From contig NZ_RJSF01000046.1 of assembly GCF_003725535.1 (NCBI RefSeq), positions 35,013-99,012 of the forward strand: a stretch of DNA of 64,000 nucleotides, in the 5' to 3' direction. Origin of the DNA: Nocardioides pocheonensis (GTDB lineage Bacteria > Actinomycetota > Actinomycetes > Propionibacteriales > Nocardioidaceae). Below the pieces are notes generated by a model that saw nothing but the letters and a program-made list of their open reading frames with translations, searched no databases and was not told the origin of the DNA. This document shows positions 1-64,000 of this stretch, piece after piece (the first letter of the stretch is position 1; each line of letters begins with the position of its first letter). The position numbers and the translations under genes were made by a program.

Positions 1-607
1 GCATGGGTAGCTGCGTGCTGCTGCCGGCCAATCTGTTCGCGAGCAGAGCGGCGGCGCTGTCGTGCGCCAGCCCGAAACGGACCGGTCGACAGCGGTAGCC
101 GCCGGGTGGGCGAACAAGGGTGGATTGCGAGGTTCGGGTGGCACGCGATCTGTTCCGGGGCCGCCGCGGTCCACATCAAGTACTTCGTTTCAGTCCAGCA
201 TCACGCGCCCCGGGTCCAGGCGAATACCGACAGGGCGAGGAAGCGTCGCACGAGAACTTCTCCGGCGGTCGAAAGATCAGGGCGACCCCGGGTGGCACCG
301 CCCTCTCGACCACGAGCGGCAAGCCACCCACACACTTGCCCGAGTTGGCAGCGGTCGGCATAGCAGGACGCGTGGACGATCGGTTCGGTGTACATCCTGC
401 GAGGCATGGCGTCAGCTCTTGGCTGTGACGCCCCGTGGACGAGATCGACCTACCCCGGACCAACCTCGGTGTGCCTGAAGAGCATGAGGTCGCCGGGGAG
501 CTGTTACGCCGCAAAGGCCGGCGTTCCTCCGTCGACCGGTGCCTCAGAGCGCATCTTTGCCGGACGGTGCCCTGATTGCTGCCGTGAGACCTGTTCCTCC
601 GAGCCGC
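1..607. other. no supported gene
   Basis: Reading frames exist on both strands, but none has a ribosome site, recognisable motif or actinobacterial-looking protein composition (they are rich in Arg, Ser and Pro, as out-of-frame GC-rich DNA is). I see nothing I can name here. It may be degenerate or intergenic DNA upstream of a gene lying outside the window. Confidence 0.5.
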
Positions 608-982
608 TCAGAATCTCTGCGGTCCGATGCGTTCGACAGCGATGAAGACTGCTGCAGCAAGCAGCATGAGGTTCGTCCCCATGTTGAGGTACTCGCGTCG
701 GCGCCCGTGCGTGACGATCGCCCCGAGCATCAGGACGATGAGTCCGAGCGCCGCGACCGGAACCAACCAAGTCAAGACATCGAACGCCCCCGGGAGGACG
801 AGGCCCAGCACTGCAGCCATCTCCACCGCACCGAGGAGCCTGACCACGTCATCGGGAACGTCACCCGCCCAGCCTTGACCGGCGTCAACGAGTTCAGCCT
901 TGGATTTCGTGAGTTTCATCAGACCAGCCAGGAGGAAGAGTGCGGCAAGAACTCCGGTCACTATCCAGACCGCGACGTTCAT
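608..982 (-). CDS. DoxX family membrane protein
   Basis: A 124-residue integral membrane protein of the DoxX/DoxD-like family, which sits in the cytoplasmic membrane and is often linked to redox or thiol stress. The sequence shows four hydrophobic segments (about residues 4-22, 45-65, 70-90 and 100-118), with the LAGLMKLTKSK stretch after helix 1 that is typical of the family, and the length is normal. It is transcribed divergently from a MarR-type gene. The shared upstream region has a perfect inverted repeat about 110 bp before the start, so control by that regulator is likely (inference). The substrate is unknown. Confidence 0.85.
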   Translation of the reverse strand: MNVAVWIVTGVLAALFLLAGLMKLTKSKAELVDAGQGWAGDVPDDVVRLLGAVEMAAVLGLVLPGAFDVLTWLVPVAALGLIVLMLGAIVTHGRRREYLNMGTNLMLLAAAVFIAVERIGPQRF

Positions 983-1094
983 ACCGCGGCAACCTCGTCG
1001 AATCGGAACCGCGCGAGTGCATCATCCTCGCTGCAGCAGCTGGCAGCGATCCGGGGATCGGACACGTGCACTCTCCTCGGGTTTGGCAGGACTG

Positions 1095-1144
1095 ACTTGA
1101 AACTTCAAGTACGAGCATAGAGCCATTGACATGAAGGTTCAAGT
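1095..1144. promoter_or_regulatory. paired MarR-type operators
   Basis: ACTTGAAACTTCAAGT (1095-1110) is a perfect 7-bp inverted repeat with a 2-bp spacer. ACATGAAGGTTCAAGT (1129-1144) is the same site with one mismatch, 34 bp further on. They lie between the divergent doxX and marR genes and overlap a TTGACA at 1126-1131. The architecture fits a dimeric MarR protein controlling both promoters (inference). Confidence 0.75.
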
Positions 1145-1166
1145 CAGCAGCCGTTATCCTCCGTGG

Positions 1167-1649
1167 ATGGCGACTAGGAAGACCTCGCGCGACGCTCGCT
1201 GGCTGACCCCCGATGAACTCGAGACGTGGCGGGCCCTGCACGAGATGGTCGTGAGGCTCCCCGCAGCACTCGGCAGTCAGCTTCAAAACGACTCGGGGCT
1301 GAGCTTCATCGAGTACTACGTGCTTGCTGCCCTCTCCGACCAGACCGACCACACGCTGCGGCTGAGCCAGTTGGCAGCCTTGGCCAACTCTGAGTTGTCG
1401 CGCCTGTCCCACCTGATCACCAGGATGGAGAAGCGCGGGTTCGTACGGCGTGCGCCCGATCCGAGCGACGGTCGCTTCAACATCGCAACCCTGACGCCCA
1501 GCGGGCTCAACCACCTCGTGGAGGCCGCTCCCGGCCATGTGGCCGAGGTGCGCCGCCTGATCTTCGACGCGCTCGACGAGCGGGCTCAACACGATGTGCG
1601 CACGGCGGCTCGGGCGATCGTTCGACGCGTGGACGAAGGGGACCTCTAG
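1167..1649 (+). CDS. MarR family transcriptional regulator
   Basis: A winged-helix regulator of about 160 residues. The middle of the protein has the MarR core: LRLSQLAALANSELSRLSHL (recognition helix region) followed by the wing RRAPDPSDGRFNIATLTPSG. The ATG at 1131 sits inside an operator-like repeat and would add 12 poorly conserved residues, so ATG 1167 is preferred. TATCCT at 1155-1160 would place the transcript start almost on that ATG, so the message may be leaderless (inference). It probably represses itself and the divergent DoxX gene. The ligand is unknown. Confidence 0.88.
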   Translation: MATRKTSRDARWLTPDELETWRALHEMVVRLPAALGSQLQNDSGLSFIEYYVLAALSDQTDHTLRLSQLAALANSELSRLSHLITRMEKRGFVRRAPDPSDGRFNIATLTPSGLNHLVEAAPGHVAEVRRLIFDALDERAQHDVRTAARAIVRRVDEGDL

Positions 1650-1678
1650 GTCGCTCTCAGTCCGTTCGGCACATCGGC

Positions 1679-2539
1679 TCAGAACGATTTCGGGGCTCGC
1701 GCGGCGAATCCAAGGGTCCAGGGCGGAGCGAGCTCCGACATGATGGTCGCTCCGAGGATCAGACACCCGCCGACCGCAAGACGCCACGTCAGCGGCTCCC
1801 CGGCGAAGGCGATGGCGGAGCCCGCGGCAAACACCGGCTCAAGTGCCAGGATCAGAGCGGACCTTGTCGGGGACAGTCTGGTTTGCGCCCACATCTGGGC
1901 AACGAGGCCGCCGGCAGCTATGACGAGCGCCAGGTACAGCAACAGGATCCAGTCTCTCGTGGTTGCAGGAGTCGCAATGCCTTGTGGCGCCGCGGCCGCT
2001 ATGTACATCACTGCGACCACGATCATCTGGACTGCGGACATGCCGACGATCTCGTCACGCCGGCTCCAGGCGCTCAACCCGACAATCTGGAGCGCGTAAA
2101 GGATCGCCGAGAAGGCTGTGAAGAGCTCCCCCACGCCGAGCGAGACCCCTTTCAGGGCAAGGATCGCGAAGCCGATGCTCGCGATCACCACGGCTGCCCA
2201 GCCAGATCCCGGAATTCGATTTCGAAGCAACAGCCAAGCCAAGACCGGCGTGATCACGACGAACAATCCGCCGATGAACCCGGACACGCTCGCATTCGTG
2301 TACCGGAGGGCTGAGACCTGGACCAGCTGGGCCACCCCCCAGACCACACCCAGAGCCACCGCCCGTCGAAGGCTGATTGAGCCCAGCCCGAGTACCGCCC
2401 GGCGAGCCACCAGAGTCAGGGCCGCGGCAGCGATCAAGTACCGGACCGCCATGAAGTCAGCAACGGGCATGTCGGCGGTGACGGACTTCACGATGGTCAG
2501 GCCAGAGCCCCAGGCGGCAGCCATTGCCACGAGCACCAT
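1679..2539 (-). CDS. EamA/DMT family transporter
   Basis: About 286 residues with ten hydrophobic segments in two repeated EamA halves, as in drug/metabolite exporters. Typical pieces are AAAWGSGLTIVKS at the start, FMAVRYLIAAAAL in helix 2, and the C-terminal half ending in EPVFAAGSAIAFAGEPLTWR, a hallmark of the family. An open frame continues upstream to 2776 but overlaps the neighbouring ABC gene, so ATG 2539 is the sensible start, although its ribosome site is weak. It lies downstream of the ABC importer operon on the same strand. The substrate cannot be told. Confidence 0.85.
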   Translation of the reverse strand: MVLVAMAAAWGSGLTIVKSVTADMPVADFMAVRYLIAAAALTLVARRAVLGLGSISLRRAVALGVVWGVAQLVQVSALRYTNASVSGFIGGLFVVITPVLAWLLLRNRIPGSGWAAVVIASIGFAILALKGVSLGVGELFTAFSAILYALQIVGLSAWSRRDEIVGMSAVQMIVVAVMYIAAAAPQGIATPATTRDWILLLYLALVIAAGGLVAQMWAQTRLSPTRSALILALEPVFAAGSAIAFAGEPLTWRLAVGGCLILGATIMSELAPPWTLGFAARAPKSF

Positions 2540-2648
2540 GACCGCAGGAGCGCCCGAGGTCCGCAGGTCGCCCGCAGGCGTGCTCAGTGCTCGATCCTCG
2601 TGCCCCGCGCTCTGAGGAAGCTGCCAGCCTCGCCCCCCATGACGCTGC

Positions 2649-4481
2649 TCAAGCGCTGGCGACCGGCGCTTGGAACCCACCCGCGTCGGCGCCAAACGTC
2701 GGGATGGCGTTGACCAGCTCGCGGGTGTACTCATGCTCCGGAGACTCGAAGAGCCGATCCACCGGACCCACTTCACGGACCACGCCCTCCTGGAGAACCA
2801 AGGCGCGGTGGGCTACCGCCCGGACGACCGCGAGGTCGTGCGACACGAAGACCACCGACGTCCCGCGTTCTGCGGAGAGACTCGACAACAGGCTCAGAAT
2901 CGCAGCCTGAACCGACACGTCGAGGGCGGAGGTGATCTCATCGGCAAGGATCAACTTCGGATTGGCAGCGAACGCCCTCGCGATCGCCACGCGTTGCTTT
3001 TGGCCGCCGGAGAGCTCCGCGGGGTAGCGATGCGCCATCGACTGCAGGAGATTGACCTGTGAGAGCAGCTCCCGAACGCGCTCTTCGCGGTCTCGTCGTG
3101 ACAGCTCGCCTTCGAACAACTGCATCGGCCGTGCGATGAGACTCATGACGTCGTGGCGAGGATTCAACGACATGTCAGGATTCTGGAAGACGATCTGCAT
3201 GTCGCGACGGATGCTCCTCGGCCGCTTCCCGGCGTCAGGGGCAAGTTCGACGCCCTCGAAGCGGACGCTCCCGGACGACAGTGGGTGGAGGCCGGCGATC
3301 GCCCGAATGAGGGTCGACTTGCCGCTTCCGGACTCACCCACGATGGCCAGGGTTTCGGCCTGGGCTACATCGAAGCTCACACCCTTGACCACCGGCGTGC
3401 CCTGCCGGCGGGAGCGGTACTCGCACCAGAGGTCGCCCACGCGGAGCAGGGAGGAGCCAGACCTCACCTCGGGGAGCTGGAGCGGGCGGTCGTCGATCGT
3501 GAGCGCCACCTGCTCGCCGGCACGGACGCAGCGAACAGACTGCGAACCTTCGAAGACCTCGAGCCGGGGGTTGCCTTGCACGCACTGCTCGATGGCGTGG
3601 AGGCATCGCGGCGCGAACGGGCACGCGTCCTCGACGACGCTGTGGGGTGGCGCCCCCGGGATTGCGGAGAGGGCTCGCTTGCCCGAGGGGTCGGGAACCG
3701 CAGCCAGCAACGCCTTCGTGTACGGATGGGCGGGCCTGGAGAGCAGGGTCTCGACGGGCCCTGCTTCGACGACCTGCCCCCCGTACATGATCGCGACCTG
3801 ATCACAGACCTCGGCCAGCAGGGGAAGGTCGTGACTGACCAGCATCGCCGCGGTCTGGTGCTGCGCCACGACCCGCTGAAGCAGGCTCATGATCCGCGCT
3901 TGGGTGGTGACGTCGAGTCCGGTCGTCGGCTCGTCGAGGATCAGAACCTCGGGATTGCAGGACAGGGCGATGGCCAGGTTGATCCGCTGCTGCTGCCCCC
4001 CACTGAACTGATGCGGATAACGCTGGAGAGCGGCCTCCGGGTTCGGTACGCCGACCTCGGTCAACAGTTCGACCTGCCGAGCGCGGAGCTCCTGGCCCCT
4101 CAGCCCCAGGTGGAGCTTCATCGGCTCCGCCATCTGGGTACCTATCGTCAGGGCGGGCGTCAGCGTCAGCGACGATGCCTGCGGTACGTAGACGACACGG
4201 CTGCCCCACACCTGGCGCAGCTTCGCGAGCGGGAGTCCAAGGAGGTCGACGTCACTCAACCGGGAAGTGCCGCCGAGGATCCGCATCGCTCCCGGCCGAT
4301 AACCGATCGCCGCCAGGGCCATCGTGCTCTTCCCGCATCCGGACTCGCCCGCGACTCCGAGGACCTTGCCACGGTGAAGAGTCAGGTCGACATCGCTCAC
4401 GACCTTGCTGAGCGATCCATCGCGTTGGGTGTAGGCGACGGCCAGGTCCGAGATCTCGAGGGCCACCGATGACGTGCTCAT
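2649..4481 (-). CDS. ABC importer, fused double ATPase subunit (Opp/Dpp type)
   Basis: A 610-residue cytoplasmic ATPase made of two complete ABC domains, equivalent to fused DppD and DppF. Domain 1 has Walker A GESGCGKS near residue 45, signature FSGGQQQR and Walker B LILDEPTTG, and ends with the oligopeptide-transporter CPFAPRC motif. Domain 2 has GESGSGKS near residue 380, LSGGQKQR and ILADEITSALD. It powers uptake through the two permeases encoded immediately upstream, and its ATG overlaps the stop of the second permease by 4 bp. Cargo is most likely peptides, nickel chelates or related small molecules. Family membership is certain, the substrate is not. Confidence 0.95.
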   Translation of the reverse strand: MSTSSVALEISDLAVAYTQRDGSLSKVVSDVDLTLHRGKVLGVAGESGCGKSTMALAAIGYRPGAMRILGGTSRLSDVDLLGLPLAKLRQVWGSRVVYVPQASSLTLTPALTIGTQMAEPMKLHLGLRGQELRARQVELLTEVGVPNPEAALQRYPHQFSGGQQQRINLAIALSCNPEVLILDEPTTGLDVTTQARIMSLLQRVVAQHQTAAMLVSHDLPLLAEVCDQVAIMYGGQVVEAGPVETLLSRPAHPYTKALLAAVPDPSGKRALSAIPGAPPHSVVEDACPFAPRCLHAIEQCVQGNPRLEVFEGSQSVRCVRAGEQVALTIDDRPLQLPEVRSGSSLLRVGDLWCEYRSRRQGTPVVKGVSFDVAQAETLAIVGESGSGKSTLIRAIAGLHPLSSGSVRFEGVELAPDAGKRPRSIRRDMQIVFQNPDMSLNPRHDVMSLIARPMQLFEGELSRRDREERVRELLSQVNLLQSMAHRYPAELSGGQKQRVAIARAFAANPKLILADEITSALDVSVQAAILSLLSSLSAERGTSVVFVSHDLAVVRAVAHRALVLQEGVVREVGPVDRLFESPEHEYTRELVNAIPTFGADAGGFQAPVASA

Positions 4482-5374
4482 AGCATGGAGTCCTTCACGC
4501 TGTCGTTGCTGAGGTAGCGCATCATCGAGTCGGCGATCAGGTTCAGTCCTACCGAGAGCGCGGCGACCCCGACTACGGGCGCGAGCGAGGCAAAGGGCTG
4601 GACCTGCACGTATCCCAGGCTGTTTGCGATCGACAGACCCCAGTCGGACGACGGCGGCTGGGCACCGAGGCCCAGGAAGTTGAGGCTCGCGACAAAGATG
4701 ACTCCGTAGGTCACCCGCAGCGCTAGGTCTGACACGACGGGCGCCATGATGTTCGGTGCGATCTCGCGCACGGCAATGGTGATCCGGCGCTCACCGCGCG
4801 CGCGCGCCGCCTGCACGTAGTCAGCCGTGACGACTGCAGCCGTGGCTCCACGGGTGACGCGACCGATTTGCGGTGCGAAGACGACGGCCACGGTGAGCAG
4901 CAGGACGAGGACCGACGATCCGAAGCCCGCGATCACGGCAAGCGCGATCAGCAGGGGCGGAAGCGTGAGCAGGATGTCGAACACGCGCGCCACGATCGCG
5001 TCGAAGAGGCCGCCGACGTACGCCGCGACCATTCCCACCAGGCCCCCTGTGAGTGTGGCAAGGGTGACAGCAGCGATCGGTACGAGTAGCACCATGCGAC
5101 CGCCTGTGAGGAGGCGGCTGAGGACGTCACGGCCGAGGTTGTCGGTACCGAGGACGAGGCCGTTGCCCGGACGGGTCAGGGGCAGGCCGACGTTGAGCTG
5201 GTTCGGCGGATGCGGGGCGAGCGCCGGGCCGAACACAATCACCACCAACATCAGGGTCACCAGGAACAGGCCGATGCGGCCCATCCACGTGTGCGTGACC
5301 GGACGCAGGAACGCCAGACCGCGAACCACGCGACTTCGCGCGTCGCCTGCCTGCATCATGCCGTCGACGCTCAT
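4478..5374 (-). CDS. ABC transporter permease (DppC type)
   Basis: A 298-residue inner-membrane permease of the oligopeptide/nickel class. It has an N-terminal segment before helix 1 (GRIGLFLVTLMLVVIVFGPA), the HPPNQLNVGLPLTRPGNGLVLGTDNLGRDVLSRL stretch region seen in DppC proteins (about residues 55-90), and the cytoplasmic EAA loop VQAARARGERR that contacts the ATPase. The start is set by a 4-bp ATGA overlap with the preceding permease gene, and its stop overlaps the ATPase start in the same way, so the three are translationally coupled. Confidence 0.94.
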   Translation of the reverse strand: MSVDGMMQAGDARSRVVRGLAFLRPVTHTWMGRIGLFLVTLMLVVIVFGPALAPHPPNQLNVGLPLTRPGNGLVLGTDNLGRDVLSRLLTGGRMVLLVPIAAVTLATLTGGLVGMVAAYVGGLFDAIVARVFDILLTLPPLLIALAVIAGFGSSVLVLLLTVAVVFAPQIGRVTRGATAAVVTADYVQAARARGERRITIAVREIAPNIMAPVVSDLALRVTYGVIFVASLNFLGLGAQPPSSDWGLSIANSLGYVQVQPFASLAPVVGVAALSVGLNLIADSMMRYLSNDSVKDSML

Positions 5375-6396
5375 CGGGCGCTTCCTCTCAGCCGCGGGTT
5401 CAGGTAGGTCACCACGACGTCGGCCAAGAGACCGAGGATGACGAACACCGCGCCGAGGAGCACGATGATCGCGAGTGCCGTGTGGGAGTCCCCCTGGGCG
5501 ATCGCGGCCAGGAGCAGCCTGCCGAGCCCGGGGACGGCGAACACGTTCTCCACGATGATCACGCCACCCATCAGGTAGATGATGTTGATCGCAATGGCGT
5601 TCACTAGCGGCACCGCAGCCGAGCGGAACGCGTGCCTCCAAATCACTCGATGGCGCCGCAGGCCACGCAGGACAGCAGCCCTGGTGTACGGCGCGGAAAG
5701 GGACTCAAGAACCGATGCACGGGTGATCCGCCAGATGTAGGGCACCACTCCCACGCCGAGCGTCAGCGAGGGCAGCACGAAGGCTTTCACCTGCTCGGCC
5801 GGGGTACCCAGTCCGATCGCATTGGAGGCGACCGGAAACCACCGGAGCTGGACGGCCAGGGCGATCATCACCGTCAGACCGACGACGAACTCGGGCAGCG
5901 CGGCGAGCACGGTCATGACGACGAACAGGCCCCGGTCGATCGGCCCGCCGCGCCGCGCGACGGCAACGCCCACCGCGATGGCGATGGGCACAGACCAGAC
6001 GAGCGTGATCACCGCGAGCTCCGACGTGTGCGCGAAGGCCGGCAGGACGAGAGGCTTGACTGGTTGGGTTCCGGCCAGGTTCGTGCCCCAGTCGCCGCGC
6101 ACGAAGTGCCAGAGCCAGTCCAGGTATTGGACGATCAGCGGCCGGTCCAGTCCCCGCGACGCCGCGAACGCGTCCAGCTGCGCGCGCGAGGCCTGCCGGC
6201 CCAGCACGTTCTTCCCGAGCTGGTCGGCCGAGTGGTTCAGCGCGAAGAACGAGATGAACGAGATGAGGAGGATCGTCAGGAGCGCCATCGCCAGCTGACG
6301 CGAGAGGGCGCGCGCTCGCGCGGCGCGCCCTCTCACGGTTCTGGGCGGCTCGTCAGCCTGTGGCTCTGCGACAGACACCAGTGTGCTCACTGACAT
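5371..6396 (-). CDS. ABC transporter permease (DppB type)
   Basis: A 341-residue permease, partner of the DppC-type gene downstream. After a charged N-terminus (about 50 residues) come helix 1 (LAMALLTILLISFISFFALN), the periplasmic RGLDRPLIVQYLDWLWHFVRGDWG region characteristic of DppB, and an EAA loop with YTRAAVLRGLRRHRVI. The start at 6396 is the Met before SVSTLVSV; the open frame further upstream has no family similarity. The gene is 38 bp downstream of a binding-protein gene, as expected for an importer operon. Confidence 0.94.
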   Translation of the reverse strand: MSVSTLVSVAEPQADEPPRTVRGRAARARALSRQLAMALLTILLISFISFFALNHSADQLGKNVLGRQASRAQLDAFAASRGLDRPLIVQYLDWLWHFVRGDWGTNLAGTQPVKPLVLPAFAHTSELAVITLVWSVPIAIAVGVAVARRGGPIDRGLFVVMTVLAALPEFVVGLTVMIALAVQLRWFPVASNAIGLGTPAEQVKAFVLPSLTLGVGVVPYIWRITRASVLESLSAPYTRAAVLRGLRRHRVIWRHAFRSAAVPLVNAIAINIIYLMGGVIIVENVFAVPGLGRLLLAAIAQGDSHTALAIIVLLGAVFVILGLLADVVVTYLNPRLRGSAR

Positions 6397-6434
6397 AGGT
6401 TTCCTTCTTCGAAAGCACGCCGAAGCATGTCGGC

Positions 6435-8048
6435 TCAGGCAATCCAGGCCCGGCTGAAGTCGATGCTGCTCACCCTGTCCCACGTGAGTCCCTGCACCTT
6501 GCTGGCGCGGGCGTAGCCTGCGTCGACGAACAACGGAATCAGGTACGAGTAGGTCTTCCGTGCTTCGAGGAGTGCCTGCTGGCTCAGCGCCACTCGCTTG
6601 TCGGCGTCGAGCGTCGCGTAGATCTCCCCGGTCAGCTTGTCGACGGCGGGATCGTCATGGTGCGTGCCGTTCCACACGGCGCCCTTGCGGTAGAAGTAGT
6701 CGAACAGCACTGACGGGAAGGCGTTGTGCCAGTAGTCCTGGAACGCCGCAGTCTGCAGCCATCCCTTGCTCCAGTACGTCGTGGCCGGGAACTCCTTGAG
6801 CTTGATGTTGAACCCAGAGTCCTTGACGATCTGCTGCCAGGCCTGGGCGACCTCGCTCATGCCCGCCACGCCGGAAGAGGTGCTCAGCTCGACGTCGACA
6901 CCGTTGGGATACCCCGCATCGGCAAGCAGTTGCTTCGCCTTCGCTGGGTCGTACTCGGGCTTGAGACCGGGCGGGTAGAACGGGCTCTCCGACGTCACGG
7001 CGATGTCAGCTGCTACGGCGCCATGTCCTTGGAATGCGGTCTTGAGCAGCGTTTCGCGGTCTGTCGCGAGCCGCAACGCTTCAACGACCCGCTGGTCGTT
7101 GAACGGCGCCTTGTCCTGGTCGAAGGTGAACACCCAGGCGCGCTCAGCCTTGATGGTCTCCAGAGCGACGTTGCTGCGCCCCTGCAGTCCCGACCAGAGA
7201 GCGGTGGGGAAGGTGTCGGTGACATCCGTGGACCCCGCCAAGACACCTTGGAGCTTCGCGCCCTGGTCCGGCGTGACAGTGGCGTCGATGCCGTCGAGGT
7301 AGGGGGCCCCGTTCCAGTAGTCGTCGTTGCGTACCAAGCTCCAGCCCTGCCCGGGTTTCCAGCTCTTCAGCTTGAAGGGGCCCGTGCCGGCGACGGTCGC
7401 AGCGCTGAAGTCGGTGCCGTCCTTGAGAATCCCGCTACCGAAAGAGGTACACACGGACTCGAGGAAGATGCTGTTTGCCTTGTTGAGCTTGAGGACCACC
7501 GTCGATGCATCAGGCGTGGACACGCCGCTGGCGTCCATGTACGGGGCGACGGCGAGGTTCACGGCACTGCCCGCCTTCGGGTCCAGCCAGTGCTTGAACG
7601 TAAAGGCGACGTCCTTGGAGGTGAAGTCGCTTCCGTCGTGCCACTTGACACCCTCGCGAAGCTTGATCGTCCACTCAGTCGCATCGGCGTTCGCCGTCCA
7701 AGCCGTCGCGAGTGCCGGCGTCGCTGCCAACGTGGTGTCGTCGATCTTGAGCAGGCGGTCGAAGATGTTGTTCAGGCACATGGCCGCGTTGATGGTGACG
7801 ATAACTCCGGGGTCGAGGGCGTCGCTGGTGTCGGCATCGCTGATCGCGACGCGCAGCGTGCCTCCCTTCTTCGGCTTCCCCGCCGACTTGGTATTCGAGG
7901 GGCTGCTGGCGGGACTGCCCCCGCACGCCGCCAGGAAGAGAGCCCCCAGACCGGCGCCGCCGACGGCCAGGACGGAGCGTCGCGAAGCGACGTAGGTCAG
8001 CGGGTTGGCGGAATTCCGATCCGACCGATCAGTATCCTTCGTGGCCAT
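6435..8048 (-). CDS. Tat-exported lipoprotein, ABC substrate-binding protein family 5
   Basis: A 537-residue extracytoplasmic binding protein (SBP_bac_5). The N-terminus carries twin arginines at residues 23-24 (SRRSVLAVGG), a hydrophobic core and a lipobox ending at Cys42 (LAAC), so it should leave by the Tat path and be lipid-anchored. Family signatures include EWTIKLREGVKWHDGSDFTS and GTGPFKLKSWKPGQGW. It heads the permease-ATPase operon. A second gene of identical predicted length lies 1.4 kb upstream, suggesting a duplication. Confidence 0.94.
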   Translation of the reverse strand: MATKDTDRSDRNSANPLTYVASRRSVLAVGGAGLGALFLAACGGSPASSPSNTKSAGKPKKGGTLRVAISDADTSDALDPGVIVTINAAMCLNNIFDRLLKIDDTTLAATPALATAWTANADATEWTIKLREGVKWHDGSDFTSKDVAFTFKHWLDPKAGSAVNLAVAPYMDASGVSTPDASTVVLKLNKANSIFLESVCTSFGSGILKDGTDFSAATVAGTGPFKLKSWKPGQGWSLVRNDDYWNGAPYLDGIDATVTPDQGAKLQGVLAGSTDVTDTFPTALWSGLQGRSNVALETIKAERAWVFTFDQDKAPFNDQRVVEALRLATDRETLLKTAFQGHGAVAADIAVTSESPFYPPGLKPEYDPAKAKQLLADAGYPNGVDVELSTSSGVAGMSEVAQAWQQIVKDSGFNIKLKEFPATTYWSKGWLQTAAFQDYWHNAFPSVLFDYFYRKGAVWNGTHHDDPAVDKLTGEIYATLDADKRVALSQQALLEARKTYSYLIPLFVDAGYARASKVQGLTWDRVSSIDFSRAWIA

Positions 8049-8628
8049 TGGACGTCCTCCAGATTGGCTTGCGGGGCGCGAACAGGAGTTGCTCACGACC
8101 CGTGAAACCTAGGCCGCAGTGCTCTGGGTCACACATTGTGAGAATTCAGGACTTCGAGGCACACCACCGTCGATCCACTAGGCCGATGACACCCCCACAC
8201 GCCTGCGGCATCTGCGGCGTGGTCCGATAAGGGACACTTGTTCCTCCGGGTGACGGGGCACAACGTGCGAACTGCACAAGACGGCGGGCGATGCACCAAC
8301 AACGGCATTCCGGCGCGCAGCGGCTGCGAACTTCGCGGTCGATCGCGTTCGCATCCGATCCAAAGCGGTCGTTCGCGAGAGGTGTAGCTTGCTCCCAGCA
8401 CGGGCCCAGCACCCGCAGTGGATCGCTCCTGGAGCCAGACGTACCCGAAGCCGCCGCGAGTCGCGTGAGCGCGAGGTGCCATGGCGGGCGGGCGCTCGGC
8501 GAGGCACTCGAAGACGAGGTACAAGAGGCCCCGCGCTCCGCCAGCGCGACGGCGGGCTTCACTCGATCGCAGCGTCTGCAATCATCCGATGGTCAGGCGG
8601 TAACATCGGGCCCCAGGTCACCGACGCG
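8049..8628. other. 580 bp without a supported gene
   Basis: The stretch between the first binding-protein gene and tatB has only composition-driven frames. It presumably contains the promoter for the 8048-2649 operon and the end of the tat transcript. I could not pick out a convincing hairpin or operator. Confidence 0.5.
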
Positions 8629-8895
8629 TCATGCCCGCGCATCCGGCGAGTCTTCGGGGCTTTCGAGGATGTGCTTGCGGATCAAGGCCCGTGGGTCGAG
8701 GTCGCTTAGCTCAAGCTCGTTGAACTCTGGCCCGAGATCGGCCAGAAGATCATCCTGGGTGGACTTCATGATGCGACGCAGCGTGCGGATCATCTGCCCA
8801 GCCTGACGGGCGTAGTCAGGCAACCTGTCCGGCCCCAAGATGACCGCGGCCACCAAGAGGATGACCCCGATCTCGGGTAGACCTACGCCGAACAT
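8629..8895 (-). CDS. tatB: Sec-independent translocase subunit TatB
   Basis: An 88-residue protein with one N-terminal transmembrane helix (FGVGLPEIGVILLVAAVILG) running into the conserved GPDRLPDYARQAGQ hinge and amphipathic helix, then an acidic tail. The Glu in the first turn (GLPE) and GP hinge are TatB/TatA hallmarks; the longer amphipathic helix and tail favour TatB. With TatA and TatC it forms the Tat receptor for folded proteins. It follows tatA by 62 bp and sits between two genes for Tat-dependent lipoproteins. Confidence 0.88.
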   Translation of the reverse strand: MFGVGLPEIGVILLVAAVILGPDRLPDYARQAGQMIRTLRRIMKSTQDDLLADLGPEFNELELSDLDPRALIRKHILESPEDSPDARA

Positions 8896-8957
8896 GAGCT
8901 GTCTATGTACGCCACACCCAACGGATTCGGAACAATGATCCCGGGCACCGACGTATC

Positions 8958-9200
8958 TCAGGCGATCGGGCTGCGACGCTCGGAAGAGACAGCCGGGGTT
9001 TCCGAGACAATCGGATCGGAAGCGCTCAGCACGCTGTCCGCATCCACATCGTCATCGTCGATCAGGCCCTTGGTCTCCGCCTTGAAGATGCGCAGAGCAC
9101 GGCCTGAGCCCCGCGCGAGCTCAGGAAGCTTCTTCGCACCGAAGAGGAGCACGAAGACGCAGAACAGGATCATCAGCTCAGGGGGTCCGATATTACGCAT
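8958..9200 (-). CDS. tatA: Sec-independent translocase subunit TatA
   Basis: About 80 residues: short helix ([16 protein letters not shown]), [22 protein letters not shown] amphipathic segment, then an Asp-rich tail. The [12 protein letters not shown] hinge is diagnostic of TatA/TatE pore subunits. The start at 9200 (MRNIGPPEL) places the membrane helix at the N-terminus as the family requires; an upstream in-frame start would add 24 uncharacteristic residues. No tatC is present nearby, so these subunits would have to work with a TatC encoded elsewhere. Confidence 0.87.
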
Positions 9201-9405
9201 AGGTCCTCGCTTTGGATTCGTCGTGTCTGCCGGGATGAAGGGGCCGGTCATCCATCCGAGTGTGAGATTCATGGCTCAGTTCGCACAGGTGGAGAGTTCC
9301 AACGCGCGGTGCCGCCCGTCGTCATCTTCACAGCGAGAGCGCCTGGAGTAGACGGCGTACTCGAGGGCGGCCCGGTCTCAATCACCGGATGCACCGCCAA
9401 TTCGC

Positions 9406-11019
9406 TTACGCGCTCATCCACGCTTTCCGGAAGTCCATCTGGTTGACGAAGTCCCAGACCACCCCATTGACCTTGTTGGACTGGGCCCAGCCGCCGTCTG
9501 TGTAGAACGGGACGACGAAGCTGTAGGTCTCGCGGACCATGACCAGGGCGGCCTGGATGAGCTGGGCCTGCGTGGTCGGGTCGGTCTCCTTCATGATCCC
9601 GGCGACCATGTCGGCCAGTCGGGGGTCTTGGTAGCGCGTATCCCACCACGGTCCCGAGGACATGTAGAAAAGTTGAAGCATCTGCGCAGGGTGGAATCGG
9701 TTCCAGTAGTCCTGGAAGGCTGGTGTTGCCATCCAGCCCTTGTCCCAGTAGGTGTTCAGTGGGAACTGCTTCAGGGTGACGTTGAAGCCCGCCGGCTTGA
9801 CCACCTGCTGCCACGCTTGGGCGACGTCGAGCATGCCGGCCGTGACGTTGGACGTGCTGAGCTCGATGTCGAGGCCCTTCGGGTACCCGGCCTCGGCCAG
9901 CAGGCTCTTGGCCTTCTCGATGTTGAACTCGGACTTGTGTCCGGTCGGATAGAAGACCGACCCGGGCGTCGCCCCGAAGTCGTCCGTAAGGACGCCGTGG
10001 CCCTGAAGTGCGACGCGGAGCATCGTGTCCCGGTCGGTGGCCAGCTTGAGTGCCTCCAAGACCTTCTGGTTGTCGTAGGGCGCGTGCCGCTGATCGAACG
10101 CGAAGACCCATGCGCTCTTGTTCTTGAACGTCTGCACAGAGACGTCGGACCGGCCCTTGAGGCTGGTCCAGTAGGAGATCGGAAGATCGTCGGTGACGTC
10201 GGTTGAGCCGGCAAGAATCCCCTGGAGCTTCGCGCCCTGATCGGGCGTGATCTTGACTTCGATTCCGTCGAGGTACGGTGCGCCGCCCCAGTAGGCGTCG
10301 TTGCGAGCTGCTGCCCAAGCTGTCCCGGCGGTCCACGACGTGAGCTTGAATGGCCCGGTGCCGATAGCAGTCCTCGGCGTGAAGGACGTCGTGCCCGCCT
10401 TGGTGATCTTCGCGTTCCAGTTCGACCCGACCAGCGCCGGCAGAATGCTGTTCGGCGTCTTGAGCTTCACGACCACCGTCAGAGGGTCGGGGGTCTCGAT
10501 GCCGGATGGGTCGATGTACGGGCTCATTCCGCCGTACATCTCGTTTCCGCTCTTGGGATCGACCCATCTCTTGAGAGTCGCGGCGACGTCGGCCGAGGTG
10601 AAATCGCTTCCGTCATGCCACTTCACGCCCGGGCGCAGTCGGAACGTCCACGTCAGCGCGTCGGGGGTCGATTCCCACGACTCAGCAAGGGCAGGCTTTG
10701 CAACGAAGTCGTCGTCGACCCGAGTCAGGGAGTCGTAGAGGGCGTTGCAGACGATGGCGGTGTTCTGCGAAATGATGAGGCCCGGGTCGAGACTGTCCGT
10801 GGCTTGGCCATCGCTGACCGCCATCTTGATGATGCCGCCCTTCTTCGGTGCTTGCGCAGGGCCGGAGGTCCGTGGTGCCGAGGCCGGTGAGCTGCTGCAG
10901 CCAGCGAAGAGCAGTGCGCCCAGGCCCACCCCGCCGACGGCGAGCACTTGCCGACGGGAGAGATTCGCCCCCGCCACCGCACTGCGAACCGCTTCAACGT
11001 CCCTGGTCGGATCGGTCAT
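9406..11019 (-). CDS. Tat-exported lipoprotein, ABC substrate-binding protein family 5 (paralogue)
   Basis: A second 537-residue SBP_bac_5 protein. Twin arginines at residues 22-23 (LSRRQVLAVGG) and a lipobox at Cys41 (LLFAGC) mark it as a Tat lipoprotein. It is clearly a paralogue of the 6435-8048 product: both share WHDGSDFTS, ITPDQGAKLQGILAGSTDVT-type blocks and a similar C-terminus. No permease follows directly, since tatA/tatB come next, so it probably feeds the same importer with a different ligand preference (inference). Confidence 0.93.
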   Translation of the reverse strand: MTDPTRDVEAVRSAVAGANLSRRQVLAVGGVGLGALLFAGCSSSPASAPRTSGPAQAPKKGGIIKMAVSDGQATDSLDPGLIISQNTAIVCNALYDSLTRVDDDFVAKPALAESWESTPDALTWTFRLRPGVKWHDGSDFTSADVAATLKRWVDPKSGNEMYGGMSPYIDPSGIETPDPLTVVVKLKTPNSILPALVGSNWNAKITKAGTTSFTPRTAIGTGPFKLTSWTAGTAWAAARNDAYWGGAPYLDGIEVKITPDQGAKLQGILAGSTDVTDDLPISYWTSLKGRSDVSVQTFKNKSAWVFAFDQRHAPYDNQKVLEALKLATDRDTMLRVALQGHGVLTDDFGATPGSVFYPTGHKSEFNIEKAKSLLAEAGYPKGLDIELSTSNVTAGMLDVAQAWQQVVKPAGFNVTLKQFPLNTYWDKGWMATPAFQDYWNRFHPAQMLQLFYMSSGPWWDTRYQDPRLADMVAGIMKETDPTTQAQLIQAALVMVRETYSFVVPFYTDGGWAQSNKVNGVVWDFVNQMDFRKAWMSA

Positions 11020-11420
11020 CTGAAACCCCTTCGGCCCGTCGTGGAATCTCGGCGACGCTAGCGACGGGCACCGAGCGCGTCACTTGGAGAAAACAAGAGC
11101 GCGCATGCAGGCCACAGTTGGTTTTCCAGCCCCGACGGCCAGCGTGCCCGGGTCGTACAGCCGCTGGCTTGGGCATGCGCGAAGTGGGGCGAGCGCGCCG
11201 CCCATCAGCACCGACCGGCGTCGACAGAACGCCCGATGGCCATCGCTGGCGGCCGGCGGATCCACGCGCGCAGCTGTCAGCAGATCTCACTCCTGGCTCA
11301 GGGGCCAGGTCCAGCCACGCCTACTTCGCCGCGGTTGTGCGCCGTCATCCCGGAGAGTCGCACGTCGCATTCGAATCCATAACGACCCGCCGTTGGGGCG
11401 CGGTGGCGTGTCCGTGCTGG
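11020..11420. other. 400 bp intergenic region
   Basis: Lies upstream of the binding-protein gene (start 11019) and downstream of the MarR gene (stop 11421). It must hold the binding-protein promoter. I see no gene and no clear operator. Confidence 0.5.
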
Positions 11421-11885
11421 TTACTTCCGCGCACCCTGCGGCGGGCGGCTGGGAATTGCCTCGGTGATGGCGTAGGCGGTGTCCACGAAAGCCTGCGCCT
11501 GATGCTCCGACAGATTTCGAGTGGAGGCCTTCTCCAGGGTCTGCCACAGGGTCGCGATGGGTTCACGCATGGCTCGGCCCTTGTCGGTGAGGTGGACCAG
11601 CATCACGCGTCGGTCGTGTGCCGACGGCTCACGCACGAGGAGACCCGCGTCCTGCATGCGACCGAGGGACTTGGAAACGGTGGAGTGATCCAGACCGACG
11701 CTTTCGATCAGCTCGGACTGGCTCTGGCCGTCCCGGTCGAAAAGCTGCATCAGCAACAGTTCCTGTCCAGGATGGAGGTCCATCTCGCGGAGCAGGGTGG
11801 CGGCGTAGGCACGGTGGGCGCGGGCGAGTTGGAAGATCGCGTAGCTCATCGGCCCTCCCCCGGCCGTGGTGGGAATGCGAGGCAT
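11421..11885 (-). CDS. MarR family transcriptional regulator
   Basis: A 154-residue winged-helix protein. The HTH is SQSELIESVGLDHSTVSKSL, followed by the wing REPSAHDRRVMLVHLTDKG, the standard MarR arrangement. Helices at both ends (FQLARAHRAYAATLLREM and the C-terminal AYAITEAI) would form the dimer interface. A strong ribosome site (GGGAGG) precedes ATG 11885. It follows the oxidoreductase gene on the same strand and is the obvious candidate to bind the paired repeats upstream of that gene. Confidence 0.9.
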   Translation of the reverse strand: MPRIPTTAGGGPMSYAIFQLARAHRAYAATLLREMDLHPGQELLLMQLFDRDGQSQSELIESVGLDHSTVSKSLGRMQDAGLLVREPSAHDRRVMLVHLTDKGRAMREPIATLWQTLEKASTRNLSEHQAQAFVDTAYAITEAIPSRPPQGARK

Positions 11886-12004
11886 GATCCTCCCTCTCAG
11901 CCGCGTCGGGACGCGTCGTCGGTGTAGCCGGCCGTGGCCACCGTAGAACGTCGCTGTACCTGGGCGTCGTACTCGCGTCCAGATCGGGTCAACGGCGCGA
12001 GTGG

Positions 12005-12910
12005 TCAGGCGACGGTGAGGACGAGCTTTCCCCGCACGTGCCCGGCGTCGCTGGCCTGCTGGGCCGTGGCGGCCTGGTCGAGCGGGTAGGTCGTGACCGT
12101 GGTTCGGAGCTCGCCGCTCGCGGCGGCCTTGGCCACGGCGGCCAGGCGATCTGTCGGCGCTTCCGAGCGTCCCCTCGCGAAGGTGATCCCCAGCTGCTCC
12201 GCCCCGAAGTCGGCGATGGTCACGATCCGCTCGGTGCCACCCCGCAGCGTGATCGAGTCCTCGAGAGCGCCCTTCCCGGCTAGGTCGAAGACGGCGTCCA
12301 CGCCGCCAGGGGCTATCGCCTTCACGCGCTCGACCAGGCCATCGCCGTACAGCGTCGCCGTGGCGCCGAGCGAGGTGAGGTAGTCCTGGTTCGAGGAGCC
12401 CGCGGTGGCGATGACTCGGGCTCCACGGGCCGTGGCCAGCTGGACCGCCAGGGTTCCGACCCCACCGGAGGCGCCGTGCATCAGTACGGTCTCGCCGGCA
12501 GCGACAGCGAGCAGATCCAGGACCCGCTCCGCGGTTTCACTCGCCACCGGCAGCGCCGCCGCGTCCTGCCACTCGAGGCCATCGGGCTTGAGGACCACTT
12601 GGGAGGCCAGCGCGTACTCGGCGTAGGAGCCGGTGTCCGACCAGCCCAGCACACCGTCGCCCACCTGCACGTCGGTGACGCGCTCACCCACGGCGTCCAC
12701 CACGCCAGCGAGCTCACCACCGGGAATGACCGGGAAGGTCGTCGGGCGTATGGCCGCCATCATTCCGGACCGGATCTTGCCGTCCACCGCGTTCAGGCCG
12801 GCAGCCTTCACGCGGACCCGGATCTGGCCAGGTCCGGGAACCGGGACCTCCAGGTCCGTTTCGTGCAGCACGTCCGGACCACCGAAACGCTCAAACACGA
12901 TTGCCTTCAT
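12005..12910 (-). CDS. NADP-dependent quinone-oxidoreductase-like protein (zinc-free MDR family)
   Basis: A 301-residue medium-chain dehydrogenase/reductase. Residues 1-120 form the GroES-like domain (MKAIVFERFGGPDVL, then IPGGELAGVVDAVGERV), and residues 120-260 the Rossmann fold with the nucleotide loop HGASGGVGTLAVQLA. Catalytic zinc ligands are missing, as in quinone reductases. The start at 12910 matches the family; upstream codons add a spurious extension. Two inverted repeats lie 30-78 bp upstream and a MarR gene follows, suggesting induction by an electrophile or quinone (inference). Confidence 0.9.
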   Translation of the reverse strand: MKAIVFERFGGPDVLHETDLEVPVPGPGQIRVRVKAAGLNAVDGKIRSGMMAAIRPTTFPVIPGGELAGVVDAVGERVTDVQVGDGVLGWSDTGSYAEYALASQVVLKPDGLEWQDAAALPVASETAERVLDLLAVAAGETVLMHGASGGVGTLAVQLATARGARVIATAGSSNQDYLTSLGATATLYGDGLVERVKAIAPGGVDAVFDLAGKGALEDSITLRGGTERIVTIADFGAEQLGITFARGRSEAPTDRLAAVAKAAASGELRTTVTTYPLDQAATAQQASDAGHVRGKLVLTVA

Positions 12911-12940
12911 GATGTCTCCGTTCCTCAGCGCGAGCACTTG

Positions 12941-12988
12941 TGTGGCCAGCCACATAACTACCGTACAGCAAATATGTGGCTAGCCAAG
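12941..12988. promoter_or_regulatory. paired inverted repeats upstream of the oxidoreductase gene
   Basis: TGTGGCCAGCCACA (12941-12954) is a perfect 6-bp inverted repeat with a 2-bp spacer, and TGTGGCTAGCCAAG (12975-12988) is a close copy 34 bp away. They lie just upstream of the start at 12910 and fit operators for the MarR protein encoded downstream (inference). Confidence 0.65.
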
Positions 12989-13315
12989 CAACTGGCCGAG
13001 ACGCCGCGCTCAGTGCCGCCCGGCACACGCGCCGCCTGGGTCTGTTCGAAGACCGGCCCTGGGTTTCGCCGAAGGTGCAAGAGGTGTGAGGGCTTGCGAT
13101 CTTCGATCGCTGCTCTGGTGGATGAGAATCGGTGGGTCGCCTGGCGACGTCGGGACACACTGGTGCGGGTGAGCCCGTAGAGGTGTATGGCGTGAGGTCT
13201 TCGGGTTCTCTGGATTGTTGCTGCGAGCACGTGGGTCTGTATCCCGGCAGAAGGCCTCCCAGGCGACCACCCGGCCGCGACGGCCGCGGCCGCGGACCCG
13301 AAGGGAGTGGTCGCG

Positions 13316-14547
13316 ATGGAAGTGCTGTTCGAGCGGGTCGCTGGCCTGGACGTCGGCAAGAACACGGTCACGGTCTGTGTGCGGGCACCTGGCGCCCGCC
13401 GCGGTCGTCACACCGAGACCAGGACGTTCAAGACGACCACGGGGTCGCTGCGCCTGATGCGGGACTGGTTGCTGGAGTCCGGGGTGACGATCGCGGCGAT
13501 GGAGTCGACCTCGACGTACTGGAAGCCGCCCTTCTACTGCCTCGAGGAGGTCATGGAGGTCTGGCTGCTCAACGCCGCGCACATGAAGGCGGTGCCCGGC
13601 CGGAAGACCGACGTGCGCGACGCGGAGTGGATCGCTCAACTGCTCGAGCACGGGCTGCTGCGCCCTTCGTTCGTGCCGCCACCGGACATCCGGCGGCTGC
13701 GGATGCTGACCCGCTACCGGGTCCAGCTGATGGGTGACCGGACCCGCGAGACGATCCGGCTCGAGCTAATGCTCGAGGACGCCTCGATCAAGCTCTCCGC
13801 GGTGGCGTCCTCGGTCACCACCGTCTCGGCACGTGCGATGCTGGCCGCGCTGATCGACGGCGAACGCGACCCCTCGCACTGGCCGACCTGGCCAAGGGCA
13901 AGATGCGGCGCAAGCTCCCCGAGCTCGCCCAGGCCCTGGATGGCAACTTCGACGCCCACCACGCGCGGCTGGCCGGATCGATCTTGGGCCGCCTGGACTT
14001 GGTCGAGCAGGCTCAGGCCGAGCTCGACGAGGTCATCCGGGCCGCCTGCCAGCCGTGGGCACGCCAGATCGAGCTGCTCCAGACCATCCCCGGGGTCGGG
14101 GAGAAGGTCGCCCAGGTGATCGTGGCCGAGACCGGTGCCGACATGACCCGGTTCCCCACCGCAGCGCACCTTTGCTCGTGGGCCGGGCTCGCGCCGGCAA
14201 TGTATGAGTCGGCCGGCAAACGCACCCCAGCCGGCCGACGCGCCGGCAACAAGTGGCTCACCGCGATGCTCGTCGAGGCCGCCGGCTCGGTGGGCCGGAT
14301 GCACGGCAAGAACTACCTCGCCGCCCAACACGCTCGCCTGACCCGCCGCCGCGGCATGGGCCGCGCCCAGGTCGCCGTCGCCCACTCGATCCTGACCGCG
14401 GCCTACTACATGCTGCTACGCGACCAGCCCTACCAAGACCTCGGCGCCGACTGGCTCACCAAGCGCAACGAGGAAGCACACACCCGCCGCCTGGTCGCCC
14501 AGCTCGAACGGCTCGGCCACACCGTGGTCATCGACCCCGCAGCCTGA
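13316..14547 (+). pseudogene. IS110-family transposase, frameshifted
   Basis: The first frame (13316 to about 13873) holds the RuvC-like DEDD domain: GLDVGKNTVTVCV, AMESTSTYWKP and GRKTDVRDAEWIAQLL. The second frame (about 13873-14547) holds the Transposase_20 domain: IPGVGEKVAQVIVAETG, LCSWAGLAP and the serine-region KRTPAGRRAGNKWL. The join is a one-base loss near GCGACCCCTCGC (about 13866-13877): restoring it gives a continuous product of about 410 residues, normal for IS110. No classic slippery heptamer is present, so inactivation or a sequencing error is likelier than programmed shifting. Confidence 0.85.
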
Positions 14548-14565
14548 CCACCTCAGCCGAACACA

Positions 14566-14584
14566 CGTCGGGCTCCGCCCGACG
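14566..14584. terminator. hairpin after the IS110 transposase
   Basis: CGTCGGGC/GCCCGACG is a perfect 8-bp stem with a TCC loop beginning 19 bp after the transposase stop. There is no U-run. It may be a terminator or the end structure of the element. Confidence 0.45.
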
Positions 14585-14669
14585 CGCTGACGCGCACGCC
14601 CTCGGCTAGGTCATTCACGGGTCTGTGTCCTCTTCCCTAGCCACTACGAGCGACCTCGAGGAGGATGTG

Positions 14670-14957
14670 TCAGCTGGGCGCCGTCAAGGGCGTCACTCGA
14701 GCTTCGGCCTGTCCTTCAGGTGCTCTGGAGTACCTGATGTCCACGTGCACCCTGATGCCGAGACGTCGACCGGCTTGGCGCGCTGACCAGTTGAAGTCCA
14801 CGATGCGTTGAGTCGTCTGCGCGTCGATGCGAGCCTCGTACTCGCCGGCGGCAACCAAGGCATCCGCGATCTCGGCCACCATCTCCTCTGACCGGGCGCG
14901 ACGCTCTGCATCGCCCCCGATGGCAAGGAAGCGTTCCGGGCTTCCCCAGGTGCTCAC
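14670..14957 (-). CDS. small hypothetical protein
   Basis: A 95-residue protein I do not recognise. It is helix-rich and charged (SEEMVAEIADALVAAGEYEARIDAQ), with a C-terminal block FNWSARQAGRRLGIRVHVDIR that reads like a short basic helix followed by a beta strand. Its composition is more protein-like than neighbouring shadow frames. It lies with other remnants of an actinobacterial integrative element, where small uncharacterised genes are common. There is no family name I can support. Confidence 0.5.
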   Translation of the reverse strand: MSTWGSPERFLAIGGDAERRARSEEMVAEIADALVAAGEYEARIDAQTTQRIVDFNWSARQAGRRLGIRVHVDIRYSRAPEGQAEARVTPLTAPS

Positions 14958-15207
14958 ATCTGTCCCTCTCGCCGACGCCTTCCCTGCGCAGTCCGTGCGG
15001 AGATTCCTCCGACCCGTCCGAGAGCACTGCCGCCTGTCTGGAACCGGCGCGGATCCGTGGGAGACCGCAACGACGAAAGTCGGGAAGGAGCGGGGGAATC
15101 AGACCCGCGCCGGTCCGGGGACCGTACGACCGACTGGACCCGTTACCGTGAGGTAGTACCGCAATGTGGATGTGACGCCGACCACAGCACCACGAGGAAC
15201 GCGGCGG

Positions 15208-15840
15208 TTAGAACCGGGTCTGTCCATCCATCGGCCGGCGGGCGAGGTCCGCCAACCGTGCCGCCCGAGACCCCCCGCAACCAAGCTCCTTCTGGATCTG
15301 GAGCCGGGAAACCGGACCCGCCGGCGAGGCGCTGTCGAGCGCGCGGATCACCGAAACGGCAGCCCTGTCGTCGAGACCGGCATGCCGAGTGGCGGCCGGT
15401 CCGTCGCCATTCGGCCGGTTGGGCGCAGGGTTCGTGCCGGCCATGTCGCCGGCACCCTCAGCGCCGAGTCTCGTGCCGTTGATCCCGTCAGTCTCGGCGG
15501 CTGATGCCGGGCGACCAGGGGCAGGCGGGCGCGATCCGGCCTCTGCGTCCGAAGATGCGCTCTCGCCGCGACGCGCCAAGCCGGCGAGCACCTCGATACC
15601 CAGGGCGAGGGCGATCGGCGGCCAGGCCGCGACGGCACGTGCCGTGGCCGACGGCTCTGCCGCTGCCACATTGGCCGCCAGCGAGGCGCTGAGCCCCAGG
15701 GCAAGCAGGAGCCAGGTCAGCGCTGCCGGCCGCCTGCCGGCACGCGAGTCGGCCAGCAGCACCGAAACGGCAGCCACGACGGCACCGTCGATGGAGACCG
15801 GCAGCAGCCACGAGGTCAGGCCACTCTCCCCCGACCGCAA
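15208..15840 (-). pseudogene. DUF2637 membrane protein, N-terminally truncated
   Basis: The first 85 residues match the later part of DUF2637 proteins of actinobacterial plasmids and integrative elements: SWLLPVSIDGAVVAAVSVLL, then LTWLLLALGLSASLAANVAAA, then WPPIALALGIEVLAG. The first transmembrane helix of the family is missing, and the only start available is a TTG lying right at the join with an HTH remnant. The tail (about 125 residues) is disordered and ends in an HTH-like segment (SRLQIQKELGCGGSRAARLA), as in such proteins. It looks cut off by an internal deletion. Confidence 0.65.
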
Positions 15841-15845
15841 CGCAA

Positions 15846-16089
15846 CCGCTCAACTAGGTCGCTTCGCGAGGCGCGGTCCGCACGTTCCTGGCTGATCGAT
15901 TCTGGCCAAGAGGTAGCTCTGGCGCTCTCCGAGCCAATCGCCACCCTCAGGTGGTGCCGCGGGTAACGACGGACGGCTTAGAGGGACCAAGCGTTCGACG
16001 GTGTTGGGATCGACGCCGATCTGCTCGCCGAGGGACACCGCGGTCAGACCGGAACCAAGGAATGCGTCGCATAACCGTTCGTTGGACAT
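15846..16089 (-). pseudogene. XRE-like HTH regulator, broken
   Basis: The start MSNERLCDAFLGSGLTAVSL and EQIGVDPNTVERL match a common actinobacterial HTH family. Then the frame goes wrong: the expected basic segment appears one frame over (RRYPRHHLRVA), the original frame resumes at LGERQSYL, and after one extra base near 15907 the family's WPESISQERADRASRSDLVE continues in yet another frame. The gene then stops abruptly where the DUF2637 remnant begins. Several frame breaks plus a deletion make it a pseudogene. Confidence 0.7.
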
Positions 16090-16127
16090 GGGCACTCCCC
16101 AGACCTCATCAGACGATTTCACGCTGG

Positions 16128-16150
16128 CGGGACGTCCCGAGACGTCCCGA
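16128..16150. repeat. palindrome and tandem 10-mers between divergent HTH and xis genes
   Basis: CGGGACGTCCCG (16128-16139) is a perfect palindrome, and GACGTCCCGA occurs twice head to tail (16131-16140 and 16141-16150). It lies between the divergent HTH remnant and the excisionase gene, a likely operator for element control (inference). Confidence 0.55.
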
Positions 16151-16222
16151 AGTCGTCGTTGAGAAGTCCCGCAGGCAGGCAGGAAGGTCGAGGTGGTTCA
16201 CAACTCGGGATCAGGAGGAACC

Positions 16223-16456
16223 ATGGCAACCACGGAGACCGCTTCCCTTGCAGCCGCAACTGCGGGTCCCCTCGAGCCCGCATCAGGTCTCGCCGGTCTG
16301 CCGATGCTGATCCCGGTGCCGCGGGCCGCGCAGATCCTCGGTATCAGTCGCTCTGCGGCGTACCGCTGCGCGGCCTGCGGCGACCTCCCGACCACGCACC
16401 TCGGTGGCAGGGTCTACGTGATCACCGCCAAGCTGCAGGAGCTGCTGTCGGCATGA
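16223..16456 (+). CDS. excisionase / MerR-like DNA-binding protein (Xis)
   Basis: A 77-residue small DNA-binding protein. After an Ala-rich leader it has a winged-helix excisionase fold: MLIPVPRAAQILGISRSAAYRCAACGDLPTTHLGGRVYVITAKLQELL, with the helix-turn-helix at LGISRSAAYR and the basic wing at LGGRVYV. An AGGAGG ribosome site ends 4 bp before ATG 16223. Its stop overlaps the integrase start (ATGA), so the two are co-translated as in pSAM2-type elements, where Xis directs excision by the integrase. Confidence 0.85.
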   Translation: MATTETASLAAATAGPLEPASGLAGLPMLIPVPRAAQILGISRSAAYRCAACGDLPTTHLGGRVYVITAKLQELLSA

Positions 16457-17727
16457 GTGGAAACGTCTCACGTCGCCCGTCGGGCGAATGGGAGTACCGG
16501 TTCGAGGCCGGGCCCGATCGGCTGACCGGGAAGCGCCGCCGGGTCACGAAGTCGGGCTATCGCACAAAGCGAGAAGCAACCCAGGCGATGAACCAAGCCA
16601 TCGCCGCCTTCCATCAAGGTCGACACGTACAGCGGACACGACGCACCGTCGAAGACTTCCTCAACGAGTGGCACAGCGCCGTGCGGAGCGCGCTGCGGCC
16701 CTCGACCTGGGTGAATTACCGCAACTACCTCGACGCTTACGTCATCCCTGTCATCGGCGACACCCCGTTGCAGGACCTCGACGCCGTGCGGTTGAACCTT
16801 CTGTACGGCCACCTTCTCGAGCGCGGCCGCGTCAAGTCGAAGGGTGGCCTGTCCCCGAAGACAGTGCAGAACGTCCACCGGATGCTCCACCGCGCCATGC
16901 GCGACGCGGTCAAGTGGGGGCAGCTTCCAAGGAACTACGCGGAGGACGCCGAGCCTCCACGCGCACCACGGCCCCGGCCGACTGTCTGGACTCCTGAGCA
17001 GCTCGGCGCATTCGTGCAGCACGTGCGAAACGACCGGTTCTACGCGCTCTGGCTTCTCGTAGCGACAACGGGTCTGCGCCGTGGAGAACTCGCCGGCCTT
17101 CAGCGTCACGACATCGACTTCCGCACCCGAACGATCTCGCCCAGTACCCCTCGGGTGGTCGTAGCTGGACGTGCCGTCGAGTCAGAGGCGAAGACACGAA
17201 GCGGCGTTCGCAACCTCGCCCTGGACCCGGTAACACTGGAGGCGCTTCGTGACTACGTGGTCAGCTGGGACACCGAGCGCGACGCGCTCGGCCAGGACAC
17301 CCAGCTGCTGTTCGTGTGGCCCAACGGTCGTCCCCTTCACCCGGACACGATCACGGCGCTCTTCCACCAGCACTGCGAGCGAGCCGGCCTTCCGCGGATT
17401 CGCCTGCATGACGTACGCCACTCATACGCGACCGCAGCTCTGAAGGCTGGGATCCCGGCCAAGGTCATCAGCGAACGCTTGGGACACGCGACGGCCGCCT
17501 TCACACTCCAGACCTACACCCACGTCATCCCCGGCATGGACGAGCTCGCTGCCGAGGCCATCGCCCGGATGATCCTCACGCCCGCCGTTGCAGACGCAGA
17601 CGCGGGCGGCAGCATTCTCGGCAGCATCACAGAAGATGCAGCGCCGGAAACAAGCAAAGAACCCGCTGACCTGCTGCGTTTCCGCAGGTCAGCGGGTTCT
17701 TCATCCAGTAGCGGGGGCAGGATTTGA
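16453..17727 (+). CDS. tyrosine recombinase/integrase of a pSAM2-like element
   Basis: A 424-residue site-specific recombinase. An N-terminal arm-binding region (SGYRTKREATQAMNQAIAAF) is followed by a SAM-like core-binding domain (about 60-165) and a catalytic domain with Arg in TTGLRRGELAGL, the LHDVRHSYATAAL box, LGHATAAFTLQTY and the Tyr nucleophile in TYTHV. The 3' end of the gene runs through a strong hairpin and its stop codon lies inside a tRNA-3'-end repeat (17708-17743), the usual place of attP in this family. It overlaps the excisionase gene by 4 bp. Confidence 0.93.
   Translation: MSGNVSRRPSGEWEYRFEAGPDRLTGKRRRVTKSGYRTKREATQAMNQAIAAFHQGRHVQRTRRTVEDFLNEWHSAVRSALRPSTWVNYRNYLDAYVIPVIGDTPLQDLDAVRLNLLYGHLLERGRVKSKGGLSPKTVQNVHRMLHRAMRDAVKWGQLPRNYAEDAEPPRAPRPRPTVWTPEQLGAFVQHVRNDRFYALWLLVATTGLRRGELAGLQRHDIDFRTRTISPSTPRVVVAGRAVESEAKTRSGVRNLALDPVTLEALRDYVVSWDTERDALGQDTQLLFVWPNGRPLHPDTITALFHQHCERAGLPRIRLHDVRHSYATAALKAGIPAKVISERLGHATAAFTLQTYTHVIPGMDELAAEAIARMILTPAVADADAGGSILGSITEDAAPETSKEPADLLRFRRSAGSSSSSGGRI
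17657..17701 (-). terminator. 18-bp hairpin beside the left tRNA-type repeat
   Basis: Arms 17657-17674 and 17684-17701 (AAGAACCCGCTGACCTGC and its complement) are perfectly paired across a 9-nt loop. On the minus strand it follows the tRNA 3' end and is trailed by TTTGCTTGTTT, so it looks like a tRNA terminator captured with the attachment site. It is also coding sequence of the integrase. Confidence 0.65.
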
Positions 17728-17743
17728 ACCTGCGACCTCTGGA
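17708..17743 (-). repeat. attachment-site repeat (tRNA 3' end), copy 1
   Basis: This 36-bp sequence is identical to 36611-36646. Read on the minus strand it is the 3' part of a tRNA: variable loop, T-arm GCAGGTTCAAATCCTGC, acceptor strand CCCCGCT and discriminator A. The bases to its right do not continue into an anticodon arm, so it is not a whole tRNA gene but an att core of a tRNA-targeting integrase. Confidence 0.85.
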
Positions 17744-17938
17744 CGCCGTCGGGGGCATCGCGGCTACTACGGATTCGGTCCGGAAGCTACCGATTCGCTC
17801 GGTGTGGTGAGGGATCCGCCCTCGCTTCCAGTCACAGGATACCCGTCCAGTACCGAGTGGGACGGCCCCAATCTGGACACTAAATGGACACGGATCGAAT
17901 CGCGCAACCAGGTCCTCGGCCCTGGATGCCCTAAGCGT

Positions 17939-18370
17939 TCAGGGTTCCAGCACGCGCTTGAGGTTTCCGACAAACACCTTGTTACGGCGCGGAACCATGA
18001 GGGCCATCATCGGCGTCATGAGCATCCTGAGTCCGCTTGGTCGCATCTCGACCGCGCGCGTGAAACGTGCGTCATCCCCGGCCGGCTCGACCGTGTAGGT
18101 GATCTGTGGCTGCAGGCCGGCGAAGTCAGCGCGATACACCACCCGTGCGCCGGGCTCGACCTCCAGCGCGGTGAAGGTGCCGTCGGTCTTGCCCATGAAC
18201 GGCTTGAACTTCAGGGGGTATGTCTTGCCTACGACGGGGACGGGATCGGTCTCGGGAGGCACCGAGGCTATGTCGACGTGCCAGTTCGGTTCATTGCGGA
18301 GGTCGGCGACGTACGAGAAGACGTCGTCTGCCGTTCGGGCGACGACGACACTCTCAGCCGATGTGATCAT
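17939..18370 (-). CDS. SRPBCC family (polyketide cyclase/START-like) protein
   Basis: A 143-residue helix-grip protein. It starts with the family pattern SAESVVVARTADDVFSYVADLRNEPNWH and alternates beta strands (KFKPFMGKTDGTFTALEVEPGARVVYRADFAG) before a long C-terminal helix (NKVFVGNLKRVLE). SRPBCC proteins bind hydrophobic ligands; no catalytic residue can be named here. It is the first gene inside the 36-bp repeat and stands alone. Confidence 0.85.
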   Translation of the reverse strand: MITSAESVVVARTADDVFSYVADLRNEPNWHVDIASVPPETDPVPVVGKTYPLKFKPFMGKTDGTFTALEVEPGARVVYRADFAGLQPQITYTVEPAGDDARFTRAVEMRPSGLRMLMTPMMALMVPRRNKVFVGNLKRVLEP

Positions 18371-18773
18371 GACTCCTCCTCAGACAGGGCGTCGCTTGGC
18401 TGGCATCCGCGGGGTGCCCTGACGCCAGGTCCCATTCCAAACTATCGCTCCGCCGCTCGTTGGGGCGGCGAGTCGCGAGCGGCTCGAGTGCTCAATTTCA
18501 AGCTGTCCGCCGGCCTCGGCGTCGTTTGCCGAAAGATGCGCGGACCGGGAATGCCGCTCAGGCCCCGGGTCGAGATCGCAAATCAGGCCGCCGCGATTGA
18601 CCGGCTCGTGGCCTTCCTCGGCCTGGCATCCCCACGGCTAGGTAGCCGAGTCACGGGAGTGGCTCCAATGGCCTGGCCCGCGCGTGGCGGTCGATCGAGG
18701 TATTCACTTTGTTGCGGAACCGAACGATGCTTGGGGTGACTCGCCAATCCCCGTCCGCGCTGAGGAGCCAGGA
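18371..18773. other. 400 bp without a supported gene
   Basis: Region between divergent SRPBCC and cupin genes. It presumably holds both promoters. Frames running through it have no recognisable protein signature. Confidence 0.5.
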
Positions 18774-19163
18774 ATGCCGGATCAACAGGGACCGAAGGTG
18801 GTTCTGCGCGGGCCTGCCGAGGGCGACAGCATCATCTTGCCGATGGGGGGCCTACAGGCGCACATCACGCGCAAGGCGTCCCGCACTGAGACCGGCGGAC
18901 ATTGGGCTCTCGGGGAGGCCTGGCAGGACCCGGGCTTCGACAACCCGCCGCACACCCACGATGAAGCAGAAGCCTTCTACGTCCTGGAAGGGTCCTACAC
19001 CTTCTACACCGACACCGATCCGGCAGAGGGGGTGGGGCCGGGCACCTTCGTGTTCATCCCGCCTGGAGCGGTGCACGGCTTCAGGACCGGTCCCGAGGGT
19101 GGGCGACTGCTGTGCCTGTGGCCATCGACCGTCGAGGCGGCGTTCTTCGGTGCGTCCTCATGA
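18774..19163 (+). CDS. cupin domain protein
   Basis: A 129-residue single-domain beta-barrel. Both cupin motifs are visible: motif 1 as NPPHTHDEAEAFYVLEGSYTFY (His, His, Glu ligands) and motif 2 as GPGTFVFIPPGAVHGFR (the final His). The first, LGEAWQDPGF, gives the strand ahead of motif 1. Start ATG 18774 has GAGGAG eight bases upstream. It probably binds a metal and a small substrate. The reaction is not evident from context. Confidence 0.87.
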   Translation: MPDQQGPKVVLRGPAEGDSIILPMGGLQAHITRKASRTETGGHWALGEAWQDPGFDNPPHTHDEAEAFYVLEGSYTFYTDTDPAEGVGPGTFVFIPPGAVHGFRTGPEGGRLLCLWPSTVEAAFFGASS

Positions 19164-19197
19164 GCACAACCAGCCGACGAGCGACCGCAGCCTCTGG

Positions 19198-19761
19198 TTA
19201 ATGGGCGGGGCTTCCGAAGCGCACCCGGTTCCCGAGCGGGTCGGTGACTACGAACTCGACCAGACCGTAGGCCTGCTCCTCGGGGGCCGAGACTCCGAGT
19301 ACATCTGCTTCGCGCAACTTCTTCCAGTAGGCCACTGCGTCTCGGACATGCACGAAGCAGGTTCCCGGAGTGAGGGAGACGCTCTGCTCCCCGGGCGGGG
19401 TTTGCGAGAAGTGCAGCTCGACCGGGCCGTCGTGCATGACCAGGTATCCGTCGTACCGGCCTGCGACGTCGAAACCGAGTTTGCTGTAATGCGCCTCGGT
19501 GGCAGCCAGGTCCGCGCTGGGCAGAATCGGGATGGCCGAGCGAGCATCCGACCCCCTGCCCTGGGCGCGGAGTCGTTCCAGCCACACCCGGAGCGGAACC
19601 GTGATGTTCAGCCCACTAGCGCGGCGCGCCGCCCACAGTGCGCACCCGGCACAGATGTACACCCCGGGGGTGTCGCCCAGCTCGGTTAACCGAGCCCGAT
19701 CCCGCGTGCGGCCGCAGCAGCCACACTGAGCAGTCGAAGGCTCTGCCACGCTATTGGTCAT
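19198..19761 (-). CDS. VOC/bleomycin-resistance-like protein with an N-terminal zinc-ribbon
   Basis: A 187-residue protein. Residues 10-45 carry two Cys pairs (CGCCG and CAGC) separated by 22-25 residues with GVYICAGCALWAA between, resembling the C4 zinc-finger of ClpX-type proteins. Residues 75-187 are a vicinal-oxygen-chelate fold close to bleomycin-binding proteins (ILPSADLAATEAHYSKLGF, LHFSQTP, FVVTDPLGNRVRFG). The fusion is unusual. Its role may be drug sequestration or regulation, and the fold assignment is much surer than the function. Confidence 0.8.
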   Translation of the reverse strand: MTNSVAEPSTAQCGCCGRTRDRARLTELGDTPGVYICAGCALWAARRASGLNITVPLRVWLERLRAQGRGSDARSAIPILPSADLAATEAHYSKLGFDVAGRYDGYLVMHDGPVELHFSQTPPGEQSVSLTPGTCFVHVRDAVAYWKKLREADVLGVSAPEEQAYGLVEFVVTDPLGNRVRFGSPAH

Positions 19762-19841
19762 GCCCCATTGTCCGCCGTCTCGTCAACTGCCAGGACCGGC
19801 GCAACCTCCGTCAGCGGCGAACCAGCAGTTGAGGCACGAGC

Positions 19842-20267
19842 ATGTGGCGTGACCTCGCGATCGGCTTCGCAGCCACAGTCATCGTCGCGTGGCTGGTGCT
19901 CATCGTGGCTTTGCTCGTCGTGCGACCCAAGGGAGGCCTGCTCAGGGAGGCGCTTCGCATACTGCCCGATCTGATCCGGCTTCTGACGCGACTGGCCAGG
20001 GACTCGACGCTCCCCCGCGGCGTCCGAGTACGCATCGCACTGCTGATGGGGTACCTGGCCCTGCCCATCGACCTCATCCCGGACTTCATCCCCGTACTCG
20101 GCTACGCCGACGACGCGATCGTGGTCGCAGCCGTCCTGCGCAGCGTCGTCCGCCGCGTCGGCTCGGAGCCATTGCAAAGACACTGGCCCGGCACGAACGA
20201 CGGCTTCGCGGCACTGTGCAGACTCGCTGGCATTGCCCCGCCGACCGAGCAGACTGCCAACAACTGA
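19842..20267 (+). CDS. YkvA/DUF1232 membrane protein
   Basis: A 141-residue protein with one N-terminal transmembrane helix (LAIGFAATVIVAWLVLIVALLVV) and the DUF1232 core LMGYLALPIDLIPDFIPVLGYADDAIVVAAVL, the defining motif of the YkvA family. Function is unknown in the family as a whole. It is a single gene on the plus strand between two minus-strand genes. Confidence 0.88.
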   Translation: MWRDLAIGFAATVIVAWLVLIVALLVVRPKGGLLREALRILPDLIRLLTRLARDSTLPRGVRVRIALLMGYLALPIDLIPDFIPVLGYADDAIVVAAVLRSVVRRVGSEPLQRHWPGTNDGFAALCRLAGIAPPTEQTANN

Positions 20268-20373
20268 CGGCCGAGTCCCCACCGCCCAACTGTCTCTTCG
20301 ACTCGCCTGACCCACGCTGAGCCAATTGTTCATGCTCGGCCGCCGATTGGCCTTGGCCGATGCCGACTCGGCG

Positions 20374-20754
20374 CTACTCGGCCAGCCCCTGCCGCGCGAA
20401 GTCGACGGCCTCGGCGAGCAGTGTTTGCCACAGCTCCCGGTCGACGCTGGGGATCGACACCCACTCACGGAAGACCTTGCCGGCCGGGGCGAACGGGTCG
20501 CCGTCGTGGTTGCCGACGAGCTCGGTGACCCGCTGGCGAGGCAGCTTTACGACCAGGCATCCGGCCTTGTCGTCGTAGGAGGCCAGGAACTTCCCGGCCA
20601 GCCGCACGCAGGCGTAACCCATCATCGTGGCTCGGCCGATGGCCGGGTCGTAGAGCAGGTCGTCGGTGAGCTCCTCGTAGAGATCGCGGGCCACGTCGGC
20701 AGCGTCCCCGCCGGACTGCTCCGACGGGGACATGCCTTTCGGGTCTCGCGGCAT
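20374..20754 (-). CDS. TfoX/YjbR-like protein of unknown function
   Basis: A 126-residue protein with the alternating strand pattern of the TfoX N-terminal/MmcQ-YjbR fold: GRATMMGYACVRLAGKFLASYDDKAGCLVVKLPRQRV, then FAPAGKVFREWVSIPSVDRELWQTLLAEAVDFA. It shares one base of its start with the stop of the VOC gene upstream (TGATG), so it belongs to the WYL-VOC-TfoX-like operon. No catalytic role is known. Confidence 0.72.
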   Translation of the reverse strand: MPRDPKGMSPSEQSGGDAADVARDLYEELTDDLLYDPAIGRATMMGYACVRLAGKFLASYDDKAGCLVVKLPRQRVTELVGNHDGDPFAPAGKVFREWVSIPSVDRELWQTLLAEAVDFARQGLAE

Positions 20755-21143
20755 CAGGCCACCGGTGGCGTGAAGACGCCGAACTGGTTGCCTGACGGGT
20801 CGCGCAGGTAGGCGAAGGTCGGGGCGCCGGGTCCGGGGTCGAGGTGCTTGCTCACCACCGAGCCGCCGAGCTGTTCGGCGTCGGCGCAGGTGGCCTCGAC
20901 ATCGGCGACGAGGATGTAGAAGACGGCGTGGTCGGGCACCTGCCCGCCGGTGCCGAAGATGCCGCCCATCGGTCCCTCGGCGCCGGACGCCGTGATGTTG
21001 CGGTAGTCCATCCCACCGGACGCCGCTGGCCCGTCGGCCTCGAAGGTCCAGTCGAAGAGGCTGCCGTAGAACTTCGCGGCGCCGTCGGGATCACTGGTGG
21101 CGACCTCGAACCAGGCGAGGGTGCCGGGGGCTGGGTTGGTCAT
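20754..21143 (-). CDS. glyoxalase/VOC family protein
   Basis: A 129-residue two-repeat VOC protein (PAPGTLAWFEVATSDPDGAAKFYGSLFDW at the start and DPSGNQFGVFTPP at the end are the signature pieces). Such proteins are commonly small-molecule or metal-dependent enzymes. It is the middle gene of a three-gene operon headed by a WYL regulator. Confidence 0.88.
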   Translation of the reverse strand: MTNPAPGTLAWFEVATSDPDGAAKFYGSLFDWTFEADGPAASGGMDYRNITASGAEGPMGGIFGTGGQVPDHAVFYILVADVEATCADAEQLGGSVVSKHLDPGPGAPTFAYLRDPSGNQFGVFTPPVA

Positions 21144-21168
21144 GGGGGGTCTCCTTCTGCGTTGCGGG

Positions 21169-21957
21169 TCACCCGCCGGGGCGACGGGTCACACCCACGG
21201 TCTCGGGCCTTCGCGACACCCCTGTGTCGGAGTTTGGCAGGAGATCTTCGGGACGCAGCGCCGCCTCCGGCAGCTTCGTCTCGTGGCCGTCGACGATCGT
21301 CTCCGGGGCGACCCGCTGCGGGCGCGGCAGCGAGGGCGTCGGTTCGGCTCGGGTGATGCGATCCATCCGGAAGACGCGGTCGTCCTCCCGCAGGTGGCAC
21401 CAGGCGGTGAGGTACGAGCCGTTTGGCCCAACCACGACGTGCTGCGGCTCGACCTCGCGCTCGGTCTCGAGGCCGCCGACGTCGATGTAGCTGATGCGCA
21501 GCACCTGGTTGTCACGCACGGCTCGCCAGATCGTCTCGGCGATCTCGGCATCGGGGTCGGGAGCAGGCTGGACGAGCAGCCTTACCTTCTCGGCGGTCGC
21601 ACGCGCCTCCGCGAGGGCTCGCTCGGGCATCGCCGCCACGATCTTCTGCAGCGCGCTGCGGGCGTCGCGCGTGAAGAGCACGTGCTCGCTGCGGCTCAGC
21701 GCGACCGCGACCGCGGCCGCCTCGCGTGGCGTGAAGTTCAGCGGCGGCAGGCTCAACGAACGGTCCAGGGTGTAACCCCCGCCGCGTCCCTGCTTCGTCG
21801 CGAGCGGGACTCCGGCCTGCCCCAGCGCGCTCAGGTCGCGCTCGATGGTCCTGACGCTGACCTCGAAGTGCTCGGCCAGCCGGCCCGCCGTACGCCCCCT
21901 GGGCCCGGCCGCCCGCAGCTCCTCGACCAATGCGTAGAGGCGGTCGATGCGGTTCAT
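21169..21957 (-). CDS. HTH/WYL-domain transcriptional regulator
   Basis: A 262-residue DeoR-type regulator. Residues 1-60 form a winged helix (MNRIDRLYALVEELRA, TAGRLAEHFEVSVRTIERDL). Residues 130-230 form a WYL domain (RISYIDVGGLETEREVEPQHVVVGPNGSYLTAWCHLRED), which senses ligands or nucleic acid in related proteins. The Met at 21957 begins the family N-terminus; an upstream Met adds ten unsupported residues. It heads the operon and probably controls it. Confidence 0.9.
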   Translation of the reverse strand: MNRIDRLYALVEELRAAGPRGRTAGRLAEHFEVSVRTIERDLSALGQAGVPLATKQGRGGGYTLDRSLSLPPLNFTPREAAAVAVALSRSEHVLFTRDARSALQKIVAAMPERALAEARATAEKVRLLVQPAPDPDAEIAETIWRAVRDNQVLRISYIDVGGLETEREVEPQHVVVGPNGSYLTAWCHLREDDRVFRMDRITRAEPTPSLPRPQRVAPETIVDGHETKLPEAALRPEDLLPNSDTGVSRRPETVGVTRRPGG

Positions 21958-22118
21958 GTTCGCCAGCGTAGACGCGGGCGGGGACAAGAAATCAGATCCA
22001 CTTCCCGGTTGTCCTGATCAGGTCCCCGCCGGCCGTCAGGTTTGAACAGGTGGCCGCGGGAAGCCTGGACCCAGACTCGCCCAGGTGGAGGCTTGGGGAG
22101 GCACGGGGACCATTGCCA

Positions 22119-22622
22119 CTACGAGCGGCGTGCCTCATCAAGGTTCGCGGCGAGCTTGTCGAGTGCCATCGCCCATCCGGCGGCACCCGGGGATCCTGCG
22201 GGAACGCCGAGGTGGGTCAACACCATCCTGGTTCCACCACTGACGTGCTCGAGCTCGACTCTGACCTCGGTCGTGGTGGGGTGACCCTCGGGCATGCCCA
22301 TCTGCTCCGGTGACTTCACGTTGCCGTTCTCGTCCGACATCGAGTCGGTGTACACGAGGCGCTGGTTCTTGATGACCTCGAGATATTCGCCGGTGAACCA
22401 CATCTGCATCGTGCCGTCCGACGTCGTCATCTCCATGCACAGCAGACGGATGCCGCCCACGCGCACATCCATCTTGACTACAGGGATGGTTGCTCCGCCT
22501 GGGCCGTACCAGGCTGCGAAGTGTTCGGGCTCTGTCCACATCTTCCAGATCAGTTCCGGCGGTGCATCGAGAGTCCGCTCGATCACCAGGTTCTGGCCGT
22601 CGTTGTCATCGTTCATCGTCAT
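22119..22622 (-). CDS. SRPBCC/AHSA1-like protein
   Basis: A 167-residue helix-grip protein of the activator-of-Hsp90/CalC type: LVIERTLDAPPELIWKMWTEPEHFAAWYGPGG, then the MDVRVGGIRLLCME strand and LTHLGVPAGSPGAAGWAMALDKL C-terminal helix. The gene overlaps the upstream ArsR gene by 17 bp, so the two are coupled; this ArsR-SRPBCC pairing is very common in actinobacteria. The ligand is unknown. Confidence 0.88.
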   Translation of the reverse strand: MTMNDDNDGQNLVIERTLDAPPELIWKMWTEPEHFAAWYGPGGATIPVVKMDVRVGGIRLLCMEMTTSDGTMQMWFTGEYLEVIKNQRLVYTDSMSDENGNVKSPEQMGMPEGHPTTTEVRVELEHVSGGTRMVLTHLGVPAGSPGAAGWAMALDKLAANLDEARRS

Positions 22623-22983
22623 GGCCCGTCTTTCGTTGCTGGCGGAGTTGTTGGAGGTAGGTGTCCATCCGTTCGAAGCGGGCCTCCCAGACGGGTCGGT
22701 ACTGCTCGGCCCAGGTCGAGACCTCTTCGAGTGGTGCCGCGTCGAGGGCGCAAGGTCTGAACTGCGCACGTTGACCTCGCACGATCAGCCCGGCGCGTTC
22801 GAGCACCTTGAGGTGCTTGGAGATCGCCGGGAGTGAAAGCTCGAACGGTTCGGCGAGCTGGTTGACGTTTGCCTCTCCTTCGGTGAGGCGCGCCAAGATC
22901 GCTCGCCGCGTTGAGTTGGCCAGTGCCGCGAAAGTCTCGTCGAGCCGATCCTCCTTGGCCGCCGACGTCGTCCCTGCACTCAT
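22606..22983 (-). CDS. ArsR family transcriptional regulator
   Basis: A 125-residue winged-helix repressor: ETFAALANSTRRAILARLTEGEANVNQLAEPFELSLPAISKHLKVLERAGLIVRG contains the family's conserved HTH (recognition helix SLPAISKHLKVLE). No metal-binding cysteines are present, so it belongs to the metal-independent type paired with SRPBCC genes. A 38-bp palindrome begins at the last base of its start codon, so strong autoregulation is expected. Confidence 0.9.
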   Translation of the reverse strand: MSAGTTSAAKEDRLDETFAALANSTRRAILARLTEGEANVNQLAEPFELSLPAISKHLKVLERAGLIVRGQRAQFRPCALDAAPLEEVSTWAEQYRPVWEARFERMDTYLQQLRQQRKTGHDDER

Positions 22984-23020
22984 AGTTTTCCTATCAGTTA
23001 ATTAACTGATAGGAAAACTA
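22983..23020. promoter_or_regulatory. 38-bp perfect palindrome at the arsR start
   Basis: The 38 bases are exactly self-complementary, centred on TTAATTAA with ATCAGTTAATTAACTGAT at the core. The sequence abuts the start codon and is AT-rich against a GC-rich background. It is the likely operator for the ArsR protein and could also form a stable hairpin in the 5' leader. Confidence 0.8.
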
Positions 23021-23332
23021 CGCGCTGGGCGGCTCCGAGTCAAGCCCCGCTTAGCCACGACGGTGCACTCGAGACTGAGCACTGGCCCGGTCACACGACC
23101 ATTGCGGCCGCGAACGGCGCCGACGTCACCCGCGTCGCTGCCCAGAGCAGGCGCCGCGATCTCGGACTGTGATGAGGGCGAAAGAAGCCGAAGTCTGGTG
23201 ACATGTTAGGGAAGAACTCGGCGGTGCGCCCATCGGGTCGCCCACGACGCCGAGCACGAACTGACCCATGTCGTCCCGAAACTGACGGCCGCCGTAGTCC
23301 CGCCTACCCAGCCGACCGGAATGCCCGATAGG
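23021..23332. other. 310 bp without a supported gene
   Basis: Separates the ArsR palindrome from the end of the rhodanese gene. No gene or clear terminator is recognisable, although it should contain the 3' end of the 28557-23333 transcript. Confidence 0.45.
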
Positions 23333-23713
23333 TCATTCCGCTGCCGACCGGGCGCGCCAGGCTTGGAATCCACCGACCAGATCGGTGGAGGATCGCAGCC
23401 CCAGCTCCTGAAGCGTCGCGGCGGCCAGGCTCGAGCTGTAACCCTCGTTGCAGACGATGATGAACCGCAGGTCGGCTCTGGTCGCAATGGGCAAGCGGTG
23501 TGGTGAGGTGGGGTCGAGTCGCCATTCCAGGACGTTGCGGTCGACCACGATGGCGCCGGGCAGGTCACCCTCGCGTTGGCGTTGCTCGAGTGGTCGGATG
23601 TCGATGAGGATCGCCCCTTGGGCGATTTCATCGGCGAGGTCCTCGACCTGGACCCGGTCGAGGTTGTTCCGGGCCTGCGCAAGCAGCTTGTCGATTGCCG
23701 AGGGGTCTGTCAT
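23333..23713 (-). CDS. single-domain rhodanese
   Basis: A 126-residue sulfurtransferase domain with the CH2A-like entry GAILIDIRPLEQRQREGDLPGAIVVDRNV and the active loop IIVCNEGYSSSLAA, Cys88 being the persulfide-forming residue. It is the last gene of an operon starting at the methyltransferase gene (28557) and moves sulfane sulfur between partners. Downstream of P450 by 23 bp. Confidence 0.9.
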   Translation of the reverse strand: MTDPSAIDKLLAQARNNLDRVQVEDLADEIAQGAILIDIRPLEQRQREGDLPGAIVVDRNVLEWRLDPTSPHRLPIATRADLRFIIVCNEGYSSSLAAATLQELGLRSSTDLVGGFQAWRARSAAE

Positions 23714-23736
23714 GGCGCCGCCTCCTCAACGCGATT

Positions 23737-25077
23737 CTAGGAGGCGCGGGCCCTGACGCGAATCCGGCTGCCGTGGCTCGGGGCGTTGATGATGCCCCGC
23801 GGGCGAAGGTGTTCGGGACGTGGCCGGACCGGCTCGATCTCGTAGGCACGGAGCAGCTCGCGGAGGATCTCGACGGACTCCACGAGCGAGAAGGCCGCTC
23901 CGATGCACCGGCGGGGGCCGCCCCCGAATGGGATCCATGTGTTCGTTGAAGGGTTCGAGCCGAGGAACCGATCGGGACGGAACTCGCTGACGTCGTCGTG
24001 GAGTGCCTCACTGAGCCCGACGAGTCCGAGGGCGGGTGAGACCACGACGCCGGCGGGGAGCCGGTATCCGGCCACGTCGGTGTCTTCGGTGAGGGTGCGG
24101 GTGGCCTGGAAGATGACGGGGCGCAGCCGCATGGCCTCCTTGACGACAGCCTCGAGGTACTGGTCACTCTCGAGGCTCGGATTGTCGACAGCCTGTTGAG
24201 CGCGGCTCATTGCTTCGGGGTGATGCGCGAGCTCATGCAGCGTCCAGGACAAGGCGGTAGCGGTGGTCTCGTGGCCGGCGAGGAGGAAGGTGATCAGCTG
24301 GTCGCGGAGTTCGGCGTCGGTGAGCACGTCGCCGTCGTCGCTCGGGCGAAGCAGGCGCGACAGCAGGTCGTCCCGGTCCGAGGTCGTCGGGTCCGCACGG
24401 CGGGCGGCGATCTCGGCGTACAGCAGATTGTCGAGCTCCTGTTGCGCGGCGGCATGGCCTCGCCATGGGGGAAGCTTCTGGAGCTGGGGGTAGCGCCAGG
24501 CGAGCAGCATGATCAGGTCGAGGTTGGCGATCTTGGTGACCAGCGGGCGGAGCTCGGCCAGCCGTTCCGGGTCGGTCACCCCGAAGACGACCCGCAGGAT
24601 GATCTCCAGGGTGATCGCCTGCATGCGTCCGATGGCGGCGAACTCGTCGCCGTCGGACCATCGTTCGATCTCGGCGCGGGCGAGGTCGGCGAACATGGGT
24701 CGGTAGCCGTTCAGGGCGCCGGTGGTGAAGGCGGGTGTCAGTAGCTTGCGGGCGCGGGCGTGCTGGCCTTCGTCGAGCAGGAGGAGGGAGTGCTCCCCCA
24801 TCACGTCGAGCAGGCTCGAGTTGCCCTCGCCTGCGTGGTAAGTCGTGACGTTGCCTGCGAAGACCTGCCGGATGTCCTCGGGATTGGCCAGGGCGACGAC
24901 CGTGACCATCGACCCGTGTGGCCCGTACGGCATCCGTATCGAGAACACGTCACCATGCTGCTGGTGCAGCCGGCGCATGACGGTTGGCCGGTAGCGCATC
25001 AGCAGGATCGCCTGAAGCGCATCCGGCAGGCGAAGGCCGGGAGGCAGGCCGGCCCGCGTCGTGGTCAGTTGAGTCAC
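23737..25077 (-). CDS. cytochrome P450
   Basis: A heme monooxygenase of 446 residues. I-helix oxygen groove LLAGHETTATAL, K-helix EAMRLRP, meander, and heme loop FGGGPRRCIGAAFS with the axial Cys are all present; the fold is the membrane-P450-like class found as soluble enzymes in actinobacteria. GTG 25077 gives the usual LPPGLRLP start. An ATG at 25128 overlapping the MFS stop by 4 bp is a credible alternative. Substrate unknown. It sits in a sulfur-related operon, which is unusual. Confidence 0.92.
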   Translation of the reverse strand: MTQLTTTRAGLPPGLRLPDALQAILLMRYRPTVMRRLHQQHGDVFSIRMPYGPHGSMVTVVALANPEDIRQVFAGNVTTYHAGEGNSSLLDVMGEHSLLLLDEGQHARARKLLTPAFTTGALNGYRPMFADLARAEIERWSDGDEFAAIGRMQAITLEIILRVVFGVTDPERLAELRPLVTKIANLDLIMLLAWRYPQLQKLPPWRGHAAAQQELDNLLYAEIAARRADPTTSDRDDLLSRLLRPSDDGDVLTDAELRDQLITFLLAGHETTATALSWTLHELAHHPEAMSRAQQAVDNPSLESDQYLEAVVKEAMRLRPVIFQATRTLTEDTDVAGYRLPAGVVVSPALGLVGLSEALHDDVSEFRPDRFLGSNPSTNTWIPFGGGPRRCIGAAFSLVESVEILRELLRAYEIEPVRPRPEHLRPRGIINAPSHGSRIRVRARAS

Positions 25078-25124
25078 TCCCGAACCGTACCTTTGGCCAT
25101 TCGCCGGACAGTCCGGAGATGACG

Positions 25125-26423
25125 TCATCGAGGCGCGGGGCTGACAGGTCCCGGGCGACGGTGGGTCTCGTACATCCGAGCAAACACCAGCGCACCCGAA
25201 ACGGCGGTCAGCGCTGCCACGGTCCACACGGATGCCCGCACACCCCACAGGTCGGCGACGACCCCGGACAGGACCGCGCCGACGGCAAAGCCGCCGTCGC
25301 GCCACAGGCGGTAGATCCCGACCGACCTCGCGCGCCAGGCGGGGTGGGCGACGTCGCCGATCACGGCGAGCAGGGTCGGGTAGACCATCGCGGTCCCGGC
25401 GCCGAGGAGCACGGCTCCCATTGCCCACGGCCCGAAGGAGTCGGAGGCGGCGACGATCCCGAGCGCGCCGGCCTGGGTGAGCATGCCGCCGACGATCAGA
25501 GACTTCCGGCCGATTCGATCCGACAGCGCGCCAGTGCCGAGTTGTCCAAGCCCCCACACCGCTGGGTAGATCGCGGCCAGGACGCCGATGCGGCCCACCG
25601 AGAGACCAGCGCTGGCGAACAAGAGCGGAAAGAGTCCCCAAGCTAGACCGTCGTTGAGGTTGTTCACCATTCCGGCCTGGCACGCTGCGGACAGGGCCGG
25701 CTCACGCAGGCTGGTCTGGGCGAACACCTCACGCTGACTGAGCTCGGCGTGAAGGTGAGCGTCGCTGCCGTCGTCCTTTGCCTTGTGTGCACGAGCTTCC
25801 GCGTCCGCGTGCCCGCGGGTCTCGTGCACGAAGATCGTGGACAGGCCGAGTCCGAGGGCAGCGAAGGCGATGCCGAGGTAGAAGGGCTCTGGTCGTAATC
25901 CGTGTTCGGCGGCGAGGTAGCCGGTGGCGAGCGCGGTCGCTGCGACCGCGCCGTAGCCGGCGGCCTCGTTGAGGCCCATCGCGAAGCCACGGCGCTCAGG
26001 TCCGACGAGGTCGATCTTCATGATCACCGTGGTCGACCAGGTCAGTCCCTGGCTCACACCCAGGAGCACGTTGGCGACGATCACCCACCACCACGACGGC
26101 GCCCAGATCAGGAGCAACGGGACGGGCAGGGCGACCAGCCACCCGGCAACCAGGACCGGTTTGCGGCCGTAGCGGTCCGACCAGGTCCCGGCGAGGTAGT
26201 TCGTGGCCGCCTTGGCCACCCCGAACGCCAGGATGTAGGTCATCCCGGCGGTGTAGGCATTAAGGTGGAAGACCTGGTCGGCCAGCAGCGGCAGGACAGT
26301 GCGTTCCTGGCCGAGCATCCCGCCGACCAGCGCGTTGACCGCGACCAGCAGGGAGAATTGCGCGAGGTTGGCGCGCAGTCCGAGCCTCAAGGGTGACGAG
26401 TGGTCGGTGCGGGCAGTTGTCAC
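25125..26423 (-). CDS. MFS transporter
   Basis: A 432-residue, twelve-helix major facilitator. The loop 2-3 motif YLAGTWSDRYGRKPVLVAGW and its mirror GALSDRIGRKSLIVGG mark the two halves, and a hydrophilic central loop rich in His and Asp (HADAEARAHKAKDDGSDAHLHAE) links them. The start GTG 26423 is fixed by a 4-bp overlap with the MBL-rhodanese gene. Because it lies among rhodanese and methyltransferase genes it may export a sulfur or methylated product (inference). Confidence 0.9.
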   Translation of the reverse strand: MTTARTDHSSPLRLGLRANLAQFSLLVAVNALVGGMLGQERTVLPLLADQVFHLNAYTAGMTYILAFGVAKAATNYLAGTWSDRYGRKPVLVAGWLVALPVPLLLIWAPSWWWVIVANVLLGVSQGLTWSTTVIMKIDLVGPERRGFAMGLNEAAGYGAVAATALATGYLAAEHGLRPEPFYLGIAFAALGLGLSTIFVHETRGHADAEARAHKAKDDGSDAHLHAELSQREVFAQTSLREPALSAACQAGMVNNLNDGLAWGLFPLLFASAGLSVGRIGVLAAIYPAVWGLGQLGTGALSDRIGRKSLIVGGMLTQAGALGIVAASDSFGPWAMGAVLLGAGTAMVYPTLLAVIGDVAHPAWRARSVGIYRLWRDGGFAVGAVLSGVVADLWGVRASVWTVAALTAVSGALVFARMYETHRRPGPVSPAPR

Positions 26424-27787
26424 GGGCCGGACTCCAGGTCGACGCCGTGGGAGGCAGCCCAGTCTGCAGGTCCGCCGAGAAGGACGCGCACCTTGTGCCG
26501 TCCGGCACGCTCCAACACGCTGGCCGCGGTCATTGCACGCTCGCCGTGTCCACACATCACGGTCACGAGGCCCGGGGCCATCTTTGGCGCGGTTGCGGCA
26601 AGGCCGCCGAGCTCGTGGTGCTCGGCTCCGGGTAGATGCCCGGCGGCGAACTCCGAGTCCTGGCGGATGTCGAGCACGTGCTCATCAGCTCTCAGTGCGT
26701 CCGCCGTGGTCAGTCCAGTCGCGGAAGTCGGCAAGCCCTCATCCACCCAGGCCACAAGACCTCCGGCGAGTTCCCCCGCCACGTCGTAGCCGACCTTCGC
26801 TGCCTGACCGGCGATCTCGGTCGGGTCCTGGTCAGAGTTGCGGAGTACGACGACCGAGGTGCCGTCGGGCACGAGCCAGCCGAGCCAGGTGGCGAAGGCC
26901 GCGCGCAACTCGTTGGACAGTGATCCGGGAACGTGTGCGGCGGCATAGTCGGCGATCGGTCGGACGTCGACGAGCATCGCCCCATCCGCAAGGAGGCGAC
27001 GCACCTGCTCGACGCCGAGCTGCGCCAGGGCCAGCGGCTCGGGAAGGACCGTGGGTCCGCGTCGGTTCGCTTCGCCGAGGCGATGGAAGTACGTCGGGAA
27101 GGATCCGAGTGAGCCGAGGAGCCGGGCCACGAACTCGCCCTCATCGGTGGTCGCCAGCAGTGGGTTGGTGGCTCGCTCGCGGCCGACGGTGCTGGTGCGC
27201 TCGGCCCCGGGGGGTGCCGAGCAGAAGGAGCCGGCACCATGGGTGGGCCACACGGCAACCTCGTCAGGCAGCCCCATCAAGCGGTGCAGGGAGTGGTACT
27301 GCGCGCGGGCAAGGTCCTCGGTGCGCTCGGGCGCGACGAGGTCGGTCCGCGCGGCTGCTCCGACGATCAGGGAGCCTCCGGTGAACACACCGATTGGAGC
27401 GGCGCCGTCGAGGAGTAGAAATGCGAGGTGCTCGTCGGTGTGGCCCGGCGTGGCCCAGGCCTGCAGTCGGAGTCCACCGAGGTCGACCTCGTCGCCGTCG
27501 TGCAGCCCGCGGTGTGGGAAGGCTCGTCCGCCGGCGGCCGATGCCAGCACCACGGCGTCGTCGGTGGCGGAGAGCTGGACAGCGCCGGAGAGGAAGTCGG
27601 CGTGCAGGTGGGTGTCGGCGGCGTAGGCGATCTTGAGTCCGCGCCGGGCGGCCATTTCTCGTACCGATCGCAGGTCGCGGGAGGCATCGACCGCCAGCGC
27701 TCGACCGTCACCCAGATCGACCAGGTAGGCGCTGTTGCCCAGTCCCTCGTCGACCAGCGCCTCGACCTTCACCCCGGTGACGCTCAC
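26420..27787 (-). CDS. metallo-beta-lactamase-fold hydrolase fused to two rhodanese domains (ETHE1-like)
   Basis: About 455 residues. Residues 1-240 resemble persulfide dioxygenases: THLHADFLSGA (positions 59-69; His60, His62, Asp64) and ATPGHTDEHLAFLL. The last metal-box His is Phe65, as in some actinobacterial members. Then two rhodanese repeats follow: the first (DVRPIADYAAAHVPG) lacks the catalytic Cys (VVVLRNSD), the second (MCGHGERAMTAA) keeps it. It should oxidise or transfer glutathione- or mycothiol-type persulfide sulfur. Coupled to the methyltransferase gene by GTGA. Confidence 0.9.
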   Translation of the reverse strand: MSVTGVKVEALVDEGLGNSAYLVDLGDGRALAVDASRDLRSVREMAARRGLKIAYAADTHLHADFLSGAVQLSATDDAVVLASAAGGRAFPHRGLHDGDEVDLGGLRLQAWATPGHTDEHLAFLLLDGAAPIGVFTGGSLIVGAAARTDLVAPERTEDLARAQYHSLHRLMGLPDEVAVWPTHGAGSFCSAPPGAERTSTVGRERATNPLLATTDEGEFVARLLGSLGSFPTYFHRLGEANRRGPTVLPEPLALAQLGVEQVRRLLADGAMLVDVRPIADYAAAHVPGSLSNELRAAFATWLGWLVPDGTSVVVLRNSDQDPTEIAGQAAKVGYDVAGELAGGLVAWVDEGLPTSATGLTTADALRADEHVLDIRQDSEFAAGHLPGAEHHELGGLAATAPKMAPGLVTVMCGHGERAMTAASVLERAGRHKVRVLLGGPADWAASHGVDLESGP

Positions 27788-28557
27788 TCGGGCTTCCCGG
27801 CCATGACCAGGACGTAGCCGAGGTAGGGCACGGCTCGTGCCATCCGGGGCATGAGCCACATCATCTTGCGGAAGTACGCCGGACGGGACATACCGCGTGC
27901 GACCACCGAGGCCGCGTGCTTGCCCTCGTCTGCCAGGAAGCCTCGCGCGGTCATCATCTCGAAGGGCCCGGACTCGGTGCGTAGGTTGGTCAGACCTGCG
28001 CCGCCGTAGATCTCGACCCACTCCTCGACGCTGTCGAACCGCAGTCCCGGGCAGACCTCACCCAGGAAGATCTGTCGTGCCTCCTCGGTCGGCGGACGGA
28101 GCCAGAAGAACTCGGTGGCCAGCACCCGACCGCCGGGGCGGCACACTCGCGCGAGTTCCGCGGCGGCCTGCTTGCGGTTGACGAACATGGTGACCGCCTC
28201 AGCGACCACGACGTCGAAGGAGTTGTCGGGGTAGGGCAGCGCGAGGATGTCTGCCTCCTCGACGCTGACCCGCGAGGCGACCTTGGAACCTGAGACGTTG
28301 GCCGCGGCCCGCTCACGCATCAGCGGGGCGATGTCGGCTGCTACGACCTCGGCGCCGCACTCCTGGGCCAGCCTGATCGCGGTCGTCCCGACCCCGCAGC
28401 CGACGTCGAGCACCCGCTCGCCCGGCTGCACGTCGGCCCAGTCGAGCAGCCTGTCGGTCGAGGCACGCCCGCCGGGGTGGATGACCCGCTTGCCCAACAC
28501 TGCGAGGAACGCATACGGATCGAGCGCCCGCACCTCGTCAGCGGTCAATGTCGCCAT
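27784..28557 (-). CDS. class I SAM-dependent methyltransferase
   Basis: A 257-residue Rossmann methyltransferase. Motif I is VLDVGCGVGTTAIRLA and motif II AADIAPLMRERAAANV, with post-I EADILALPYPDNSFDVVVAEAV. The C-terminal third (SRPAYFRKMMWLMPRM) is likely the substrate cap. It leads the operon MT, MBL-rhodanese, MFS, P450, rhodanese, and its promoter holds two 16-bp repeats described separately. The start is ATG 28557 with GGGGTGA upstream; four Met/Val codons further up are in the operator region. The methyl acceptor is unknown. Confidence 0.9.
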   Translation of the reverse strand: MATLTADEVRALDPYAFLAVLGKRVIHPGGRASTDRLLDWADVQPGERVLDVGCGVGTTAIRLAQECGAEVVAADIAPLMRERAAANVSGSKVASRVSVEEADILALPYPDNSFDVVVAEAVTMFVNRKQAAAELARVCRPGGRVLATEFFWLRPPTEEARQIFLGEVCPGLRFDSVEEWVEIYGGAGLTNLRTESGPFEMMTARGFLADEGKHAASVVARGMSRPAYFRKMMWLMPRMARAVPYLGYVLVMAGKPE

Positions 28558-28580
28558 CAGATTCACCCCAACCATCATCA

Positions 28581-28637
28581 TCAAGTGATTTCTTGAATAC
28601 TGACGATCACTCCGAGCATTGTCAAGAGATTGTTTGA
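28581..28637 (-). promoter_or_regulatory. operator pair and promoter of the methyltransferase operon
   Basis: TCAAGTGATTTCTTGA (28581-28596) and TCAAGAGATTGTTTGA (28622-28637) are 41 bp apart. Between them, on the minus strand, lie TTGACA (28620-28625), a 17-bp spacer and CAGTAT (28597-28602). One repeat covers the -35 side and the other starts right after the -10. The same layout recurs at 29710-29766. Confidence 0.8.
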
Positions 28638-28665
28638 ATAGTCGGGACCTGAGTCGGCTCCGACG

Positions 28666-29020
28666 TCAGAAGGTCAGGACCTGGTCAACTGCGACGACCC
28701 AGCCGGCAAGCTCGTCCATGGTCGATCGGCTGGCCTCCTCGATCAGGTGCGAGGCAGCCAACCCGCGCGCGTCCAGACAGGTTCCGCAAACAAGCGATCC
28801 GCCCGCCGTGGCGGGCGAACCCTTGAAGCATTCGGTCCAGTTGGTAGTAGCCGTCCGGGGTCTTCTGGCCGGCAATCGCGCACGTCACGGCGTCGCCCAT
28901 CAAGAAGACCGAAACCTCGACATCCTCACGTCGAGCCAGAGCCACGGCTAACCGGACCGCGTTGTAGGTCTCGTCCGATCCGTAGGCGGGACCGTTGATC
29001 ACGAGCAGGACGGACTTCAT
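28666..29020 (-). pseudogene. DsrE family protein, one-base frameshift
   Basis: The first 74 codons read as a normal DsrE protein (MKSVLLVINGPAYGSDETYN, FLMGDAVTCAIAGQKTP, MLQGFARHGGRIAC). One extra base in the AAA run at 28788-28790 breaks the frame. In the next frame the family continues without loss: CGTCLDARGLAASHLIEEAS to the stop at 28666, giving 117 residues if the base is removed. DsrE proteins carry sulfur on a Cys. It overlaps the ArsR-rhodanese gene by 4 bp. A sequencing error is as likely as real inactivation. Confidence 0.8.
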
Positions 29021-29685
29021 GAGCCGGCGCCGCTCACTGGGAGCCGCTCCGCGGCCCACTCCGGGAATCCATCCTCCAGTCTGGCCGCGTTGACGCCGCG
29101 GCGGGTGAGCAGGCGTACGGCGTCGTCGGCGTAGACGCAGTAGGGCCCGCGGCAGTAGGCGACCACGTCGGCGCCGTCGGGGATCTCCCCCAGGCGCGAC
29201 TTCAGGTCCTGGGGCGGAATCGAAATGGCACCACGGATGTGGCCGGCCGCGAACTCCTGCTCCGGCCGAACGTCGAGCACGACGACGTCACCCTGGCGCA
29301 GCCGGGTCCGGAGCTGGTCCCGGGTCACTGTGTTGAGTTTGGTCCTGTCCCCCAGGTAGTCCGAGGCGAGGCGGTCCAGCTCTGCGACGTGGAGCTCGGC
29401 CGCTTGCCTCATGGTGCGCCACAGCGTGCCGACCAGAGGACTGGACAGTGAGTAGTGAATCCGGGTGCCATCACGGCGGGAGGTGACGAGCCCTGCCTTC
29501 AACAGCCGCTGGAGGTGCTGGGAGGTGTTGGCCACGGTCTGCTCGATCTCGGCGGCCAGCTCGTCCACGGAGCGCTCGCCTTGAGCCAGCACGTCGACGA
29601 GTTCCGCGCGACGGCCGTTGGCCAGGGCCTTCGCCGCTTCGGCGAGCGCGTCGTACAGGGCCGCTTTGGCCTGATGGTCACCCAC
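29017..29685 (-). CDS. ArsR-rhodanese fusion regulator
   Basis: A 222-residue regulator. Residues 10-95 are an ArsR winged helix (VDELAAEIEQTVANTSQHLQRLLKAGLVTSR) with no cysteine. Residues 120-215 are a rhodanese domain (VLDVRPEQEFAAGHIRGAISIPP) whose active loop has two cysteines, YCRGPYC (Cys178 and Cys183). Sensing persulfide through that pair is plausible (inference from family). It is divergent from the ArsM-like gene; the intervening DNA carries a matched pair of repeats, so it is the best candidate for controlling both this locus and the 28557 operon. Confidence 0.92.
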   Translation of the reverse strand: MGDHQAKAALYDALAEAAKALANGRRAELVDVLAQGERSVDELAAEIEQTVANTSQHLQRLLKAGLVTSRRDGTRIHYSLSSPLVGTLWRTMRQAAELHVAELDRLASDYLGDRTKLNTVTRDQLRTRLRQGDVVVLDVRPEQEFAAGHIRGAISIPPQDLKSRLGEIPDGADVVAYCRGPYCVYADDAVRLLTRRGVNAARLEDGFPEWAAERLPVSGAGS

Positions 29686-29709
29686 CCGTGGACCTCCTCA
29701 ACTTCTTCT

Positions 29710-29766
29710 TCAAGAGTTCTCTTGACAAGCATGCCACAGCGGAGTGTTATTCAAGGCATCTCTTGA
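29710..29766 (+). promoter_or_regulatory. operator pair and promoter in the arsR-rhodanese / arsM-like intergenic region
   Basis: TCAAGAGTTCTCTTGA (29710-29725) and TCAAGGCATCTCTTGA (29751-29766), again 41 bp apart. On the plus strand TTGACA (29722-29727), a 17-bp gap and TGTTAT (29745-29750) form a good promoter; the first repeat overlaps the -35 and the second begins at the end of the -10. A mirror promoter for the minus strand is possible. Confidence 0.85.
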
Positions 29767-29796
29767 ACAATCGGACCCGAGGTAAGGAGCGTGGTG

Positions 29797-30570
29797 ATGG
29801 TGGCAACGGTGGACACGGTCGAGTTGGAGACCAAGGTCAAGGAGATGTACCGCCACGTGGCTCAGGAGCCGGGCGGCAACTACCACTTCGAGCTGGGCGA
29901 GCCCCTTGCTCTGCGCGTGGGCTATGACGCCGATCGGCTGAAGAACGTGCCGACCGGGGCAGTCGAGTCGTTCGCGGGCGTGGGCTTCTTCTTCGACCTC
30001 GCGGCGCTGACCCGCGGCGAGACGGTGGTCGATCTGGGCAGTGGGTCCGGCATGGACGCCTTCTACGCCGCCGACTACGTGGGATCGTCGGGCCGGGTCG
30101 TCGGTATCGACTTCACCCTCGAACAGCTGGAGAAGGCGCGCAAGCTCGCCGCCGGCGCGGGTGCGGCTCAAGTCGAGTTCCTGGAGGGCCGGATCGAGGC
30201 GGTTCCACTCCCTGATGCGAGCGTGGACTGTGTGATCTCGAACGGGGTCATCAACCTGGCCCCCGACAAGAACGTGGTGTTCGCCGAAGCAGCACGTGTG
30301 CTGCGTCAGGGCGGACGCCTGGCGATCGCCGACATCATCACCGAGAAGCCACTGACCGAGGCGATCGTGTGCAATGCCGACCTGTGGGCATCGTGCATCG
30401 GCGGCGCGGCGGAGCAGGAGATCTACCTGCAGGCGATCGAGTCAGCCGGCTTCACGATCGACACGCTGCGAGTCAACACGTACGCGTTCCTCTCCGACCA
30501 GGCCCGCAACGCCAGTGCGAAGTACGGCGTCAAGAGCGTCTCTGTCCTCGCGACCAAGTCAGCGTTCTGA
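29797..30570 (+). CDS. ArsM-like SAM methyltransferase with altered cysteine set
   Basis: A 257-residue methyltransferase of the arsenite-methylase type: VVDLGSGSGMDAFYAADYVG (motif I), EAVPLPDASVDCVISNGVINLAPDK, then NADLWASCIGGA. In ArsM the segment reads SNC and a third Cys precedes motif I; here the position is Gly150 and the N-terminal Cys is absent, while Cys200 in ASCIGGA remains. Arsenite methylation is thus doubtful and a sulfur, selenium or tellurium acceptor is possible (inference). AAGGAG lies 7 bp before ATG 29797. Confidence 0.87.
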   Translation: MVATVDTVELETKVKEMYRHVAQEPGGNYHFELGEPLALRVGYDADRLKNVPTGAVESFAGVGFFFDLAALTRGETVVDLGSGSGMDAFYAADYVGSSGRVVGIDFTLEQLEKARKLAAGAGAAQVEFLEGRIEAVPLPDASVDCVISNGVINLAPDKNVVFAEAARVLRQGGRLAIADIITEKPLTEAIVCNADLWASCIGGAAEQEIYLQAIESAGFTIDTLRVNTYAFLSDQARNASAKYGVKSVSVLATKSAF

Positions 30571-31284
30571 GTTGGCACCTCGGTCGTCCTTCCCCGTTGG
30601 TGAGGATGTCGCCAGGACGTAGGAAACCTCCGCTGGGATTCCGTCAGGGTGCTGGCAGTGTGCGTCGAAGCCTGCGCTGGCCAGCCACGCCACGCACTGG
30701 TCGGTCGTGACATCGTGATAGACGGCTGGGTCGAGCCGCCCGGGCAACGGGTACTCGCGGCCGCGGAAGACAAGGAGGAGCCGGCCACCGGGACGCAGGA
30801 CTCGGGCGATCTCGGCGATGGTGGCCTCGGGCTCGGTCCAGAAGTAGAGGTTGTGGACCGAGAGCACCGCGTCTTGCGAGTTGTCATCGACTGGGAGCCT
30901 TACTCCATCCCCTCGATGGAGCGTCGCGGCGCCTCTCCGGATGAGCTCGGAGTTGCGGCGCCTGGCCAGACTGACCATCTCCTCGGAGACGTCCACACCG
31001 GTGACCCGGGTACCGAGGTTTGCAAGGAGACCGAGGGTGCGACCCGGGCCGAAGCCGATCTCGAGGATGTCCTCACCTGGACGGGGTGCAAGGAGGTCCA
31101 CAGCGGCGTCGTTGGTCTTCGCGGTCTCCTTCACCCACAGCCGCCCGATCAGGGGGCCGGCGAGTCCGTGCGGGTGGGCAGCCTGTTCGGAGAGGTAGCG
31201 GGTCAGCGGTCGGGTGGCGGCGGACAGCGCTCGTCGTGGCCAGGGCCTGCGGTCCAGGGAGCATTGGCGAACAAGGGCGGGCAT
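30559..31284 (-). CDS. SAM-dependent methyltransferase
   Basis: A 241-residue class I methyltransferase with motif I DILEIGFGPGRTLGLLANLG, VTGVDVSEEMVSLARRRN and the post-motif segment HNLYFWTEPEATIAEIARVLRPGGRLLLV. Its start codon follows the TetR stop with one shared base (TGATG), so it is in a two-gene operon with the regulator. Its 3' end overlaps the end of the plus-strand ArsM-like gene by 12 bp, an unusual tail-to-tail overlap. Confidence 0.88.
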   Translation of the reverse strand: MPALVRQCSLDRRPWPRRALSAATRPLTRYLSEQAAHPHGLAGPLIGRLWVKETAKTNDAAVDLLAPRPGEDILEIGFGPGRTLGLLANLGTRVTGVDVSEEMVSLARRRNSELIRRGAATLHRGDGVRLPVDDNSQDAVLSVHNLYFWTEPEATIAEIARVLRPGGRLLLVFRGREYPLPGRLDPAVYHDVTTDQCVAWLASAGFDAHCQHPDGIPAEVSYVLATSSPTGKDDRGANSER

Positions 31285-32012
31285 CAGGCACCTCCGGTTG
31301 GGTTCATCGATCGAGAGATCATTGCGGCGAGGGTGGTCGCAACGACTGCGTCGTCGTAGGGCGACGGCGAGGCGAGGGGGACGGGGTCGAAGCGGCAGTG
31401 CACCCCCCACAGCACGCACAGCTCCACCGTGGTGCGCGCGACCAGGTCGACCGGGCCGGGCAGTCTGAACAAGCCCGCCCGCTGGCGGCTGTCGAGGTAG
31501 GCCTCCATGGCGGACATCTGGTTGCCGCGGCCGGTTTCGGACCAGACCTTGCCGAGCTCGGGGAGCTCGGGGGCACAGCGGTCGACGAGCTTGATGGCGA
31601 CGCGATTGCGCGATAGCCGCTCGTAGAGGTCCACGACGATGCCGGAAAGCTCGGCAGCGGCCTCGACGGGAGTGCGCGGCGGCGCCTGACGCCGCAGCGC
31701 CTTAGTGAGAGCCAGGTCGGGGACCTCGGCGGCCAGGCGTCCCGTCACCAGCTCGGCGAGCTCGCCGTCAGCCGGCGCGGGCAGCGGCAGAGCGGTGGTG
31801 TCGGGCAGTGGTTCGAGTCTGTCGCCGTAACGAACGGCCGCAGCGAACAAGGCTTCCTTGGTAGCGGCGTAGCCGTAGAGGGTGCCTTTCGCCAGGCCGA
31901 GGACGTCGGCAATGTCCTGCACCTGGGTGCGCCGATAGCCGTGGGCCACGAAGACGCGCACCGCGGCCTCAATGACGGCGGGCAGTCTGTCTGGAGGGAT
32001 AAGGCGTGCCAC
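31284..32012 (-). CDS. TetR family transcriptional regulator
   Basis: A 242-residue regulator. The N-terminal HTH is VFVAHGYRRTQVQDIADVLGLAKGTLYGYAATKEALFAAAV, the usual TetR fold; the C-terminal part (residues 70-235) is a helical ligand domain. A 19-bp palindrome lies 15 bp upstream of the start. It likely represses itself and the methyltransferase behind it. Confidence 0.9.
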   Translation of the reverse strand: MARLIPPDRLPAVIEAAVRVFVAHGYRRTQVQDIADVLGLAKGTLYGYAATKEALFAAAVRYGDRLEPLPDTTALPLPAPADGELAELVTGRLAAEVPDLALTKALRRQAPPRTPVEAAAELSGIVVDLYERLSRNRVAIKLVDRCAPELPELGKVWSETGRGNQMSAMEAYLDSRQRAGLFRLPGPVDLVARTTVELCVLWGVHCRFDPVPLASPSPYDDAVVATTLAAMISRSMNPTGGA

Positions 32013-32026
32013 CCGTTCAGAATAAC

Positions 32027-32045
32027 TGACTGACCCGGTCAGTCA
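32027..32045. promoter_or_regulatory. TetR operator
   Basis: TGACTGACCCGGTCAGTCA has perfect 9-bp arms around a single centre base and resembles many TetR operators. It lies directly upstream of the TetR start. Confidence 0.75.
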
Positions 32046-32257
32046 AGTCCGGTTCCTGCAACGCCGCTGACCAGGACCCGTATCCGAGGTCGCAGAGTTG
32101 TGCCGGCACCCCATCGCAAGCGACCCTGCCGACACCCTCGGGATCCGTGAGTCCGTCCGGGTCATCGCCGCCTCACCGCCCTGTCGAGGATCGAGGTCGC
32201 GGTGCGCGTTTACGTGACCCACACCAGCCCACGGATCAACCCGGGTTCGGTGCCGGA

Positions 32258-32623
32258 CTAGGCGAACGCCACCGTCATAGCGCCGGCCACGACTTCCTCG
32301 ACGACCTTGGCAGCCCCCACGATGGTGGAGCCCTTCACGAGGTGCTCCTCGGTGATCCCCCGGGGCTTGGCACACGCGCCGCACAGCCAGACCTGGCCGC
32401 CGTTGTCGACGAACTCGGCGTACAGGTCGGCGAGGACCGGCAGACCGGGTTGGGCGATTCCGTCGGTTCCGCCCTGGGTGCCGAGCCACACGGCTTCGAT
32501 CGTGCAGAGCACGATCGCGTCCTGCCCCGTGGCTGCTGCGATGTTCGCGGCGACGAACGGGAGTGTGGCGCGCTCGGGTTCTTCCTTGCCGTAGGTGCAG
32601 TTGAAGATCAGCTTGTCGCTCAT
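32258..32623 (-). CDS. DsrE family sulfur-carrier protein
   Basis: A 121-residue DsrE/DsrF-like protein: LIFNCTYGKEEPERATLPF, AVLCTIEAVWLGTQGG-type block and the reactive pair CGAC (Cys81, Cys84) near VWLCGACAKPRG. It follows the NTF2-TusA gene immediately (2 bp gap), with an AAGGGGA ribosome site. DsrE and TusA proteins pass sulfane sulfur between them, so the two probably work as a relay. Confidence 0.88.
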   Translation of the reverse strand: MSDKLIFNCTYGKEEPERATLPFVAANIAAATGQDAIVLCTIEAVWLGTQGGTDGIAQPGLPVLADLYAEFVDNGGQVWLCGACAKPRGITEEHLVKGSTIVGAAKVVEEVVAGAMTVAFA

Positions 32624-32624
32624 C

Positions 32625-33296
32625 TCATTTTCCCCTTTCCACAGTGATGAATAGGCGTCCGTCGCCGGGCACCTCGATCGAAACCACGACATGACCCATC
32701 AGGCGGGCCATGGACGGCAGGTCCTCCTTCGCGGCCGGATCGCTCGTGCTAACCACGAGCAGGTCGCCGATCGGGATGCGCTGAATCTGTTGCCGGAACT
32801 GCCCGGCGAGCCCGTCGGCGCACCCGAGGTCGCCCGCGTCGTAGTGGTGAACGAGCCCCGACTGCGCGTCCGACTCCACGTCTGCGATCGAGCGGAAGCC
32901 TGAGCACAGGAGGTCGATCGCGGTGATGCGATCGTCTCCCCCGACGTCGAGCATCAGGTGCTGCTCGATCAGGTACCAGCCGTTCGGCCTGTGCAGTCGG
33001 AGTCGATAGGTCACCGCCGCTCGGCCCTCGACCGCCTCGGCGCTCGATGCCTCGACCTGGAACGGATCGGCGTCGGTGAACCAGCTCGAGAACCAGCCGA
33101 TTGCGGCGTCGCCGCCCTCGTCGGTCATGAATCCGGGCGGGACCAGCATCCTCATCGCGAGATCGTCGGCCAGCACCGAGCGGGCCGTAGTGAAGTCCCG
33201 CGCGGTCAGGGCGTTGAGGAAGACCGTTGCGACATCGCATGGTCCCTGTGCCGTGTCGGGAGACTCTGGGGTCTGGGTGGTCAACATGGCGCTCAC
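32625..33296 (-). CDS. NTF2/SnoaL-like domain fused to a TusA-like sulfur carrier
   Basis: A 223-residue two-domain protein. Residues 20-140 look like an NTF2-like (SnoaL) fold: FLNALTARDFTTARSVLADDL, IGWFSSWFTDADPFQVE and AAVTYRLRLHRPNGWYLIEQHL. Residues 148-223 match TusA: HHYDAGDLGCADGLAGQF with the carrier Cys159, LVVSTSDPAAKEDLPSMARLMGH, then VPGDGRLFITVE. The usual CPxP box has become CADG. GTG 33296 overlaps the DUF4242 stop by 4 bp. The fusion is not one I know. Confidence 0.75.
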   Translation of the reverse strand: MSAMLTTQTPESPDTAQGPCDVATVFLNALTARDFTTARSVLADDLAMRMLVPPGFMTDEGGDAAIGWFSSWFTDADPFQVEASSAEAVEGRAAVTYRLRLHRPNGWYLIEQHLMLDVGGDDRITAIDLLCSGFRSIADVESDAQSGLVHHYDAGDLGCADGLAGQFRQQIQRIPIGDLLVVSTSDPAAKEDLPSMARLMGHVVVSIEVPGDGRLFITVERGK

Positions 33297-33544
33297 CCCT
33301 GCTCGACCGGGTAGATCTCGTCGGCGACCAGCCCGTGGGCCTCTCGATGAACCGCGTGCGCGGCGTCCGCATTGGGGGCTTCTACGAGGCAGAAGACCTT
33401 GCCGCCCTCCGCGTCTACCCAGTAGTGCAGGTAGCGGACGCCGAAGCGCTGCTGGACCTGGAGGTCGGCCTCGTGGGCGCCCGCGACGTCGGCCAAGGTG
33501 GTGCCGTCGGGAAGCGTGTTGTGTACATCCATGTAGAGCGACAT
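33293..33544 (-). CDS. DUF4242 (SCO4226-like) protein
   Basis: An 83-residue ferredoxin-like domain: LYMDVHNTLPDGTTLADVAGAHEADLQVQQRFGVRYLHYWVDAEGGKVFCLVEAPNADAAHAVHREAHG, the pattern of DUF4242 proteins, of which Streptomyces SCO4226 binds nickel. It starts the three-gene operon DUF4242, NTF2-TusA, DsrE and is divergent from a SARP-type regulator. Confidence 0.85.
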   Translation of the reverse strand: MSLYMDVHNTLPDGTTLADVAGAHEADLQVQQRFGVRYLHYWVDAEGGKVFCLVEAPNADAAHAVHREAHGLVADEIYPVEQG

Positions 33545-33665
33545 TCGTCCTCAGCTCCCTTCGTCTTCGATTCCCTTCTGTTGCTCACGCTAGGAAGCCC
33601 ACCGTTCCGCGACCGTTCCGCGTTGCACACTGTCCGGAGCCGGGGTTCGCCGTACGATTCGTGAG

Positions 33666-35390
33666 GTGAACGAGGTCGCGATCCAGCTCCTCGGCCGGTT
33701 CTCGGTCGCCGTCGACGGTGCCCCGATTTCTGGCGACGCTTGGCGAAGTCGGCGCGCAGCCGACGTGGTCAAGCTGCTCGCGCTCTCCCCTGACCGCCGC
33801 CTGCACCGGTCGCAGGTGATGGAGGCGCTCTGGCCCGAGAGCGATCCGCAGGGCTCGGGCGCCAACCTACGCAAGGCGCTGCACTTCGCTCGACGCGCTA
33901 CCGGAGACGAGCAGACCATCGTGAGCCAGCAGGGGGTCCTCGTCCTCTGGCCCGACGCCCAGGTCGACACCGACGTCGAGCGTTTCGAGATCGCAGCTCG
34001 CCGCGCGCTGGCTGAGGGCGACCCTGCGGCTTGCCGAGCTGTCGCGGACCTGTACGGCGGCGACCTCCTTCCCGATGATCGCTACGAGTCCTGGTTGGCT
34101 GAGCCGCACCACCGGTTGCGCCAGCGGTACCTGGATCTCCTTCGGGTCGGAACCTTGTGGGCACGCCTGGCCGAGGAAGACCCCACCGACGAGCAGGCGG
34201 CCCGTTCTCTCATGCGGGCTCATCTCGATGCTGGCGAGCGCCGCGAGGCGATTCGGCGCTTTGAAAGGCTCCGCGAGGCCCTGCACGACCAGCTTGGGGT
34301 CGGGCCGGATCGCGCGACGATCTCCCTTTACGAGGAAGTCCTCGCTGTCGAAGGTGCCCCCAAGCCCACGGAGGCAGAGCGTGCGCACGCCTTGCTGGCG
34401 TGGGCTCTGGTGCACATGAATCGAAACGAGATCGAGGAGGCCGAGCGTGCCGCAGAGGAGGCTCGCGCCATTGCCCTGGACTCCGGCCTGGGCCGGGAAC
34501 TCGGTGAAGCCGCGGTCATCCTGGCCAAAGTCGCCATGGCTCAAGGCCGATGGCGAGAGCGATTCGCCGAGGAACTCGGTGAGTCCATGCGGCTGCGGGC
34601 CAACATGGAGCCCATCGTGTACGACGCCCATCTGTGCCTCGCCGAGTACTACCTCGCGGCCCCAGACGGCTACGAGCTCGCCGCCGACTTCGCGCGCCAG
34701 ATGATGCAGATCGCCGACGAGGCCGGGTCGGCGACCGGCGCCGCGCTCGCCACGCTCATGCTCGGAGAGGCCGAGCTGCTCGGCGGCCACCTCGTCGAGG
34801 CTGAGAAGCACCTCAAGGAGGCGGCCGAGGCCAACGACCGCGAAGGCTGTCTGTCGGGCTCGGCTCTGGCCCGGCAACGGCTCGCTGAAGCCGCCGTGAT
34901 CAACGGCCGCAAGTTCGACGCCAACCGTCTGCTCAACCGTGCTCGTGCCATCGCGGTCCGCTCAGACCTTGCCAGCCACCTCATGGTTCGTGTTTTCGGC
35001 ACCATGATCCGGGCTGCCGATGAGAAGCAGATGCTCACGGTTCTGCGCGTGGCGGAGCGCGAGCTGGGCCAGATGCGTTCGTGCGAGCCGTGCTCGATGG
35101 GCTACCTGACCAGTGCCGCAGCTGCCTGCGCACGAGCCGGGGATCTGAACCGAGCACGCGCCTTCCTCACCGAAGCGGAACGGATCGCGGGCATGTGGCA
35201 AGGCGGTTTGTGGAGCGGCGCCGTCTGGGAGGCCCGCGGCGTACTCCGGCACGCGGAAGGCGCGCATGAACAGGCCCGTGCCATGTACGCAGAGGCCGCG
35301 CAGGAATACACACGCGCCGGGAACGATTCGGATGCTGTCCGGTGCACGGAAGCCGCGAGCCAGTTGCCGAGCCACGCCGCCGCGGAGTAG
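33666..35390 (+). CDS. SARP/BTAD-type transcriptional activator with TPR tail
   Basis: A 574-residue regulator. Residues 1-95 are an OmpR-like winged helix (LLGRFSVAVDGAPISGDAWRSRRAADVVKLLALSPDRRLHRSQVMEALWPES), residues 95-235 the bacterial transcriptional activator domain (RYESWLAEPHHRLRQRYLDLL, LGVGPDRATISLYEEVL), then about 330 residues of helical TPR-like repeats rich in EEAERAAEEAR. It is translated from a GTG with no ATP-binding domain. It is divergent from the DUF4242/TusA/DsrE operon and probably activates it (inference). Confidence 0.88.
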   Translation: MNEVAIQLLGRFSVAVDGAPISGDAWRSRRAADVVKLLALSPDRRLHRSQVMEALWPESDPQGSGANLRKALHFARRATGDEQTIVSQQGVLVLWPDAQVDTDVERFEIAARRALAEGDPAACRAVADLYGGDLLPDDRYESWLAEPHHRLRQRYLDLLRVGTLWARLAEEDPTDEQAARSLMRAHLDAGERREAIRRFERLREALHDQLGVGPDRATISLYEEVLAVEGAPKPTEAERAHALLAWALVHMNRNEIEEAERAAEEARAIALDSGLGRELGEAAVILAKVAMAQGRWRERFAEELGESMRLRANMEPIVYDAHLCLAEYYLAAPDGYELAADFARQMMQIADEAGSATGAALATLMLGEAELLGGHLVEAEKHLKEAAEANDREGCLSGSALARQRLAEAAVINGRKFDANRLLNRARAIAVRSDLASHLMVRVFGTMIRAADEKQMLTVLRVAERELGQMRSCEPCSMGYLTSAAAACARAGDLNRARAFLTEAERIAGMWQGGLWSGAVWEARGVLRHAEGAHEQARAMYAEAAQEYTRAGNDSDAVRCTEAASQLPSHAAAE

Positions 35391-35503
35391 GCGCTCCAAC
35401 GGACGGTGGCCACCGCTCCCCCGGTCACGACCTCGATGCCGCTGATCTTCAGGGGAGGGCCCGAGGTCCCGACAAGTGCCGGCGGTCTCGTCCGCGGGGC
35501 CCC

Positions 35504-36436
35504 TCAGATCGCTCCGAGGTTGAGTCGCCTGGCTTCCTCGGCGGCGCGTTCGGAGGCACGGGCGCGGGTGTAGCGGATGAGCATGTCGGTGCGGGTCCAG
35601 CCGGCGATGGCCATGAGTCCGGATTCGGATCCCCCGGCGGCGAGCCAGCGGTGGGCGGCGGTGTGCCGGAGGCGGTGGGGCCGGAAGCCTTGGACGCCGG
35701 CGCGGGTGGCGCGGCGGCGCAGTGCGCGACTGAGTCCTTCGCGGCCGAACTGCTTGCCGCGGTTGCCCAGCCACAGGTCAGGTGACGCGGCGCGTGGGTG
35801 TTGTTCGCGTTCGGCGAGGTAGCGCAGCAGGGCTTCGGTGGTGGCCTGGCCGATCGGGATGACGCGGCCGCGGCCGCCTTTGCCGCGGCGGATGGTGATG
35901 AGGCGGCTGATGAGGTCGACGTCGTCGAGGTGGAGGTCGGCGACCTCGCCGGATCGGATGGCGGTCTCGAACATCAGTCGGATGATCGCCTCGTCGCGTC
36001 GGTGGTGCAGCGTGTGCGCTGAGGGGGTTGCGCCCTCTTCAAGCTCGGGTACGGCGCAGGTGCGGATGAGGGCGCGAAGTTCGTTGTCGGTGAACGGTTC
36101 GACCAGGGGTGTTTGGACACGGGGTGCCTTCATGCCGGGGAACGGGTTGGACGGGATGTCACCGCCGGCGGTGAGCCAGGTGGCGAAGCGGCGCACGGCT
36201 TGTTGCCGGATGCGGGCGGTGCCAGGCGCATTGCCACCATCGAGCATGCCCGCGACCCATGTATTCAGGGAGGCACGGCTCATCGGGAGCTGATCGGTCT
36301 CGGCGCACCAGCGCAGGTAGCGGGTGGCGCAGTCGGCGTAGACCGCGATGGTGCCGGGGGCCTTGTTCTCGGCGCGGAGCGCGAGCTTCCAGGAGTCGAG
36401 GTGGTCGAGGGCGGCGGTGACGGTCAATTCGGTCAT
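35504..36436 (-). CDS. tyrosine recombinase (XerC-like integrase)
   Basis: A 310-residue recombinase. N-terminal SAM-like domain (LDHLDSWKLALRAENKAPGTIAVYADCATRYL), then the catalytic domain with Arg in AIRSGEVADL, Lys in RRGKGGRGRV, HRLRHTAAHRW, Trp in IAGWTRTDM and the Tyr nucleophile in RYTRA. It lies 175 bp left of the right-hand 36-bp repeat. Start ATG 36436 is chosen because upstream residues do not resemble integrases. It is clearly different from the 16453-17727 integrase. Confidence 0.91.
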   Translation of the reverse strand: MTELTVTAALDHLDSWKLALRAENKAPGTIAVYADCATRYLRWCAETDQLPMSRASLNTWVAGMLDGGNAPGTARIRQQAVRRFATWLTAGGDIPSNPFPGMKAPRVQTPLVEPFTDNELRALIRTCAVPELEEGATPSAHTLHHRRDEAIIRLMFETAIRSGEVADLHLDDVDLISRLITIRRGKGGRGRVIPIGQATTEALLRYLAEREQHPRAASPDLWLGNRGKQFGREGLSRALRRRATRAGVQGFRPHRLRHTAAHRWLAAGGSESGLMAIAGWTRTDMLIRYTRARASERAAEEARRLNLGAI

Positions 36437-36571
36437 GGCCGCACTGCACAGCCAGCCCTCGTCCGGGCTCACCGCCGGGATGGCGGCTGTGAAGGTGATG
36501 GGTGGACCAGTCGGTCCCGGTTGTCCGGAAAACCCGTCACTAAGTGGACACTTGATCAAGTTCGTAAATGC

Positions 36572-36607
36572 TTTCAGGCTCGGAATCCGTAGATTCCGAG
36601 CCTGAAA
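36572..36607 (-). terminator. 15-bp hairpin beside the right tRNA-type repeat
   Basis: Arms 36572-36586 and 36593-36607 (TTTCAGGCTCGGAAT and complement) are perfect with a 6-nt loop. It is 3 bp from the repeat and would serve as the tRNA terminator on the minus strand. A different hairpin occupies the same place next to copy 1. Confidence 0.65.
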
Positions 36608-36610
36608 TTC

Positions 36611-36646
36611 GTAGCGGGGGCAGGATTTGAACCTGCGACCTCTGGA
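36611..36646 (-). repeat. attachment-site repeat (tRNA 3' end), copy 2
   Basis: Identical over 36 bp to 17708-17743, 18,903 bp away in the same orientation. It contains T-arm and acceptor stem of a tRNA but no anticodon arm on its right, so it is another att core rather than the tRNA gene itself. The next 270 bp have no gene. Confidence 0.85.
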
Positions 36647-36917
36647 TGAAGTCAGCCACCTACCCGCGGTTGCTCGTCAGTGCCCGATCCAGCGCATCCT
36701 TGCTGGTAGCGCTTGCGACTGGGCGCTCTGACGATGCTCACTGTAACCCGTCGATACTCACCGTCGCGCAGGAGTATCTGGCCCGTTGATGGCCCCTGAT
36801 CGAATCTCACCGCTGGCCAGCCCAGGTACGGCACTGCGCGTCGCGAGATACCCACACCGCCGTTTCGCGGATGTCCGGATCAGCCGATGAGCGGGCACAG
36901 GGGCTTTGTAGCTCCGT

Positions 36918-37877
36918 TCAGCCGCGGTTTAGTGCTTTGTCTAGTGCTGCGGTTCGAGCCTCGAGGAAGGTCCGGGAGACGGCGGCTTTGGCTTGGATGG
37001 AGTCGAAGTTGTGGTACGCACCGGGTACGACGTGCAGCGTGGTGGCGACGCCGGCTTGCTGCAGGCGGTGGGCGTAGGTGACGTCCTCATCGTGGAACAG
37101 GTCGTTGGTGCCGACGCCAATCCATGCGGGCGGAAGGCCGGCGAGGTCCTCGTAGCGGGCGGGCGCGGCCAGCGGGGGCACGTTGCCGCCAGCGGTGGCC
37201 GGACCGAGGTAGGAGCGCCAGCCGAACCGGTTGCTGGCCGGGCTCCAGATGCGGAGCCTCCGCGGGTTGATGTCGGTGCGGGTGGTGGTCCGGTCGTCGA
37301 GCATCGGGTAGGACAGCATTTGCAGGACCGGATGGATCTCGCCGCGTTCTCTGGCCAGTAGTGCCAGCGCGGCGGCCAGACCTCCGCCGGCGCTCTCGCC
37401 GCCGATGGCGATGCGTGCGGGGTCGATGTCGGGCTGGCGGGCGAGCCATCGCAGTGCGGTGTAGCAGTCATCCAGTGGCGTGGGGAACGGGTGTTCGGGG
37501 GCGAGCCGGTACTCCACCGAGACGACGACGATGCCCAGCTGATCGGCGATCCGGCGGCAGAAGTCGCTGTCCTGCGCCGCGTCGCCGAGCACCATTCCGC
37601 CGCCGTGGATCCACAACAGTGCCGGAGTTCGAGGCCTGGGCGACGGCGGTCGGAAGACGTGTACGGACACGTCGGCGTCCACGGAGACGACCTGCGCGTC
37701 CAGCCGTCGACCGCGCCCGGTGAGCTTGGTCAGGACGCGGAGCGTGGAAAGCGTTCGGGCGTTGATGATGGTGCGGGGAAGGAACCGCGCGCCGCGCAGC
37801 TCTGGGTGGAAGGGCTGCTCGGCCGTCACGTTCTTGTCGGATGGAGGGCGTGCTGGTTGTTTGCTGCGCTGCTTCAT
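36918..37877 (-). CDS. alpha/beta hydrolase of the hormone-sensitive-lipase family
   Basis: A 319-residue esterase/lipase. The oxyanion box is WIHGGGMVLGDA, the nucleophile elbow GGESAGGGLAAAL (Ser in GESAG), and the acid/base residues lie in FHDEDVTYA and PGAYHNFD. The length and HGGG motif place it in family IV esterases. Just outside the tRNA-repeat segment, divergent to nothing and followed by an SDR gene on the same strand 50 bp on. Confidence 0.92.
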   Translation of the reverse strand: MKQRSKQPARPPSDKNVTAEQPFHPELRGARFLPRTIINARTLSTLRVLTKLTGRGRRLDAQVVSVDADVSVHVFRPPSPRPRTPALLWIHGGGMVLGDAAQDSDFCRRIADQLGIVVVSVEYRLAPEHPFPTPLDDCYTALRWLARQPDIDPARIAIGGESAGGGLAAALALLARERGEIHPVLQMLSYPMLDDRTTTRTDINPRRLRIWSPASNRFGWRSYLGPATAGGNVPPLAAPARYEDLAGLPPAWIGVGTNDLFHDEDVTYAHRLQQAGVATTLHVVPGAYHNFDSIQAKAAVSRTFLEARTAALDKALNRG

Positions 37878-37927
37878 GACTCTCCTCGGGAGATCTGCAA
37901 AACGAGTGGTGGGTGGATTCAGCAGAG

Positions 37928-38749
37928 TCAGGTCGGCATCTTGTTGAACCGGCGGATGACGCGGTCGAAGCTGCGGGCCGGGGCGACGCGGTAGACCGCG
38001 TTGATGGTCCGGGCGGTCGTGCCGGCGGTGCGTCGTAGCTTGGGGTTCCGGTCGGTGGCCGCCGCGAGGATCACCTTGGCGACCACGGCGGGGTCGTCGC
38101 CGTTGCTGAGGTTCTTGGCGAGCAGCTCGTCGTAGTTGCGCCGTCCCGCCGCGTAGAGCGGCATGGGGGTGTCGGCCTCCACGCTGTGGCCGGCGAACGG
38201 GGTGTTGATCGGGCCCGGCTCGACGAGCAGGACCCGGATGCCTTGGTCGCGGACCTCGTGGTCCAGCGACTGGGAGTAGCCGTTGACCGCGTGCTTGGTC
38301 GCGACGTAGAGAGTCATGAAAGGGCTCGGGATGAACCCGCTGAGGGAGGACACATTGATGATGCGTCCGCTGCCTTGGGCGCGCATGTGCGGCAGCACCG
38401 CCTTGGACATCCGCATGACCCCGTAGACATTGATGTCGAAGATGTCCTCCGTTTGGGCGATCGAGAACTCCTCCGCTGCCCCCGTTGAGCCGACACCGGC
38501 GTTGTTGACCAGGACGTCGATGCGCCCGAACCGGTCGATCACCTCCTTGACCGCCAAGGCGACCGATTCGTCGCTAGTCACGTCGAGGTCAAGGTAAGTG
38601 ACCCCCGCGGGGGCGGTGAGACGCGCGGTGTTGCGGCCGGTTCCGATCACATCGAAACCTGCTGCGACCAAGGCGACCGCCGTGGCTTTGCCGATGCCTG
38701 ACGAGGCGCCGGTTACCAGCGCGACCTGCGAAGTAGTGAGGTTGCTCAT
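37928..38749 (-). CDS. short-chain dehydrogenase/reductase
   Basis: A 273-residue classical SDR: TGASSGIGKATAVALV (NAD(P) site), NNAGVGSTGAAEE, Ser in INVSSLSGFIPSPF, and YVATKHAVNG (YxxxK). It is divergent from a TetR gene with two operator-like repeats between them, so its expression is probably controlled by that regulator. The substrate is unknown, though it may share a pathway with the lipase downstream of it. Confidence 0.92.
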   Translation of the reverse strand: MSNLTTSQVALVTGASSGIGKATAVALVAAGFDVIGTGRNTARLTAPAGVTYLDLDVTSDESVALAVKEVIDRFGRIDVLVNNAGVGSTGAAEEFSIAQTEDIFDINVYGVMRMSKAVLPHMRAQGSGRIINVSSLSGFIPSPFMTLYVATKHAVNGYSQSLDHEVRDQGIRVLLVEPGPINTPFAGHSVEADTPMPLYAAGRRNYDELLAKNLSNGDDPAVVAKVILAAATDRNPKLRRTAGTTARTINAVYRVAPARSFDRVIRRFNKMPT

Positions 38750-38766
38750 GAGATCTCCTGTGGTCG

Positions 38767-38814
38767 AAGTACACCGATCAGTGTACTTCTGAGACGGTAC
38801 ACCGTTCGGTTTAC
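38767..38814. promoter_or_regulatory. two TetR-type operators
   Basis: 38767-38788 has AAGTACAC/GTGTACTT arms around a 6-bp centre; 38797-38814 reads GTACACCGTTCGGTTTAC, a second near-palindrome. Both lie between the SDR and TetR genes and would cover both promoters. Confidence 0.72.
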
Positions 38815-38845
38815 TTTCCGCAAGAGGCGACCTACAATCGAGGCC

Positions 38846-39412
38846 GTGACCACCACCACCCAGACCCGCAAGCCGGGAGCGCGCGCCAGGCTCATCGCCG
38901 CAGCCGAGCGCCTCTTCTATGCCGAGGGCATTCACGCCGTCGGTGTCGACAGGCTGTGCGCCGAAGCCGGGGTGTCCAAGCGGTCGCTCTACCAACATTT
39001 CGGGGGCAAGGACGACGTCGTGACCGCCATGGTGCAGGCACGAGCAGACGAGTTCGGACGCCAACTGACCGGTGAAAATCGGTCGCCTCGGGGGCGGGTC
39101 CTGGTCGTCTTCGAGGCGCTGGACCGCGGCTCTGAGGCACCCGACTTCCACGGGTGCCCCTTCGTCGGCGCCGTGACCGAGCTGAAGGATCGCGATCATC
39201 CTGCCGCACGGCTCGCGCGCGAGCAGAAGAACCGACTCACCGAATACTTCCAAGCCGCCCTGATCGACGGCGGGGCCCGCGATCCCGGCCTGCTCGCACC
39301 CCAGCTCACCCTGATCTTCGACGGCGCCAGCGCCCACGCAATGATGCATTTCGGATCGACGCCGGCGACTCGTCAAGCGGTCGAGACGCTGCTGAGTGCA
39401 CACGGAATGTGA
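38846..39412 (+). CDS. TetR family transcriptional regulator
   Basis: A 188-residue regulator with HTH RLFYAEGIHAVGVDRLCAEAGVSKRSLYQHFGGKDDVVTAMV and a C-terminal TetR_C ligand domain (QKNRLTEYFQAALIDGG). GTG start. It is divergent from the SDR gene and should bind the twin operators between them. Confidence 0.9.
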   Translation: MTTTTQTRKPGARARLIAAAERLFYAEGIHAVGVDRLCAEAGVSKRSLYQHFGGKDDVVTAMVQARADEFGRQLTGENRSPRGRVLVVFEALDRGSEAPDFHGCPFVGAVTELKDRDHPAARLAREQKNRLTEYFQAALIDGGARDPGLLAPQLTLIFDGASAHAMMHFGSTPATRQAVETLLSAHGM

Positions 39413-39474
39413 CCGAAGCCGGTACCGAGCCTGGAATTCCTCAAGCGCCAGGGACCGAGCGCCTCGCACCAAGA

Positions 39475-40434
39475 TCAGCCCGTCTGCGCCGGGGCGCCTC
39501 GGAACGTGCGTCGGTAGGCGAGCGGGGAGACACCGATCGCGGCGTTGAGGTGCTCGCGCAAGGACGTGCCACCCGCGAAGCCGACCCGGGCGGCGACCTC
39601 ATCGACCGCGAGGTCCGTGGATTCCAGCAGATGCCGAGCGCGGCCGACGCGCTGCTGGATCAGCCACCGGCCCGGGCTCATGCCCACCTCCTCGTTGAAG
39701 CGGCGCGTGAAGGTGCGCACGCTCATGTGGGAGTGCGAGGCCAGATCGGCGAGCGTCAGGGGGTGATGGAGGTTCTCCAGGACCCACTGGCGCGCGGCGG
39801 AGGTCCCGCTCGAGGTGTTCTGGGGAACGGGATGCTCGATGTACTGCGCCTGGCCGCCGTCGCGCCACGGAGGGGCGACGCAGATCCTCGCCACCTGGTT
39901 CGCGATCTCGCTGCCGTGGTCCGCGCGAACGAGGTGCAGGCAGACGTCGATGCCGGACGCTGCGCCTGCCGAGGTCAGTACGTCCCCGTCATCGACGAAT
40001 AGGACGTCCGGGTCGAGCGCCACCTGCGGGTACCACTCACGGAAGAGGTCAACGAGGCACCAGTGCGTCGTCGCCGGTCTTCCGTCCAGCAGTCCTGCTG
40101 CTGCCAGCACGAAGGCGCCCGAGCAGATCGACACGATGCGCGTCCCGGGCGACATGAACCTGAGCGCGTGCGCGAGGGCTGTCGGCGCCGCCCGGCTGAT
40201 CTCAGAGGTCTCGAACGGCGGGACGATGACCGTGTCCGCGGTGCGCAGCACCTCGGGACCGTGCTCGACGGTGATCGAGAAGTCGGCGTTGGTCCGCACC
40301 GCGCGGCCGTCTGCGGAGCAGGTCAGGACCTCGTAACGACCGAACGCGGCTCCGAAGACGCGGTGCGGGATACCCAGCTCGAAGGGATAGACCCCGTCGG
40401 GGGCGAGGACGACGACACGATGAGCAGTGGTCAT
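39475..40434 (-). CDS. GlxA-like AraC family regulator (DJ-1/PfpI + AraC HTH)
   Basis: A 319-residue activator. Residues 1-185 form a DJ-1/PfpI-type domain (VVVLAPDGVYPFELGIPHRVFG, nucleophile elbow ICSGAFVLAAAGLLDGR with Cys). Residues 215-310 are an AraC double HTH (LADLASHSHMSVRTFTRRFNEEVGMSPGRWLIQQRV, EVAARVGFAGGTSLREHLNAAIGVSP). Such proteins sense small molecules. Its target genes are not evident, the neighbouring enoyl-CoA hydratase being the nearest. Confidence 0.9.
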   Translation of the reverse strand: MTTAHRVVVLAPDGVYPFELGIPHRVFGAAFGRYEVLTCSADGRAVRTNADFSITVEHGPEVLRTADTVIVPPFETSEISRAAPTALAHALRFMSPGTRIVSICSGAFVLAAAGLLDGRPATTHWCLVDLFREWYPQVALDPDVLFVDDGDVLTSAGAASGIDVCLHLVRADHGSEIANQVARICVAPPWRDGGQAQYIEHPVPQNTSSGTSAARQWVLENLHHPLTLADLASHSHMSVRTFTRRFNEEVGMSPGRWLIQQRVGRARHLLESTDLAVDEVAARVGFAGGTSLREHLNAAIGVSPLAYRRTFRGAPAQTG

Positions 40435-40480
40435 GGCAGGATCCCGTCGCAAGAGGCAGAACGAGCCATCATACGCCGAC

Positions 40481-41482
40481 TCAATCGCTCGAGCCGCCTC
40501 CCATACGACCCGAGCTGAGTGCCCGTTCGTACGTCTCCCGATTCAGCAGAGGGAGCTCGCCAGTGGCGTTCGTCGTGGCGATGTACTCACGCATCCGGCC
40601 CTGAGCCTCCTTCGACTGATCCCGCACCAGGAACTCTCCGTGCTCGAACTGCAAGCCGCGTTCGAGGGGCAGGGTGCTGCCGAAGTAGACCGAGCGCTTG
40701 ATCGCCCCGAGCGACTTCTTCGCTCGCAGGCTCATGTACTCGGCGCGCTCGATCGAGCGCGCCAGTACCTGGTCCTGAGGGACCACTTCGTCGATCGCGC
40801 CGAGCGCGAGGGCCTCTGCCGGGGTGAACGCACGACCTTCGAGAACGGCGACGAGCGCCTGCTGCGTGCCGATCAGGCGAGGCAGTCGCTGAGAGCCGCC
40901 GCCACCCGGCGTCAGGGCGAGCAGGACCTCTGACAGACCGATCGCATAGTCCCCATCCGCCATGATGCGCAGGTCACACGCCCAGGCCAGTTCGGCGCCG
41001 ACGGCGAGAGCCGACCCGTTGAGAGCCGCGATGAAGATGGTGCCGCTTGCATTCATCTTCAGGAACGTCGCGTGGAAGCTGTCGAGCTGCAGGAGAGTCT
41101 TCAGGCGGGTCCTTCTTGCGAGGGTTCTGACAACCGGCAGTCGGTTGATGAGCCTCGCCATGCGTGCGACCAGTCGAGCGAGGCGGGTGTTGATCGGCGG
41201 GAATCCGGTTCCACCTTCCTGGAGCCAGGCGACATCGGAGTGGCTCAAGAAACGTTCAGGATGCGTGCCCGTGAAGATGACCGCGTGAATGTCGGGATCG
41301 CGGTCGACCCGATCGACCAGCTCCTTGAGCTCTTTGGCCATCGTGGCGTCGAACAGGGCATGTGGGCCCCCGTCGAGACGGGCGATAAGCACCCCGGTCT
41401 CGCCCTCGACGGCGATGTGCCCTTCGGGCTGCGTGCCAGATCCATGTGGACCACCGACCGCCGGCGAGTGGGACCCGGTCAT
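40481..41482 (-). CDS. enoyl-CoA hydratase/isomerase family protein
   Basis: A 333-residue crotonase-fold enzyme. The oxyanion holes are seen at RFLSHSDVAWL and AALNGSALAVGAELAWACDLRIMADGDYAIGLSEV, and the C-terminal helix follows. It is longer than simple hydratases, with 30 extra residues at the N-terminus. Start ATG 41482 overlaps the oxidoreductase stop by 4 bp, so the pair is co-translated. The chemistry may be isomerisation or hydration of an acyl-CoA. Confidence 0.88.
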   Translation of the reverse strand: MTGSHSPAVGGPHGSGTQPEGHIAVEGETGVLIARLDGGPHALFDATMAKELKELVDRVDRDPDIHAVIFTGTHPERFLSHSDVAWLQEGGTGFPPINTRLARLVARMARLINRLPVVRTLARRTRLKTLLQLDSFHATFLKMNASGTIFIAALNGSALAVGAELAWACDLRIMADGDYAIGLSEVLLALTPGGGGSQRLPRLIGTQQALVAVLEGRAFTPAEALALGAIDEVVPQDQVLARSIERAEYMSLRAKKSLGAIKRSVYFGSTLPLERGLQFEHGEFLVRDQSKEAQGRMREYIATTNATGELPLLNRETYERALSSGRMGGGSSD

Positions 41483-42450
41483 GACGGTCCCCCGACGGTG
41501 AGCACGATCTTGCCTGTGGTCCGGCCGGTCTCGCCGAGGGCATGGGCCTTCGCGGCCTCGGCGAGGGGGAATGTCGCCTCGATGTGGGCGTGGAGCGCAC
41601 CGGCTTCGACGAGCTCGGCGATGGCTTGCATTCCTGCGCGGTCGTCCTCGACGAGAAGCCTCTCGAACCGGATACCGCGCTCGGTGATGTCAGCCAGCTC
41701 CTCGGGCTCGATGGGCACAGGAAGGATCGAGACGAGGGTGCCGCCCGGTCGTATCACGGCGAGCGAGCGGGCGCGGCCAGCGGTGTCCATGGAGATCGAG
41801 TCGAGGACCACGTCGATGTCCTTCACCGCCTCGGCGACGTCTACCGTCTGGTAGTCGATGGCCTCGTCTACCCCGAGAGAGAGCAGGAAGTCGTGCTTGG
41901 CGGCGCTGGCGGTTCCGATGACATACGCGCCGCGGGACCTTGCGATCTGGACAGCCAGATGGCCGACTCCACCCGCCGCCGCGTGGATGAGGACCCGTTG
42001 ACCTGGCTGGACATCGGCGGTCTCGACGAGTGCCTGGTAAGCGGTCAGTGCGGCAAGCGGCAGGGCCCCGGCCTGGACGTGGTCGATTCCGGCAGGCTTG
42101 TGGACGAACGCCCGGGCGGGGGCGGTCACGTATTCCGCGTGGGCGCCGACTCCGCGCGGGTAGGGCAGCATGCCGAATACCTCGTCGCCCGGTTTGAACA
42201 CGGTGACACCGGTGCCAATAGCCTCGACCACGCCGGACACGTCCCAGCCGAGTACGGCCGGCAACATGTCGACACTCATCGGAACAGCCCGGTTCCACCA
42301 GTCGGTCGGGTTGAGGCCGGAGGCCCGGACGGCGATCAGGATCTCGCTCAGGCCCGGTGTGGGCCGGGGCACCTCCACCTCCTCGAGGACCTCTGGAGGC
42401 CCGTGGATCTCTTGGCGAATGGCTCGCATGGTCGTGGCGGTCGTCGTCAT
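41479..42450 (-). CDS. NADP-dependent oxidoreductase (quinone-oxidoreductase family)
   Basis: A 323-residue MDR protein: MRAIRQEIHGPPEVLEEVEV start, VLGWDVSGVVEAIG in the GroES-like fold, cofactor loop HAAAGGVGHLAVQIARSRGAYVIGTA, ending GKIVLTVG. No zinc ligands. Upstream residues beyond ATG 42450 do not fit. It forms an operon with the enoyl-CoA hydratase gene and is preceded, on the same strand, by an HxlR regulator. Confidence 0.9.
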   Translation of the reverse strand: MTTTATTMRAIRQEIHGPPEVLEEVEVPRPTPGLSEILIAVRASGLNPTDWWNRAVPMSVDMLPAVLGWDVSGVVEAIGTGVTVFKPGDEVFGMLPYPRGVGAHAEYVTAPARAFVHKPAGIDHVQAGALPLAALTAYQALVETADVQPGQRVLIHAAAGGVGHLAVQIARSRGAYVIGTASAAKHDFLLSLGVDEAIDYQTVDVAEAVKDIDVVLDSISMDTAGRARSLAVIRPGGTLVSILPVPIEPEELADITERGIRFERLLVEDDRAGMQAIAELVEAGALHAHIEATFPLAEAAKAHALGETGRTTGKIVLTVGGPS

Positions 42451-42578
42451 GCTTCCAGCGTGTCCGGCCCCGCCACACGACGCCATGGCACGATTGCCAT
42501 CTTTCGACGAGATCACGCCACGGCCTGCAGGCAAGTCCGGAGACCTGCACCACGGGCCGCTTTGCAGACCAGCAGGCT

Positions 42579-42848
42579 TCACCGCTCCCACCGCTCCTCC
42601 CACTGCATCATCGCGGCGAGAATCGGCAGGAGGTCGCGGCCCTTGTCGGTCAGCACGTACTCGTATCGGTCGGGCGCACTCTGGTACTTGCGCCGCTCGA
42701 CTATCTCGGCGCTGGTCAGCCACTTCAGGCGCTCCGAGAGAACCTTGCGGGAGATGCCGAGGTGTCTCTGGAAGTCTTCGAATCGGCATACGCCGAGCGC
42801 CCCTTGCGCGACGATCTCGAGATCCCACGAGCGCTTGAGGATGTTCAC
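42579..42848 (-). CDS. HxlR family regulator, slightly short
   Basis: An 89-residue winged-helix protein: WDLEIVAQGALGVCRFEDFQRHLGISRKVLSERLKWLTSAEIVERRKYQSAPDRYEYVLTDKGRDLLPIL contains the HxlR core. The first 10-15 residues usual in the family, including the conserved Cys-Pro start, are missing; GTG 42848 overlaps the stop of the upstream small frame. It may be intact with a short N-terminus or N-terminally damaged. It lies upstream of the oxidoreductase gene and probably regulates it. Confidence 0.75.
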   Translation of the reverse strand: MNILKRSWDLEIVAQGALGVCRFEDFQRHLGISRKVLSERLKWLTSAEIVERRKYQSAPDRYEYVLTDKGRDLLPILAAMMQWEERWER

Positions 42849-42994
42849 CGCTGGGCGTGCGTGAGCCCGTCGCGGAGCGAACGCTTCGCTTCGGCGATGC
42901 GCAGCGCGTCCTCGACAGTGAGTCCCCCCGGCAGGTCGAGAGCGGGGCTGTCGGGCAGGGAGGCGGCCAGCGCCTCAGCGGTAGTGGTGATCAC
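42845..42994 (-). CDS. possible small protein upstream of hxlR
   Basis: About 49 residues ending LTVEDALRIAEAKRSLRDGLTHAQR, a charged helix. Its stop overlaps the HxlR start (GTGA), which supports translation, but there is no recognisable family and the start is uncertain. Confidence 0.3.
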   Translation of the reverse strand: MITTTAEALAASLPDSPALDLPGGLTVEDALRIAEAKRSLRDGLTHAQR

Positions 42995-43332
42995 CCACAG
43001 GTTGTACGGGTTGTCCGCTCTCGCCTGTTCAGTGGCTGGGCCGCGGTGTCGTCCCGGCGTCAGGAACCGGGGCGTGTCGCGGGTGTGGCTCGTGGCCGGG
43101 AAAGGAGCAGTTGATGGCCCCTGGATCGAATCCCCGACCGGCCGGGCCCGGCCACTCGGCGCCATCTACTTGTCCGATAGGCCGGCTGTCTCTACGACGG
43201 GGAACAACTCGTGAGAACGGGGTGAGAGATTGCTCCCCACATCAGGGTTTCGCGCGCGGCACGGCCGCTTGAAAGGCGCCGAGCCGAGGCCAGCAGTCCT
43301 GATTGGGATCAGATCGCGCGTGCTAGGGGCGC

Positions 43333-44766
43333 TCAGGCGCCTTGGCTAGCGGAACTCGTCGATCGGAGGGTTGACTGAACGTCTTCGAGGAGCTGCTTGT
43401 AGCGCACCGGAGGTGCGCCGAGCGGAAAGTCCCGCAGAACTTGGTCGTGCAACCGCCGAAGCCGAGGAGGCACTGCCTTGTCTTGGCGAGCCAAGGTGTG
43501 CACCGCTACGACCCCCAGCAGCGCCAAATTCTGATCTAGGGCCAGGCCGACGCTCTCCGCCTTGGCCCACGCGGCAAGGTCCTGAGTTCCGGTGTCGGTC
43601 TGCCCACCGGCTGCGATGCTCGTGAACGTCGGGGTCGCCGCCGTGCGCGCTTCCTCTGCGCAGCCCGCCGACGACATGTAAAGCAGGCTGATCTGTGGCT
43701 CAGACTCAAGGACCCGCAATCCGTCGGGTAGTTCGACGAGCTGATTGAGTTGGGCGGAGACGATCTGGCACAAGTCGGCCCACGCTCGAACCAGTACGTC
43801 GACTGCGGGCGCCGCGAGGGCGTTGTGATAGCCACCGTTGGAAAGCAGCGCACCCGAAGGCGGAGCGACCTCAGGGCCAACAAAGATCGGGTTGTTGGAG
43901 GATGCCGCGAGAGCAGTGCCAGCGCACTCCTCCACCCAACTCTGAGCCCGGACGAGCCAACCAAGGACCCTCGGTGCGCTTCTGAAGGAAACCGGGGCCT
44001 GATACGCGCGCAAGTCTTCGGGATTGCGACCCGCGAGAAGTTCGCGAAGATGACGGACGCCGGATGCCTGGAACTCGTCATTCCACACCGTCTCAAGAGC
44101 CTCACTGTAGTGCGCGTCGGGCGCTCCTACAGCGGCAGCGGACAGGGCCAGGACGAGCTCGGAGGCTCCAAGGCGTGGCCTACCGGACAAGGCCACGTCG
44201 CACAGGACGGCGGCCGCAACCGGGGACCCGTTGATCATGGCCATGCCTTCACCCAGTTCCAGCGTGCCGTCGAAGTCGGCCCGGAACAGGTGGCTGAGCG
44301 CGATGATGTCCCCCGGCTCACCGTGTCCGCGCCCCGGCACCGGCGGGAGGTCTTCGTTCAACATCTCGATGAGTCGAACGGCAGTGTCCGCGCGCAGGCA
44401 CGCGGTTCCGTTCAAGACGTCGGCAAGGCGCGCCAGAAGGATCCCTCGAGTCAACCGCTCCGGGAGCGGATCACCGAAGGCAGCGGGGGTGCTCGGAAGG
44501 CGCGCGGCGTACTCGGCCCGCTCCACCTCACCCATGACCGTCTTCGCCGCCGTGTGATGACGCGTGGTCACGCCATACAACCGCTGGTCGGAGTTTTGAT
44601 CTACGAACTGCAGAAACTGCTTTCGGCGCTCCGCGATTCTCCGCAGCGCAGCGTCACCTAGTCGGACCTCCGCACCGTCTGCTACGGCACTCACCAGATC
44701 GAGAGTGAGGTCCGAAGCAGAGTTGATCTCATGTACTTCGTGATCAACGCCCTGACCGGCGGTCAT
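43333..44766 (-). CDS. HAL/PAL-family protein lacking the MIO-forming Ala-Ser-Gly
   Basis: A 477-residue protein of the aromatic amino acid ammonia-lyase superfamily: YGVTTRHHT (catalytic Tyr loop, Tyr64), LGEGMAMINGSPVAAAVLCD, SSNNPIF, and the helical core in the right order. The MIO loop, normally GASGDL, reads GHGEPGD (147-153): Glu150 and Pro151 replace the Ala and Ser that cyclise with Gly. It therefore cannot build MIO by the known route. It is the last gene of the NCS1 permease-hydrolase operon. Confidence 0.85.
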   Translation of the reverse strand: MTAGQGVDHEVHEINSASDLTLDLVSAVADGAEVRLGDAALRRIAERRKQFLQFVDQNSDQRLYGVTTRHHTAAKTVMGEVERAEYAARLPSTPAAFGDPLPERLTRGILLARLADVLNGTACLRADTAVRLIEMLNEDLPPVPGRGHGEPGDIIALSHLFRADFDGTLELGEGMAMINGSPVAAAVLCDVALSGRPRLGASELVLALSAAAVGAPDAHYSEALETVWNDEFQASGVRHLRELLAGRNPEDLRAYQAPVSFRSAPRVLGWLVRAQSWVEECAGTALAASSNNPIFVGPEVAPPSGALLSNGGYHNALAAPAVDVLVRAWADLCQIVSAQLNQLVELPDGLRVLESEPQISLLYMSSAGCAEEARTAATPTFTSIAAGGQTDTGTQDLAAWAKAESVGLALDQNLALLGVVAVHTLARQDKAVPPRLRRLHDQVLRDFPLGAPPVRYKQLLEDVQSTLRSTSSASQGA

Positions 44767-45623
44767 CGATCGTCTTCTGACGTAGTTGAGCGTCGTTGTG
44801 CATCGAAATGGTTGTCAACCAGCTCGCGGAGGAAGTCAGAGACCTGCTTGGGTCTATGTCCGAACAAGGATCCGTGCCCAAGACCCTCGATCTCGTGATA
44901 CCTGGCTTGCGGAGCGAGTTCTGCAAGCTCTGCGCTATAGGCGGGTGGGGCACAAACATCCTCTGAGAAGCAGACGATCTCGAGCGGAGAAGTCACCAAG
45001 GGGAGGCGGTCTACCAGATCGAAGTCGATGCACGGGACCCACTGTGTGGCCACGGTGGCCTCCGTATTCGCTACCGCGTCCGGATCCTCGAGCGCCTCGC
45101 GAAGCATCGGCCACAGGTCGGGATCTTGAAGGGCGCTAGCCGGATACATCATCGCTGCGTAATGGGTTGCAGAGAAGGCGGGAGGAAGACTGCCGCCTGC
45201 GTCACGGTATGCGACCTCGGCCCTCATGTAGTCGCCGATCCAGCCATGATGCCCCCGCGCGGCACCAGCCAAGGAAATGCCCAGAGTGACGAGTTCCGGG
45301 TAGTCCGCCGCGAGCTGCAGCATGATCAGAGCCCCGAGAGAATGCCCAATGACCACGGCCGGGCGGTCGCAAAGCTTCGTTAGAAGCTCGGCAGTATCAG
45401 CTGCGAAGTCCGCAATGGTCCATGGCAGCGGAGCCCTGCAGGTTGTGCCAAGCGATCCGCGGTTTTCGAACATGATCGACCGATACCCATCGGCAAATGC
45501 TTCGGCATAGTCGGGGCCCCAATCTGACGCCCGGCCACCTCCTCCCGAGAGCCACAGGATCGGCGGTCCGTCGCCGGTCTCTGCGTAGAAGGTGGCCAGG
45601 TTGGTCAGGTGAATCGGCGTCAC
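44763..45623 (-). CDS. alpha/beta hydrolase
   Basis: A 286-residue hydrolase with nucleophile elbow VIGHSLGALIML, an oxyanion glycine block (WLSGGGGRASDW), FSEDVCAPP near the acid residue and the catalytic His in IEGLGHGSLFG. It shows no lid of lipase type. Translationally coupled both to the upstream permease (GTGA) and to the downstream lyase homologue (ATGA), so all three act together, probably on one imported compound. Confidence 0.88.
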   Translation of the reverse strand: MTPIHLTNLATFYAETGDGPPILWLSGGGGRASDWGPDYAEAFADGYRSIMFENRGSLGTTCRAPLPWTIADFAADTAELLTKLCDRPAVVIGHSLGALIMLQLAADYPELVTLGISLAGAARGHHGWIGDYMRAEVAYRDAGGSLPPAFSATHYAAMMYPASALQDPDLWPMLREALEDPDAVANTEATVATQWVPCIDFDLVDRLPLVTSPLEIVCFSEDVCAPPAYSAELAELAPQARYHEIEGLGHGSLFGHRPKQVSDFLRELVDNHFDAQRRSTTSEDDR

Positions 45624-47122
45624 GGGTTAAGCGCCTCCTGCGCGAAGGGAGCGGAAGCCGCTTCATTGCGAACGTCGGTTGTGGCCCATTCCTCAAGATT
45701 GGCATCTGCGAGCTCGATCTGACGTCGCTCGGCATCGAGATCCATACTCCGCGAGAGCACCAGGTACACGCCGGCCGATACCGCCATTCCGACAAATGCT
45801 GCCACGTCGTAACCGAGGTGCTTGCCGATCGGGCCCGACCACCAGTGGGTGACGGCAAACGGCACCATCGCGGCAACACTGAGCCCGTAGGCGGTGTATC
45901 CGCGCCAGTTCCAACTGCCGTACATGCCGCGCGGATTGAAGATCTCCCGGATCGAGTAGCGACCGCGTCGCACGAGGAAGAAGTCGACCAGATTGGTCGC
46001 CGTCCATGGAGCGAGCGCATAGAAGAGGATCGTGAGGAAGTTCGCGAAGTTGGTCACGAACTGGTCAGAAGCCTTGAACGAAATCAAAACGGAGACCAGG
46101 CCGAATGCACCCGTGACCATAGGGCGGGCGAAACGTCCGGGCGTCGACGGGCGGAACGAGTCAGAAATGCTGAGCACGGTGAGACCACCACCGTAGGTGT
46201 TCATGCAGATCAAGATGGCGGTACCGACCAGGGTCACGCCGAGCAGGATGTGCCCGAAACCGCCGAAGACCGCGTCACCCGCTGCGGTCAGCCCAGAGAC
46301 ATAGTCGAGCTTGGGGAACGCAGCGGTCACAACGGCACCGATGCCGGCCACGACGATGCCGGTGATCGCCATGCCGAGGTAGGTGCCGAAGAACGAGGCC
46401 TTGGTGCTCAGATGAGGCAGGTAACGGGTGTAATCCGAAACGTACGGGGCCCAGGACAGAGTTGCGACGGCCATAGCGCTGGCTTGAAGCATGAAACCGG
46501 CCATGGAGAAGCCCTGGGTGAAGCTCCCGCTGCCAGCGGGCACGTCGAGGACGAACGGCGCAGCCACGACGAGCAGCAGAAGCGCGACGACGAAGGCTCC
46601 CGTGACCCAGCGCGAGACCTTGTGCACGAGGTCATATCCGGCGACTGCCAGCGCGACTCCGACGACGGCCGTCAAGATCATGCCAGTGTCGAGGCTGATG
46701 TGGAACAGGTTGTTGAGACCCTGCGCCAGCAAGACGATGCCGAAGACGTTGATGCCCAGGTAGGTGGCTACGGCGATCAGGTAAATGAGGACGGCGCCCA
46801 GGTAGCCGTACTGCGGCCGCGATTGAATCATCTGCGGGATACCTAACTGCGGGCCCTGCGAGGCGTGAAACGCAGCGAAGAAGGTCCCGAACATTGACCC
46901 GAGAACGATCGCGACGAGAGACCAGAGAAGATTCAAGCCACTGAAGAAGCCGATGCTGCCAATGGCGATGCCGGTCAGGTTCGCCGAACAGGCAATCCAG
47001 ACAGGGGTGACGTGCCACGGCTTGCCGTGCCGTTCGCGCCGAGGGATGTACTCGATCGAGCGCTTCTCGATCAGCTGCGTTGAGTCGGTCGACGTCAGAG
47101 AGTTCGGTGTCTGGTGAGACAT
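45620..47122 (-). CDS. NCS1-type permease (cytosine/purine/allantoin family)
   Basis: A 500-residue, twelve-helix NCS1 transporter. The N-terminal segment SIEYIPRRERHGKPWHVTPVWIACSANLTGIAIGSI and the helix GYLGAVLIYLIAVATYLGINV are typical, as is the SWAPYVSDYTRYLP block. NCS1 carriers import nucleobases, hydantoins, allantoin and related cyclic amides or vitamins by proton or sodium symport. It heads the hydrolase and lyase-homologue genes. Confidence 0.9.
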   Translation of the reverse strand: MSHQTPNSLTSTDSTQLIEKRSIEYIPRRERHGKPWHVTPVWIACSANLTGIAIGSIGFFSGLNLLWSLVAIVLGSMFGTFFAAFHASQGPQLGIPQMIQSRPQYGYLGAVLIYLIAVATYLGINVFGIVLLAQGLNNLFHISLDTGMILTAVVGVALAVAGYDLVHKVSRWVTGAFVVALLLLVVAAPFVLDVPAGSGSFTQGFSMAGFMLQASAMAVATLSWAPYVSDYTRYLPHLSTKASFFGTYLGMAITGIVVAGIGAVVTAAFPKLDYVSGLTAAGDAVFGGFGHILLGVTLVGTAILICMNTYGGGLTVLSISDSFRPSTPGRFARPMVTGAFGLVSVLISFKASDQFVTNFANFLTILFYALAPWTATNLVDFFLVRRGRYSIREIFNPRGMYGSWNWRGYTAYGLSVAAMVPFAVTHWWSGPIGKHLGYDVAAFVGMAVSAGVYLVLSRSMDLDAERRQIELADANLEEWATTDVRNEAASAPFAQEALNP

Positions 47123-47326
47123 GACGCATGCCTTTCTACCTGTTGTGAGGCTAGTCCGGTTGTTCGGCCCGACGCAGCCCTCAGTTTCCGCAAGAATCAC
47201 CCGCCCGTGACCCGGGTCACACGGCTCGTTCCGTTCAACGGCACGCCGGTTCCGGGCTCGAGTCGTGGGCCCCAGGGGTGGCCGATAGGGACCGGTACTG
47301 GGCCTCGCGGGCCTTCGGTTGCCGCT

Positions 47327-48265
47327 TCAGCGGGGGGAGGCCGTCGCCACTGCGAAGCCCGCGATCCACTCCGGTATGGCGTGATAGAAGCGGGAGTTCA
47401 CCTCGTAGTCGCCCGTCGCAGCCAAGGCTGCGAACGCGGCGATCCAGGTCCGAACCTCGTGCCCCGAGCCCCCACCCTGAGCGCCCATCCACTCGACAGT
47501 CCAACTGTCGAGGGCTGCCAATTCGTTCTTCTCGAGGTGGTCGAGGAACTCGTTGTCCCAGGCAGGGTTGATAGGGATCATGCTCGAATCCCCCGCCGCG
47601 TAGGCGCGGCCGGCGGCCACGACCCGCTCTTCACCCTTGGCCCGCTGTTCGGCAGTCGGCGGATGTCCCTCGATGAGAGCATCGGCAACTCGAGGCGGGG
47701 CACCCTCCAGGACCGGAACAGGAGGATCGTGCGAGAGACCCCCGGAGCCGACGAAGAGGACCCGTCTGTCCATCGTGGCTGCCACTTCACCTATTGCGGC
47801 ACCCAGAGCTCGGATGCGGGAGATCGGGCACAAGGGAGTCGCAACCCCGTTGACGAATACAGGGACGACCGGGATGCGGTCGATGCCTCCGAAGATGACC
47901 TCCAGCGGCTGCACAAACCCGTGATCGACCACCATTCGCGCGGAAACCGTCAGATCGATGCCCCGATCAAGGACACCTCGGGCGAGCTCGACGGCAGCCT
48001 CGTTGTCGACCGACAGCGGGCCGGACGCAGAGCCGAAATCACCCACGGCGGTCGCGCCTGTCGCGAGGCAGAACGGCGGCATCTCCTTGTAGAAGAACCC
48101 GTTGTAGTGGTCCGGTGCGAAAAGGACCACGAGCTCGGGATCGAACTTCTTGACCCACCCGCGCGCGGCGTCGACCGCCGCGTCGACGGCTGCGAGAACC
48201 TCAGTAGCGGGGTCGTTCTTCCCGATCAGTGGGGAGTGAGACAGACCAAGTGTGGCGGCTCGCAT
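47327..48265 (-). CDS. mhpB: 3-carboxyethylcatechol 2,3-dioxygenase (MhpB-type)
   Basis: A 312-residue extradiol dioxygenase of the LigB superfamily that cleaves 2,3-dihydroxyphenylpropionate or 2,3-dihydroxycinnamate. It resembles Escherichia coli MhpB along its length: GLSHSPLIGKNDPA, VVLFAPDHYNGFFYKEMPPFCL, VDHGFVQPLE (metal His), PVVPVFVNGVATPL, LFVGSGGLSHDPPVP and YHAIPEWIAGF. Iron(II) should bind the two His and a Glu. It lies 14 bp downstream of the zinc-free dehydrogenase gene, in the same transcript. Confidence 0.94.
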   Translation of the reverse strand: MRAATLGLSHSPLIGKNDPATEVLAAVDAAVDAARGWVKKFDPELVVLFAPDHYNGFFYKEMPPFCLATGATAVGDFGSASGPLSVDNEAAVELARGVLDRGIDLTVSARMVVDHGFVQPLEVIFGGIDRIPVVPVFVNGVATPLCPISRIRALGAAIGEVAATMDRRVLFVGSGGLSHDPPVPVLEGAPPRVADALIEGHPPTAEQRAKGEERVVAAGRAYAAGDSSMIPINPAWDNEFLDHLEKNELAALDSWTVEWMGAQGGGSGHEVRTWIAAFAALAATGDYEVNSRFYHAIPEWIAGFAVATASPR

Positions 48266-48278
48266 TCGTCCGACTCCT

Positions 48279-49259
48279 TCAGTGCTCGTGGTTCGGGTGG
48301 ACGATGACCTTGCCCGTGATAGCGCCGTCGATCATGAGCTGAAAGCCCTTGTGGATCTCGTCCAGGGGGATGGCTCGGTCGATGACCGGCCGCACCCCTG
48401 TGGTCTCGAGCATCCGGAGCAGCGCGATCATCTCGTGGCGTGTGCACCCGGTGGAGCCGAGGATGCGCTGCTGCTGGTAGAAGACCCGGCCGAGATCGGC
48501 GGACGGGTTCATTCCTGACGTCGCGCCCGCGGTGACCACCGTCCCGCCCGGGCGCAAGCACTTGAGGGTGTGGGCCCAGGTGGCCTCACCCACAGTCTCG
48601 ATCACAGCGTCGACCTTGGCGGGGAGCCGCCCTCCGGTTTCGACGACGCCGGCAGCTCCCCACGTGAGTGCCTCAGCTCGTTTGGACTCACTGCGGCTGG
48701 TCGCCCACACCTCGGCGCCAGCGGCGGCAGCGAGCATGATGGCTGCCGAGGCAACGCCCCCGCCGGCGCCCTGGACGAGCACCTTGTCGCCCGCCTTGAC
48801 CTGAGCCTGTGTGAACAGCATCCGGTAAGCCGTTCCCCAGGCAACAGGGAGGCACGCTGCCTCGTCGAACGACAGGCCCGTCGGTTTCGGAAGCACATTG
48901 CGTCGGGGAACCGTGAGGTACTCGGCGAACGCACCGTCGTGGCCTTCAGACAGCAGCGAACGGAGGGGATCGATCGTTTCGTCACCCATGCCTCGATCGG
49001 CGTCAGCGACGATCGGGTACACGACGACCTCGTTGCCCTCTTCGTCGTAGCCGGCCGCATCGCAACCGAGAATCCGAGGCAGTTGTTCTGCGGGGTGACC
49101 CACGCCGCGCAGCGTCCACAGGTCGTGCATGTTCAGCGACGAGGCCACGACCTTGACCAAGGCCCAACCCGGAGGCGGGGTGGGGACTGCGACATCCAGC
49201 AGCTCGAGGCAGGACAACGGGTCGATGGCGCTCTGCGACGTGGCGACAGCAGCTCTCAT
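48279..49259 (-). CDS. MDR-family dehydrogenase
   Basis: A 326-residue GroES/Rossmann protein: IDPLSCLELLDVAVPTPPPGWALVKVVASSLNMHDLWTLRG, PVAWGTAYRMLF, and cofactor site VLVQGAGGGVASAAIMLA. Family members reduce enones or oxidise alcohols. The start at 49259 fits the family. It is divergent from the Rieske dioxygenase operon with about 100 bp between and precedes mhpB. A role on a side-chain or intermediate of the aromatic pathway is inferred from position only. Confidence 0.86.
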   Translation of the reverse strand: MRAAVATSQSAIDPLSCLELLDVAVPTPPPGWALVKVVASSLNMHDLWTLRGVGHPAEQLPRILGCDAAGYDEEGNEVVVYPIVADADRGMGDETIDPLRSLLSEGHDGAFAEYLTVPRRNVLPKPTGLSFDEAACLPVAWGTAYRMLFTQAQVKAGDKVLVQGAGGGVASAAIMLAAAAGAEVWATSRSESKRAEALTWGAAGVVETGGRLPAKVDAVIETVGEATWAHTLKCLRPGGTVVTAGATSGMNPSADLGRVFYQQQRILGSTGCTRHEMIALLRMLETTGVRPVIDRAIPLDEIHKGFQLMIDGAITGKVIVHPNHEH

Positions 49260-49360
49260 GTCCCAAACCGTCTCTCGATCCGTGAGGAAGAGACACGGCT
49301 CGTGCCGTTGTGCGGCACATGCGGTGGAGTACACGGTCCGCAGCGACTTCTCTTCTCTGC

Positions 49361-50743
49361 ATGACGTCCACCACTGATCCCACGACGGTAGCGGTCACGT
49401 CTGCTGGGCCACACAGCGGCGCGATCGAGCTGCCCCATGGGGCCCTGCAACGGCCGGCGGAGATGCGGCGCAACATCGACGTCTCCGGACTTGTCGACCA
49501 CGAGGGTGGCCTCCTGGACCGCGCGGTGTTCACCGACCACTCGATCTACGCCCAGGAGATGCGCCGGGTCTTCGCTCCGAGTTGGCTGTTCCTCGCACAC
49601 ACCGACCAGTTCAAGAAGCCGGGTGACTTCTTCGCCACCTTCATGGGCGAGGATCCCGTGCTCGTCACCCTGACGAGAGAGAAGAAGCTCAAGGCGTTCC
49701 TCAACTCGTGTCGCCACCGAGGAGCCCGGGTCTGCCGCGCTGACTTCGGTCAGACACGCAACTTCACCTGTAGTTACCACGGCTGGTCCTACGATCTGGA
49801 TGGGAAGCTCGTCTCGGTCCCCAACGAGGCCGGATACCCCGAGTCGTTTGAACGCGACGATTGGGGTCTCGTCGAGGTGCCGCACATCGAGACCTACAAC
49901 GGCCTCATCTTCGGAACCTGGAATCCCAGCCCAATCCCGCTGCGCGAGTCGCTGGGCGACATGGCCTGGTACATGGACGCGATGCTCGACCACGACGACG
50001 ATGGCACTGAAGTCGTTGGCGGCATCCACAAGTGGGTTCTCGACGGCAACTGGAAGCTTGCTGCAGAGCAGTTCGCGACCGACTGGTACCACGTCAACAT
50101 GAGCCATGCCTCGGCGCTCATGGTGATGTCGCCAACCGGCAAAGGCCCCCGTGACGAAATCGTGCACCGAACCGGCCGGCAGTACGTCGACCCGAACGGA
50201 CACGGCGCGGGTTTCCCGGTCCACACGAAGAACCGGTTCGACGCCAAGACGGTCCACGACCACACCGACTACACGGCCCTGCGGGAACGGCTCGGCGATG
50301 CTCGCGTTGAAGGCCCGCTGACCAATGGTCACGCCACGGTCTTCCCGAACTTCTCGTACCTGCCCGTCAACGGATCCATCCGGATCTGGCACCCCAAGGG
50401 CCCGGACAAGATGGAGGTCTGGGCGTGGACGATCGTCGACAAGTGCTGGCCCGATGAGGTCAAGCAGGCCCAGCGCCTCTACAACCTTCGAACCTTCGGC
50501 CCGTCCGGCATCTTCGAGCAGGACGACGGCGAAAACTGGTCGGAATGCCAAGCCATCGCCGCCGGATTCATCACCAACGGCGTGGCCCTGAACTACCAGA
50601 TGGGCCTCGGCTCAGAACGCGAGGACGGCCGCTACCCAGGCACGACCTCCGAGCTGTACAGCGACGCCGCCGGCCGTTCGTTCTACGCCCGCTGGCGCAC
50701 CTTGATGAACACGCCGGCCTGGCACGAAGGGGACGCACGATGA
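49361..50743 (+). CDS. Rieske ring-hydroxylating dioxygenase, large subunit
   Basis: A 460-residue oxygenase alpha subunit. Rieske cluster ligands Cys117-x-His119 (CRHRG) and Cys137-x2-His140 (CSYHGWSY) are in place; the mononuclear iron site is at DWYHVNMSHA (His244, His249) with Asp241 bridging. It adds both atoms of O2 to an aromatic ring giving a cis-dihydrodiol. Start ATG 49361 avoids an unlikely upstream extension. Overlaps the ferredoxin gene by 4 bp. The MhpB enzyme nearby suggests a cinnamate or phenylpropionate substrate. Confidence 0.93.
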   Translation: MTSTTDPTTVAVTSAGPHSGAIELPHGALQRPAEMRRNIDVSGLVDHEGGLLDRAVFTDHSIYAQEMRRVFAPSWLFLAHTDQFKKPGDFFATFMGEDPVLVTLTREKKLKAFLNSCRHRGARVCRADFGQTRNFTCSYHGWSYDLDGKLVSVPNEAGYPESFERDDWGLVEVPHIETYNGLIFGTWNPSPIPLRESLGDMAWYMDAMLDHDDDGTEVVGGIHKWVLDGNWKLAAEQFATDWYHVNMSHASALMVMSPTGKGPRDEIVHRTGRQYVDPNGHGAGFPVHTKNRFDAKTVHDHTDYTALRERLGDARVEGPLTNGHATVFPNFSYLPVNGSIRIWHPKGPDKMEVWAWTIVDKCWPDEVKQAQRLYNLRTFGPSGIFEQDDGENWSECQAIAAGFITNGVALNYQMGLGSEREDGRYPGTTSELYSDAAGRSFYARWRTLMNTPAWHEGDAR

Positions 50744-51075
50744 GCGAGGGAATCCTGGTAGCGAACCTCGACGACATCGCCGAAGGCGAGGGCATCGCCA
50801 TCGACAAGTCCATCACTGGCACCGACGACAACATCGCACTCCTGCGCGACGACGACGGGGCCGTCTGGGCTCTGGACGACACCTGCACTCATGAGACCGC
50901 CTCGTTGGCAGAAGGCTGGGTCGAGGACGGGCACGTGGAGTGCCCGCTGCACGCCTCGAAGTTCTGCCTCAAGAGCGGGGACGTTCAGGGCCTACCCGCG
51001 ACCAGGAACACCTGCCCGCACCGGGTGGAGATCCGCGATGGCGGCATCTGGTTGTTCCCGAACGAGACACCATGA
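50740..51075 (+). CDS. Rieske-type ferredoxin of the dioxygenase
   Basis: A 111-residue [2Fe-2S] protein with Cys49-x-His51 (CTHE) and Cys68-x2-His71 (CPLH), the Rieske ligand pattern of BphF/HcaC proteins. It carries electrons from the FAD reductase (next gene) to the oxygenase. Overlaps on both sides: ATGA with the alpha-subunit stop and with the reductase start. Confidence 0.92.
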   Translation: MSEGILVANLDDIAEGEGIAIDKSITGTDDNIALLRDDDGAVWALDDTCTHETASLAEGWVEDGHVECPLHASKFCLKSGDVQGLPATRNTCPHRVEIRDGGIWLFPNETP

Positions 51076-52286
51076 GCAGCACCTGCAGCGTCGTCATCGT
51101 CGGCGGGGGAATCGGGGGTGTCAGCACTGCGGCCGCACTCCGCAACCGCGGATTCCTCGGCGACCTCACCATCGTCGACGCAGGCGAGCTTCCCTACGAC
51201 CGGCCGCCACTGAGCAAGGACTACCTCGCTGGCCGGAAGAGCCTCGACGACATCGCGCTCCAGTCACCCGATTGGTACGACGACCAGAGCATCACCTTGC
51301 GCAACAACACGACGGTCGCCGCGCTGCGTGCTGACAGCGGGACCGTCGAGCTCACCACCGGGGAGCAGCTCCGCGCCGACCGAGTCGTCCTCGCCACCGG
51401 AGGCCAGGCAGTACGACCCCGCCTGCCCGGCGCAGGCATCGATGCCCTGCACGTTCTCCGCAGCGCGGAAGATGCAGACAATCTCCGCAAGGTGCTCCTA
51501 CCTGGCGCACGCATCCTCGTCGTCGGCGCCGGCCTCATCGGCGCCGAGGTCGCCTCGACCGCCCTCCACCTGGGGGCCGACGTCACACTCGTCGACCCAC
51601 TCGCGGAGCCCCTCTCAGCCGCAATCGGTCGAGATGCTGCGGAGTGGCTTCACTCAGTCCACGCCGCCAACGGCATCACAACCATCACGGCCGGCATCGA
51701 CGGGTTCGAGAAGACAACTGACGGGATTCGCACCTACCTCCGCGGCGAACCACACCACTTCGATGCCGTCGTCCTCGGGGTAGGTATGACCCCCAACACG
51801 CAGCTTGCCGAATGGGCCGGCCTCGCCGTCGACCGCGGCATCATCGTCAGCGCCGGTCAGTTGACCTCGAACCCCGCCGTCCTCGCTGTCGGCGACCCGA
51901 CCCGGCGCACCGTAGACGGCGCAGTCCGCAAGCGCGCCGAACACTGGGAGGCAGCTCAGCACGATGGTGCGAGGGCCGCAGCCACCATCCTCGGCCTTTC
52001 GCTACCCGCAGAAACCGCCCCGTGGTTCTGGACCGACCGGCACGGACTCCATGTCGAGGCGGTCGGTCAGATGAGCGCTGCGACGACGGCAGTCACACGT
52101 GGCGCCATCGGCGAACCGCCGTTCGCGGTGTTCGGCATCCGCCACGGCAACGTCGTCTCTGCAGCGGCGGTCAACGACTCCAACGCCGTGCGCGCCGCCC
52201 GTCGCCTCATCGATCGCGCCATCGCCGTCGATTGCCGACAGCTGGGCGATCCCGGCGTCGACCTCCGAAAGCTTCTCCGTGCCTGA
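51072..52286 (+). CDS. ferredoxin reductase of the dioxygenase (HcaD/BphG type)
   Basis: A 404-residue flavoprotein. FAD-binding GGGIGG (residues 11-16), PYDRPPLSKDYLAG, NAD site GAGLIGAE (152-159), and the late FAD block AVGDPTRRT. It takes electrons from NADH to the ferredoxin. Start by ATGA overlap; 60 bp separate it from the beta-subunit gene. Confidence 0.93.
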   Translation: MSSTCSVVIVGGGIGGVSTAAALRNRGFLGDLTIVDAGELPYDRPPLSKDYLAGRKSLDDIALQSPDWYDDQSITLRNNTTVAALRADSGTVELTTGEQLRADRVVLATGGQAVRPRLPGAGIDALHVLRSAEDADNLRKVLLPGARILVVGAGLIGAEVASTALHLGADVTLVDPLAEPLSAAIGRDAAEWLHSVHAANGITTITAGIDGFEKTTDGIRTYLRGEPHHFDAVVLGVGMTPNTQLAEWAGLAVDRGIIVSAGQLTSNPAVLAVGDPTRRTVDGAVRKRAEHWEAAQHDGARAAATILGLSLPAETAPWFWTDRHGLHVEAVGQMSAATTAVTRGAIGEPPFAVFGIRHGNVVSAAAVNDSNAVRAARRLIDRAIAVDCRQLGDPGVDLRKLLRA

Positions 52287-52345
52287 AGTGCCGACAAGCG
52301 GAACAGCACCTGGATCCAGCACAACCAGGGAGGGTTGATCAGATC

Positions 52346-52912
52346 GTGACAACAACCAACCACTCGACCGTCGCTGGCGGCCTCGCGTCGCTACAGACGC
52401 ACTTCGAGGTCCAGCAGTTCTACTACCGCGAGGCCGAGCTTCTCGATGACGGCCGTTACGCCGACTGGCTCACGCTGCTCGCCGACGACCTCGACTACTG
52501 GATGCCCACGCGCACCAACAGGTTGCGTCGCCAACAGGCCCTCGCCACCGCTGCACGCGGCGAGGCCGCGTTCTACGACGAGTCCAAGGAGTCTCTCGCG
52601 TGGCGGATCCGCAGATTCGACTCCGGTATGGCCTGGGCCGAAGACCCACCCTCGCGCACGCGCCACCTGGTCACCAACGTTGTTGCCCGCCACGTCGACC
52701 CCGACGATAACGCGGGGTTCGCTGCCGATGACCTCGCCGTCAGGTCGGCCTTCATCGTCTACCGCAACCGGCTCGAACGCGAAGAGAACATCTTCGCCGG
52801 CTCTCGCGACGACATCTTGCGCCGCAGCGACGAAGGGTTCCAGGTCGCCCGCCGCGTGATCCTGCTCGACCAGAACGTGCTGCTGTCCAAGAACATCTCC
52901 ACCTTCTTCTGA
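52346..52912 (+). CDS. Rieske ring-hydroxylating dioxygenase, small subunit
   Basis: A 188-residue NTF2-like beta subunit: FEVQQFYYREAELLDDGRYADWLTLLADDLDYWMPTR, then SRTRHLVTNVVAR and FIVYRNRLEREENIFAGSRDDILRR, the classic HcaF/BphA2 blocks. GTG 52346 follows an AGGGAGGG site. It stabilises the alpha trimer and has no metal. Position after the reductase, not next to the alpha gene, is less common. Confidence 0.93.
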   Translation: MTTTNHSTVAGGLASLQTHFEVQQFYYREAELLDDGRYADWLTLLADDLDYWMPTRTNRLRRQQALATAARGEAAFYDESKESLAWRIRRFDSGMAWAEDPPSRTRHLVTNVVARHVDPDDNAGFAADDLAVRSAFIVYRNRLEREENIFAGSRDDILRRSDEGFQVARRVILLDQNVLLSKNISTFF

Positions 52913-52923
52913 GAGGCCCCAAC

Positions 52924-53796
52924 GTGACCACCACGGAACTCGAGCTGATCCGCCACACCATCCCCACCACGCTGGGCGACATCAATGTCGTCGAGGTCGG
53001 AAGCGGCCCGGTGCTGGTGATGCTGCACGGCGGCGGCCCCGGCGCCTCCGGGATCTCGAACTACCACCAGAACCTCGCGACCCTCGCCCAGCACTTCCGC
53101 GTGCTCCTGCCCGACCAGCCCGGCTTCGGCAACAGCTACCGGCCGACTGAAGCCGAACTCGAAGCCCGTTCCATCACCGAGATCACCGTGGACGCACTGT
53201 TCCAGGCAATCGACGCACTGAACATCGACCGATTTCATCTCCTCGGAAACAGCCTCGGCGGCGCGGCCGCGATCGCGATGGCCCAAACACATCGCGATCG
53301 CGTCACGAAACTGGTCCTGATGGCACCCGGTGGCGGGTGGCTCCCGTTCGGCCCGACACCCACCGAGGGCCAGAAGCAAATGTTCTCCTACTTCAACGGG
53401 GCCGGACCTTCGGAGCAGAAGATGGCCAGCTTCATCCGAACCATGGTGTTCGACCACAGACAGTTCGGCAAAGACGTCGTGAGAGCACGTTTCGAGGCCT
53501 CCATCGAAACCACCCACGTCGAGTTCTACCACCACTACAACGCAGCGTTCGCCAAGCGCCGCGGCATGGACCCACTGTGGAAGGATCTTCACTTGATCAA
53601 GGCCCCCACACTGCTGCTGTGGGGCCGAGACGACCGCACAATCACCCTCGACGGCGCCCAGCTGATGCTCAAGCTCATCCCTGACGTCCAGCTTCACGTG
53701 TTCGGCAACTGCGGGCACTGGGTCCAGCTCGAACGTCAGGGCGAGTTCGAGCAGCACGTCACCACCTTCCTGAGCGACCAGCGGAGCCACTCATGA
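52924..53796 (+). CDS. meta-cleavage-product C-C hydrolase (BphD/MhpC type)
   Basis: A 290-residue alpha/beta hydrolase. Oxyanion block LHGGGPGASG, nucleophile Ser110 in LLGNSLGGAAA, acid in LLWGRDDRTI, His265 in FGNCGHWVQLE, all matching 2-hydroxy-6-oxo-dienoate hydrolases that split the ring-opened diacid to 2-hydroxypentadienoate and a carboxylic acid (fumarate if the substrate is cinnamate). GTG start 11 bp after the beta-subunit gene. Confidence 0.93.
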   Translation: MTTTELELIRHTIPTTLGDINVVEVGSGPVLVMLHGGGPGASGISNYHQNLATLAQHFRVLLPDQPGFGNSYRPTEAELEARSITEITVDALFQAIDALNIDRFHLLGNSLGGAAAIAMAQTHRDRVTKLVLMAPGGGWLPFGPTPTEGQKQMFSYFNGAGPSEQKMASFIRTMVFDHRQFGKDVVRARFEASIETTHVEFYHHYNAAFAKRRGMDPLWKDLHLIKAPTLLLWGRDDRTITLDGAQLMLKLIPDVQLHVFGNCGHWVQLERQGEFEQHVTTFLSDQRSHS

Positions 53797-54626
53797 CGGG
53801 CTGGCTCGAGGGCTACACCGCACTCATCACGGGCGGCGGGTCCGGCATCGGTGCGGCAGTCGCTCGGCGCTACGTCGCGGAAGGCGCCTCCGTAGTCATC
53901 ATGGGGCGCGGCAAAGACAGACTGGACAACGTCGTCGCGACCAGCGCCGATCCGAGCCGGATGCACGCTATCGAAGGCGACGTACGCTCCGTCGCCGACC
54001 TGGAGAGAACGGTCAGCGAGACCGTCCGCATCTTCGGCACTCTCGATGTTCTGGTGCCGAACGCCGGCATGTGGGACTTCCAGCGGCAGCTGACCAAACT
54101 GACCGGCACCGAGCTCTCCGAAACTTTCGACGAGCTCTTCTCGGTCAACGTCAAGGGCTATCTCCTCGCCTGCCACGCCGCATGGCCCGAACTGGTCAAG
54201 TCGCGCGGGAGCATCGTGATGACACTCTCCAACGCGTCGCTCTACGTCAACGGCGGCGGACCCATCTACACGGCCAGCAAACACGCCTGCCTCGGCCTGA
54301 TGCGAGAACTGGCCTACGAACTCGCACCCAAGGTCAGAGTCAACGGAGTCGCCTGCGGCGGCATGAACACCGACCTTCGGGGACCCGCCACCCTCGACCT
54401 CGACGGACGCTCGATCGCGACGTCCTTCGCAAACAAGTCAAGCGAGTCCCCCCGCCCACCTCTACCGTTGTGGGACTCCAGCACCGATCCGACAGACTTC
54501 ACCGGCTCCTACGTTCTGCTTGCATCGCGCGAGCAGGCAGGACCCATCACCGGACATGCCATCTCCGTCGACGGCGGAATGGGTGTCCGCGGGTTCCGCA
54601 GTGACGCCGGAGGCGACAACCTATGA
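53793..54626 (+). CDS. cis-dihydrodiol dehydrogenase (HcaB/BphB type SDR)
   Basis: A 277-residue SDR with GGGSGIG (14-20), PNAGMWDF (in place of NNAG), Ser146, Tyr159 and Lys163 (YTASKHA). The pattern ITGGGSGIG, PNAG and the loop RPPLPLWDSS are diagnostic of arene cis-diol dehydrogenases. It re-aromatises the dioxygenase product to a catechol for MhpB. ATGA overlaps with both neighbours. Confidence 0.93.
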   Translation: MTGWLEGYTALITGGGSGIGAAVARRYVAEGASVVIMGRGKDRLDNVVATSADPSRMHAIEGDVRSVADLERTVSETVRIFGTLDVLVPNAGMWDFQRQLTKLTGTELSETFDELFSVNVKGYLLACHAAWPELVKSRGSIVMTLSNASLYVNGGGPIYTASKHACLGLMRELAYELAPKVRVNGVACGGMNTDLRGPATLDLDGRSIATSFANKSSESPRPPLPLWDSSTDPTDFTGSYVLLASREQAGPITGHAISVDGGMGVRGFRSDAGGDNL

Positions 54627-56206
54627 GGACCAGACACATGCCCAACGTCGACATCAACCCCGCAAGTGCCGTCGCACGCCACGCGCGCTTCAACCCTGAC
54701 GCCACAGCAGTCGTGTACGCGGGCGGAGACCTCACCTACGCGGACCTGAACGACAAGGCCGCGCGGTTCGCGACCGTCCTGACCCAGAACGGCGTCGCGC
54801 AGGAGGACCGAGTCGCGTTCCTCGGCATGAACAGCACGTCGTTCCTCGTCACGATGCTCGCTGCGTTTCGTCTCGGCGCCATCTTCGTGCCCGTGAACTT
54901 CCGCCTCGCTCCCCCCGAGACCCTGGCCGTTCTCGAACAGTCCGGCGCCTCGGTTCTCGTCTGTGAGGAAGGGCACCGAGCTCTGGTCGACGGACTTGTG
55001 AAGCCCGCCGTCCTCGAGGCTCTGTTCCTCGTCGACGACGACTCCGAGGTGCCGGCCAGTTCGTCCGCCGCCAGGTGGACATCGTGGTCGAGTGCGATCG
55101 CGTCCGCCTCGCCCACCGCCGAGGTCAGCACCCGTACCGAGGACGACGTGGCCATCCTGATGTTCACGTCGGGAACAACCGGGAGGAGCAAGGGAGTCAC
55201 CCTGACCCACGGAAACATCTGGTGGAACTCCCTGAACGTCGAGCTGATGGTCGATTCGCGAATCGGCGACACCACCCATGCAGCAGCGCCCCTCTTCCAC
55301 GTCGGGGCGCTCAACAGCTTCGTCCTCCGAGCCCTGGTTCGCGGGAACAGGGTCGTGGTCCGCAGGGCCTTCGACCCAGCGCAAACCCTCGACGACTACA
55401 CGCACTACCAGGTCAACTCCACCTTCGCAGTCCCGGCGATGTTCATCGCGATGCAGCGCCTCCCCGAGTTCGACGCCGCCGATCTGAGCACGCTGCGTGC
55501 CGTGGTGGTCGCCGGGGCGCCAGTCCCGCCGTCGGTGATCACGGACTGGGCCAAGCGCGGTGTGATGCTGCAGCAGGCGTGGGGCCTGACGGAAACGGCG
55601 CCGTTCGCCACCCACCTTCCCGTGGACTGGACGCTCACCAAGACTGGATCGGCCGGCATCCCCATGCCGTACACCGAGGTTCGAGTGGTCGACGTGGTGA
55701 CTGGCGAGCCAGTGGCAACAGGCGAGCGCGGTGAAGTCATCGTTCGAGGTCCGAATGTCACTAGCGGCTACTGGAAGAACGACGAGGCCACCGGAGCTGC
55801 ATTCGATGCCGATGGGTGGTTTCACAGCGGAGACATCGGGTTCCTAGACGACGACTCCTGCCTCTACATCGTCGATCGGCTCAAGGACATGATCATCTCC
55901 GGAGGAGAGAACGTGTACCCAGCTGAGGTGGAGCGGGCCCTGGCAGACCTCGAAGGCCTGAACGACGTCGCTGTCATCGGAGTGCCGGACGAGCAATGGG
56001 GAGAGATCGTCGTCGCCCTGGGTTCTGTCCAGCCAGGAGCCGATATCACGCTGGAGACCGTGCGTGAACACGCAGCCAACAAGGTCGCCCGGTACAAACT
56101 CCCCAGCCGATTTCTGATCGTCGACGCCGTTCCACGCAACGCGTCCGGGAAGCTCGACAAGACCAACATCCGCCGACTTGCGGGCGAGACCGATGAGCGA
56201 GGCTGA
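54623..56206 (+). CDS. AMP-dependent acyl-CoA synthetase-like ligase
   Basis: A 527-residue adenylate-forming enzyme: MFTSGTTGRSKGVTLTH (P-loop), YFLRALV-like hinge, QQAWGLTETAPFATHLP, GWFHSGDIGFLDD, and the terminal Lys region NASGKLDKTNIRR. It activates a carboxylic acid, perhaps the aromatic or the dienoic product, to a CoA ester. Coupled by ATGA to the dehydrogenase gene and overlapped by the next gene. No CoA-dependent step is obvious in the rest of the pathway, so its exact place is unclear. Confidence 0.9.
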   Translation: MRTRHMPNVDINPASAVARHARFNPDATAVVYAGGDLTYADLNDKAARFATVLTQNGVAQEDRVAFLGMNSTSFLVTMLAAFRLGAIFVPVNFRLAPPETLAVLEQSGASVLVCEEGHRALVDGLVKPAVLEALFLVDDDSEVPASSSAARWTSWSSAIASASPTAEVSTRTEDDVAILMFTSGTTGRSKGVTLTHGNIWWNSLNVELMVDSRIGDTTHAAAPLFHVGALNSFVLRALVRGNRVVVRRAFDPAQTLDDYTHYQVNSTFAVPAMFIAMQRLPEFDAADLSTLRAVVVAGAPVPPSVITDWAKRGVMLQQAWGLTETAPFATHLPVDWTLTKTGSAGIPMPYTEVRVVDVVTGEPVATGERGEVIVRGPNVTSGYWKNDEATGAAFDADGWFHSGDIGFLDDDSCLYIVDRLKDMIISGGENVYPAEVERALADLEGLNDVAVIGVPDEQWGEIVVALGSVQPGADITLETVREHAANKVARYKLPSRFLIVDAVPRNASGKLDKTNIRRLAGETDERG

Positions 56207-56648
56207 TCTGTCCGCCCTGGACCTGCCCGGCTTCACGATCATCGAGCGGTTCGGCGGCCCTCGAACGGCGAAGCTAGCCGTTCGTCTTGGCGGGAATCTC
56301 CACGCCGTGGTCGAGGTCGCCCGCTGCCGTTCGAGCCGATTGCGTGACGCCTATCCCGTGGGAGAGCACGATGTAGAGGTCGTCACCACCGGCGACCTGC
56401 CGCCGGATGCGACCACCGCCCTGCTCAAGGCGGTCGTCCAAGCGGTCGAGAAGGCAGACCCGTTCTGCCGACGACTTGTCACTGCGACGGACGCCGACGA
56501 TCTCGACTCGTTGCACAGCGCAGAGGCCGCGGGATTCCGGTACGTACTGAAGGTCGACCTGCGCGAGGGCACTTTCAACCTCGCCGTCGTGGAACCGTCC
56601 TGGGTTACGGCAGTCGACATGGACCTTGACCACATGCCCGGCACCTGA
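56193..56648 (+). CDS. hypothetical protein, possibly acetyltransferase-like
   Basis: A 151-residue protein starting within the ligase gene (14 bp overlap). The C-terminal half (SLHSAEAAGFRYVLKVDLREGTFNLAVVEPSWV) has the beta-alpha-beta look of a GNAT fold but no clear acetyl-CoA loop. The name is uncertain. It is the last gene of the upper-pathway operon and is convergent with the IclR gene. Confidence 0.55.
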   Translation: MSEADLSALDLPGFTIIERFGGPRTAKLAVRLGGNLHAVVEVARCRSSRLRDAYPVGEHDVEVVTTGDLPPDATTALLKAVVQAVEKADPFCRRLVTATDADDLDSLHSAEAAGFRYVLKVDLREGTFNLAVVEPSWVTAVDMDLDHMPGT

Positions 56649-56691
56649 CCAGGTCGGCTCCGAAATGCCTATCCAGGCAAGCGGTCGAATC

Positions 56692-57504
56692 TCATGATGC
56701 AGCAGCGTGCGGAAGCCGAACGGTGGCGCCCACACCTGCTCGCCGGAGTGCCTGTGAAGCAGCGTGGCTGACTCGCCGTAGTGCCGCGGCATGGGAACGT
56801 GGGTCGAAACCTGCGGCCGGACCCGATACGGACAATCCGGCGATCGCCCTGTTGCCCACTCCGAAGACCGGCACCGCGACGCAGGCAAGCCCTGGCGCCG
56901 ACTCCTCGATCTCGAACGCGAGACCCTCTCGGCGGATGCGGTGCAGCTGCAACGACAATTCCTCGACGTCGACCACCGTTCTCTCCGTCAGTCGCTGAAG
57001 GTGGGTGTTCGAGGTGATCATCTCGAACACCTCCGGGTCGTTGGCGATGAGCGCCTTGCCGATGGCAGTGCAGTGCGCTGGCACTCGGCCCCCGACCCGC
57101 GAGGGAGCCGGCACCCGTCGATGCCCGTAGAGCTTCGCCAGATAGACGACATCAGTCCCGTGAAGGGTGGCCAGGTGCACCGTCTCGTGAGTGAACTCGT
57201 ACAGGTCAGCTAGGAAAGGTGTCAGCACCTCTCGAATCCGGTCCTGCTCGGGTGAGTAGACCGCCGCGCCGAGATCGTGAAGGCGTTGGCCGAAGCGGTA
57301 TGAGCTTCCCACGCGTTCGACGACGCCGTTGCGCTCGAGGAGATTCAACACTCGGAACGCGGTCGACTTCGACAGCGAAGCGCGGCGGGCGAGTTCGCTG
57401 ACCCCGATGCCGCTGGCAGCCTGCTCCCCGAAGCAGGTGAGTAGCGAGAACGCCTTGTCGATCGCGGCTCGATCGTCTCGCGGGGTGTTCTCGGTATCGG
57501 TCAT
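56692..57504 (-). CDS. IclR family transcriptional regulator
   Basis: A 270-residue regulator: HTH VSELARRASLSKSTAFRVLNLLERNGVVERVGSSYRFG, then the effector domain with PAHCTAIGKALIAND and GLACVAVPVFGVGNRAIAGLSVSGPA, standard for IclR. IclR proteins often govern aromatic degradation genes. The gene lies between the upper- and lower-pathway operons, divergent from the XRE-cupin gene. Confidence 0.92.
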   Translation of the reverse strand: MTDTENTPRDDRAAIDKAFSLLTCFGEQAASGIGVSELARRASLSKSTAFRVLNLLERNGVVERVGSSYRFGQRLHDLGAAVYSPEQDRIREVLTPFLADLYEFTHETVHLATLHGTDVVYLAKLYGHRRVPAPSRVGGRVPAHCTAIGKALIANDPEVFEMITSNTHLQRLTERTVVDVEELSLQLHRIRREGLAFEIEESAPGLACVAVPVFGVGNRAIAGLSVSGPAAGFDPRSHAAALRRVSHAASQALRRAGVGATVRLPHAAAS

Positions 57505-57560
57505 GTGATGCTCCGAGGTCTAGCGGTGAGGTGTTGTAAGTGACATGATGACCACTAGAA

Positions 57561-57581
57561 GTGACGTCACACAAGTGTGAC
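57561..57581. promoter_or_regulatory. overlapping palindromes between iclR and XRE-cupin genes
   Basis: GTGACGTCAC (57561-57570) is a perfect palindrome, and GTCACACAAGTGTGAC (57566-57581) is a perfect 7-bp inverted repeat with a 2-bp centre; they share five bases. The divergent promoters of both regulators are here, so one or both probably bind. Confidence 0.65.
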
Positions 57582-57613
57582 ACTCAGTCAATTTTAAGTG
57601 ACAGGCGTTGGGG

Positions 57614-58201
57614 ATGGACAGCAACGAACTCGTGGCGCGCAACGTCAAGAGGTTCCGCCTCGAGCGCGGCCTCAGCCTCGGCGACGTCGCGCGACGCTCC
57701 GGGCTCTCCAAACAGACCCTGTCGAAACTGGAGAGCGGGGTAGGCAATCCGACTGTCGAGACGCTGTCCGCCCTGGGATCCGCGCTGGATGTCTCCCTCC
57801 GCCGCCTCATGACCGAGTGGGGGACGCCGGTTTTCGTTCAGCGCGTTGACGAAGGCGAATGGGCCCCGGCTCACGGGCACGAAGAACGGCCGCTCGACGA
57901 GATCTTCGGCTCCGGCTATGTACGCACCACCTTGATCAACCTGAATCGCACCGACCGCGTCGAAGACATCGAAGCGCACCCCCCGGGCACCCTCCACCAC
58001 GTATACGTCGTAGTCGGGCGGGTCCGCTTAGGACCGACCACAGACCAGGTTGAGCTTTCTGCGGGCGACTTCGTCCGCTACCCGGGCGACGTCACTCACC
58101 GCCAAGCCTGCTTGAGCGAGAAGGCAGTCCTCCACGTCGTCACGACCCTTCCTCAGGTGCGGCAGTTCACCCCCACCGCCCGCCCCGTAGATGGACAGTA
58201 A
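57614..58201 (+). CDS. XRE-cupin regulator
   Basis: A 195-residue regulator: HTH KRFRLERGLSLGDVARRSGLSKQTLSKLESGVGNPTVETLSALGSAL at the N-terminus, then a cupin domain with HPPGTLHHVYVVVGRV and LSAGDFVRYPGDVTHRQA. ATG 57614 is the start (an upstream TTG is less likely). Its partner IclR gene is divergent, so the two may act antagonistically or in sequence. Confidence 0.9.
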   Translation: MDSNELVARNVKRFRLERGLSLGDVARRSGLSKQTLSKLESGVGNPTVETLSALGSALDVSLRRLMTEWGTPVFVQRVDEGEWAPAHGHEERPLDEIFGSGYVRTTLINLNRTDRVEDIEAHPPGTLHHVYVVVGRVRLGPTTDQVELSAGDFVRYPGDVTHRQACLSEKAVLHVVTTLPQVRQFTPTARPVDGQ

Positions 58202-58291
58202 CTCCGCGTGCCGCTGACCGGAACGAGGGTCACGCCGCCAGTTGGAACTGATGAAGGCTGAGAAGTCCGCAACCGATCCTGGAGCGCCCTC

Positions 58292-59110
58292 ATGCCAACT
58301 GCTCAGACTCCTCGCGTACCTGCTGAGGTTATCGACGAGGCCGCCAACCGCCTCCTGGTTGCCGGGTACACGAACTCGCCCTGCGAGCCGGTTCGCGACC
58401 TGATCGGCGCCGAGGACGTCCAGGCGGCGTACGCCGTTCAAGAGGTGTTGACCGGGGCTCGAGTGGAGGAGGGGGCGGCCATCGTCGGGCGAAAGATCGG
58501 CCTCACCTCTGAGGCCGTCCAACAGCAGCTCGGGGTGAGCCAGCCCGACTTCGGGATTCTGTTCGACAACATGGCCTACATGTCCGGGGACACCATTCCC
58601 TTCGAAGCCGTGCTCCAACCCAGGGTCGAGGCCGAGATCGCCTTCGTCCTCAAGCATGACCTCGTCGATGGACCCCTGGACCTCGAACAGATCCGCACCG
58701 CGGTCGACTTCGCCGTTGCTGCTCTGGAAGTCTGCGGGAGTCGAGTACGAGACTGGGACATCTCTTTCGCCGACACGGTTGCTGACAACGCCTCGTCAGG
58801 CGCCTTTGTCCTCGGAACCGAGCGACGCACCCTAGGCACCTTCGAGCCCAGGGATGTCCAGATGACCATGCGGGTCACCAACCAGAACGACGCCAACGGG
58901 ACGGGTGCCGCCTGTCTCGGTGATCCGCTCCTTGCCCTCCAGTGGCTCGCCGTACGAGCCCGCGAACTCGGCGCCCCACTCCTCGCCGGCCAAGTGATCC
59001 TCTCCGGAGCTCTGGGGCCCATGCGACCAGTGCAGCCGGGGGCTGTCGCTCACGCCGAGATCACCGGGCTCGGCTCTGTGTCGGTTCGCTTCTCCAGCAA
59101 GGACATCTGA
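58292..59110 (+). CDS. mhpD: 2-keto-4-pentenoate hydratase (MhpD type)
   Basis: A 272-residue hydratase/decarboxylase-family enzyme that adds water to 2-hydroxypenta-2,4-dienoate giving 4-hydroxy-2-oxovalerate. Motifs: [26 protein letters not shown] and [12 protein letters not shown] (metal-binding Glu pair), [31 protein letters not shown], and [12 protein letters not shown]. It leads the lower-pathway genes and is 2 bp from the acetaldehyde dehydrogenase. Confidence 0.93.
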
Positions 59111-59112
59111 AC

Positions 59113-60072
59113 ATGGCCGCCATCAAGAGCAAGATCAAGGTTGCGATCGTCGGCTCCGGCAACATCGGCACCGATCTCATGATCAAGGTGATGCGCACCT
59201 CCCGGCGCCTTGAGGTAGGCGCCATGGTCGGCATCGATCCCGCATCTGACGGGCTCGCGCGCGCCGCACGCCTCGGCTTCGCCACTACTTCAGACGGAAT
59301 CGACGGTTTGATCGCCCTGCCGAACTTCGACGAGATCGACATCGTCTTCGATGCGACATCGGCCAAAGCTCACGAGTACAACGCCGGCAGGCTCGAGCCC
59401 TACGGGAAACGACTGATCGACCTCACTCCCGCCGCCATCGGGCCGTATGTCATCCCTGCCGTGAACCTGGATCAGCACCTCGAGGCGCCGAACCTGAACA
59501 TGGTGACGTGTGGAGGCCAGGCAACGATCCCCATCGTCGCTGCCGTTGCCCAGGTCGTTCCGGTTGCCTATGCCGAGATCGTCGCCTCGATTGCGTCGAG
59601 GTCTGCGGGACCGGGCACCCGCGCCAACATCGACGAGTTCACCGAAACCACCAGTTCGGCGATTGTCCGGGTGGGCGGGGCCCGACGTGGCAAGGCCATC
59701 ATCATCCTCAACCCGGCAGAGCCACCACTGATCATGCGCGACACCGTCTTCTGCCTGGTCTCGGCGCCCGGCGCCGACATTCAGGAGGACATCGTCGCGA
59801 GCGTCGAGAAGATGGTCGGCGACGTCGCCGAGTACGTCCCGGGCTATCGCCTCAAGCAGAAGGTTCAGATCACAGAGATCCCAGAGGATCAACCGCTGGA
59901 GACCCTGATCGGCTCAGAGGGCGAGCGCCCAACCCATCAGGTGTCGGTGTTCCTTGAGGTTGAAGGCGCTGCTCACTACCTGCCGGCCTACGCGGGCAAC
60001 CTGGACATCATGACGTCAGCCGGAATCCAGGTCGCCGATCGGATCGCAGCCCAGAAGGTGAGCGCCGCGTGA
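59113..60072 (+). CDS. mhpF: acetaldehyde dehydrogenase, acylating (MhpF type)
   Basis: A 319-residue NAD-dependent enzyme converting acetaldehyde and CoA to acetyl-CoA. It has the N-terminal [18 protein letters not shown] dinucleotide fold, DATSAKAH, and the catalytic Cys in [11 protein letters not shown]. It functions as a tunnelled complex with the aldolase encoded next (GTGA overlap), so toxic acetaldehyde is not released. Confidence 0.94.
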
Positions 60073-61082
60073 CCACCAAGATCTTTGTCCAGGACGTCAC
60101 CCTGAGGGACGGCATGCATGCGGTCCGCCACCGCATCACCCCAGAAGATGTGCAGCGCATCACCCTTGCATTGGACAACGCAGGAGTTGACGCCATCGAG
60201 GTCGCGCACGGCGACGGCTTGGCCGGATCATCGGTCAACTACGGGCCGGGTTCCCACTCTGACTGGGAATGGATCGAGGCGGCCGCCTCGGTCCTCGAGC
60301 GGGCGCGACTTACCACCCTGCTTCTCCCGGGAGTCGGCACCATCCACGAGTTGAAGACCGCATGGGACCTGGGCGTCCGCTCGGTGCGAATTGCCACCCA
60401 CTGCACCGAGGCAGACATCTCTGCCCAGCACATCGCCGCAGCACGAGAGATCGGCATGGACGTCTCCGGCTTCCTGATGCTCTCCCACATGGCCGCACCT
60501 GAGGACCTCGCGAAACAGGCGAAGCTCATGGAGTCCTACGGAGCCCAGTGTGTCTATGTCACGGATTCCGGCGGGCGCCTGACCATGAACGACGTCTCTG
60601 CTCGAGTGCGCGCCTACAGAGAACTCCTCAACCCAGCTACCGAGATCGGGATCCACGCCCACGAGAACCTCTCCATGTCAGTCGCAAACTCGGTGGTCGC
60701 GGTCGAAAATGGGGCTTACAGGGTCGACGCGTCTCTGGCCGGACACGGTGCAGGCGCCGGCAACTGCCCGATCGAGGCGTTTGTAGCCGTGGCAGATCTT
60801 TCAGATTTCGAGCACAACTGCGAGCTGTTCAAGCTTCAGGACGCCGCAGACGACATCGTTCGCCCGCTGCAGGACCGACCCGTCAGGGTCGATCGCGAAA
60901 CCCTCACCTTGGGCTACGCAGGCGTCTACTCATCTTTCCTGCGCCACGCAGAGAACGCTGCGGCCCGCTACAACATCGACGTACGCGACATCCTCGTCGA
61001 ATGTGGCCGGCGAAAACTCGTCGGCGGTCAAGAAGACATGATCGTCGACGTCGCTCTGGATCTTCAGGCGGCCACCCACTGA
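60069..61082 (+). CDS. mhpE: 4-hydroxy-2-oxovalerate aldolase (MhpE type)
   Basis: A 337-residue HMGL-like aldolase: [14 protein letters not shown] (catalytic Arg/Asp and metal Asp), [44 protein letters not shown] (metal His pair and GHGAGN signature). It splits 4-hydroxy-2-oxovalerate to pyruvate and acetaldehyde. GTG start overlapping mhpF by 4 bp, which fits the bifunctional complex. Confidence 0.94.
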
Positions 61083-61095
61083 ACTCGAGCGACCG

Positions 61096-61371
61096 ATGAC
61101 AGCGAGCCTCGCACACATGCCTCGATTGCGTGACGGTCGAGACTGGACCGTGCTTGCTGCATGCCTCGACGAAGACCCGGACTTGTTCTTCCCTGCCGGC
61201 GAACGCGGAGCAGCACCCGCTCAGCTAGAACGAGCTCGGAAGATCTGCCAGAGTTGTCCGGTGCGCGGGTGGTGTCTTCAACTCGCGCTGAGGATCGATG
61301 CGGATCATGGCATGTGGGGCGGAACGACGCCACACGAGCGACAGAGGTTCAAGAGTCGTTCAAGAAGGTAG
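61096..61371 (+). CDS. WhiB family iron-sulfur regulator
   Basis: A 91-residue WhiB-like protein with the four cluster Cys at 23, 51, 54 and 60 (C-x27-C-x2-C-x5-C) and the GMWGGTT turn at 72-78 before a basic tail (RQRFKSRSRR). Wbl proteins hold a [4Fe-4S] centre and act with sigma factors. It begins 14 bp after mhpE on the same strand, so it may be co-transcribed with the catabolic genes. Confidence 0.93.
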   Translation: MTASLAHMPRLRDGRDWTVLAACLDEDPDLFFPAGERGAAPAQLERARKICQSCPVRGWCLQLALRIDADHGMWGGTTPHERQRFKSRSRR

Positions 61372-61593
61372 TGCGGTCCAGGCGAACCGTGCGTTTCGAT
61401 CGACGGCGCGAGCCGGACACACGCCTTCCTTGAAGGCGAAGTTCGGCATAGGCCGCCGTCGAGTTCCGATTCGGGTACGCCACGTGCCTCCGGGTTCGTG
61501 AGACGTATGTGAGTGATGGCGCCCGGCGTGACGTCCAATCCAGCCGAGATCCGGACCCTTGGTCACGTGCATGAAGTGGTTGCGCTGCGAATG

Positions 61594-62229
61594 TCATGCA
61601 CCAGCACCAGCGCACACACAGAAGCCAATGGCGACGAGCACGAGCCCGCTGATCCCGCTTAGACCCCTCTGGGCGCCGGGGCGCGTCATGAACGCGCGGC
61701 CGCGAGAGACGAGGAAGGCGAACAGCAGGTACCAGCAGGCCGTGACGGTCGCCCACAGGATGCCAAGCCCCAGAGTGGGCAGAAATCCGCCGCCTCCGGC
61801 GAACGCCGGCAGGAGCGAGACTGCGAACGCACCTGCCTTCGGGTTTCCGAGGTTGGTAGCCAAGCCCGCGAGGTAGGCAGATGGTCCGCTTGCTTCAATA
61901 TCCGGGCCGCCGGAAGACACGGCGGACAGCTCGGCTGGGTGGCGCATTGCTGACAAGGCGGTGCGTAGCCCGATGACAATGAGAACGCCGCCGCCGGCTA
62001 GCAGCAGTCCGCGATAGACGGCAGGGTCGGCTAGCAGCGCGGCGGCGAGGCCGGCGCCTGCGGCCGCCGACCAGATGACGAGCCCGGTCACTGTGCCGAA
62101 GATGGTGGCCACCGCGACGCGCGGCCCGTTCGCGAGCGTCTGGCGCAGCATGAGCGCCTGCCCGATTCCAGGGAGCATGGCCAGCAGCCAAGTGATGGCA
62201 ACGAAGTTGAGTAGCACGCCGGAAGTCAT
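61594..62229 (-). CDS. LysE/RhtB family exporter
   Basis: A 211-residue, six-helix amino-acid or metabolite exporter: LPGIGQALMLRQTLANGPRVAVATIFGTVTGLVIW and TNLGNPKAGAFAVSLLPAF (the LysE N-P box). ATG 62229 overlaps the hydrolase stop by 4 bp. It is distinct from the catabolic genes. Confidence 0.88.
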   Translation of the reverse strand: MTSGVLLNFVAITWLLAMLPGIGQALMLRQTLANGPRVAVATIFGTVTGLVIWSAAAGAGLAAALLADPAVYRGLLLAGGGVLIVIGLRTALSAMRHPAELSAVSSGGPDIEASGPSAYLAGLATNLGNPKAGAFAVSLLPAFAGGGGFLPTLGLGILWATVTACWYLLFAFLVSRGRAFMTRPGAQRGLSGISGLVLVAIGFCVCAGAGA

Positions 62230-63044
62230 CCCTTTGGGCTCGCCAGGTCGGTGAGGAAATCGCGTAGGGCGGTCCACATGGCGGGAGGGTTGGAGTACAT
62301 GGGCCAGTGGCCGCTGTGATCGATCTCGACGACTCTGACACTTCGACGGCGCAGCTCGGGCAGGTAGCTCAGGTGCGCGTTCTGCTCGCCGTGGATGAAC
62401 ATCCGTGGCATCGGGAGGCCGGTGAACGTGTTGAGCAGGTCTCCGTGGTCGGAGAGCTCGACCATCGACTCGAACACCGCTCGCACGACGTCGGGGTCGA
62501 CGGTGGTGAGCACGCGTGACCCGTAGAGAGCGCTGGCGTATTCGTCCGACTGCAGGGAGCGGTCCGCGAACTCGCTCAGGAACGTTTCCGGGTCGTCGTT
62601 GCCGTGGGTGACGATCTGACGGGACAGGAAGCAGTCCTCGGGGGCGAGGTTGCCTTCGATGTCGGTGTAGCTGAGCACGCGGTCCGGCACCCGATCGGCA
62701 AGGATCAGCGCGGTAAGGCCGCCCATAGAGTGACCCACGACGTGGAACCGGTCGATGTCGAGCTGGTCAAGGACGGCGAGCGCGACGTCGACGAGGAAAG
62801 GGATGGACACTTTCGTGAGGTCGCTGGCGGTGGACTCACCGAAACCAGGGGCGTCGTAGGCGAGAAACGGCTGGCCCGCGAGCCCAGGGAACTGCGTGAA
62901 GTCGGCATACTCCTCTTTGGTAGACCCGAAGCCGTGGAGGAACATCACTGGCTCCGGCCCCGGGGCGTGCATGGCGGCGATGTCCAGTGCGACGTCTTCG
63001 ACCGTCAGGTCGAGGCTGTGCGCGGACCAGGACGGCTGAGGCAT
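62226..63044 (-). CDS. alpha/beta hydrolase
   Basis: A 272-residue hydrolase with LHGFGSTKEEYADF (oxyanion), nucleophile in VGHSMGGLTALIL, acid in FIHGEQNAHLSY and His in IDHSGHWPMY. It resembles small esterases or haloalkane-type enzymes, and the substrate is unknown. Coupled to the LysE exporter gene by ATGA, and 2 bp downstream of the aminotransferase gene. Confidence 0.9.
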   Translation of the reverse strand: MPQPSWSAHSLDLTVEDVALDIAAMHAPGPEPVMFLHGFGSTKEEYADFTQFPGLAGQPFLAYDAPGFGESTASDLTKVSIPFLVDVALAVLDQLDIDRFHVVGHSMGGLTALILADRVPDRVLSYTDIEGNLAPEDCFLSRQIVTHGNDDPETFLSEFADRSLQSDEYASALYGSRVLTTVDPDVVRAVFESMVELSDHGDLLNTFTGLPMPRMFIHGEQNAHLSYLPELRRRSVRVVEIDHSGHWPMYSNPPAMWTALRDFLTDLASPKG

Positions 63045-63045
63045 T

Positions 63046-64000
63046 TCAGGAGCCGGCTTTCGTGAGTGCGGAGACGAGCCTGTCGGCCGCCTCCGTGAGG
63101 CGCTCTTGGTCGAGCGCGAAGCTGATGCGCAGCGTTCCGTCGTCGCCGAAAACCTCGCCTGAGACGACCGCGACGTGTGCCTCGTCCAGCAGCCAGGCTG
63201 CCAGCTCAGCGGCGGTGGGATGTTCGGCGCTCAGCAGCTTGCTGACGTCGGGGAACGCAAACATCCCGCCCGCGGGCGTGGGGCACTCGACGCCCGGCAC
63301 CTGAGCCAGCTTGCCGACGAGCAGGTCGCGTGAGGCGCGGTAGTCGGCGACGGTGTCGGCGTCGACAGGTGCGGTGAGGGCCGCCAGTGCGGCGTATTGG
63401 GTGATGGAAGGGACGTGGGTGATAGTGGCGGACACCTGAGCGCGGGCGGCGGCAACCACTTCAGTGGGGCCGAGTAGCCACCCGACTCGCCAGCCGGTCA
63501 TCGCGTGGACCTTGGAGACGCCGTCGACTACCACCAGCCGCGACGAGTCGGCCACGACGGCCGTGGCGGAGAACGGGTCGGCGTCGAAGACGAGGCCGCC
63601 GTAGACCTCGTCGCTGACCAGCCACACGTCTTTGTCGACGCACCACGCGGCGATTTCAGCGAGCAAACCGGCGGGGTGCAGGACACCGGACGGGTTCGAC
63701 GGATTCGCGACAACGACAGCGCGGGTGCGCGGAGTCCTGGCGGCCTCGAGCGCGTCGACGCTCGTGAGACCGTCCCGGTCCACAAGAACAGGTACGACGG
63801 AGGCGCCGACAGACTCCACCGCGCCGACGTGTCCCGGCCAGCTCGGCCGCAGCACGAGCACCTCCTCCCCCGGCCCGGCCAGCGCCCCCAATGCCAGGTG
63901 CAGTGCGTGCTTGGTGCCGATGGTGATCTGCACGTGGTCGGCGGTGACGTGGTCGGGGTGCTGGGCGGCCACTCGTTCGCGCAGGTCTGCGAGCCCGGCG
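63046..64000 (-). CDS. aminotransferase class I/II, 5' end outside the window
   Basis: At least 317 residues of a PLP fold-type I enzyme: VVVANPSNPSGV, SDEVYGGLVFD, and the Lys-containing VVVDGVSKVHAMTGWRVGWLLG, then the C-terminal domain GMFAFPDV. Coding continues past position 64000 (ERVAAQHPDHVTADHVQIT reads on in frame), so the protein is partial here. It probably transaminates an amino acid; the identity cannot be fixed. Confidence 0.9.
   Translation of the reverse strand, partial: AGLADLRERVAAQHPDHVTADHVQITIGTKHALHLALGALAGPGEEVLVLRPSWPGHVGAVESVGASVVPVLVDRDGLTSVDALEAARTPRTRAVVVANPSNPSGVLHPAGLLAEIAAWCVDKDVWLVSDEVYGGLVFDADPFSATAVVADSSRLVVVDGVSKVHAMTGWRVGWLLGPTEVVAAARAQVSATITHVPSITQYAALAALTAPVDADTVADYRASRDLLVGKLAQVPGVECPTPAGGMFAFPDVSKLLSAEHPTAAELAAWLLDEAHVAVVSGEVFGDDGTLRISFALDQERLTEAADRLVSALTKAGS

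What the first reader, a model, noticed from the sequence alone, without database searches (positions are those of the whole stretch)
43333..44766. Ammonia-lyase homologue without the MIO tripeptide
The Ala-Ser-Gly that cyclises into MIO in HAL/PAL/TAL enzymes is Glu-Pro-Gly here (GHGEPGD), yet the Tyr loop and helical core are kept. It is co-translated with an alpha/beta hydrolase and an NCS1 permease next to a cinnamate-like degradation cluster. A standard PAL would supply cinnamate to that pathway, but this protein cannot by the known mechanism.
Basis: partly seen in the sequence, partly recalled or inferred. Interest (0 to 1): 0.75.

Follow-up and report, generated by a model that had tools for sequence, protein, structure and literature searches.

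The report
Ammonia-lyase relative lacking its cofactor
This soil-type bacterium's protein has the fold of enzymes that strip ammonia from amino acids but cannot build their usual self-made cofactor, and it belongs to a wide, mislabelled group that probably removes an easier leaving group such as trimethylamine instead.

Summary
The 477-aa HAL/PAL-fold protein (43333-44766, minus strand) has Glu150-Pro151-Gly152 where MIO enzymes have Ala-Ser-Gly. Its gene overlaps an alpha/beta hydrolase gene by 4 bp, which overlaps an NCS1 permease gene by 4 bp, beside an hca/mhp-type cinnamate cluster.

It is not an isolated oddity. It is a fast-diverged member of a clade without the normal MIO site: one genome scan found 112 relatives, mostly with GAG or CPG at the site; EPG was seen only here. 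Among 139 usable sequences, [AC]SG-Asp always goes with HAL Tyr280 (45 of 45), any other site never (0 of 94); Arg283 and Gln277 are kept in 94 of 94.

The characterised precedent is MIO-free ergothionase, a trimethylamine lyase. Some clade members lie beside ergothioneine-utilisation, OsmF-like transport or urocanase genes, but 67 of 94 loci show no scored neighbour. The host has no urocanase match, so a cinnamate-type product from an aromatic betaine is my best guess. Activity and substrate are inferred, not shown; a pseudo-enzyme or another leaving group remain open. New variant of a known kind.

The parts
43333..44766 (-). MIO-less HAL/PAL-fold protein, 477 aa, predicted MIO-independent lyase
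44311..44319 (-). Codons of Glu150-Pro151-Gly152, at the place of the MIO tripeptide Ala-Ser-Gly
44575..44577 (-). Codon of Tyr64, equivalent of catalytic HAL Tyr53 (place worked out from the ORF start)
44763..45623 (-). Alpha/beta hydrolase, overlaps the lyase gene by 4 bp
45620..47125 (-). NCS1-family permease (PF02133), overlaps the hydrolase gene by 4 bp
47327..48265 (-). MhpB-like 3-carboxyethylcatechol 2,3-dioxygenase (489 bits, cut-off 291)
48279..49334 (-). Zinc-binding dehydrogenase family oxidoreductase (longest ORF; the start is uncertain)
49310..50743 (+). HcaE-like ring-hydroxylating dioxygenase alpha subunit (432 bits, under the equivalog cut-off of 830)
50740..51075 (+). HcaC-like ferredoxin (96.4 bits, cut-off 113)
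51072..52286 (+). HcaD-like ferredoxin reductase (290.6 bits, cut-off 450)
52346..52912 (+). HcaF-like dioxygenase beta subunit (197.3 bits, subfamily cut-off 145)
52924..53796 (+). C-C bond hydrolase of the meta-cleavage type (best model HsaD, under its cut-off)
53793..54626 (+). HcaB-like dihydrodiol dehydrogenase (320.6 bits, cut-off 330)
54638..56206 (+). Acyl-CoA ligase family protein
59128..60072 (+). Acetaldehyde dehydrogenase (acetylating), over cut-off
60069..61082 (+). 4-hydroxy-2-oxovalerate aldolase, over cut-off

Best explanation
A MIO-independent alpha,beta-eliminating lyase of the HAL/PAL fold. Proposed mechanism: Tyr64 (HAL Tyr53) takes the beta proton; Arg262, Gln256 and Asn179 hold the alpha-carboxylate; a substituent that is already a good leaving group, most likely the trimethylammonium of an amino-acid betaine, departs without electrophilic activation by MIO. 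In this host the likely substrate is an aromatic betaine (phenylalanine betaine or a relative), brought in by the NCS1 permease or set free by the alpha/beta hydrolase, and the cinnamate-type product feeds the adjacent hca/mhp pathway. Shown: loss of the MIO tripeptide, clade membership, retained carboxylate-site residues, gene context; the fold is predicted. Inferred: elimination, leaving group, substrate, roles of permease and hydrolase.
For: MIO tripeptide absent, Tyr/Asn/Gln/Arg core kept. Covariation over 139 usable rows: [AC]SG-Asp with Tyr280 45 of 45, other sites 0 of 94; Arg283 and Gln277 94 of 94, Tyr53 93 of 94. Top Foldseek match is ergothionase, which PMC13405746 calls a trimethylamine lyase lacking MIO (passages). 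Clade contexts: ErtD over cut-off in L040, L098, L111 and ErtE in L040, L119; an OsmF-like binding protein in L040, L072, L076 (the one scanned, L072, has 104 bits against a cut-off of 400); HutU over cut-off near L074, L075, L077 and HutF in L076. An independent MIO-less 'hutH' in A. tumefaciens sits beside an annotated glycine betaine/L-proline ABC transporter, urocanase-like and ErtD-like genes. The host has no hutU match and no second PF00221 gene, so urocanate is an unlikely product, while a cinnamate/3-phenylpropionate-type cluster adjoins.
Against: No activity is known to me for any clade member. 67 of 94 clade loci have none of the neighbour classes I scored; leaving out generic ABC and DMGDH-like hits it is 72 of 94. 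No thiourocanate hydratase over cut-off in 11 genomes or records carrying the lyase. NCS1 and hydrolase lie beside the lyase only in the window; NCS1 carriers are, as far as I recall, not betaine carriers. The window protein departs from its relatives at 23 of 97 columns that are at least 90% conserved, including Gly71 and a Lys present in 37 of 39, which also fits decay. HcaE, HcaC, HcaD and HcaB hits are under their cut-offs, so the ring substrate is not fixed. Ergothionase and HAL are tied as structural matches.
Confidence: 0.42

Rival explanations
1. MIO-free lyase of the same fold, but on another substrate or leaving group: for example an aryl hydantoin- or ureide-type compound carried by the NCS1 permease, or a substrate whose beta proton is unusually acidic.
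For: The overlapping partner is an NCS1 permease, a family that by its Pfam title moves purines, pyrimidines and allantoin; ErtD/ErtE-type hydantoin and carbamoyl hydrolases recur beside rhizobial relatives. Nothing in the window context points to trimethylamine.
Against: No hydantoinase lies in the window operon; ErtD-family matches in the host are elsewhere and under cut-off. The permease has no solved relative at E 0.001, so its substrate is unknown.
Confidence: 0.22
2. Neofunctionalised or decaying protein without lyase activity (binding protein, regulator of the pathway, or pseudo-enzyme).
For: Long branch (1.88; 1.43); 23 of 97 conserved columns changed, including Tyr-loop Gly71 and a missing Lys; only one further genome in 341 of the host's family has a match at E 1e-15.
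Against: Intact 477-codon frame in an overlapping gene string; third codon positions still richer in GC than second (0.725 against 0.495); Tyr64, Asn179, Gln256 and Arg262 all kept; a well-predicted fold.
Confidence: 0.2
3. Ergothionase or hercynine lyase proper: the clade and this protein act on imidazole betaines.
For: ErtD/ErtE beside rhizobial members, urocanase or HutF beside actinobacterial members, ergothionase as top fold match. Likely for parts of the clade.
Against: For this host: no hutU-like match, no ErtD over cut-off, and an EgtD gene over cut-off, so it would destroy its own product.
Confidence: 0.1
4. An ordinary PAL/HAL that forms MIO or a MIO-like group from Glu-Pro-Gly or elsewhere.
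For: Whole-chain homology to HAL and PAL.
Against: No Ser or Cys in the triplet; Tyr280 is Val; the only ASG is in a predicted helix at unconserved columns. In RxPAL the Ser-to-Ala change of the triplet abolished the MIO signal and practically all activity (PMC3903478, passages).
Confidence: 0.03

Closest known systems
Ergothionase (ergothioneine trimethylamine-lyase), Treponema denticola, PDB 6s7j
   Same: Same fold, top Foldseek hit; lacks MIO (passages); an aliphatic residue replaces HAL Tyr280 (QDPLSFR against QAPVSFR).
   Different: 18-19% identity; its MIO site reads GEGD, not GEPGD; the one ergothionase-like row in my tree lies on the other side of a 100/100 branch, though on a very long branch of its own.
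Histidine / phenylalanine / tyrosine ammonia-lyases (MIO enzymes, PF00221)
   Same: Whole-chain homology and fold; Tyr53, Asn195, Gln277, Arg283 equivalents kept.
   Different: ASG is EPG; Tyr280 is Val, Phe329 is Tyr, Glu414 is Thr.
Rhizobial, other alphaproteobacterial and actinobacterial relatives (R. tropici L039, R. jaguaris L040, L085-L164)
   Same: About 35-44% identity; mostly QAPVS[FYWIL]R; no ASG-Asp in the rows of this clade.
   Different: They read GAGE, CPGE or similar and keep Gly71 in the Tyr loop; neighbours are UbiX/UbiD, ErtD/ErtE, OCD or, in 67 of 94, none that I scored.
A. tumefaciens 15955 'hutH' in a betaine-ABC / urocanase-like / ErtD-like cluster (L176)
   Same: MIO-less (GSVGYLTH) and QDPLSLR.
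   Different: Separate lineage, 24% identity to the window protein. The title of a paper on a bacterial ergothioneine sulfonate pathway is cited in PMC13405746 in connection with A. radiobacter; I have not read it.

Membership tests
MIO-dependent aromatic amino acid ammonia-lyase (HAL/PAL/TAL) | HAL/PAL fold and PF00221 match | tested here: met
   150.4 bits against cut-off 27.3; VIA Z about 35 to HAL, rmsd 2.6 over 458 residues
MIO-dependent aromatic amino acid ammonia-lyase (HAL/PAL/TAL) | Ala(Cys)-Ser-Gly followed by Asp | tested here: not met
   Glu-Pro-Gly-Asp
MIO-dependent aromatic amino acid ammonia-lyase (HAL/PAL/TAL) | Tyr280 equivalent | tested here: not met
   Val
MIO-dependent aromatic amino acid ammonia-lyase (HAL/PAL/TAL) | MIO absorbance and ammonia release | not testable with these tools
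   needs purified protein
Histidine ammonia-lyase equivalog (TIGR01225) | score over curated cut-off | tested here: not met
   109.1 bits against 539.15
Ergothionase | no MIO tripeptide | tested here: met
Ergothionase | groups with ergothionase in a tree | tested here: inconclusive
   one ergothionase-like row (L119|2, matching 6s7j at E 2.7e-33) lies across a 100/100 branch but on a branch of 3.5; the T. denticola sequence itself was not in the tree
Ergothionase | host has the downstream route (urocanase-like hydratase, ErtD) | tested here: not met
   no hutU match; ErtD matches under cut-off
Ergothionase | releases trimethylamine from ergothioneine | not testable with these tools
   assay
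QAPVS-type clade without the normal MIO site (defined here) | Q-A-P-V-S-x-R in place of Q-D-x-Y-S-x-R | tested here: met
   QAPVSFR, residues 256-262
QAPVS-type clade without the normal MIO site (defined here) | groups with the clade in a tree | tested here: met
   one of 51 rows on one side of a 100/100 branch; within a 15-row subclade at 100/100
QAPVS-type clade without the normal MIO site (defined here) | Glu directly after the triplet | tested here: not met
   Asp153; Glu in 39 of 39 relatives of alignment A4

The most novel reading that the evidence does not exclude
The HAL/PAL superfamily has a large MIO-free part, several lineages with different sequences at the MIO site, that eliminates pre-activated leaving groups such as trimethylammonium; MIO arose only once or twice within it as an add-on that let the fold expel plain ammonia. 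The window enzyme is an aromatic-betaine lyase of that part, plugging a betaine straight into cinnamate catabolism.
Probability: 0.22. Interest if true: 0.82.

Novelty: new variant of a known kind. Interest (0 to 1): 0.55.

Why it matters
MIO is the textbook reason why this fold can deaminate amino acids. A widespread clade that keeps base and carboxylate residues but drops MIO, together with a simple two-site mark (triplet plus HAL Tyr280), gives a test for sorting hundreds of genes now labelled histidine ammonia-lyase. If the clade are betaine lyases it extends bacterial trimethylamine production from ergothioneine to other betaines, and it makes the question whether MIO was gained late or lost repeatedly directly testable by assay and by a rooted tree.

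Tried and rejected
Close orthologues: a single-query scan of genome contigs gave none, viral contigs with the R. tropici protein none. In 341 genomes of the host's family only one besides the host matched at E 1e-15 (32%); it has an OCD-family gene beside it. In 98 relatives 41 genomes matched at E 1e-3, many of these being ordinary MIO-type proteins, and in 394 genomes of the class 6 besides the host matched at E 1e-12. No second EPG protein was seen in the loci read; the genome searches are samples, so it may exist.

MIO elsewhere in the chain: rejected. Urocanate as product: rejected for this host. Thiourocanate hydratase in 11 genomes or records with the lyase: 8 have a match, none over cut-off; for R. 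jaguaris and R. tropici only the plasmid record was searched. NCS1 by relation to a solved carrier: no hit at E 0.001. Hydrolase: nearest solved relatives are BpoC-like, uninformative. Promoters and terminators: not above shuffles. NF058537, tried as a guessed neighbour of the Ert models, is an unrelated family. VIA-align rows below the HAL/PAL family are fumarases at Z about 14, not followed. Papers: searches showed ergothionase, MIO enzymes and MIO-less mutants but no paper on this clade among the rows listed (most searches list only the best 15-25), on hercynine, ert genes, thiourocanate, phenylalanine betaine and hypaphorine, listed no betaine lyase of this kind. Subscription papers are largely not in the library, so this is no proof that the clade is unpublished. 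PMC9002059 on the origin of MIO enzymes was searched for ASG-type words only.

Limits of the counts. The 94 'other' rows are mostly one clade gathered by similarity to it, so they are not independent events; one of 140 rows was incomplete and set aside. Seven named rows (L043, L075, L077, L078, L086, L094, L102|5) carry x-Ser-Gly-Glu and might still form MIO; they count as 'other' only because they lack [AC]SG-Asp. The 94 loci of the neighbour count happen to be a different set of 94 and include the window. 'QAT ATPase' and 'ProV' hits (9 of 94) include at least L039 and L124, which I read by eye as methionine-type ABC, so I do not rest on them; DMGDH, ProV and DMGDH-like names are by eye; OCD, UbiX, UbiD, OsmF, ErtD and ErtE representatives were scanned. 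One 'ErtE' BLAST hit, L076, is an allantoate amidohydrolase by NCBIfam. ErtD-like hits in L102 are under cut-off; those of L128 and L155 were not scanned. The 100 ORFs include a few MIO-type and misread rows (9 without a triplet). In the second tree I thinned 51 clade rows to 22 and left out the long ergothionase-like row; there L079 leaves the clade (92/50), so monophyly of the whole clade is not firm.

Full report
What is there. The ORF at 43333-44766 on the minus strand encodes 477 residues and matches Pfam Lyase_aromatic with 150.4 bits (cut-off 27.3), but only 109.1 bits against a cut-off of 539.15 for the histidine ammonia-lyase equivalog. It is the only PF00221 gene found in its genome. 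A profile of the protein with 50 relatives aligns along nearly the whole length of P. putida HAL and places the clade's G-x-x-G-E on HAL's G-A-S-G-D. In the window this is Gly149-Glu150-Pro151-Gly152-Asp153. One Ala-Ser-Gly exists at residue 234, in a predicted helix and at columns not conserved in the relatives, so it is not a displaced MIO site. The AlphaFold2 model is confident (pLDDT 89.9, pTM 0.91); its best Foldseek match is T. denticola ergothionase 6s7j (E 4.3e-18), and by VIA-align tyrosine aminomutase, ergothionase (Z 35.5) and HAL are tied.

Surroundings. NCS1 permease (45620-47125), alpha/beta hydrolase (44763-45623) and lyase genes overlap by 4 bp at each junction. An MhpB-like extradiol dioxygenase over its cut-off lies 201 bp upstream on the same strand. 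Divergently lie HcaE-, HcaC-, HcaD-, HcaF- and HcaB-like genes, a C-C hydrolase and an acyl-CoA ligase, further on acetaldehyde dehydrogenase and 4-hydroxy-2-oxovalerate aldolase over cut-off. HcaE, HcaC, HcaD and HcaB are under their cut-offs, HcaF is over one of its two, so the exact ring substrate is not fixed. The lyase and hydrolase genes have lower GC3 (0.725, 0.668) than the other 11 genes measured (0.766-0.868), which hints at separate acquisition.

Relatives. Plasmid tblastn found R. tropici and R. jaguaris proteins at 41%. A scan of the GTDB species collection with an alignment of four found 112 relatives, of which 80 were kept, mostly Alphaproteobacteria with a few Solirubrobacterales and others. 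Actinobacterial relatives came from whole-genome searches. In the 100 lyase-like ORFs of one cluster the triplet read GAG in 61, CPG in 10, SAG in 4, GSG in 3, ASG in 3, and EPG only in the window; 9 gave no triplet and a few are MIO-type or misread. In the host's own family one further genome of 341 had a match at E 1e-15 (32%).

A two-site mark. On 140 rows below 95% identity, one of them incomplete, the 45 with [AC]SG-Asp all have Tyr at HAL position 280, and the 94 others never do; Arg283 and Gln277 equivalents are present in 94 of 94 and Tyr53 in 93 of 94, while Asn195 is kept in 72 of 94. Seven named rows keep x-Ser-Gly but with Glu after it and without Tyr280; whether they form MIO is open. 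The 94 are mostly one clade, so this is a strong mark but not 94 independent events. Further MIO-less lineages (GTGD, GSVGYLTH and SVGxSD types) show the same loss of Tyr280.

Trees. In a 77-row tree the 51 clade rows, the window among them, lie on one side of a 100/100 branch, and the 19 MIO-type rows on one side of a 100/99 branch. With broader sampling (58 rows; clade thinned to 22, the long ergothionase-like row left out) the MIO label needs two changes, bootstrap range 1 to 3, against 19.6 for shuffled labels; only 18% of 200 bootstrap trees have a single change, and one clade row (L079) is then not held with the rest. So MIO-bearing enzymes look like one compact group among several MIO-less ones in this sample; the root is not known, so gain against loss is open. 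The window protein is a long branch (1.88 and 1.43).

The window protein is itself odd. Of 97 columns at least 90% conserved in 39 relatives, it differs at 23, including Gly71 in the Tyr loop (His here), Glu153 (Asp), a missing Lys, Asp291 (Asn) and Arg338 (Ala). The Tyr, Asn, Gln and Arg of the base and carboxylate set stay. This fits a changed substrate, or decay.

How it most likely works. Ergothionase shows that this fold can eliminate without MIO when the leaving group is trimethylammonium: PMC13405746 states that it lacks MIO and calls it a trimethylamine lyase (passages read); the structure paper itself I saw only as a reference entry there. Clade context points the same way in part: ErtD (hydantoin-5-propionate amidohydrolase, named for ergothioneine use) is over cut-off in three loci and ErtE in two; OsmF-like binding proteins lie near three, HutU near three. 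In A. tumefaciens another MIO-less lyase sits with an annotated betaine ABC transporter, a urocanase-like gene and an ErtD-like gene. But 67 of 94 clade loci show none of the neighbour classes scored, and no thiourocanate hydratase over cut-off was found in 11 genomes or records. For the window, urocanate-type products are unlikely because the genome has no urocanase match and no ErtD over cut-off, and it encodes EgtD, the histidine methyltransferase of ergothioneine synthesis. The adjacent cinnamate-type cluster makes an arylacrylate the most economical product, hence an aromatic betaine as substrate; phenylalanine betaine is reported in gut contents of mice fed rye bran (PMC6621954, passages). 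This last chain is inference.

Verdict. The kind is known (MIO-free HAL-fold lyase), but this clade and the EPG form look like a new variant as far as the libraries and papers searched here go.

Noticed in passing
L072, L105, L135, L144, L168 and others: An ornithine cyclodeaminase/mu-crystallin family gene lies within six genes of the clade's lyase in 12 of 94 loci, in both subclades, and beside the lyase match of another genome of the host's family; its role is unexplained.
   Followed up: partly
L039, L040, L098, L111, L119, L128, L155; L175 (Ensifer canadensis): Rhizobial and related clusters combine UbiX/UbiD with ErtD and/or ErtE-type hydrolases, without the urocanase-like and DUF917 genes of the A. 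tumefaciens cluster L176; in Ensifer the four genes stand without a lyase. What the UbiD decarboxylase does there is unclear.
   Followed up: partly
L176:16227-17720; L187:771-2267: Genes annotated histidine ammonia-lyase carry GSVGYLTH at the MIO site and QDPLSLR, so the annotation is very likely wrong.
   Followed up: partly
L043, L075, L077, L078, L086, L094, L102: Clade members with x-Ser-Gly-Glu at the MIO site and Val at position 280: natural tests of what MIO formation needs.
   Followed up: no
G000:C40:811702-812601: The host genome encodes EgtD over cut-off but shows no hutU match and no PF00221 gene other than the finding.
   Followed up: partly
L119:3285-5099: An ergothionase-like protein (6s7j at E 2.7e-33) with what looks by eye like a signal peptide lies in the same locus as a clade lyase and ErtE.
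   Followed up: partly
L180:765-2243 (Halomicrococcus gelatinilyticus): A haloarchaeal gene annotated aromatic amino acid ammonia-lyase has QDPLSIR and no ASG-Asp at the expected place.
   Followed up: no
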